Part shown: piece after piece, positions 1 to 26,267 of the stretch
How the letters are laid out: each line of letters begins with the position of its first letter
Numbering within the stretch: the first letter of the stretch is position 1
Translations under genes and position numbers: made by a program
IMG/VR virus record: IMGVR_UViG_3300034103_000394
Span: 1-26,267 of that record
Length of the DNA stretch: 26,267 bases
Reading direction: 5' to 3' (one strand)
Source of the DNA: a virus
Notes under the pieces: model-generated
Told to the model about the DNA's origin: nothing
What the model saw: only the letters and a program-made list of their open reading frames with translations
The model's database searches: none

Positions 1-209
1 GACAATATGCCTGTAAGAAATGTTGCGATTGGTGTGATCAACTTGAAGAATTCAGCATCGTTAGGACTTTGCTGACCGATTGGTTGTGTCACAAAAATCA
101 ATGAGTATAGAACTACGAACACAATACCGACTAAACAAACGGCAAGTAATATGCCGATTGAAAATCGCATTCTAGCATTTAGTTCTGCTTCTGTATATCT
201 CTGTCCCAT
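1..209 (-). CDS. Small membrane protein, C-terminus outside the window
   Basis: The reading frame starts with ATG at 209 and is still open at base 1, so only the first 69 residues are visible. It begins MGQRYTEAELNARMRF and then has a hydrophobic stretch of about 22 residues (SIGILLAVCLVGIVFVVLYSL) typical of a transmembrane helix. A second hydrophobic stretch begins near the window edge. The start is preceded by AGAGGT about six bases upstream, a good ribosome binding site. It lies nine bases downstream of the lipoprotein gene and is probably co-transcribed with it. I do not recognise a family; a two-helix phage envelope or lysis-associated protein is a guess only. Confidence 0.7.
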   Translation of the reverse strand, partial: MGQRYTEAELNARMRFSIGILLAVCLVGIVFVVLYSLIFVTQPIGQQSPNDAEFFKLITPIATFLTGIL

Positions 210-218
210 ATAAACCTC

Positions 219-668
219 TTACTTTATAGCAGCGTTGTGTGCTGCTGTATCAACTACTGTATTCATCGTCAAAACTTCTTCTTCAATACTTGCTGGAGTT
301 CTAACTGGAGCCTCATATTCATCACCTTCTGGATCCATGACGATATCAAGTTTGCTTGGCTTCTTCATATGTAATTTTGCCGTAGGAACTTCTTCTGTTG
401 TTTCTGTTTCTACATTGCCTTCATCACTACTTATTGCGGGTGAGCATGGCTCAGTAGTTTCTTCTGAAGTTTCTGTTGATGGTTCAATACTTGATGATTG
501 TTCCATACTACGGCCCAATACATCACTGGTACAAGTTCCTTCAGCCTTACATACTTCGTTACTACACTCAAGTTTACCCCAATTTTGAGGGTCTTGGCAT
601 GGATAACGGTAATGACCACCGCACCCGGTTATTATTAGTGTTATGAGTGGTACGAATAATAGTCGCAT
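219..668 (-). CDS. Predicted lipoprotein, acidic Thr/Glu-rich
   Basis: This 149-residue protein opens with a short positive start, a hydrophobic core and a lipobox ending in ITGC (Cys16), so it is probably exported and lipid-anchored. Directly after the anchor lies a Cys-containing block (Cys at about 24, 35, 40 and 46) that could form disulfides in the periplasm. The rest is low complexity, rich in Ser, Thr and Glu, like a flexible spacer. The ATG at 668 follows CGGAG about eight bases upstream, and a late promoter-like CATAAATA lies at 693-700. The membrane-protein gene follows nine bases downstream. The function is unknown; similar lipoproteins occur in marine T4-like phages as far as I recall. 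Confidence 0.75.
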   Translation of the reverse strand: MRLLFVPLITLIITGCGGHYRYPCQDPQNWGKLECSNEVCKAEGTCTSDVLGRSMEQSSSIEPSTETSEETTEPCSPAISSDEGNVETETTEEVPTAKLHMKKPSKLDIVMDPEGDEYEAPVRTPASIEEEVLTMNTVVDTAAHNAAIK

Positions 669-691
669 ATTATAACTCCGATACTATACGA

Positions 692-745
692 CTATTTATG
701 AGATTTTATGTGATTTCCTGCCAGTCTCCCTATGTTCTTCGTCAT
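692..745 (-). CDS. Possible 17-residue leaderless micro-ORF
   Basis: An ATG at 745 opens a 17-codon frame (MTKNIGRLAGNHIKSHK) ending at TAG 692. It is listed only because the ATG sits exactly five bases after a late promoter-like CATAAATA (751-758), the same geometry seen at three larger genes here. Its end overlaps the next CATAAATA (693-700). There is no coding support beyond this, and it could equally be an untranslated leader. Confidence 0.2.
   Translation of the reverse strand: MTKNIGRLAGNHIKSHK
693..700 (-). promoter_or_regulatory. Late-type promoter CATAAATA for the lipoprotein gene
   Basis: CATAAATA on the minus strand matches the T4/cyanophage late consensus NATAAATA. It lies about 25 bases before the ATG at 668, leaving a leader of about 20 bases that contains the CGGAG ribosome binding site. 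Confidence 0.55.
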
Positions 746-750
746 ATATT

Positions 751-758
751 TATTTATG
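751..758 (-). promoter_or_regulatory. Late-type promoter CATAAATA
   Basis: A second CATAAATA lies about 50 bases further upstream, just beyond the terminator hairpin at 772-799. It could start the same lipoprotein/membrane-protein transcript. An ATG follows after exactly five bases. Confidence 0.45.
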
Positions 759-771
759 GTTTTCCATATAT

Positions 772-799
772 AAAAATAGGGGCCTACGCCCCTATTTTT
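772..799 (-). terminator. Strong intrinsic, probably bidirectional terminator
   Basis: A perfect 12-bp stem (772-783 with 788-799, arm AAAAATAGGGGC) closes a four-base loop. The A-rich outer stem gives a T-run on both strands. It lies 20 bases after the stop of the methyltransferase gene and so ends the leftward transcript that starts near 2890. It also insulates the lipoprotein transcript. Confidence 0.88.
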
Positions 800-818
800 T
801 GTATTATATAAGTCAATA

Positions 819-1526
819 TTACTTGATGTCTAATGGACGATCCTTCACGGCTACTACACAATAATACTTTTCTTTAAGTTCCTTTATGGAACCGTCTTCA
901 TTAGTGACTGTAGGGATACCTACACTAAATTCTATTGCTTCAAAATTCAAAATCTTAAACCCCGTTCTTTGTAGTAAAGCAGTCAATTGATGCTGCCCTA
1001 AAATACTATAATGATTAAGATTATACTCATGCATTCTGTCACATTCTGGCGCAGGAACTTCAATATAAATGTAAGAACCTTGCTTCAAAATACGATTGTA
1101 CTCCATCAAACTAAAGATAGGATATGGACTATGTTCAAGTGCCTGGCGCAAGAATATAAAGTCAACACTTTCATCATAATAACCATCTTTTTGTGGTATA
1201 AATGATAAATCATACTTTTTAATCTTATGACCTTTATCTTCACATGTTTTGATATCACCCGGACTTAGTGTTATACCTACAAGATCGGTATACTCACGCT
1301 TCTTCATTTCATCTAGGAAATATCCTGGACCACAACCTACATCTAGAATTTTTGCATCCTTAGGAAGATTTAGTGGATCTATATATTTTTCAACAACTTT
1401 CGCTGTCAAACCTTTATGCATGGCGCTATCGCCTTCATCATAGATATGAGCAGTATATAGCCATTCATTATAAAGTTTTAATTTTACGAGGTCTAGTGTT
1501 TGATTAATATCAATTAAATTTTGCAT
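819..1526 (-). CDS. Class I SAM-dependent methyltransferase
   Basis: A 235-residue Rossmann-fold methyltransferase of the Methyltransf_11/23 type. The SAM-binding motif I is LDVGCGPG at about residues 61-68. The FIFLRQALEHSPYP segment near the middle matches the typical post-motif region (xxxxLEHxxxP) of this family, and EVPAPE follows. Such enzymes methylate small molecules, sugars, lipids or proteins; the substrate cannot be told from sequence. The ATG at 1526 has an AGGA site about eight bases upstream and a TATAAGTA, one base off the late consensus, further up. The gene is last in the leftward unit that ends at the 772-799 terminator. A role in modifying a glycan, as for the sugar genes elsewhere in the window, is an inference. 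Confidence 0.85.
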   Translation of the reverse strand: MQNLIDINQTLDLVKLKLYNEWLYTAHIYDEGDSAMHKGLTAKVVEKYIDPLNLPKDAKILDVGCGPGYFLDEMKKREYTDLVGITLSPGDIKTCEDKGHKIKKYDLSFIPQKDGYYDESVDFIFLRQALEHSPYPIFSLMEYNRILKQGSYIYIEVPAPECDRMHEYNLNHYSILGQHQLTALLQRTGFKILNFEAIEFSVGIPTVTNEDGSIKELKEKYYCVVAVKDRPLDIK

Positions 1527-1579
1527 CTTGATTCCTATCAGTTTTAATTACTTATACTGATTAGACTTGAATGAAAAAT

Positions 1580-1942
1580 TTATTCGTATCCTTTAAAGGG
1601 TTTAATTGGACTCTCAGTATATGTGTCGGGTAATTCTCTGCTTTTCAAATCGCCTTTATTGATATCTGTGTATGGAATACCTGCGGCATCAAAAGCTAAT
1701 TCAAGCATATTTTGCTCAACTTCAGTATATGGATGTGCAGTATTTTGTTTTGCTGCCCAACTTTCACCATCTAAATCTGGCATGGTTTTACCATCTGTAG
1801 ATGCTACAGCCATCATGACTCTATTAAGGTCATATGTTCTATCGTAATTAGTATCCGTAAAAGTTTGCAAACCTACAGATGAGTAGTGCTGCCTTTTGCT
1901 AGGTTTATTACGCTCTTCTATTATGAACTCTCTTGCTCTCAT
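1580..1942 (-). CDS. Putative internal head protein with capsid-targeting-like N-terminus
   Basis: A 120-residue protein starting MRAREFIIEE. The ATG at 1942 overlaps the upstream stop by one base (TGATG), which fixes the start. The N-terminus resembles the T4 capsid-targeting sequence (MKTYQEFIAE) found on internal proteins and Alt, which the prohead protease cleaves after an I/L-x-E triplet; here I-I-E is present. The protein is clearly related to its upstream neighbour: the same start, a related central block (NYDRTYDLNRVMMAVAS against NFYDIYRFGVAIAAV) and the same C-terminus (SPIKPFKGYE against SPVKGFKGYN). No enzymatic motif is visible. Packaging in the capsid is an inference from the N-terminus. 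Confidence 0.8.
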   Translation of the reverse strand: MRAREFIIEERNKPSKRQHYSSVGLQTFTDTNYDRTYDLNRVMMAVASTDGKTMPDLDGESWAAKQNTAHPYTEVEQNMLELAFDAAGIPYTDINKGDLKSRELPDTYTESPIKPFKGYE

Positions 1943-2343
1943 CAATTGTAACCTTTAAAACCTTTGACAGGAGAAACTTTATATGTATCTTTCATTTCTT
2001 CACTACCCGGAGTGCTTACAGATATTTTACCTTTATGATTAGTTTTACTTAATGCCTGATCAATCACTTTACCAACATTAGGGTCAAAACTACTTACGAT
2101 CAAATGTTGACCCCATTGGCTGCTTGCTCTAAAATCTGGTCTGTTCTGGTCTTGCACTTTATCCTTATCGCCCGCTTCACCCCTGACTGCGGCAATCGCT
2201 ACTCCGAATCTATATATGTCATAGAAGTTGCTATTGTTGAGTTCAGGCATCATGTAAGTATATGGTAACGATAATGAAGCGATATCCAAATTATCATGGA
2301 CGCTGGCTAAATCTTGTTCTGTAAGAAATTCTTTGGCGCGCAT
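1942..2343 (-). CDS. Putative internal head protein, paralogue of the next gene
   Basis: A 133-residue protein starting MRAKEFLTEQ. I chose the ATG at 2343 rather than an in-frame start 45 bases further up: it follows an AAGG site by a few bases, lies one base after the upstream stop codon, and gives an N-terminus matching the paralogue. EFLTE fits the T4-type capsid-targeting and cleavage pattern (L-x-E). The C-terminus SPVKGFKGYN matches the downstream paralogue. The body contains a conserved-looking LPYTYMMPELNN stretch followed by a YDIYRFGVAIAA segment. The two genes look like a tandem duplication within a structural-gene operon. The function is otherwise unknown. Confidence 0.8.
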   Translation of the reverse strand: MRAKEFLTEQDLASVHDNLDIASLSLPYTYMMPELNNSNFYDIYRFGVAIAAVRGEAGDKDKVQDQNRPDFRASSQWGQHLIVSSFDPNVGKVIDQALSKTNHKGKISVSTPGSEEMKDTYKVSPVKGFKGYN

Positions 2344-2344
2344 T

Positions 2345-2872
2345 TTAACCTTCTGTGGTGATGAACACGTTGCCTGTTTCAGTAACAAGCCCTTCTCCGC
2401 TTTCAGAAGTCATACTTACACCAACTCCTAGGTCTCCTACCCATGTTACCTGGTATGCTAAAAAGTGAGTGATTGCTTCATTTTGAAGGGGAGATACTAA
2501 AAGGCGAACATTACCATCTGTTACATCCATATCATAGTTAGTAAGCCAATCGCCGTTGTTTGTTAATCCATAAATTGTAAACTTAACGTCAGATAAGTCA
2601 TTAAGTATGCTTGCACCTATCAATGCATTTTGACTATCATTACTGCCTTCACGAAAACTTTGTAGTTGAATTAGTGCCTGAGTAAATTCATCTGCAGGAT
2701 ATTCCCAAATTACTTGATTGGCAGTATCGTCAAGTGTGACTGTGCTTGAAATTTCAGTGGAGGTTTGCTGCGTCCAAACAAAGTTGTTGTTAATTTTACC
2801 GAACGCTGTGCGTAACGGATCACCCTCTCCGTCGTTTGGATTAGTGCCTATGTTTACAAGTTCTATTGCCAT
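2345..2872 (-). CDS. Phage structural protein with NIGTNPNDGEGDPLR N-terminal motif
   Basis: A 175-residue protein. Its N-terminus (NIGTNPNDGEGDPLRTAF then NNNF) matches a short module I know from the start of tail-fibre, neck and other virion proteins of marine phages. The rest is predicted beta-rich (VTLDDTANQVIWEY, repeated Thr/Val/Gly) with no catalytic motif, which suits a virion or adhesin-associated part. It is the first gene of the leftward late unit: ribosome binding site TAGGAG about eight bases before the ATG, and a late-type promoter GCTAAATA at 2891-2898. Placement before the two putative internal head proteins supports a late structural role. The exact virion location is unknown. 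Confidence 0.75.
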   Translation of the reverse strand: MAIELVNIGTNPNDGEGDPLRTAFGKINNNFVWTQQTSTEISSTVTLDDTANQVIWEYPADEFTQALIQLQSFREGSNDSQNALIGASILNDLSDVKFTIYGLTNNGDWLTNYDMDVTDGNVRLLVSPLQNEAITHFLAYQVTWVGDLGVGVSMTSESGEGLVTETGNVFITTEG

Positions 2873-2890
2873 ATTAGGGACTCCTATAAG

Positions 2891-2898
2891 TATTTAGC
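2891..2898 (-). promoter_or_regulatory. Late-type promoter GCTAAATA (leftward)
   Basis: GCTAAATA on the minus strand is one base off NATAAATA. It precedes the ribosome binding site and ATG of the structural gene by a normal leader length, and abuts the rightward promoter at 2898-2905 to form TATTTAGCATAAATA. Confidence 0.55.
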
Positions 2899-2905
2899 AT
2901 AAATA
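2898..2905 (+). promoter_or_regulatory. Late-type promoter CATAAATA (rightward)
   Basis: CATAAATA on the plus strand lies seven bases before the ATG of the spanin-like gene. With T4 late spacing the transcript would start about two bases before the start codon. It shares one base with the leftward promoter. Confidence 0.6.
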
Positions 2906-2912
2906 AGTTCAT

Positions 2913-3389
2913 ATGTGGATAATCAACTGGTTACCAGAATTTGTAGTCCATCTCATATTTCTAGCAGGTATTGTTGGAACCATTGCTGGTTTCGTATTAG
3001 GTTTCATACCCTTCGTCAGCAAATATAAACTTCCAATACAGATCATAAGTCTGCTACTATTAAGTTTAGGCGTATACCTCGAGGGGGGTTTAGCAGAGAA
3101 GGCTAAATGGGAATTACGTGTAAAAGAGATGGAAGCAAAGGTTGCTGAAGCACAAGCCAAAGCTGCCGTAGTCAACACAGAAATCGTAGAAAAAATAGTC
3201 ACAGAGAAAGAATACATCAAGGTCAAGGGTGCTAAAGTAGTTGAATACATAGATAGAGAAGTAAAAGTATTTGATACTAATTGCACTGTCCCTGAAGTTG
3301 CTATCAAAGCACATGATATGTCAGCAAGCAATGAAGCACCACCAGAGAACACAATCACAGTGATCAAGCAGGAAGAGGCACCAAAGTGA
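2913..3389 (+). CDS. Putative inner-membrane spanin-like lysis protein
   Basis: A 158-residue protein with two hydrophobic helices near the N-terminus (about residues 9-33 and 40-58), followed by a strongly charged, heptad-like segment (about 60-110, rich in Lys, Glu and Ala) that reads as a coiled coil, and a polar C-terminus. It overlaps a short lipoprotein gene by four bases (GTGA). This arrangement, a membrane-anchored coiled-coil protein plus an overlapping small lipoprotein, is the hallmark of Rz/Rz1-type spanin pairs, which fuse inner and outer membranes in the last step of Gram-negative lysis. Two helices instead of one is unusual for an i-spanin. It is one of only three clear plus-strand genes in the window. 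Confidence 0.6.
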   Translation: MWIINWLPEFVVHLIFLAGIVGTIAGFVLGFIPFVSKYKLPIQIISLLLLSLGVYLEGGLAEKAKWELRVKEMEAKVAEAQAKAAVVNTEIVEKIVTEKEYIKVKGAKVVEYIDREVKVFDTNCTVPEVAIKAHDMSASNEAPPENTITVIKQEEAPK

Positions 3390-3658
3390 AAAATATACTA
3401 CTATTTTGCGTTATCACTTTATTAGCGGGATGTTCAACAACTGTTCCTGTCACTGCTAAATTCCCAGAAGCACCAGAAATACTATTAGTAGAATGTGACC
3501 AACTAGATAAGATAGGTAAAGATAAGGTCTATTTCAGCGAGTTTCTAAAGACTGTCGTGGGTAACTATAACAAGTACCATATGTGTGCTGCTCAAAACGC
3601 TGCGTGGAAAGAATGGTACGCAAAGCAAAAAGAAATATTTGAAAGCGTCAGCAAGTAA
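3386..3658 (+). CDS. Putative outer-membrane spanin-like lipoprotein
   Basis: A 90-residue lipoprotein: MKNILLFCVITLLAGCS has a signal peptide with lipobox LLAGC, predicting lipidation at Cys16. The mature part is short, with two further Cys residues and a basic/aromatic C-terminal helix. It starts at a GTG overlapping the upstream TGA, after an AGGAAGAGG ribosome binding site, so translation is probably coupled to the coiled-coil membrane protein. In an Rz/Rz1 reading it is the o-spanin. It is longer than many Rz1 proteins and not proline-rich, so this rests on gene order and topology. Its 3' end overlaps the convergent aminotransferase gene by 11 bases. Confidence 0.6.
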   Translation: MKNILLFCVITLLAGCSTTVPVTAKFPEAPEILLVECDQLDKIGKDKVYFSEFLKTVVGNYNKYHMCAAQNAAWKEWYAKQKEIFESVSK

Positions 3659-4730
3659 AGAAATCTTTTACTTTTTTAGCAACAAACTCAACTTCACTAT
3701 CTGTCAATTCAGGATAGATAGGTAAACTCAATAAGCCCCTAGTTAAATTGACACTAGTACTCAGCATATCTGGCTTGCTATATACGTGTCTAGACAGAGG
3801 TAATTCACTTAATGCTTTAGCATAGTGAATCTTAGTTTCAATACCTGCATCAGTTAGATATTGTTGTAGTTCATTTCTACGATTATTATAAATAACAAAC
3901 TTTTGATCAGCATGTACAAGATGGTCTCTGCTCAAACAACGAACATCAACATTACGTAATTCATCCAGATAATAATGACGAATTTCTTTACGACGCCACT
4001 GCCATTTGTCAATATAGTTAGCACGTACTGATAAATGTGCGCAGTCTAGTTCGCTCATTCTGCTGTTAGTGCCGGCACTTTCATGATCTGGTTTACCATT
4101 ACTGCGATAACTATAAGCAAACTCATATAACTCACGTTCATTAGTTACAATAGCACCGCCGTTGCCACTAGCATTTAGATTTTTAGTTGGGTCAAAACTA
4201 ATAGCCATGCCAGCGCCAACGTTATCAGCAACAAGCCAATGCTGTGCTCCGTCTACTACATCATTATAATTGTGTCCGGTGACAGCCTGTAATGTTGGGT
4301 TAGCACCATATAAACCTACATTACATGAAAACTTAGTAAAGTTGGCTAATAGATTTTCACTGTCAGGTTGCATTAGTCCATTTTTATCTGTATCAACTAA
4401 CTCAATTACAAACCCTGCTTTAGCAAAGGCATTGAGTGTAGCAACGTATGTAATGTTAGGTATTCTAACTACTGGCGGATAGTCATGGTGGTCATCAGAT
4501 GTTTTTCGTATCCATCTTGCGATTATTTCTAGTGCTTGTGTGCCACTATGTACAGTCAATGCGAAGGCAGTACTAGTTCGCATAGCAAGCCATGTTTCAA
4601 AGGCAGAGGTGTAACTACCATTCATTAGTTCGCCGCTGCGTAATACTAAATCAGTGGCTTCTAACAACTCTGCTTTGAGATTTTTATACTGTCTTGCTAG
4701 ACCAAAATGGGCTATTTTTGAGCCAGTCAT
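3648..4730 (-). CDS. DegT/DnrJ/EryC1/StrS-family PLP aminotransferase
   Basis: A 360-residue sugar aminotransferase-like protein. Family landmarks in order: the SGTQALE cofactor-phosphate region (about 62-68), PNITYVAT (91-98), the DGAQHW aspartate region (160-165), and SFDPTKNL with the expected Schiff-base lysine at about 183, followed by GNGGAIVT. The C-terminal RMSELDCA matches the substrate-domain block. Members transfer an amino group to nucleotide-linked keto-sugars for O-antigen or capsule sugars. It follows the epimerase gene with a 47-base overlap, so the two are co-translated and may act on the same sugar nucleotide. All core residues I can check are present. The substrate is not predictable from sequence. 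Confidence 0.88.
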   Translation of the reverse strand: MTGSKIAHFGLARQYKNLKAELLEATDLVLRSGELMNGSYTSAFETWLAMRTSTAFALTVHSGTQALEIIARWIRKTSDDHHDYPPVVRIPNITYVATLNAFAKAGFVIELVDTDKNGLMQPDSENLLANFTKFSCNVGLYGANPTLQAVTGHNYNDVVDGAQHWLVADNVGAGMAISFDPTKNLNASGNGGAIVTNERELYEFAYSYRSNGKPDHESAGTNSRMSELDCAHLSVRANYIDKWQWRRKEIRHYYLDELRNVDVRCLSRDHLVHADQKFVIYNNRRNELQQYLTDAGIETKIHYAKALSELPLSRHVYSKPDMLSTSVNLTRGLLSLPIYPELTDSEVEFVAKKVKDFFTC

Positions 4731-5655
4731 AATATTTTTGAAAACCTTCTTCTACGTCAACCTTAGGATCATAGCCAAAATCCTTTCTGGCTCTATCAAT
4801 GTTCAATGCGCCGCGACTTGGGAAGTCAGCGTCTTTATCGCGTACTTCAATATTACCTTTACCAGCAATCTTTACTGCTAGGTTAGCAGCATCAAGTAGT
4901 GTGCGGCTATGGCTCTTTGTGATATTGTATGTCTTGTTATTTGTGTTTTCGCTGAGTGCGGCTGCTACGATACCATTGGCAGCATCATCAACATATGTGA
5001 AATCTAATGTCTCGCCTGCACCGTTGACCTTCAATGTACCGCCGCGCATTGCTGTAAGCATGAACTTAGCGATAACACGATCTTCAACATCAAGTGGTCC
5101 ATATACAGCACTTGGACGTATGATAGTATGTGCCATACCTGTGCTGCGTGTATAATCTCTTGTCAACCACTCGCCTGCAAGTTTCATGATACCATATTGC
5201 CCTTGTGGTTTACATACTGCATCTTCAGTCACATCGTCTGTGAAGTCTCCATAGACCATGCTACTGCTGATATACACAAACTTCTTGACTTTTTGTCGTT
5301 TGCTTTCTTCTAATAGATTGAGCAAACCCTCAGACATGACTTTAGCACCATGTGGTGGGTTAGCGTTTACTACTTTCTGCCTCGGGAAACTTGCCATGTG
5401 TATAACGATATCAGGCATGAACCTAGTAAAAGCACGGTTGATTAAAAATCTGTCGCTGATATCATATGGGTAATGTTCGACCGCACCTGTGACTTTCTTT
5501 CGTTGTTCCATGAGATAATCAATCTCATCTTGCGGTATGATGCCATAATTGGTCTGTGTATCAACTACACAAACTCTATGTTTCATATCACGCAATTTTC
5601 TTACCACGTTATGACCAATGAGGCCATAACCGCCTGTCACTAATATATCACTCAT
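4684..5655 (-). CDS. NAD-dependent epimerase/dehydratase (extended SDR)
   Basis: A 323-residue extended short-chain dehydrogenase/reductase. The NAD-binding TGGYGLIG lies at about 7-14, the catalytic serine region SSSMVYGD at about 130-137 and the YxxxK pair at Tyr154/Lys158 (YGIMK). RPSAVYGP follows. The family interconverts or dehydrates nucleotide sugars such as UDP-glucose or dTDP/GDP sugars. Its gene overlaps the 79-residue hypothetical upstream by eight bases and the aminotransferase downstream by 47 bases, so it sits in a compact sugar-modification pair. With the UDP-glucose dehydrogenase-like gene at 21426-22604 it suggests phage-directed sugar synthesis. The exact reaction is uncertain. 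Confidence 0.88.
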   Translation of the reverse strand: MSDILVTGGYGLIGHNVVRKLRDMKHRVCVVDTQTNYGIIPQDEIDYLMEQRKKVTGAVEHYPYDISDRFLINRAFTRFMPDIVIHMASFPRQKVVNANPPHGAKVMSEGLLNLLEESKRQKVKKFVYISSSMVYGDFTDDVTEDAVCKPQGQYGIMKLAGEWLTRDYTRSTGMAHTIIRPSAVYGPLDVEDRVIAKFMLTAMRGGTLKVNGAGETLDFTYVDDAANGIVAAALSENTNNKTYNITKSHSRTLLDAANLAVKIAGKGNIEVRDKDADFPSRGALNIDRARKDFGYDPKVDVEEGFQKYYDWLKNSPFWSSKTV

Positions 5656-5887
5656 ACTTTAGTTTCCAATATGTCAAATCTTGTCCGTCTAGCCAGGCAT
5701 GTATCGTGTACACATACCCATATGTAGCAGAATCAATATTACGCTTCCACATGGGTTGTTGTTTGCTTTTCTCCATGATCCATTTACCTTCATCAGTTTG
5801 CTGCCATTTCCAGATAGGTTCAGCAACGAAAAGATCGGGATCCTCTACATCACCCATACGAATTTTATGTACGATAACTTCTTGCAT
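5648..5887 (-). CDS. Conserved phage hypothetical protein
   Basis: A 79-residue soluble protein rich in Trp and Tyr (IWKWQQTDEGKWIM in the middle; a WLDGQDLTYWKLKYE end). It starts one base after the thymidylate synthase stop and overlaps the epimerase gene by eight bases, so it is part of the same operon. I recall closely similar small proteins in T4-like cyanophages and marine myoviruses, without a known function. No motif suggests an enzyme. Confidence 0.75.
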   Translation of the reverse strand: MQEVIVHKIRMGDVEDPDLFVAEPIWKWQQTDEGKWIMEKSKQQPMWKRNIDSATYGYVYTIHAWLDGQDLTYWKLKYE

Positions 5888-5888
5888 A

Positions 5889-6794
5889 TCACACCGCCAT
5901 TGTTGCTTTTATAGTATCATGGCTTTGGTAATTTAGCAACTTGATGTCGTCCATAGTAAACTTATCAATATCTTTAATTTCTGGGTTCAACCATAATGTG
6001 GGTTGTGGATACATCTCCCGACGTAATTGTTCGTTCACTTGTTCAACATGATCTTTATAGATATGGGTATCGCCCGTTGATATTATTAATTCGCCAACCT
6101 TAAGATCACATACTTGCGCAATCATATGCGTTAGTAAGGCATAACTTGCTATGTTGAATGGCAAACCCAGAAATACATCAACACTACGCTGGTACATATG
6201 ACAACTCAATTCTTTATTTTTACTTACATAGAATTGACTCATCACATGACAAGGTGGCAATGCCATCTCATCAAGTTCACCTACATTCCATGCACTTAGA
6301 ATATGTCTGCGTCCATTTGGATTGTTCTTCAATCCTTCGATCAATTCTTTTACTTGATCAACCTGCTTCCAGTCTGTAGCAGCACGATTGTAACCTGGTT
6401 CCCATGTCTTACCAAAGTCACACTTTAGATTGTGTTTGTTCCAACTACGCCACTGTACACCATATACGCGACCTAAATCGCCTTGAAATTTAGCTTTAGG
6501 CTTCCAGTATCCTGCCATGCTGTTTGGAGTCCATATGGTAACTTTACTTGTGTCTCTGTAACCATATGTGATTTCAGCGAGGCGTCTTTCATCACTGCTA
6601 CCTTCTAAGAACCAAAGCAATTCGCCTACACAGGATTTCCAAGCTAACTTTTTTGTAGTGATAGCAGGAAATCCTTCACGTAGGTCAAATCGTAGTTGTC
6701 TACCAAACACACTGATAGTGCCGACTCCTGTTCTATCATCGCGCACTTCGCCGTTGTTTAATATGTCAACTAATAAGTCGTGGTATACTTTCAT
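5889..6794 (-). CDS. thyA: Thymidylate synthase (ThyA type)
   Basis: A 301-residue folate-dependent thymidylate synthase converting dUMP to dTMP. Signature blocks: RDDRTGVGT (18-26), FPAITTKK (42-49), ELLWFLEG (58-65), the active site ALPPCH with Cys182, the YQRSVDVFLGLPFN dUMP-binding block and GDTHIYKDH. It is longer than the roughly 264-residue bacterial enzyme, with extra residues around 90-150 between the WTPN and VDQV segments. T4 td is also ThyA type, whereas many cyanophages use ThyX. The frame is uninterrupted: no group I intron as in T4 td. It overlaps the SGNH-like gene by four bases (ATGA). Its likely role is dTMP supply for phage DNA replication. Confidence 0.97.
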   Translation of the reverse strand: MKVYHDLLVDILNNGEVRDDRTGVGTISVFGRQLRFDLREGFPAITTKKLAWKSCVGELLWFLEGSSDERRLAEITYGYRDTSKVTIWTPNSMAGYWKPKAKFQGDLGRVYGVQWRSWNKHNLKCDFGKTWEPGYNRAATDWKQVDQVKELIEGLKNNPNGRRHILSAWNVGELDEMALPPCHVMSQFYVSKNKELSCHMYQRSVDVFLGLPFNIASYALLTHMIAQVCDLKVGELIISTGDTHIYKDHVEQVNEQLRREMYPQPTLWLNPEIKDIDKFTMDDIKLLNYQSHDTIKATMAV

Positions 6795-7645
6795 ACTATT
6801 CCGTTTTTATAAATTAAAATGTCCATATGTTCTTCTTCATCGTGCCATGTTTTTATTATGTCATTGAAACTGTTACAACTAAAAAGTTTTTTATTTTGTT
6901 CATTAGCATATAGATATGCTTCTTCCTTTAAGGCAATACCTAAATGTTTTAAATATTCCAATGCTTGTAATGGATTAGGATGTGAGTCGCTGCCATTTTG
7001 AAAGCTTACTCCTGTAGCAATATTCTTTTTTATATAATTTTTATGTAGAAAATGGTGATAGCATTCAGGAAATTTATTTAATAGACCTTTATAAGTATCA
7101 ATCAAATTATGATACTTTGTAAGATTGGGATCTTCAATGAAAGATAAATGTTCTTTATCTCCAGGAATATTTTTATCTCCCGTGAGGCTAGTGCTTAGTA
7201 AAGATATTTTATCGCAGGTTAAATTATTTAAAAAACTTTCAACCATATAGATTATAGACATATCTCTCACTATATAGTGAAAAAAAGAACCATAAGTTTC
7301 ATAAAATTTATAATAATCTAGAGGTGCATTAATATCATTGCCCTCATGGAAAATATTGCCGGGTGTATGCCAGTAACCTTGTGAAGTATGTCTATCTTCT
7401 CTGGTATAACTTGGGTACATGATTAATACTAAATCATCTTGATCAATTTGAAACTTATTGTGTGCTTGCGCTAATCTTATACACAATAGTTGATTACCGC
7501 CTCCAGATTTTGCAAGATTATAAAAAATACTGTTGGGGTATTGACTAGCAATAATATTTGCCCAAGTAGGCCAGGTATGTCTAGTATAACTACACCCGAA
7601 AGCAAAAATTCTTTTATAGGAATGCTTTAAATTTATCATAGACAT
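6791..7645 (-). CDS. SGNH/GDSL-like hydrolase
   Basis: A 284-residue protein with the block pattern of SGNH hydrolases: FAFGCSYT near the N-terminus with the candidate nucleophile Ser19, KSGGGN at 46-51 in the place of the Gly/Asn oxyanion blocks, and DSHPNP at about 220-225 giving the Asp/His of the triad. Such enzymes are esterases, often acting on acetylated glycans or lipids. It lies between a glycosyltransferase-like gene (32-base overlap) and thyA (four-base overlap). A role in deacetylating or acetylating a surface glycan would fit, but this is inference. An in-frame second ATG at 7639 is an alternative start; neither has a strong ribosome binding site. Confidence 0.7.
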   Translation of the reverse strand: MSMINLKHSYKRIFAFGCSYTRHTWPTWANIIASQYPNSIFYNLAKSGGGNQLLCIRLAQAHNKFQIDQDDLVLIMYPSYTREDRHTSQGYWHTPGNIFHEGNDINAPLDYYKFYETYGSFFHYIVRDMSIIYMVESFLNNLTCDKISLLSTSLTGDKNIPGDKEHLSFIEDPNLTKYHNLIDTYKGLLNKFPECYHHFLHKNYIKKNIATGVSFQNGSDSHPNPLQALEYLKHLGIALKEEAYLYANEQNKKLFSCNSFNDIIKTWHDEEEHMDILIYKNGIV

Positions 7646-8696
7646 TATTCAAATGGCCTATCATAAGATTTGGAAAATGAAAATAAGGGTATGGAATATC
7701 TTTGGTAGGCACAAACTCTTGCTCGGATAATTGCATATAGATAGGAGGAAACTTAGAAATATCAAATGCGTACTTAATTGCAAGTTTTCTGTTAGCAATT
7801 AACTTAGGATAAATTTTGAAATACATTTCTTTCCAATTATCTTTCAAACCTTGTATCCTCTTAATCTCGCTGACTAATACTTCTGCTCTTTCTTCAATAT
7901 TGTACACAGTATCAAAAGTATAATCAAAAATCTCATCATAACGTTGGAAACCAAATGATTCTAAAAACATCATATAGTTTTGCGGACCTAGTGCTAGGAA
8001 TGGTTTGTTAAAAAGTAGAGATAACACGCTGCTACCACTTATAGTATATAAATTTTCACCGTCACTTTCCCCAAAGACTGTCATAAAACAATCATTGTAG
8101 CAACTAGGTAAAGTTTCTCTATGAAACTTTATACCTTCAGTATTTTCTTGTTCTAGATATAATTGTCTAGGATTATCCCAATAATAAAACATGGCATCAT
8201 TTGTACGCCGGAAACTTATCTTGTTATCATTTATCAAATCGTATTTTGCGAACATATCCATCAAAGCAATACGATGCCTATGCGGCTGGTTATTCATAGA
8301 AATAAACGTATGGTTATAATCCTTATAAGGTGTTATTAACTCTACATCTAAGCCTATGTTGTCATTTGCTATCTTTGTTTCTAACCTGTTGTAAAGCACA
8401 AATGAATATGTGAACCAAAATGTTGGCCAATACAATATCGTAAATCTATTGTATAATGGATCATCTATAGGTATGAGGTTTGAGTTTTTTTGACTAAGTC
8501 CTGTTATAAAATAAACAGGAATTTTTCGTGAATCTGCATAGTCACAAATGTCAATAAGTAATTGTCTGTCGCCACAAAGGCTTGTATAGTGAAATTCTGT
8601 CTCACCTAAAATAACAATACGACTAGCATGCCTTAACTTTTTGATTTGTTCAAAATGAAGTTTAGGATTGCCCCAAATTGGAATGTGACCTATCAT
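7614..8696 (-). CDS. Glycosyltransferase-like phage protein, single-unit form
   Basis: A 360-residue protein whose second half aligns by eye with each half of the 687-residue protein at 19185-21248. Shared features are a MNNQPHRHRIALMDMF segment (about 134-150, matching YNRKPHLHRYNLVKSL) and a late KPFLALGPQNYMMFLESFGF segment (about 231-250, matching RPFIINGHSNLYNILKKMGF). I recall this late motif from exostosin/GT-like proteins in marine phages. It suggests a nucleotide-sugar-using transferase, but no catalytic residue can be proven. The TEK(T)xKP motif present in the duplicated protein is lost here, where GSSVLSLLFN stands instead. The ATG overlaps the upstream stop (ATGA). Confidence 0.6.
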   Translation of the reverse strand: MIGHIPIWGNPKLHFEQIKKLRHASRIVILGETEFHYTSLCGDRQLLIDICDYADSRKIPVYFITGLSQKNSNLIPIDDPLYNRFTILYWPTFWFTYSFVLYNRLETKIANDNIGLDVELITPYKDYNHTFISMNNQPHRHRIALMDMFAKYDLINDNKISFRRTNDAMFYYWDNPRQLYLEQENTEGIKFHRETLPSCYNDCFMTVFGESDGENLYTISGSSVLSLLFNKPFLALGPQNYMMFLESFGFQRYDEIFDYTFDTVYNIEERAEVLVSEIKRIQGLKDNWKEMYFKIYPKLIANRKLAIKYAFDISKFPPIYMQLSEQEFVPTKDIPYPYFHFPNLMIGHLNNVYDKFKAFL

Positions 8697-8989
8697 AGTT
8701 TATTTAATAATTTGTCAGTTTCCGGCTGCACCGCTTCTGCAATACTTTCTATATTTAGAACAAACTCCACGCTTAAGATGTGATCGTCGTACTCAGCAAG
8801 TTTACGACTTACTGCTTCTTCAATCTGCTCTGGAGCGAGCCCTTGATCAAGGAACTTTTTTATATTAATAGTTTGTTGGCGCTTCCCTGCTAACTTTATA
8901 ACTAATTTTTTTATAAATTCAACAGGGATTTTTTGCTTATCAACATCGTCAATAATATGTTCCCACTTCTTTAAAAAATCTGGGGACAT
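8693..8989 (-). CDS. Hypothetical protein, mostly helical
   Basis: A 98-residue soluble protein, Leu/Lys/Glu rich and predicted helical throughout (MSPDFLKKWEHIIDDVDKQK at the start). No recognised motif. It starts two bases after the stop of the 214-residue conserved gene and its stop overlaps the following ATG by four bases, so it is translated as part of the operon. I do not recognise a family. Confidence 0.7.
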   Translation of the reverse strand: MSPDFLKKWEHIIDDVDKQKIPVEFIKKLVIKLAGKRQQTINIKKFLDQGLAPEQIEEAVSRKLAEYDDHILSVEFVLNIESIAEAVQPETDKLLNKL

Positions 8990-8990
8990 A

Positions 8991-9635
8991 TTATACAGTT
9001 ACTTTTACTTTACTTGCCTTTTTAGTTTTAGACTTTTCAGCCTTGACTGGTTCAAGACTCGCAGCCTCTTTTAGTAAACGCTCAGCCTCTGCCATCAGTC
9101 CCTTCGCTTCAAGATTCATACGATCAGCCTGCTGGCGTAAGTTTCTTGCTATGCCTGCATCAGAAAGTGCTTCATCAGAACCCGCTGGTGGAGTTTTATC
9201 TCCGCGCATTCTACGTGCTACTTGTGCGGGATCTTGCATACCCATCTGTTTATCCATCTCAGCCAACTTCTTAACAGCCTCTTCGCCTTGCTTCATCTCA
9301 TTAAGAATTTTGTTTAATTCATCTAACTTAATCTTTGTATTTGGAGCAGGGGTCATCACAACTGTTTCAGTACGAATCTTCTTTAACATACCTTCACTAT
9401 GCAATTTTTGAAGGATTATAACACCATCTTTAGTATGTGTGCGATTCAAAGCATCGGCAAGATTTTCGCTATTCTGTCCGATATCACTCTCAATACACTT
9501 CATGAGTGGATCATGAATATGTTGATTTAATACTTCGGGATATGTGACTAAACACATGTGAGGCTCACCCGGTACCTCACGAAAAATTACTGCTACCTTA
9601 CGATCTCCGTGTTTTCCAACGTGTCTCAAAAACAT
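8991..9635 (-). CDS. Conserved T4-like marine phage protein with coiled-coil
   Basis: A 214-residue protein. The N-terminal domain begins FLRHVGKHGDRKVAVIFREV and is compact. A helical part from about residue 100 onward (LDELNKILNEMKQGEEAVKK, then a Leu/Ala/Glu-rich coiled coil) leads to a basic Lys-rich tail. I recall the same architecture and N-terminus in T4-like cyanophage genomes, where it is conserved but unassigned. The start is supported by a TAGGAG ribosome binding site about nine bases upstream and the late-type promoter ATTAAATA at 9658-9665. It heads the long leftward operon that ends with the aminotransferase gene. The basic tail hints at nucleic-acid binding, which is speculation. 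Confidence 0.8.
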   Translation of the reverse strand: MFLRHVGKHGDRKVAVIFREVPGEPHMCLVTYPEVLNQHIHDPLMKCIESDIGQNSENLADALNRTHTKDGVIILQKLHSEGMLKKIRTETVVMTPAPNTKIKLDELNKILNEMKQGEEAVKKLAEMDKQMGMQDPAQVARRMRGDKTPPAGSDEALSDAGIARNLRQQADRMNLEAKGLMAEAERLLKEAASLEPVKAEKSKTKKASKVKVTV

Positions 9636-9657
9636 AATTATGTCTCCTATAGTTTTG

Positions 9658-9665
9658 TATTTAAT
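9658..9665 (-). promoter_or_regulatory. Late-type promoter variant ATTAAATA
   Basis: ATTAAATA followed by C on the minus strand resembles the late consensus and lies 22 bases before the ATG at 9635. It leaves a leader of about 17 bases that carries the TAGGAG site. It is the likely start of the 9635-to-3648 operon. Confidence 0.45.
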
Positions 9666-9688
9666 AAAGATTTTGTTATAGATTAAAT

Positions 9689-9925
9689 TTATGACCAGGC
9701 GATTTCGTAAAAAACAGCCTCTTGAGGATCTTCAAAATAGATCACTCCCTCTGAATCTGAAAACAAAGTCATCACAGAATTTGATATAAAGAATCTACCT
9801 GAAAGTTTTTCTAGAACCCACAATTTACTTTGTTTGGTCACTTGTGTATTTGCTTTTACAAAATGTTTTGGGCAATAATCAAGTTCTCTTTGCCCAAACC
9901 ATGTGTATAAATTGATGTCGTTCAT
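9689..9925 (-). CDS. Hypothetical protein
   Basis: A 78-residue protein (MNDINLYTWFGQRELDYCP at the start) with two Cys-free aromatic-rich halves after the single Cys. It overlaps the upstream stop by four bases (ATGA), which supports the start. The end, DPQEAVFYEIAWS, is acidic. I recognise no family. It is the last gene of the MoxR/VWA cluster. Confidence 0.65.
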   Translation of the reverse strand: MNDINLYTWFGQRELDYCPKHFVKANTQVTKQSKLWVLEKLSGRFFISNSVMTLFSDSEGVIYFEDPQEAVFYEIAWS

Positions 9926-10332
9926 GCCATCAGATTCCTTAATACCATATATTTGTTGTAGGCATCCACTACCATTTGATCATCAGTTTTAGGTGAGGGT
10001 GCGAGGGGTATCCAAATTTCTTTGCGTGATAATTCAATATGTACGAATCCACCAAACCCATTAAATAATCGTGGCTGATGTATCTTACCATTACGGTATA
10101 GATCACTTGCTATCTCTATCACACTATCAATATCACAATCAGACAGATCATAGTTGCTACGTTGTCTAGCACCAGTATTACCATACTCATAATATGATTT
10201 TACAACACCTATCAATTGGTCTAAGTCCGGACAAGCCGTTCTAGTGATGATGACCAAAACATCATCTACACTTACTTCACCTAACGCAAGTGACTTCAAG
10301 CATCCGCCCAAACTGGTACCAACAAGCATCAT
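9922..10332 (-). CDS. Conserved phage hypothetical protein
   Basis: A 136-residue protein beginning MMLVGTSLGGCLKSLALGEV and containing VIITRTACPD and an IHQPRLFNGFGGF segment. I recall near-identical motif order in T4-like cyanophage hypotheticals found near MoxR-type genes, with no known function. The ATG overlaps the upstream stop (ATGA; the second ATG at 10329 is an alternative) and the stop overlaps the next gene. No signal peptide or membrane segment. Confidence 0.8.
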   Translation of the reverse strand: MMLVGTSLGGCLKSLALGEVSVDDVLVIITRTACPDLDQLIGVVKSYYEYGNTGARQRSNYDLSDCDIDSVIEIASDLYRNGKIHQPRLFNGFGGFVHIELSRKEIWIPLAPSPKTDDQMVVDAYNKYMVLRNLMA

Positions 10333-10703
10333 ACGATTACAGAATTTTTAATTTCAAAACGGTCACTATAAATTTTACGACCATTCTTGCGAATATGATT
10401 TACGATGAATTGTGGGTTATCTTCAAACATACTTTTTACATCATCCATATCTATACCATCAGTAGTAAACTGGTAGATTTCATAGTGACGCTGGCTATTA
10501 GCCCTAGCCCTTAGAATAAGTGACTGTAGTGGAATACTTGAACGATATTCTAACATTTTTTCGTCCTTCAGTATGTTCCATAATTTACGCTTTTCATAGG
10601 CATCGCGTTGAGCCATTTCGGCATCGACGTCAAATATAGATTCAAGCCCTGTGTTATCCCACATGGCAATAAAATTTTTTACGGATTTTTTGTTAGACGC
10701 CAT
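10329..10703 (-). CDS. Conserved phage hypothetical protein
   Basis: A 124-residue, highly charged soluble protein, mixed alpha/beta by appearance, with an N-terminal Lys-rich start (MASNKKSVKNFIAMWDNTG). It overlaps the upstream 80-residue gene by 25 bases and the downstream gene by four bases. No motif gives a function. Its steady place in the MoxR/VWA cluster suggests a shared process. Confidence 0.75.
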   Translation of the reverse strand: MASNKKSVKNFIAMWDNTGLESIFDVDAEMAQRDAYEKRKLWNILKDEKMLEYRSSIPLQSLILRARANSQRHYEIYQFTTDGIDMDDVKSMFEDNPQFIVNHIRKNGRKIYSDRFEIKNSVIV

Positions 10704-10921
10704 ATCAACTCTGCCTTTTCAATTTGGTCTGCTAGTGCAGGATTATCTCTACTTGCTTCTAATATATCACGCCATTCTAACCAACGATCACGGTGCTTTT
10801 TTTCCGGATCTTCACGGATTAGTTCTCTATCAGTCTCGCCACTTTTTCTACGGTAAATTGTTTTACCGCCGTCTGGACTTTCGTAAATCCAAATCTCCTC
10901 AATGCTTTTTATGATCGTCAT
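10679..10921 (-). CDS. Conserved small phage protein
   Basis: An 80-residue protein. I place the start at the ATG at 10921 (MTIIKSIEEIWIYESPDGG) because the earlier in-frame ATG at 10999 would give a 101-base overlap with the VWA gene and an unusual Arg/Thr-rich extension, whereas IEEIWIYESPDGGKTIYRR reads as a domain start I have seen in marine phages. The 3' half is charged and helical (KKHRDRWLEWRDILE). It overlaps the VWA gene end by 23 bases, indicating coupled translation. Function unknown. Confidence 0.75.
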   Translation of the reverse strand: MTIIKSIEEIWIYESPDGGKTIYRRKSGETDRELIREDPEKKHRDRWLEWRDILEASRDNPALADQIEKAELIWRLTKNP

Positions 10922-12206
10922 AAAGTGCAAAAGTACCGAACGGTGGGTTCGGGTTAGGATCACCATGAATGATCCATGTCGTATCACAGTAGTTCTCATC
11001 GCCCCAACTACCGAAGGGGTAACCGTCTGTGAATACGATCAATCGTGTAGGCACGCGACCCTCTTTCTTCAAATGATCAAAGATACAAGTGAAGTCAGTA
11101 CCGCCACCACCCATTAATTGATAGCCCTCAATAGTGTCAAGATTCTCACTAGTGAAAGTTTGCGGGTTATAAACTTCAGTATCAAAGCAATGCACATTGA
11201 TACGATAACCATCAAACGCACTCATCATGCCAGCAATTTCAGTCAAGAATGCCTTACCTTGAGTGTCGCTAATAGAACCTGACAAGTCAATGAATACGTC
11301 AACATCAATTTCTTCACCGGGAGTCATGCCGGGCATTACTGCATCCATATGCCAACCGCGACGACTGGGCTTGATCCAACTAAAGTCAGTCTTGATAGCA
11401 CTAGTCAGATTAGTCTGGATCAACTCACGCCAGGGCATGACAGGGTTAGTCATGTCTTTGATAAGACGCTCAACACCTGCGGGCAGACTACCTGCTTCAG
11501 CACTCTGAGCAGCATTGATTACAGCCTGCTTGATTTCTTGCTTGAGAGCCTCGCGCTCTTCAGCAGTCATAGTGGGACGTTTACCTTTTCCCTTCTTATC
11601 GCCCTCACCTTCACCCTCGCCCTCACCTTCACCCTCGCCATCACCGTCCATATGCTCGTCGAGCAACTGTTGAATCAGTTGGTCCATGTCAATCTTTTGA
11701 ACATTCTGCATCAAGTCATCATAGATTTCTTCTGACGATTTGCCGTCATACTTTTGTTCGTACAATGCAGGGACACTAGTGATAAACTGACCGACCTTGT
11801 GACGTTTCAAGTCAGCATTGACCGCATAGTCATTTGCGATATTGAAAATTTGTGGGTCACGTTCGCCGCGACGACCCATGTGATCATACACAACGTGAAG
11901 CACCTCATGCGCAACCAAGAATTCAACTTCTTTAGGCTTGAGCAGAGTGATGAATTTACTATTGTAATAAAATTTCTTGCCGTCAGTCGCGGCAGTACCG
12001 CACCAATCGTCAGCATTAATTAGTTGAAGTCTAGTAGCGAGATTACCGAAAAACGAATGACGCAACAGTAGACCAATACGTGCTGTCACCAATCGCTCAC
12101 GCGCCTGAGCATCAATTTTCGGGTCAGTCGGGCCGATAAGATTGTCAAACTTCTTATTGCGTTTAGACTTCTTAGAACCCTTAGTGCCGGGAATAACGTC
12201 ACTCAT
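10899..12206 (-). CDS. VWA-like protein with N-terminal metallopeptidase-like domain (DUF2201 type)
   Basis: A 435-residue protein in three parts. The N-terminal domain carries a zinc-metallopeptidase motif HEVLH (His100, Glu101, His104) followed by VYDHMGRRG. A low-complexity Gly-Glu linker spans about 187-208. The C-terminal von Willebrand A-like domain has the metal-ion-dependent adhesion motif DLSGS (307-311). This is the known pairing partner of MoxR-type AAA+ ATPases, here encoded just upstream. Such pairs act as chaperone or maturation systems; the phage target is unknown. It has its own sigma-70-like promoter (12236-12264), a CGGAG ribosome binding site and a high GC content for this window. 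Confidence 0.9.
   Translation of the reverse strand: MSDVIPGTKGSKKSKRNKKFDNLIGPTDPKIDAQARERLVTARIGLLLRHSFFGNLATRLQLINADDWCGTAATDGKKFYYNSKFITLLKPKEVEFLVAHEVLHVVYDHMGRRGERDPQIFNIANDYAVNADLKRHKVGQFITSVPALYEQKYDGKSSEEIYDDLMQNVQKIDMDQLIQQLLDEHMDGDGEGEGEGEGEGEGDKKGKGKRPTMTAEEREALKQEIKQAVINAAQSAEAGSLPAGVERLIKDMTNPVMPWRELIQTNLTSAIKTDFSWIKPSRRGWHMDAVMPGMTPGEEIDVDVFIDLSGSISDTQGKAFLTEIAGMMSAFDGYRINVHCFDTEVYNPQTFTSENLDTIEGYQLMGGGGTDFTCIFDHLKKEGRVPTRLIVFTDGYPFGSWGDENYCDTTWIIHGDPNPNPPFGTFALYDDHKKH
11601..11636 (-). repeat. Two perfect 18-base coding repeats (Gly-Glu linker)
   Basis: The 18-base unit gccctcaccttcaccctc occurs twice in tandem (11601-11618, 11619-11636) with partial units on both sides. It encodes the alternating Gly-Glu linker between the metallopeptidase-like and VWA domains. 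The unit count may vary by slippage between related phages. Confidence 0.9.
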
Positions 12207-12235
12207 ACATAAACTCCGTTAGTCAATATGTATAT

Positions 12236-12264
12236 ATTATAAGATAAGTGAGAGTCAAAGTCAA
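12236..12264 (-). promoter_or_regulatory. Sigma-70-type promoter for the VWA gene
   Basis: On the minus strand TTGACT (12259-12264), a 17-base spacer and a perfect TATAAT (12236-12241) precede the ATG at 12206 by about 30 bases, with CGGAG between. This is a host-RNA-polymerase promoter, unlike the late promoters elsewhere, and implies early expression. Confidence 0.75.
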
Positions 12265-12300
12265 GAGAAAGCCCATGATGCCCAAACCCTAGACTCTCAC
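12248..12300. repeat. 9-bp inverted repeat GTGAGAGTC / GACTCTCAC around the promoter
   Basis: GTGAGAGTC (12248-12256) and its exact complement GACTCTCAC (12292-12300) flank 35 bases that include the -35 box at 12259-12264. The first arm lies in the spacer. A third copy (13432-13440) sits directly before the ATG of the MoxR gene. No T-run follows, so it is not a terminator; an operator or a base-pairing element is possible. Confidence 0.5.
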
Positions 12301-12336
12301 GTATTCGGGCTTGAGCACCATGGACCATAACGGACC

Positions 12337-13431
12337 TTAGTTACCAGCCTCGACGATGTACTTACCGTACTTCTTGTGGAACTCGTCAAAGTTCTTCAAC
12401 TGACTGGGTTCGATGGGCAACTTGAAAGTTTTGAGTGCGACCTTAGCACCCATCACTACAAGTTCAGTCTCAAAGTTACTCATCATGTAGTTGAAGAAAT
12501 TATCAGCCATAGTATGGAACTTCTTCATATCGACCTTGTTCTCAATTGCATCGCGCAATTCGTAACACATTGAAGTAGTCAAGGAATACATAGCCGAAAT
12601 TTCTTTGACGTTGAGGTCCTTGACCTTACCCGACAAGATATCACTCGGGTTAGGCATCTTGCTACTCACCTTGCGGTGTGCCATAAACTTGACGGCAAGA
12701 CCTTCGCCGACAGCACCAGCGACAAGATTGAACATAGTATCGTTGTCGGTGTCAGCCTCATCTTCAAGAATCTGGCTAACGAATGTCCAACTACGCGGGG
12801 TAGCGAATGCACGGCTGCTGGACTTGTTGTCAAAGTCATACAAGTCATTCTTAGCGAACGACAAGTAACCAACAACGTCAGTATGAATGCCTGCGTTCAC
12901 AGCCCAGTTTTGCCATGAAGCAAAGTCTGCCCGCATCTCAAGATGCAAGAAACGATTTGCGAGGGGCATAGGCATACGATACGTCACGCCCTTATCAGAT
13001 TCACGATTACCTGCCGCGACGATAACAACGTTATCGGGCAGTACATACTTACCTACACGGCGATTGAGAACCAACTGATAACCTGCTGCCTGAACAGCGG
13101 GCGGTGCAGAGTTCATCTCGTCAAGAAAGAGAACGATGACGGGATACTTGCTAGCAAGTTCAGCATCAGGTAGATCGACTGGGGGAGCCCAGTCCATGCG
13201 ACCGTTATCTTTGTTGTAGTAAGGGATACCACGCAAGTCAGTGGGCTCCATTTGCGCCATGCGCAAGTCAATCATCAAGCCACCAAGTTCGTTAGTGATT
13301 TCACTCACGACCTCAGACTTGCCGATGCCGGGAGGACCCCAGAGAAACACCGGACGTTTTGCCTTGAATGCCTTGAGAAGGGCCTTGCGAGCCTGGACAG
13401 ATGTAACTGTCATGTTATCAGTAATAGCCAT
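12337..13431 (-). CDS. MoxR-type AAA+ ATPase
   Basis: A 364-residue AAA+ protein of the MoxR/AAA_5 type. Walker A is GPPGIGKS (32-39) and Walker B is VLFLDEMNSAP (about 100-110, Asp104/Glu105). The following PAVQ and the sensor region AAGNRESDKG match the family. MoxR ATPases act with VWA-domain proteins to remodel or mature protein complexes, often by metal insertion. The VWA/metallopeptidase partner is the next gene. The start ATG at 13431 has a TAGGAG ribosome binding site and a sigma-70-like promoter (13463-13491). The pair is known from T4-like cyanophages as I recall, but its role in infection is not established. Confidence 0.93.
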   Translation of the reverse strand: MAITDNMTVTSVQARKALLKAFKAKRPVFLWGPPGIGKSEVVSEITNELGGLMIDLRMAQMEPTDLRGIPYYNKDNGRMDWAPPVDLPDAELASKYPVIVLFLDEMNSAPPAVQAAGYQLVLNRRVGKYVLPDNVVIVAAGNRESDKGVTYRMPMPLANRFLHLEMRADFASWQNWAVNAGIHTDVVGYLSFAKNDLYDFDNKSSSRAFATPRSWTFVSQILEDEADTDNDTMFNLVAGAVGEGLAVKFMAHRKVSSKMPNPSDILSGKVKDLNVKEISAMYSLTTSMCYELRDAIENKVDMKKFHTMADNFFNYMMSNFETELVVMGAKVALKTFKLPIEPSQLKNFDEFHKKYGKYIVEAGN

Positions 13432-13462
13432 GTGAGAGTCTCCTATAAATTAATGTCTAGTT

Positions 13463-13491
13463 ATCTTATTTGATAACAGACCTGTTGTCAA
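13463..13491 (-). promoter_or_regulatory. Sigma-70-type promoter for the MoxR gene
   Basis: TTGACA (13486-13491), a 17-base spacer and TAAGAT (13463-13468, four of six consensus bases) lie about 32 bases before the ATG. The -35 context GGCTTGAC is identical to that of the promoter at 14123-14151. Confidence 0.6.
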
Positions 13492-13751
13492 GCCTTGAAT
13501 CGCTCATACGAACGAATTGGGCTATAACGATTTGCCGAATTCTTTTCCACAACCGTGAAACCGATATTCTTGTCACGCAATGTAGTGAGTAATGTACCGA
13601 GGTCCAAATCTTCCTCAAGATAGACCGTACCACCCTTCTGATAAGAATACTCGGTGATAGTGTTGATGATGCCCAACTGATCAAGCACCTTGCGCTTGAC
13701 CGCACCCCAGGCGTGACCAGGATCGCTATAAACTTTGATTTTGATAGTCAT
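13488..13751 (-). CDS. Conserved hypothetical protein
   Basis: An 87-residue protein beginning MTIKIKVYSDPGHAWGAVKR, with GGTVYLEEDLDLG in the middle. Similar short proteins occur in phages and bacterial genomes by my recollection, without an assigned function. The start has TAGGAG about ten bases upstream. Its stop overlaps the -35 box of the MoxR promoter. It belongs to the early-type, higher-GC cluster. Confidence 0.8.
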   Translation of the reverse strand: MTIKIKVYSDPGHAWGAVKRKVLDQLGIINTITEYSYQKGGTVYLEEDLDLGTLLTTLRDKNIGFTVVEKNSANRYSPIRSYERFKA

Positions 13752-13765
13752 TGCATCGACTCCTA

Positions 13766-14092
13766 TTAGGCAGCAGCTAAAATTTGATTTTGCTGACGGG
13801 TTTTGATTTGGTCCTGAATATACTTGTCAAGACCCTGTCGGGTCTGGTCGTATCCCAGGGACTTGAGTAACTTGCGAATATGGGGCAACATATAGCCCTT
13901 GCTCTCAAGAATCGTCAGGGGAGCCTCACCTGCATTCAAGCGGCTGAAGTATTCCTCGACCGTGAAATTCTTGACTAGAAACGTAATAAACGTTCCCTTG
14001 CTGACTCGGTTATACTTGAATCGGGCAACAAACTTACCTTCGTAAGTCACATATTCTGAACCGTCAAACTTGTCTTTCAAGAACCGACTCAT
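13766..14092 (-). CDS. Hypothetical protein
   Basis: A 108-residue protein. I take the ATG at 14092 (MSRFLKDKFDGSEYVTYEGK), which follows GGAG by seven bases; an in-frame TTG two codons earlier is less likely. The N-terminal half looks beta-rich and the second half helical and basic (HIRKLLKSLGYDQTRQGLDK), which could form a small DNA- or RNA-binding helix pair. This is speculation. It is the first gene of the unit led by the sigma-70-like promoter at 14123-14151, so early expression is likely. Confidence 0.75.
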   Translation of the reverse strand: MSRFLKDKFDGSEYVTYEGKFVARFKYNRVSKGTFITFLVKNFTVEEYFSRLNAGEAPLTILESKGYMLPHIRKLLKSLGYDQTRQGLDKYIQDQIKTRQQNQILAAA

Positions 14093-14122
14093 AATCAATC
14101 TCCGTTTATCAACTATAGATAT

Positions 14123-14151
14123 AGTGTATGCCCAAATGGACCCAAAGTCAA
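14123..14151 (-). promoter_or_regulatory. Sigma-70-type promoter
   Basis: TTGACT (14146-14151), a 17-base spacer and TACACT (14123-14128) lie about 30 bases before the ATG at 14092. The sequence shares GGCTTGAC with the MoxR promoter and CTTGACTTTG with the VWA promoter, suggesting a common early class. Confidence 0.55.
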
Positions 14152-14194
14152 GCCTTTTTTATGGCGTCGTAAGTTATTGATTCTATTAGGATTT

Positions 14195-14506
14195 TTATTG
14201 CGTTAATCGCAGGATTAGTAACATTTTCTCGCAATAGTCTATGGAATTAGCCAAATCTTCTCTGGGCTTGTTGGCTAAATAGGGCTTATGTAACTGTCTA
14301 GCACGTACTTCGGCACTGCCCAGTACACCCACAAGTTTCTCAGCATTTTTTATCAGTTTACGTAAATCTTTACTGTAGTTGAGTTGACGCGCTTGGTAGG
14401 TAAGATCATCAATAATCTTACTTGCCTCTACAGCAGTTGTGAATTTTATTTCACTCAAGTCCCATGTCCTTGCGTATTTTGGTTGCGCTGATTGAATGTA
14501 TTGCAT
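14195..14506 (-). CDS. Hypothetical helical protein
   Basis: About 103 residues, charged and mostly helical (EASKIIDDLTYQARQLN; LRKLIKNAEKLVGVLGSAEV). The start is uncertain. An ATG at 14506 follows AGAGG by nine bases but overlaps the upstream gene by 56 bases. A TTG at 14458 follows AAGGA and overlaps by only eight. An ATG at 14527 would give 77 bases of overlap. No family recognised. It ends the 16639-to-14195 unit. Confidence 0.6.
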   Translation of the reverse strand: MQYIQSAQPKYARTWDLSEIKFTTAVEASKIIDDLTYQARQLNYSKDLRKLIKNAEKLVGVLGSAEVRARQLHKPYLANKPREDLANSIDYCEKMLLILRLTQ

Positions 14507-15245
14507 CGTCAAAGACCTCTTGCTCAATCTTGTAACCTACATCACGCCCATATGTAATGTTGACGATATTTGGAACGACAACAATTTCATATTGACCTTG
14601 ATATTTTGGATCTAAGTCTCTACGAATATAATCTTTTACTTGTTCAATTGCAAATGGGTTTGACCCATTCCATCCCTGACAGTCACGTATCATAATGCAT
14701 ACTTGACCTGTCTTTGCCAATGCACGTTCAAACAATGCACGATGCCCTACATGCCATGGCTGCCAGCGACCTAACATCTGTACAGTTTCTTTTTGATAAT
14801 CAAATACAGGTCTGCGTTGATTCTTTAATATATAGTTAGCAACATAAGGTGCCCATAACTCTGCATTCTGTTCAGTAATACGGAAGTCATAAACTGTAGG
14901 AGGAACAAATAATTTATTAGTATCTTCAAATCTTCCCTTCTCAATTGTATCAATCCATACTGTCCAATCTGCTTTATAGTTATTACGCATCTCAACTAGT
15001 GGAGCCACAAAATCACAAATTACATAATCACATTCAGATGATTCTGCTAAATCATACATCCTATGTGATTGTCTTATACGACCTTCATGACTGAAATCCC
15101 AGTCATTGAATTGCTTACGTACATCATCAGCATTAAACCAATCAACAGTAACTCCTATGATTGATTCTAACTCTTTTTTAAGGTGATTGGTAAAATATGT
15201 TTTACCACTACCCGGTAATCCCATTACTAAAATTTTAGTTGTCAT
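14451..15245 (-). CDS. Bifunctional P-loop kinase / nucleotidyltransferase (NadR- or APS-kinase-like)
   Basis: A 264-residue fusion. The N-terminal half is a P-loop kinase (MGLPGSGKT, Walker A at about 9-16; APS-kinase/adenylate-kinase-like). The C-terminal half is a cytidylyltransferase-fold domain with GRWQPWHVGHR (HxGH at 165-168) and ISATKIR (252-258), the signature of NMN or related adenylyltransferases. The order kinase first, transferase second is the reverse of NadR. Similar fusions are annotated in marine phages and bacteria as adenylylsulfate kinase or NMN adenylyltransferase. A role in NAD metabolism or salvage is plausible, but the substrate is not proven. The start overlaps the upstream stop (ATGA). 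Confidence 0.85.
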   Translation of the reverse strand: MTTKILVMGLPGSGKTYFTNHLKKELESIIGVTVDWFNADDVRKQFNDWDFSHEGRIRQSHRMYDLAESSECDYVICDFVAPLVEMRNNYKADWTVWIDTIEKGRFEDTNKLFVPPTVYDFRITEQNAELWAPYVANYILKNQRRPVFDYQKETVQMLGRWQPWHVGHRALFERALAKTGQVCIMIRDCQGWNGSNPFAIEQVKDYIRRDLDPKYQGQYEIVVVPNIVNITYGRDVGYKIEQEVFDDAIHSISATKIRKDMGLE

Positions 15246-16639
15246 AATTTTCCATTTGTTTTTGCGGTAGGCGGAATTCCTGCTCTACTTGTTTTGAATT
15301 TAAATGCTTTAGCATTGCTTAAAATACTATCTGGTTTTACATCTACTGTAAGTGCTGTCTTAAATCGCGGATCGTTCTTTTCTTTTTCGCTAGGTATATA
15401 GCCGCTTGCTTCTTTTACTTTTTTACCTTGAACACTTGTAGTTTTCTCTGGCTCCGGCGCACTTGCTTTCTTAGCCTGAGGCATAAACTTGTTTATTGAC
15501 TTTAGTGTGAGAGGTCCTAACACTCCATCAACATCAAGATTAGCATCATATTTTTTGTTTAGAAACTTTTGTATTTTACGCACTGCATCTTCTTTAGACT
15601 CCATCAATGGGCTTTCGCCTTTATAGTCGCGTAATACACCTTTGCCGTCCCACTTAGCACAGCACATGCGCTCAGTCACCCAATCATTGATATCTTTGTG
15701 GTAGCAAAACCCTTTTACTTTTACAGTATCTTTACCAGGCAATGTGACTAGATCAACACGCTTGCTCATAGCGATATATTCTTTATTAGGTGGTTTCAAT
15801 CCACCATACTTGTTTAGTTCATCTTTACCTACAGGTTTTTCGCTATCTTTTTTCCACCATACGCAATTCTTGCAATTGGTGCCTTCAATAAACTTCACGC
15901 TTTCTTTTACATTATAAGTTGGATCATAATCTTCCAAACTTAATTCTTTGCTGTGTAATTCATTTTTGTAATCGTAAAGTTTTTGAATATAACCTAATTT
16001 ACGTAGTGCTTTATAAGATAAATTTTCCGGTCCAAACTCACCCGTACTTTGTAATCCTGCCTTTCTATATCTTTTTAATACGTCTAGGACCTTTTCAACT
16101 TTTTCTAAACTATTTGACTTCAACGCGAGTTCTATCATCGTGCCTAACTTTTCGTATTTGGCTCTTGTTTCATTTTGATCAAAATTTGCTTTTTTCTTTT
16201 TAGGAATTCTTATCCAATCATCATTTACTATACTATATTCACCAAGGCTTACATGAGGTTGATTGCTATCTTGCACGTATAATTCTACCGGGACTCCATG
16301 TACAGAAATGTCATGTTCGTCATTATATAAATTCTTTTTAGCAGTAAACAGTTCTTGGTAAATTTCGTCATCTGGAAGTTTATTGAAATCAACCAATATG
16401 TGCAAATCTAAGTCGCTGTATGGCGTATAACTATAAGCAGCATTACTTCCTGATATCGTGATATCTTGAATTTTAGGTATTGCTACTCCTAATTCTAGTA
16501 TAAAGTCATTCGCTATTTTTAATAACTGCTTTTTTACTTCTGGTTTAAGTTTATTATTTTCCCACAAGTTTGGATTCAGTTCATTATGAAATTTGACTGC
16601 ATCAGATAATTTAAAATCTTCTAACTCACTAATATCCAT
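15242..16639 (-). CDS. Nucleotidyltransferase-domain protein with Cys cluster and peptidoglycan-binding-like domain
   Basis: A 465-residue mosaic. Residues 55-85 hold a polymerase-beta-type nucleotidyltransferase signature: GSNAAY (64-69) then SDLDLHI with Asp76 and Asp78. A helical middle follows. Residues 256-330 carry a CKNC pair, a later Cys312 and MCCAKW (326-327), resembling a small iron-sulfur or zinc site. Residues about 350-388 look like a PG_binding_1 domain (VDGVLGPLTLKSINKF). The tail is Lys/Pro rich. The combination may be virion-associated, since peptidoglycan-binding units occur in tail proteins, but its action is unknown. A late-type ACTAAATA lies exactly five bases before the ATG. 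Confidence 0.75.
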   Translation of the reverse strand: MDISELEDFKLSDAVKFHNELNPNLWENNKLKPEVKKQLLKIANDFILELGVAIPKIQDITISGSNAAYSYTPYSDLDLHILVDFNKLPDDEIYQELFTAKKNLYNDEHDISVHGVPVELYVQDSNQPHVSLGEYSIVNDDWIRIPKKKKANFDQNETRAKYEKLGTMIELALKSNSLEKVEKVLDVLKRYRKAGLQSTGEFGPENLSYKALRKLGYIQKLYDYKNELHSKELSLEDYDPTYNVKESVKFIEGTNCKNCVWWKKDSEKPVGKDELNKYGGLKPPNKEYIAMSKRVDLVTLPGKDTVKVKGFCYHKDINDWVTERMCCAKWDGKGVLRDYKGESPLMESKEDAVRKIQKFLNKKYDANLDVDGVLGPLTLKSINKFMPQAKKASAPEPEKTTSVQGKKVKEASGYIPSEKEKNDPRFKTALTVDVKPDSILSNAKAFKFKTSRAGIPPTAKTNGKL

Positions 16640-16644
16640 AAATG

Positions 16645-16652
16645 TATTTAGT
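16645..16652 (-). promoter_or_regulatory. Late-type promoter variant ACTAAATA, five bases before ATG
   Basis: ACTAAATA on the minus strand is one base off NATAAATA and ends exactly five bases before the ATG at 16639. By T4 late spacing (start six bases after the last A) transcription would begin at the A of the start codon. It overlaps the stop of the oxygenase gene. Confidence 0.45.
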
Positions 16653-17122
16653 TAGAGTTTTTCAAAGGTTAGATGCAATCTGGGGGACGCTCCGGCATTG
16701 ACAAAAGTATGCATTCTGCCATTGTTTACGACATAGACCGACCCGTCTGCGGGCATAGAAAATGCTCTATGGTCGTATACAAAGTGACAGCCAGGATTAG
16801 TTATTAGAGGTATATGTAGACAAATCTCGCCTGCGTCATTATGCCAATTGTAACATGTATTAGGCATCACAAATCTATATGTCACACTATCAAATTCTAA
16901 ATGTTCTTTTAGTTGGTTTATCACAGAAAGTGTGTATTCAACCTTGTTTAAATCCTCTGATTCTTTATTATTTAAAATCAAATGAAATTTCTTCTGAACT
17001 AGCACAGCATTACCGTGATTAGTAACGTCAATTATCCTATCCTTAAATAATTCAAATTCTAATAATAACTTATTAACATTTACAAATGTTTTATCAAGCC
17101 TGTCTATAAAGTGAACTTTCAT
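16652..17122 (-). CDS. 2-oxoglutarate/Fe(II)-dependent oxygenase-like protein
   Basis: A 156-residue protein with the double-stranded beta-helix iron site spelled out: His94 and Asp96 (WHNDAGE), a distal His138 (GRMHTFVN) and Arg148 (RLHL), the expected 2-oxoglutarate-binding arginine ten residues after the distal His. This matches the aspartyl/asparaginyl beta-hydroxylase and related small oxygenases common in T4-like marine phages. The substrate could be a protein or nucleotide. The ATG is five bases after a perfect TATAAATA, with no Shine-Dalgarno site, so leaderless translation is likely. It lies between the tmRNA terminator and the nucleotidyltransferase gene. Confidence 0.82.
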   Translation of the reverse strand: MKVHFIDRLDKTFVNVNKLLLEFELFKDRIIDVTNHGNAVLVQKKFHLILNNKESEDLNKVEYTLSVINQLKEHLEFDSVTYRFVMPNTCYNWHNDAGEICLHIPLITNPGCHFVYDHRAFSMPADGSVYVVNNGRMHTFVNAGASPRLHLTFEKL

Positions 17123-17127
17123 CCAGA

Positions 17128-17135
17128 TATTTATA
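17128..17135 (-). promoter_or_regulatory. Perfect late promoter TATAAATA, five bases before ATG
   Basis: TATAAATA is the exact T4 late -10 element. It sits just downstream of the tmRNA terminator and exactly five bases (TCTGG) before the oxygenase ATG, predicting a leaderless mRNA. Confidence 0.75.
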
Positions 17136-17140
17136 ACGAT

Positions 17141-17168
17141 AAAAAGGTAGGGACAAAAGTCCCCACCT
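17141..17168 (-). terminator. Intrinsic terminator of the tmRNA transcript
   Basis: On the minus strand AGGTGGGGAC, loop TTTT and GTCCCTACCT form a 10-bp stem with one G-T pair, followed by a T-run (17141-17145). It closes the transcript right after the tmRNA coding piece and separates it from the oxygenase promoter. Confidence 0.88.
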
Positions 17169-17169
17169 G

Positions 17170-17488
17170 ACTATTGGTTAATAAGGTCGTCAACCCCATC
17201 TAACTGCCCTTAGGCTGCTAGAGCAAATGTTTCATCATTTGCGTTTACTTTGATTTACGCTGATTACGTCAGTCGTCTTTCGGACTGTCTGCTTGGGTAC
17301 TACTTGCCCTGTCGAAACTGTTCATCCCCTTTGTGTTTTCCATTGGGGGAAGATCCCAACCTACTATTCTACTCCACTCACGCTCTGTAAAAAACAGATT
17401 GCGAGGTTCATCAATCAATCTATTGGTGGAGATGGCGGGATTCGCACCCGCGTCCAAAGCATCTTTCTCCTCACTTCCTACAGTCATA
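17170..17488 (-). ncRNA. ssrA: Circularly permuted two-piece tmRNA
   Basis: The gene order is acceptor piece, intervening segment, coding piece. The acceptor piece (5' end not exact, about 17488) ends at 17424 with an encoded ACCA. It carries GGACGCGGG, a T-arm (stem GCGGG/CCCGC, 17435-17451) and CATCTCC (17428-17434). After 94 bases, the coding piece starts at 17329 with GGGGATGAACAGTTTCGACA. GGGGATG pairs with CATCTCC over seven bp, including the G3-U70 identity pair for alanine (17327 with 17430). ACAGTC and GACTGT give a P2-type helix. The tag frame starts after GTAAAC. tmRNA with SmpB rescues stalled ribosomes and tags their products. An intrinsic terminator follows. The T-loop TGCGAAT departs from the usual TTC start. 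The 3' end near 17170 is approximate. Confidence 0.95.
17210..17242 (-). other. tmRNA tag reading frame, ANDETFALAA
   Basis: GCA at 17240-17242 is the resume codon, directly after the conserved GTAAAC context. Ten codons read A-N-D-E-T-F-A-L-A-A and stop at TAA (17210-17212). With the alanine charged on tmRNA the full tag is AANDETFALAA. The ALAA end is the recognised ClpXP/ClpA degron type. Confidence 0.93.
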
Positions 17489-17611
17489 TCAATAAACTAA
17501 TCCGTACGCTATACACCAGACTTCTAGTGCTAATCTATAGAGCAGATGGGACAAAATATATGCCCCAACTGCCGCAATAGAAACTTTCAATAATGTTTCT
17601 GTGCTATCCAT
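17489..17611 (-). CDS. Predicted 40-residue membrane mini-protein upstream of tmRNA
   Basis: An ATG at 17611 opens 40 codons ending TGA at 17489, just where the tmRNA acceptor piece is expected to begin. The product starts MDSTETLLKVSIAAVGAYIL and is hydrophobic almost to the end, fitting one transmembrane helix. There is no Shine-Dalgarno site. The ATG is exactly five bases after a late promoter AATAAATA (17617-17624), as at 17122 and 19185. It would be read on the tmRNA precursor. Against it: short length, and the region could simply be the 5' leader or part of the acceptor RNA. Confidence 0.45.
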   Translation of the reverse strand: MDSTETLLKVSIAAVGAYILSHLLYRLALEVWCIAYGLVY

Positions 17612-17616
17612 ATAGG

Positions 17617-17624
17617 TATTTATT
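17617..17624 (-). promoter_or_regulatory. Late promoter AATAAATA for the tmRNA unit
   Basis: AATAAATA on the minus strand fits NATAAATA. It overlaps the stop of the 74-residue gene and lies about 130 bases before the estimated acceptor piece. The transcript would start at about 17611, the A of the mini-ORF ATG. Confidence 0.65.
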
Positions 17625-17844
17625 CGCCCTTGCTAACAAACTCGTTTAGTTTTTTCGCTTCGGCAATAATATCTTCTGATGTGGGTGCTGTAGGCATTTC
17701 TGGAAATGGTGCATAAGGATTTGCATCCCGTTGTGCGTTCCACTCTAGTTCCTTATTTGACCTTGCGTAAAAGTATGGCTCAAAGAGACTTTCTTTAGCC
17801 AGTCTTAGTAGATCCAGACGGATCTCGTATGGTGTTTTGCTCAT
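17620..17844 (-). CDS. Conserved small phage protein
   Basis: A 74-residue protein (MSKTPYEIRLDLLRLAKESL at the start), helical in the first half, with a proline-rich centre and a helical Lys/Glu end. I recall similar MSKTP-type small proteins in T4-like cyanophages; the function is unknown. The start has an excellent AGGAGGT ribosome binding site about six bases upstream, in contrast to the leaderless genes nearby. It is probably read with the DNA methylase gene, 49 bases upstream. Confidence 0.78.
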   Translation of the reverse strand: MSKTPYEIRLDLLRLAKESLFEPYFYARSNKELEWNAQRDANPYAPFPEMPTAPTSEDIIAEAKKLNEFVSKGE

Positions 17845-17893
17845 AATTACCTCCTGTGTGTATGTGTGTGTTTTTTATAAGCAGTAGTATATA

Positions 17894-19138
17894 TCAAATA
17901 TCATAGTGATTATTATTTTTTCTGAACACCCAAATTGGCTCTACAAATATACTATTCTTATCTGCCTCTACAATAGCATGTGGCCTAGCCTGCATACGCA
18001 TACCGATCTTACCTAGATAGTATGCATTTTGGTAAGTCAATATGTCATCAACCATGTCATCACATAAGTTTAAACGTGTGCCCTTTGCGATTCTAGGTTC
18101 AATGATATTGATCATCATATAAGCATTGTCAGATAGTGTGTCCCATACCATGCGATTGACTTTGAAAAAGAAGTCATGTTTCCAACTATCAAATGTCTGA
18201 TATCGTATATAACTTTGTGTGCTGCTATGATTAGCCGCATATCGTTCTGTCTCATAGTAGGGAGGGCTTGTAAAATAAAAGTCAAATGTGTTTTCGTGCT
18301 TACTCCAATCAACATCTTCGCTAGGCAAATTATAAATGATTACCTTTTTTGTGCCTAATACAATAAAATGATCGCCCTTGTCTTGTAGTACAGCACTATC
18401 ACAGCCCAACATGTTTTCATATTCTAAGCACTGGTCTTTGTACGTCTCATAGACTTCAGGATTGGGATCACATCCAACATACAGTTCTGTATGTGACGTA
18501 GCATAGAAGCCTGCTAATCTATCACCCCAACCACAACTAGTATCTAATACTTTATGTGCCTTATGTTTCTCATATAATGCTTTCGCAACAGTAGGTTTAA
18601 ATTGTGTTGCTGTATAGGTTCCTATACGAAAGGCGCTGCGAAATGTACTATTATCAATATCACTATTACCTAATGCGCCCAATCGCCAGAAGTGCCAATT
18701 CATACGTGACAACTTTGTTTTGTCATGCCATATATCATATGGGCTATCAACAAGATTGCTACCACACTTCATGCGATTAAGTTGTTGAAAATAATTACTT
18801 ACGCTATTGTATGCGTGAGACTTATCAATCACACCTAACGGGTTCTGGTTATACTTATATTTGTAATCAAACTTTTCTAAAACATTTTGTACATTCTTAT
18901 AATGTCCCATCATTGATGTTTTAGTAAATTTCGTGAATAGACGATTTAAATCATCATACGATATTTTTTTAGTAGGAAATGGAATATTATTAGAAATTAT
19001 ATATTCAGCAAGACTATCTTTTATGCTGTCCTTATCATATTGTTTGATAAGATTCTTCCATTCTCTATTAGGAATAAAGGGTATTCCACGACTATCACCG
19101 TGATATTCAAAATACTTGATCAAATCATGATTAACCAT
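17894..19138 (-). CDS. DNA methylase-like protein (TSPPYY)
   Basis: A 414-residue protein with motif I VLDTSCGWGDR (about 197-207) for SAM binding, an acidic VGCDPNPEVY strand end (221-230), and motif IV TSPPYYET (about 290-297), the DPPY-type catalytic motif of amino-DNA methyltransferases (N4 or N6). The first 190 residues have no familiar motif and may recognise the target. Likely roles are protecting phage DNA from restriction or changing its regulation; no restriction partner is visible. The ATG at 19138 sits six bases after TATAAT of a consensus sigma-70 promoter and lacks a Shine-Dalgarno site, so an early leaderless mRNA is predicted. Confidence 0.82.
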   Translation of the reverse strand: MVNHDLIKYFEYHGDSRGIPFIPNREWKNLIKQYDKDSIKDSLAEYIISNNIPFPTKKISYDDLNRLFTKFTKTSMMGHYKNVQNVLEKFDYKYKYNQNPLGVIDKSHAYNSVSNYFQQLNRMKCGSNLVDSPYDIWHDKTKLSRMNWHFWRLGALGNSDIDNSTFRSAFRIGTYTATQFKPTVAKALYEKHKAHKVLDTSCGWGDRLAGFYATSHTELYVGCDPNPEVYETYKDQCLEYENMLGCDSAVLQDKGDHFIVLGTKKVIIYNLPSEDVDWSKHENTFDFYFTSPPYYETERYAANHSSTQSYIRYQTFDSWKHDFFFKVNRMVWDTLSDNAYMMINIIEPRIAKGTRLNLCDDMVDDILTYQNAYYLGKIGMRMQARPHAIVEADKNSIFVEPIWVFRKNNNHYDI

Positions 19139-19144
19139 CTAGAT

Positions 19145-19173
19145 ATTATATATTGTCAACACTCTACTGTCAA
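19145..19173 (-). promoter_or_regulatory. Consensus sigma-70 promoter for the DNA methylase gene
   Basis: TTGACA (19168-19173), a 17-base spacer and TATAAT (19145-19150) are a perfect match to the bacterial consensus on the minus strand. The ATG begins seven bases after the last T of the -10, where transcription should start. Confidence 0.85.
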
Positions 19174-19179
19174 TAAATA
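19172..19179 (+). promoter_or_regulatory. Late promoter AATAAATA (rightward), five bases before ATG
   Basis: AATAAATA on the plus strand ends five bases (TCCTT) before the ATG at 19185, predicting a leaderless late mRNA. Its first two bases overlap the -35 box of the divergent sigma-70 promoter. Confidence 0.7.
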
Positions 19180-19184
19180 TCCTT

Positions 19185-21248
19185 ATGCGATCTGTCATAA
19201 GATATGGAAAATGGTATACTTGCGATCCGCAAGACATGGGTAATTATGAACTTGAATGGTTGCATAACTTATGGATAGAAATTGCTAAGACAAGCGAATT
19301 TCCTAAAAATTATGTTATCAATTTGACTTGGGAAAGCGTCAATGAAGATCAACATGAATACGACATTTATGCTGAAATTGAAAATCCAAGACTTTGTAAA
19401 TTTTGGTTCGTAAGTTGTGTTGATCCATTGGAAGAAAAATTTTATCAAAAATTTATAGACAAAGGCTTTACAGTGTCTACTGTTGGATTCAGTCCAGAAC
19501 ACTGGAGTAGCTGGTATCCTTATTGGGTCTACCAATATAATAAAGATGTTGTTGCTAAGTTAGATGAGAATATAAAATACATTTATCTAAGTTATAATAG
19601 AAAACCACATTTGCATAGATATAATCTAGTCAAGAGCCTTATAGAAAATAACTTGCATGATGTGGGACATGTCACATACCAGCATGGTGTATTTCCAGAA
19701 ATTGATATGGCTACTGGTAACACTGAAACAGATTATTGGGATAAGATAATTATACAACAATCTTATAACTACAAAGGTAACCCAGATTTAAGATATTCAA
19801 GACCAGAAGATGCAACATCATTAGGCAATTTAGACATTTGGAATAGTGCGTATTTGAATATAATTAGCGAGACAACTGATACAAATCCATATCACATTAC
19901 AGAAAAAACCTATAAGCCTATAATAGGTCTTAGACCTTTCATTATAAATGGTCATTCCAATCTTTATAATATCTTAAAGAAAATGGGATTTTATACTACG
20001 GTAGACTTTTTTAATGACTTGAACTTAGAAAACGGTTCTATAGAATCTATCATTAGATTAGTGTCATATTTAAAAACATTAAATAAAACAGAATTGTACA
20101 ATCTCTATGAAAAACAATTACCTTTATTGTTAGCGAATAGACAACGTTTAAAAGAGATTTGTGATCTAGATAGAACTAAAATTTTATATTGGCCCCAGGG
20201 TAAAAAAATCGTGCAAGCAGTATTTGTATTAGGAAACATTTATTCAAGTAATCCACAAGAGATACGTAGATATGAGACATCTTGGATTGAAAATCTAAAA
20301 AATGAAATCTCTATTAAAAGTATTTATCCATATAATTTTTTAATAAATCTAACGTGGTTTCCACACAAGGGAGGGCTAGAATATATACAGATGATACTGT
20401 CAAATAACCACAAGCCTGAAACTTGCAAAATTTGGCTTTGCGGTAGCATAGACGCGGTAAATTGGATTACTCGCAGTGATTTTTATCTTGGATTAGTTAG
20501 GGAAAGATTTGACATTAGTCTTGTAGGTTATGATTTAGAGAATTGGCATAGCTGGTTCCCCAACGCTCTGTATAACAATAATCAAAACATAGATACAACT
20601 CTAACATCAATCAAACACTTGTACTTGAGTTATAATAGAAAACCTAAACCGCATAGATTTGAACTCGTACAACAATTGATTGATAACAATCTTTTATCGT
20701 CAGGATATGTAACTTATGAAAAGGGAATTTTTCCTGCAGTTGATGCAATGACAGGAAACACAGAACAAGATTGGTTTGAAAAAGTAAAAAATTTAGATCC
20801 TGCTAACTATCCTGAACATTGTAGCGATTACAGATTTAGTCGTCCAGAAGATATTTTTAGTTTAGGAGATTTAGATATATGGAACAGGTCTTATTGCATC
20901 ATAGTGAGCGAAACAAATGTTGATGAAAAATATCACTTGACAGAAAAAACTTGGAAACCTATAATAGGTAAAAGACCGTTCGTTTTAAACACTGATCCTT
21001 CTGCGACTCATGTATTAGAAAAATTAGGATTTTACACGCCTGCTATGTTGTTTGATTTTAAAGAGTTAGATGATTGTAATATCAGTAGTATTATTAAATT
21101 ATTATTAAAACTTCAAAAATATAACAACAATAAGTTGTATTACCTTTACAAAAAGCAAGAGCCTATGTTAGAACATAATTATAGAAGATTTGTAGAAATT
21201 GCTACGAGTGATCCAACTAAAATTTTAGATTGTCCACTGTTTGTTTGA
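19185..21248 (+). CDS. Internally duplicated glycosyltransferase-like protein
   Basis: A 687-residue protein made of two homologous halves of about 340 residues (break near residue 347). Each half has, in order: a YELEW/YETSW start with INLTW, an IYLSYNRKPHLHR or LYLSYNRKPKPHR motif, TGNTE, SRPED and LGxLDIWN, and SET followed by Y-H-x-TEKTxKPIIGxRPF and a leucine-rich LGFYT block. The TEK(T)xKP...RPF block resembles the nucleotide-sugar-binding C-terminus of exostosin/GT10-type enzymes, so a glycosyltransferase role is likely but unproven. The single-unit paralogue is at 7614-8696. One of three clear plus-strand genes, read from a late promoter and probably leaderless. Confidence 0.7.
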   Translation: MRSVIRYGKWYTCDPQDMGNYELEWLHNLWIEIAKTSEFPKNYVINLTWESVNEDQHEYDIYAEIENPRLCKFWFVSCVDPLEEKFYQKFIDKGFTVSTVGFSPEHWSSWYPYWVYQYNKDVVAKLDENIKYIYLSYNRKPHLHRYNLVKSLIENNLHDVGHVTYQHGVFPEIDMATGNTETDYWDKIIIQQSYNYKGNPDLRYSRPEDATSLGNLDIWNSAYLNIISETTDTNPYHITEKTYKPIIGLRPFIINGHSNLYNILKKMGFYTTVDFFNDLNLENGSIESIIRLVSYLKTLNKTELYNLYEKQLPLLLANRQRLKEICDLDRTKILYWPQGKKIVQAVFVLGNIYSSNPQEIRRYETSWIENLKNEISIKSIYPYNFLINLTWFPHKGGLEYIQMILSNNHKPETCKIWLCGSIDAVNWITRSDFYLGLVRERFDISLVGYDLENWHSWFPNALYNNNQNIDTTLTSIKHLYLSYNRKPKPHRFELVQQLIDNNLLSSGYVTYEKGIFPAVDAMTGNTEQDWFEKVKNLDPANYPEHCSDYRFSRPEDIFSLGDLDIWNRSYCIIVSETNVDEKYHLTEKTWKPIIGKRPFVLNTDPSATHVLEKLGFYTPAMLFDFKELDDCNISSIIKLLLKLQKYNNNKLYYLYKKQEPMLEHNYRRFVEIATSDPTKILDCPLFV

Positions 21249-21253
21249 ATTCG

Positions 21254-21321
21254 CTTCGGCTTGGATTCGAACCTTGTCCTAGTCTTCTCGATCTGTACTT
21301 CCCACAGTACTGACCGAAGCC
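21254..21321 (-). other. Structured, tRNA-like intergenic element, identity unresolved
   Basis: Between convergent genes, a perfect 7-bp stem GCTTCGG/CCGAAGC (21254-21260 with 21315-21321) encloses a hairpin GTACT/AGTAC (21296-21300 with 21307-21311). On the minus strand a T-loop-like GGTTCGAATCC (21264-21274) lies before the 3' stem arm. The 68-base length and an acceptor-like stem recall a tRNA, but the T-stem is mismatched and no anticodon arm forms. On the plus strand T6 follows the stem (21323-21328), so it may also end the rightward transcript. A TATAAATA lies at 21423-21430 on the minus strand. Confidence 0.35.
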
Positions 21322-21425
21322 TTTTTTCTGGTTTGTCTCTGATGTCCCGGAAACATCTTGACCCTACAACAACGCCATCGCTATGCGACAAACACTACTC
21401 CAGAAGGTCGTGCGGCTCAGTTTAT

Positions 21426-22604
21426 TTATACTTTTCTTGTATTTCCGTAAAATATAGTACTGCCTTTGTGCGTTTTTATCTGTCGCCAAGGGTCAATGAC
21501 CGTCGCAGATTGTGGAAAATTTAATTGTTGTGTATAATTGTCCCAGTAGCCTATCAAGTAAACTTCTGTCCAGTCTGAGCGTAAATCTGTATCACCTGTA
21601 TGCTCATCATAGTAATGTAGATTGCCACCATGCTTCTCAATATAGTGTCCCACTAACATACTTGCGCTACCGTTGGTGTAGGGTATTTTGGGCTTGTATG
21701 CTTTGCCGACAATTGTAACGTTCTTGCCGTACTCTAAGCATTTTTTAGCCATACGTTCTGCTTGTACTTCTCTAGCAGTCATAATGGCATCAAACAAATC
21801 ATATCCTAATCCTAGACGTTCGGCTAGATAACGTAATGCAATATTATCTCTTGGATGACATGCTCCTGCATCCCCTAATCCTGCTTTCATATATGCAGGA
21901 CCCATGATACGATGTGTGGACTTTGCTAATGCGTTTGTAACTACGTCAACATTAATATTGCCGTTCGTTTCAGCAACATCCTGTAACATGTTAACTAATG
22001 CTAACTTTGTACTAATAAAGGTATTATAGAAAATTTTTATACTTTCTGCTTCATCCCATGTACCAACTTCATAACGTGGATCATTTTCCATAAAGACATT
22101 ATAGAAATCTATTAATTCTTTAGCGTCACCTGTTACACTACCATCTTCTGTGCCTATGATGATCATTTCAGGATTTACCATATCATGTTTGACAGTACCC
22201 ATAGCAATCAGATATGGATTGTAAATGAATCGTGCGTTGGTGATACAAGGTTCCAACTGGCTGCGTACAGTTCCCGGCAAGACAGTACTAATGAGTACTA
22301 CCAATTGATTCTTATTAACGTACTTGTTTACTTCTTTTAATATATCTGTAACGATAGTGTAATCAAAATCTTTGTTAGGTAAATGACTAGTAGGTGTTTC
22401 GCCACCATATATAGGATCATGAGGAGTAGGAGCAGCGATAAAGATAAAATCTCTGTCAACTACTGCATCTTTGATAGAATCTTTCATAGGAAATGTAGTA
22501 GTTTTTGTACTAATATCATAACCTACAGTATCATAATGTAATGCCATGACTTCGGCGCAGTCTTGCCCTAACTTGCCTACGCCGATCATCGCCACTTTCT
22601 TCAT
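21426..22604 (-). CDS. UDP-glucose/GDP-mannose dehydrogenase family protein
   Basis: A 392-residue NAD-dependent sugar-nucleotide dehydrogenase. The Rossmann motif GVGKLG lies at about 8-13, STVLPGTV at 106-113, IKIFYNTF at 189-196, and the catalytic loop GDAGACHPRDN with Cys249 at about 244-254. The C-terminal domain starts with VTIVGKAYKP. The family oxidises UDP-glucose (or a related sugar) to the uronic acid. Catalytic residues are present and the length is normal, so it is probably active. It starts two bases after the SpeD-like stop. With the epimerase and aminotransferase it points to nucleotide-sugar supply for glycan synthesis. Confidence 0.9.
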   Translation of the reverse strand: MKKVAMIGVGKLGQDCAEVMALHYDTVGYDISTKTTTFPMKDSIKDAVVDRDFIFIAAPTPHDPIYGGETPTSHLPNKDFDYTIVTDILKEVNKYVNKNQLVVLISTVLPGTVRSQLEPCITNARFIYNPYLIAMGTVKHDMVNPEMIIIGTEDGSVTGDAKELIDFYNVFMENDPRYEVGTWDEAESIKIFYNTFISTKLALVNMLQDVAETNGNINVDVVTNALAKSTHRIMGPAYMKAGLGDAGACHPRDNIALRYLAERLGLGYDLFDAIMTAREVQAERMAKKCLEYGKNVTIVGKAYKPKIPYTNGSASMLVGHYIEKHGGNLHYYDEHTGDTDLRSDWTEVYLIGYWDNYTQQLNFPQSATVIDPWRQIKTHKGSTIFYGNTRKV

Positions 22605-22605
22605 T

Positions 22606-22980
22606 TTATTCTAATGGTAATTCAATAAGTTTGTTTTCACGATCAAGATATTTCATCTCAATCTTGACAGGATGAAAGTCACGCAGTGCTTCTACTACAT
22701 CATACGGATCAAGATAACCGCAAGTATAAACGTCTAATTGTACAAGTGCTGGGTTATCTTCATCCCAGATATGTAATGCGATATGGCTAGTCTCAATGAT
22801 GGCTACAGCAGTTAGTCCACGATTGCCTTCTACGTTTAGATATTTTGCAAAAGGGCCCATCATGACTTTCATGCCGATCTTGTCTACAAGTTTGTTCATC
22901 CATTCAATAGCAACTTGCTCGTCAGTGATTGGACGCCCTACTTCAGCACGTATAATTAAATGTTTATGTACTACAGCCAT
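22606..22980 (-). CDS. speD: SpeD-like S-adenosylmethionine decarboxylase
   Basis: A 124-residue protein of the prokaryotic AdoMet decarboxylase fold, normal in length. The active-site block is IIETSHIALHIWDE (61-74), with Ser65, His70 and Cys87 (YTCG) in the expected places. In cellular enzymes autocleavage occurs at a Glu-Ser bond to form the pyruvoyl group; here the residue before the serine is Thr, with Glu one further back, as I recall in phage SpeD-like proteins. Decarboxylated SAM is the aminopropyl donor for spermidine, useful for packing DNA. Its ATG overlaps the stop of the large repeat gene (TAATG). Activity is likely but not certain. Confidence 0.8.
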   Translation of the reverse strand: MAVVHKHLIIRAEVGRPITDEQVAIEWMNKLVDKIGMKVMMGPFAKYLNVEGNRGLTAVAIIETSHIALHIWDEDNPALVQLDVYTCGYLDPYDVVEALRDFHPVKIEMKYLDRENKLIELPLE

Positions 22981-25900
22981 TATTTGTATTTCCTATTGTA
23001 ATAATCTTTTAACCAACTCCATTCATAACTTAATTTGAGTTGATCCATATCACCATTTACTTCTTCATAATATTCTACTGCGTCCTTCGCTCCCTGTAAA
23101 CAGTCTTTGGCAAATTTACCTTTAGCCTCAGTAAGCCATACTTGTAAGCGTTCTTGGCTAATATCTGTGTAATCGCTCTTGAGTTTTATAACTTCACGGA
23201 AAGCAGTACGCCAAGTGCTATAAGCATCAGTATTAAAGTTTGCAGTGCCGGATACTAATTCTACTGTCTCATGCGGATCGTCCAATGTAAAGTCTAATCC
23301 ACTACCGAAATTGTTTAGCACAAGTTGTTTATTGTAAGCGATCATACCTTGGTGACCGTATTCTAATCCGTTCACAGGATTTTTAGCATGGAAGATATAG
23401 TGTTTAGGCACTTGTAATCTATCTGGTTGCCAGCCCCAGTCAAATTTGCCATTCACTTTTAATTTAGCGAATACTGTGAAAGCCCATTGAGTTTCACTTG
23501 CCTTTACAGCAGCATGATAAGCATCAACGCGACCGTTTACGCCATCTACACGCACGACACGATTTTTCAATCCATCAGTCACAGCAAGCAAGTGCTTATA
23601 ATTGTCTTCCGCATTTTTTTCACCGTTGCTGAGAAATACGATGTCAAGCGGCTTACTTGATAATAACTTACTTGCTGTTTTAATATAGGGGTAATCGTAT
23701 AGTTCTTTCTTAATATACTGTTTCGCTTCTTTAGGAACAACGATTCTAGTGGCACCAGTACTTGTGATTAACAATTCTTTAGTATCATCCTGCCATAAAT
23801 TTAATGTTTCATTATCATTGGTTTTAAATTCTTCAGTTGTAAATATAGCATAGGGGAAATCAAAATTAGTATCAATGCTTCCTACATGCGTATCTGTGTT
23901 AACTTTGATAATAGGAGCAGGTAAGCGTCTTGTTTTAACTGTATTATTAAAGTTTACTTTATCATACTGTTGTAAAATTTGTAGTTCAGAAATAACTTTC
24001 TTAGTATGGTTTACATTTAAGAAGAAAGTATCACCGAACTTTTGCGAGTCACTAGGAAATACATGTAAGTTTTCTCTAGCGAATGGATCGCATATGTAAG
24101 TGAAATCAAAGTTATTATAGTTACAAATACTACTTACGACCCAGATGTAATGCTCTTTTCTAGGAACTATATTATCCACTATATTTTTGATAGTTTGTAG
24201 ATAACTTTTATCATAATCAACAACAGTCACAGACTTATCATGTGCGACCAGTTTTATAGCGTCAACAACTTGATTTAATTCTTTATTACCATGATTTATG
24301 ACATAGACATCATAAAGATTATTAGTAGCCTTTGCTTTACGCTCTTTGACAAAGTTTAAGTTACTCAAGTGTTCAATTATTTTAATGTATTTTGTATCTT
24401 CGCTAAATGTCTCACGGTTTACCATGAATGTAGTTCCCCAGTGGCTCCACTGTGTTCCAAACACATGAACCATCTTTAACTGCCAGGGGTTAGGGTAATA
24501 CTTGAAATCAAATTCACTATAGTCAAGTTCGCTATTCAATATCCAACACAACTCTGTATTACTACGGTTGATACAACGATTGATTGTATCTACCCAACTA
24601 TTCAAGAAGCGTGTCTTTGAGATGTTAGTGAAACGTGCTTTGAGTTGTTCAAAACGCTCTTGTGATTCTTTATTGCCGCGATCAACAAAGAAGATATCTG
24701 GTTGAACGAACAACTCGGCAAGATATTCATTATCTGCTTTTTTATCTTGTTGAACAAAGTTTTTATCAGTATATCCCTGTAGATAAAATGACGAATTTAC
24801 AAAATATGTTTGTGTCTTTTCGCTTTCAGGACTACCGAACACATGTATGTATTGTTCTTGATCTTTCGTTGGACGCCAGTTAAAATCAAAGTTATCATAA
24901 TTGATTGACTTCTGTAATGCCCAGAATACTTCATCTTGATGATTTTTAACTAAATTACCTAATGTAGTTTCAATGTAATATTTAGGAACTTCTTTAGCAC
25001 GTAGTTTAGCCTTTATATGGCTCATATATTTGACTTCTGTAGCACTAGGAACAACGTATTTAGGACCTCCCCTATCTGCATACTCTGTCGCAAATTCATA
25101 AATGTAAGGGGGATCGTAAGGATCGGGGCGCCAACTAAAGTCAAACGTTTCAACATCAAAACCATCAGGTACTTGCCACAATTTTAAATTAGGTCTTATT
25201 TCAGCAATAATATCATTAACGTATTTAAAATCTGTAGCACCTGTGACTTTGTATTTGACCGTAGGTTCTTTTTCAGCACTATTCCATTGATTACCAAATA
25301 CATAGATATACGGAGGTGATCCTGGATCCGGTCTCCAACTAAAGTCAAAATTTTCTATAGGAAACAATACTTCAAACTTGTCAGGTTGAGGCATGGCATA
25401 CGCTATTTTTTCATGCACATACTTCTTTTCGGTAGCACCAGGAACACGATATTCAATAGAAGGTTCTATCTCTGCACGATTCCACTGATTACCAAACACA
25501 TAAATGTATGCTGGCTCTCGAGGATCTGGTCTCCAACTAAAATCAAACCCGTTATTCTTACTTGTTATAATATCAATAGGAAGTTTCTTTACCCATCTAT
25601 CCCACTGTGGTAATACTTCTACTAATTCTTCCATGTATTTCTTTTCAGTAGCGCCCGGTACATGGTACTCTAGTGTGGGTTTCATTTCAGCAGGTTCATA
25701 CTTATTTCCCCATACATAGATGTATGGAGGATCATGCGGATTAGGCACCCAACTTAAATCAAATTTTGATTTATCAATAGATACGAGTTCTTTCCAGTTT
25801 TTGATATTAGGTGCTAATTTTGCTGTAAGAGTTTTTATATAATTGTTTTTAGTCGCATCGGGTACTACATATTTTATAGTAGGCATGACTTCAGCGTTAT

Positions 25901-26267
25901 GCCATTGATTTCCGAATATATAAATGTAGGGCGGTTCGGTATCATCTGGATGCCAACTATAATCAAAATCTTCAATCAAAAGATTATCTACAATCTCAAA
26001 ATTTTTCTTGTTAGGTAATTTTTTTGCTTTCAAAATACGACGATCAATGTATTTTATAGCACTCATCTCATCAGTGCCGGGGGTGATATATCTAGGTCCA
26101 CCTGTCTTTTGCCACTGAGTACCGAATTGATAGATATATGGTTTATCTTCTGCATAAGGATGCCAACTGAAGTCAAAACTATCAACATCAATATCATCTG
26201 GTATCTCCCAGTTTGTCTTGTTAGGACGCATCTTAGCAACAGGATTATCTATATATTTTATTTCTCT
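22980..26267 (-). CDS. Very large repeat protein, start outside the window
   Basis: At least 1095 residues; the frame is open to the right edge. The ATG at 26231 is not the start, because the 12 codons before it (REIKYIDNPVAK) continue the repeat. Six tandem repeats of about 65-70 residues fill roughly the first 400, each with FDFSWRPDP, PPYIYVFGNQW and a PGATExKY end. They are followed by diverged units alternating with segments such as DIFFVDRGNKES, DVYVINHGNKEL and DIVFLSNGEKNAEDN, then a C-terminal module with VVRVDGVNGRVDAYHAA and KNPVNGLEYGH. The latter recalls GT-A-like proteins of T4-like cyanophages. A sugar-transferring or glycan-binding role is an inference. SpeD-like and UDP-glucose dehydrogenase-like genes follow. 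Confidence 0.75.
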   Translation of the reverse strand, partial: REIKYIDNPVAKMRPNKTNWEIPDDIDVDSFDFSWHPYAEDKPYIYQFGTQWQKTGGPRYITPGTDEMSAIKYIDRRILKAKKLPNKKNFEIVDNLLIEDFDYSWHPDDTEPPYIYIFGNQWHNAEVMPTIKYVVPDATKNNYIKTLTAKLAPNIKNWKELVSIDKSKFDLSWVPNPHDPPYIYVWGNKYEPAEMKPTLEYHVPGATEKKYMEELVEVLPQWDRWVKKLPIDIITSKNNGFDFSWRPDPREPAYIYVFGNQWNRAEIEPSIEYRVPGATEKKYVHEKIAYAMPQPDKFEVLFPIENFDFSWRPDPGSPPYIYVFGNQWNSAEKEPTVKYKVTGATDFKYVNDIIAEIRPNLKLWQVPDGFDVETFDFSWRPDPYDPPYIYEFATEYADRGGPKYVVPSATEVKYMSHIKAKLRAKEVPKYYIETTLGNLVKNHQDEVFWALQKSINYDNFDFNWRPTKDQEQYIHVFGSPESEKTQTYFVNSSFYLQGYTDKNFVQQDKKADNEYLAELFVQPDIFFVDRGNKESQERFEQLKARFTNISKTRFLNSWVDTINRCINRSNTELCWILNSELDYSEFDFKYYPNPWQLKMVHVFGTQWSHWGTTFMVNRETFSEDTKYIKIIEHLSNLNFVKERKAKATNNLYDVYVINHGNKELNQVVDAIKLVAHDKSVTVVDYDKSYLQTIKNIVDNIVPRKEHYIWVVSSICNYNNFDFTYICDPFARENLHVFPSDSQKFGDTFFLNVNHTKKVISELQILQQYDKVNFNNTVKTRRLPAPIIKVNTDTHVGSIDTNFDFPYAIFTTEEFKTNDNETLNLWQDDTKELLITSTGATRIVVPKEAKQYIKKELYDYPYIKTASKLLSSKPLDIVFLSNGEKNAEDNYKHLLAVTDGLKNRVVRVDGVNGRVDAYHAAVKASETQWAFTVFAKLKVNGKFDWGWQPDRLQVPKHYIFHAKNPVNGLEYGHQGMIAYNKQLVLNNFGSGLDFTLDDPHETVELVSGTANFNTDAYSTWRTAFREVIKLKSDYTDISQERLQVWLTEAKGKFAKDCLQGAKDAVEYYEEVNGDMDQLKLSYEWSWLKDYYNRKYK
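25010..26267 (-). repeat. Six tandem ~200-base coding repeats
   Basis: The repeats encode FDFSW(R/H)P-type units about 65-70 residues apart (FDFSWHP, FDYSWHP, FDLSWVP, FDFSWRP, FDFSWRP, FDFSWRP). They are similar at protein level but clearly diverged in DNA, so the array is old. The array continues beyond the right edge. Confidence 0.88.

What the first reader, a model, noticed from the sequence alone, without database searches (positions are those of the whole stretch)
17141..17624. Phage-encoded, circularly permuted two-piece tmRNA
Seen directly: an acceptor piece with encoded CCA precedes a coding piece starting GGGGATGAACAGTTTCGACA, with a 94-base intervening segment. The ends pair over seven bp including G3-U70, the tag reads ANDETFALAA, and an intrinsic terminator follows. 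Permuted tmRNA is known from alphaproteobacteria, some cyanobacteria and a few other lineages; here it sits among phage genes under a phage late promoter. The phage could keep ribosomes cycling late in infection, or impose its own tag on host or phage proteins. I cannot say whether a permuted form has been described in this phage group.
Basis: partly seen in the sequence, partly recalled or inferred. Interest (0 to 1): 0.92.

Follow-up and report, generated by a model that had tools for sequence, protein, structure and literature searches.

The report
Phage split tmRNA with nested genes
A large tailed phage carries its own two-piece ribosome-rescue RNA (tmRNA), which is already known from other phages, but the stretch normally cut out between its two halves lies in a conserved protein-coding frame here and holds whole small genes in related phages, apparently an undescribed use of this RNA gene.

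Summary
A permuted tmRNA lies at 17540-17143 (RF04321 132 bits; RF01850 125 bits; ARAGORN tmRNA*). Its tag is ANDETFALAA, its acceptor stem has 7 bp with G3-U70, the intervening segment is 94 nt, and a terminator follows. It is not a misassembled host gene: identical copies sit in independent phage contigs, and 34 of 50 related phage records carry a permuted tmRNA. Permuted phage tmRNA was reported in 2022, so that part is a new member of a known kind.

The new part is the intervening segment (IVS). Of 153 distinct phage permuted tmRNAs not chosen for their IVS, 48 have an IVS of at least 90 nt. Half of these hold a small ORF whose Shine-Dalgarno starts right after the CCA (24 against 1.3 expected). 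Cargo includes DUF2061, Oxidored-like and CxxCxxCC proteins; pooled pN/pS is 0.19.

The window's IVS carries a conserved peptide (LFFTEREWSR...). Its frame starts upstream of the IVS and runs through the acceptor piece, the IVS and into the coding piece. All 25 viral loci found with this peptide lie in a tmRNA IVS. Translation, processing and function are untested. No held paper describes protein genes in a tmRNA IVS.

The parts
17617..17624 (-). AATAAATA, T4-type late-promoter-like site
   Evidence: ATAAATA upstream in 13/13 frame-through-class loci, 0.6 expected in 16 tested
17489..17611 (-). 40-aa ORF MDSTETLLKVSIAAVGAYILSHLLYRLALEVWCIAYGLVY, between promoter and tmRNA; its stop UGA is 1 nt before the AUG of the next ORF (UGAUAUG)
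   Evidence: similar ORF lies inside the IVS of L595; absent from L133
17424..17485 (-). Acceptor piece (T arm, 3' acceptor strand, encoded CCA); 5' end not mapped, RF01850 match starts at 17540
17330..17423 (-). Intervening segment (IVS), 94 nt
17356..17406 (-). Conserved coding core in the IVS: PRNLFFTEREWSRIVGW
   Evidence: window vs L133 pS 0.64, pN 0.16, Fisher p=0.004; 25/25 viral loci with the peptide lie in a permuted tmRNA IVS
17269..17487 (-). 72-aa open frame running through acceptor piece, IVS and the start of the coding piece
17143..17329 (-). Coding piece of the tmRNA
17210..17242 (-). Tag reading frame ANDETFALAA*
17145..17168 (-). Terminal hairpin plus T run (intrinsic terminator)
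17128..17135 (-). TATAAATA late-promoter-like site before the next gene
16652..17122 (-). Downstream gene, Asp/Arg beta-hydroxylase-like (PF05118); also next to tmRNA in related phages
12337..13431 (-). MoxR-like AAA ATPase, syntenic marker 0.9-8 kb downstream of the tmRNA

Best explanation
This is a phage gene for a permuted two-piece tmRNA, of the type seen in a minority of Burkholderiales. Shown: the gene is complete, with acceptor, AlaRS-type G3-U70 pair, resume region, degron-like tag and terminator, and the trait is widespread in related phages. Inferred: it is transcribed late from the AATAAATA site. Host tRNA-processing enzymes remove the intervening segment. The two pieces pair, are alanylated, and work with host SmpB (none found in 50 related phage records) to release stalled ribosomes and send the tagged chains to host proteases. 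Shown: the intervening segment is a cargo slot in these phages. In relatives it holds complete small genes directly behind the CCA. In the window's class it lies inside an open frame that starts upstream of the IVS and encodes a conserved peptide. Inferred: the precursor RNA doubles as an mRNA. In the window, translation would restart at AUG 17487 after the UGA of the 40-aa ORF and pass through acceptor piece and IVS before the RNA is cut.
For: tmRNA. Phage inheritance: 34/50 MoxR-bearing records above the family cut-off, including 10 of 11 records of 200 kb or more; upstream of MoxR on the same strand in 19 of 80 loci, never downstream or opposite. No SmpB in 50 records while the control genomes ring. 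IVS coding: 24 SD-preceded ATG ORFs in 48 long IVSs against 1.3 expected, maximum 6; pN/pS 0.19 pooled over 8 IVS-ORF pairs; DUF2061 72.6 bits and thioredoxin 73.7, Oxidored-like 45.5 and CxxCxxCC 29.4, all above Pfam cut-offs. Window class: peptide conserved with Ser and Arg codon-family switches, always in an IVS; L133 has AGAGG 6 nt before the same AUG. IVS end hairpin in 117/132 other phage IVSs but 0/13 of this class.
Against: No expression, processing or ribosome-profiling data. The window's AUG has no clear Shine-Dalgarno, and a ribosome would have to unfold the acceptor piece. The marine-like members would start at GUG. The window-versus-L133 test covers only 18 codons. The peptide matches no Pfam family and no phage in the isolate collection by tblastn. 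The isolates examined have non-coding IVSs. Deduplication was by exact sequence, so counts are not independent events.
Confidence: 0.72

Rival explanations
1. An ordinary phage-borne permuted tmRNA; the peptide frame in the window's IVS is an untranslated relic of an earlier IVS gene.
For: The tmRNA is intact; the window's frame has no clear Shine-Dalgarno and no ATG in the IVS upstream of the peptide.
Against: Window and L133 differ mostly at synonymous sites in this frame only (p=0.004); both keep it open for about 67-72 codons; L133 has an SD at the same AUG; thirteen distinct sequences keep the motif with pN/pS 0.25.
Confidence: 0.2
2. The phage tmRNA mainly serves phage ends other than ribosome rescue: a decoy that titrates host SmpB, or a phage-specific tag on host proteins.
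For: DS6A-type TLD-only phage RNA is reported to inhibit tmRNA (PMC4131195; PMC11915505). Some related phages have tags of 23-31 aa, some ending LAV rather than LAA.
Against: The window RNA is complete and its tag is a common bacterial degron tag.
Confidence: 0.12
3. A host ssrA gene wrongly assembled into a phage contig.
For: It scores with the betaproteobacterial model.
Against: Several independent contigs hold the same arrangement, four of them with a 100% identical neighbour gene and the same tag; conserved synteny in divergent phages; the tree groups it with phage tmRNAs L133 and Stenotrophomonas phage DLP_6.
Confidence: 0.01

Closest known systems
Two-piece permuted tmRNA of Betaproteobacteria (Rfam RF01850; merged model RF04321)
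   Same: Order acceptor piece - IVS - coding piece, terminal hairpin, tag, full-length model match above cut-off
   Different: Encoded by a phage; six Burkholderiales host IVSs are 25-43 nt while phage IVSs reach 531 nt and carry genes; only 6 of 200 Burkholderiales genomes sampled have this form
Methylophage Melnitz / pelagiphage two-piece tmRNA (PMC9004378)
   Same: Phage-encoded permuted tmRNA
   Different: Melnitz tmRNA is alphaproteobacterial in type with a glutamine riboswitch; no IVS protein gene is reported in the passages read
Permuted tmRNA with other IVS contents (PMC11915505): one with a tRNA-Ala gene in the IVS, one with a repetitive element
   Same: Extra sequence in the IVS of a permuted tmRNA gene
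   Different: Those are an RNA gene and a repeat; no protein gene is reported in the passages read
Group I intron form of tmRNA with homing-endonuclease genes
   Same: Protein gene inside a tmRNA gene
   Different: There the host element is a self-splicing intron in the T-loop; here it is the IVS of the permuted form, and most cargo is not endonuclease

Membership tests
Permuted two-piece tmRNA | 3' acceptor part encoded before the 5' tRNA-like/coding part, separated by an IVS | tested here: met
Permuted two-piece tmRNA | 7-bp acceptor stem with G3-U70 | tested here: met
   sequence
Permuted two-piece tmRNA | Tag reading frame with resume codon and C-terminal degron-like end | tested here: met
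   ANDETFALAA
Permuted two-piece tmRNA | Covariance model above gathering score over the full model | tested here: met
   RF04321 132.3 vs 47; RF01850 125.3 vs 84
Permuted two-piece tmRNA | Processed into two RNA pieces in the cell | not testable with these tools
   needs northern blot or RNA-seq
Betaproteobacterial type (RF01850) | Terminal hairpin and best match to the beta model of the clan | tested here: met
   tree places it near Burkholderiales permuted tmRNA, far from alpha
Late-expressed T4-like phage gene | TATAAATA-type promoter upstream | tested here: inconclusive
   AATAAATA at 17624; motif conserved in the class; no transcript data
IVS-gene-bearing phage tmRNA (proposed here) | Protein-coding frame under purifying selection in the IVS | tested here: met
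   window vs L133, 18 codons, p=0.004; class pN/pS 0.25
IVS-gene-bearing phage tmRNA (proposed here) | Own Shine-Dalgarno and ATG just after CCA | tested here: not met
   window uses an upstream start (frame-through class); own-start class is L476-L483 and others

The most novel reading that the evidence does not exclude
The tmRNA precursor of these phages is a dual-purpose RNA. Ribosomes that translate a frame running through the acceptor piece and the intervening segment make a phage peptide and delay folding and cutting; when ribosomes are scarce or stalled, the RNA matures into tmRNA instead. Ribosome rescue and peptide production would then be alternative fates of one transcript.
Probability: 0.22. 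Interest if true: 0.92.

Novelty: new variant of a known kind. Interest (0 to 1): 0.74.

Why it matters
Phage permuted tmRNA is known, but protein genes inside its excised segment seem to be undescribed in the held literature. It would mean that a stable RNA gene, cut by tRNA-processing enzymes, serves as a docking site for small genes. Annotation that masks RNA genes would miss these proteins. It also gives a directly testable system for how one transcript is shared between translation and tmRNA maturation during infection.

Tried and rejected
Host misassembly: rejected. Phage-specific tag: ANDETFALAA occurs in many hosts, all with the one-piece form. Exact TATAAATA test upstream gave 1 of 31 with 0.48 expected; redone with ATAAATA and by class it became informative. 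Sigma-70-like promoters precede many other relatives (41 of 164, 2.5 expected) but none of the window's class; a consensus scan of 16600-17900 found no more promoter-like sites than shuffles. SmpB in the phages: none. IVS peptide in the isolate collection or Pfam: none. blastn of a marine phage tmRNA against isolates: none. A homing-type gene as the only cargo: rejected; only L557 has an HNH-like ORF (just below Pfam cut-off), and cargo is diverse. Isolates X1, XacN1, QDWS359, Rb1, BUCT628, Marzo, DLP_6, QDWS595 have IVSs of 26-126 nt and Phosso about 400 nt, with no cargo gene seen.

Full report
CHECK. ARAGORN calls it tmRNA* with tag ANDETFALAA. Rfam gives RF04321 (132.3 bits, cut-off 47) and RF01850 beta_tmRNA (125.3 bits, cut-off 84), both over the whole model. 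The encoded CCA ends at 17424, the coding piece starts at 17329, and the segment between is 94 nt. GGGGAUG pairs with CAUCUCC over 7 bp with G3-U70. A 10-bp hairpin with a T run ends the gene.

SURROUNDINGS. The window is a 26-kb fragment of a large tailed phage. It has a MoxR-like ATPase and its VWA partner, SAM decarboxylase and T4-type TATAAATA sites. The MoxR protein leads to at least 600 viral stretches, of which the best 80 were kept. A permuted tmRNA lies 0.9-8 kb upstream of MoxR on the same strand in 19 of these 80 loci, never downstream or on the other strand. Of 50 whole records searched, 34 hold a permuted tmRNA above the cut-off, including 10 of the 11 records of 200 kb or more. 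None holds SmpB, although the same search finds SmpB in 10 named bacterial control genomes. The neighbouring hydroxylase gene leads to four contigs identical in that gene and carrying the same tag, and to diverged relatives with a different tmRNA. Misassembly is excluded.

ORIGIN. The beta permuted form passes the cut-off in only 6 of 200 Burkholderiales genomes. A tree of the two pieces puts the window with L133 (0.99) and with tmRNAs of Stenotrophomonas phages, near the permuted Burkholderiales genes and far from the alphaproteobacterial ones; deeper nodes are weak. The host is not known.

WHAT IS KNOWN. A two-piece tmRNA in a phage is not new: methylophage Melnitz has one, and the same paper counts 53 two-piece structures in phages (PMC9004378). 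Huge phages with tmRNA and SmpB have been reported (PMC7162821). The 2025 tmRNA database paper (PMC11915505) lists 79 bacteriophage sequences. It reports one IVS with a tRNA gene and one with a repetitive element. Searches for papers on protein genes in a tmRNA intervening segment found none. Subscription papers and most preprints are not covered.

THE INTERVENING SEGMENT. I measured the IVS in 153 distinct phage permuted tmRNAs from scans not chosen by IVS content (computed in 67). The lengths run from 12 to 531 nt. Six Burkholderiales genes have 25-43 nt and thirty other Pseudomonadota loci 6-116 nt. In 117 of 132 phage cases of 40 nt or more the two IVS ends pair with each other, against 4% in shuffles, and 111 of the phage IVSs end in TGAT just before the coding piece. 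So the usual phage IVS is a hairpin stacked on the acceptor stem.

CARGO. Forty-eight of the 153 IVSs are 90 nt or longer. In 24 of these an ATG with a Shine-Dalgarno lies within 34 nt of the CCA and opens an ORF of 20 aa or more; shuffles give 1.3 on average and at most 6. In many, the stop codon ends one base before the first base of the coding piece. A pattern built on this arrangement (CCA-TAAGGAnnTTnATG; selected for SD and ATG, so not used for rates) found 29 stretches, nearly all such genes. Cargo passing Pfam cut-offs: DUF2061 (L361, in a 320-kb record) and thioredoxin (L450, from the pattern-selected set); CxxCxxCC (L510) and Oxidored-like (L512). L557 has an HNH-like ORF just below the cut-off. 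Eight pairs of related IVS ORFs give pooled pN/pS 0.19, p about 1e-28 (related sequences, so the p value is nominal). Thioredoxin is inside the IVS in L450 but a thioredoxin-like gene lies directly upstream of the tmRNA in L512, so genes seem to have changed place.

THE WINDOW'S CLASS. The window's IVS has no Shine-Dalgarno or ATG of its own for the conserved frame. The frame starts at AUG 17487, one base after the UGA of a 40-aa ORF (UGAUAUG), runs through the acceptor piece, the IVS and into the coding piece, and stops at 17269. In the IVS it reads ...PRNLFFTEREWSRIVGW...; L133 reads ...PRNLFYTEREWSRLVGW.... In 18 codons the two differ at 0.64 of synonymous and 0.16 of nonsynonymous sites; the other two frames show the reverse (p=0.004). 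A search for the peptide in all viral contigs gave 25 relatives, and every one lies in the IVS of a permuted tmRNA (the rule misses L465, whose contig ends early, but its sequence shows the arrangement). Some (L476-L483) have their own AAGGAG and ATG. The frame-through ones, like the window, do not; all 13 tested have [N]ATAAATA upstream and none has the IVS hairpin. In L133 the promoter-like site is followed by AGAGG and the same AUG. In the window a 40-aa ORF sits between them; a similar ORF is inside the IVS of L595.

MECHANISM. Shown by sequence: a complete permuted tmRNA, its spread in related phages, coding selection in the IVS. Inferred: late transcription, translation of the precursor, cutting by host tRNA enzymes, joining of the two pieces by pairing, charging with alanine, use of host SmpB and proteases. 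Whether translation across the acceptor piece delays maturation is a guess that can be tested.

LIMITS. No expression data exist here. Records are metagenomic and partial. Distinct means not identical, so counts are not independent events. The tmRNA finder used for the IVS survey was a pairing rule that misses odd variants. No IVS gene was seen in the few cultured phages examined.

Noticed in passing
window 21253-21321 (-), with 21373-21430 (-): TATAAATA, then an Rfam COG2908 RNA (67 bits), then a further small structured RNA (GTCAGTACTGTGGGAAGTACAGATCGAGAAGACTAGGACAAGGTTCGAATCC) that got no Rfam hit at gathering; the same core occurs in L356 inside the tmRNA IVS, in L456 on its own, and in L533 directly before a tmRNA acceptor piece.
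   Followed up: partly
L185, L187, L346, L355, L433, L493, L513, L521, L546 and others (tmRNA loci): Phage tmRNA tags fall into two size groups, 8-15 aa and 21-31 aa. Long ones include ANADTFDFSAMSFTGNTVRGAANESRFALAA and GEVTVSGKNVKFSAR...LAV tags that end LAV instead of LAA.
   Followed up: partly
L069, L050, L165, L430 (Sinorhizobium phage Phosso): Long IVSs (138-174 nt and about 400 nt) with no convincing ORF, possibly non-coding RNA cargo.
   Followed up: no
L604 (Xanthomonas phage XacN1), L603 (X1), L605 (QDWS359), L606 (Rb1), L333 (Alcaligenes phage QDWS595), L332 (DLP_6): Permuted tmRNAs not annotated as such in cultured phage records, several in hosts of the Xanthomonas/Stenotrophomonas group.
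   Followed up: partly
window 17489-17611 (-): 40-aa putative membrane ORF beside the tmRNA whose relative sits inside the tmRNA IVS of L595.
   Followed up: partly
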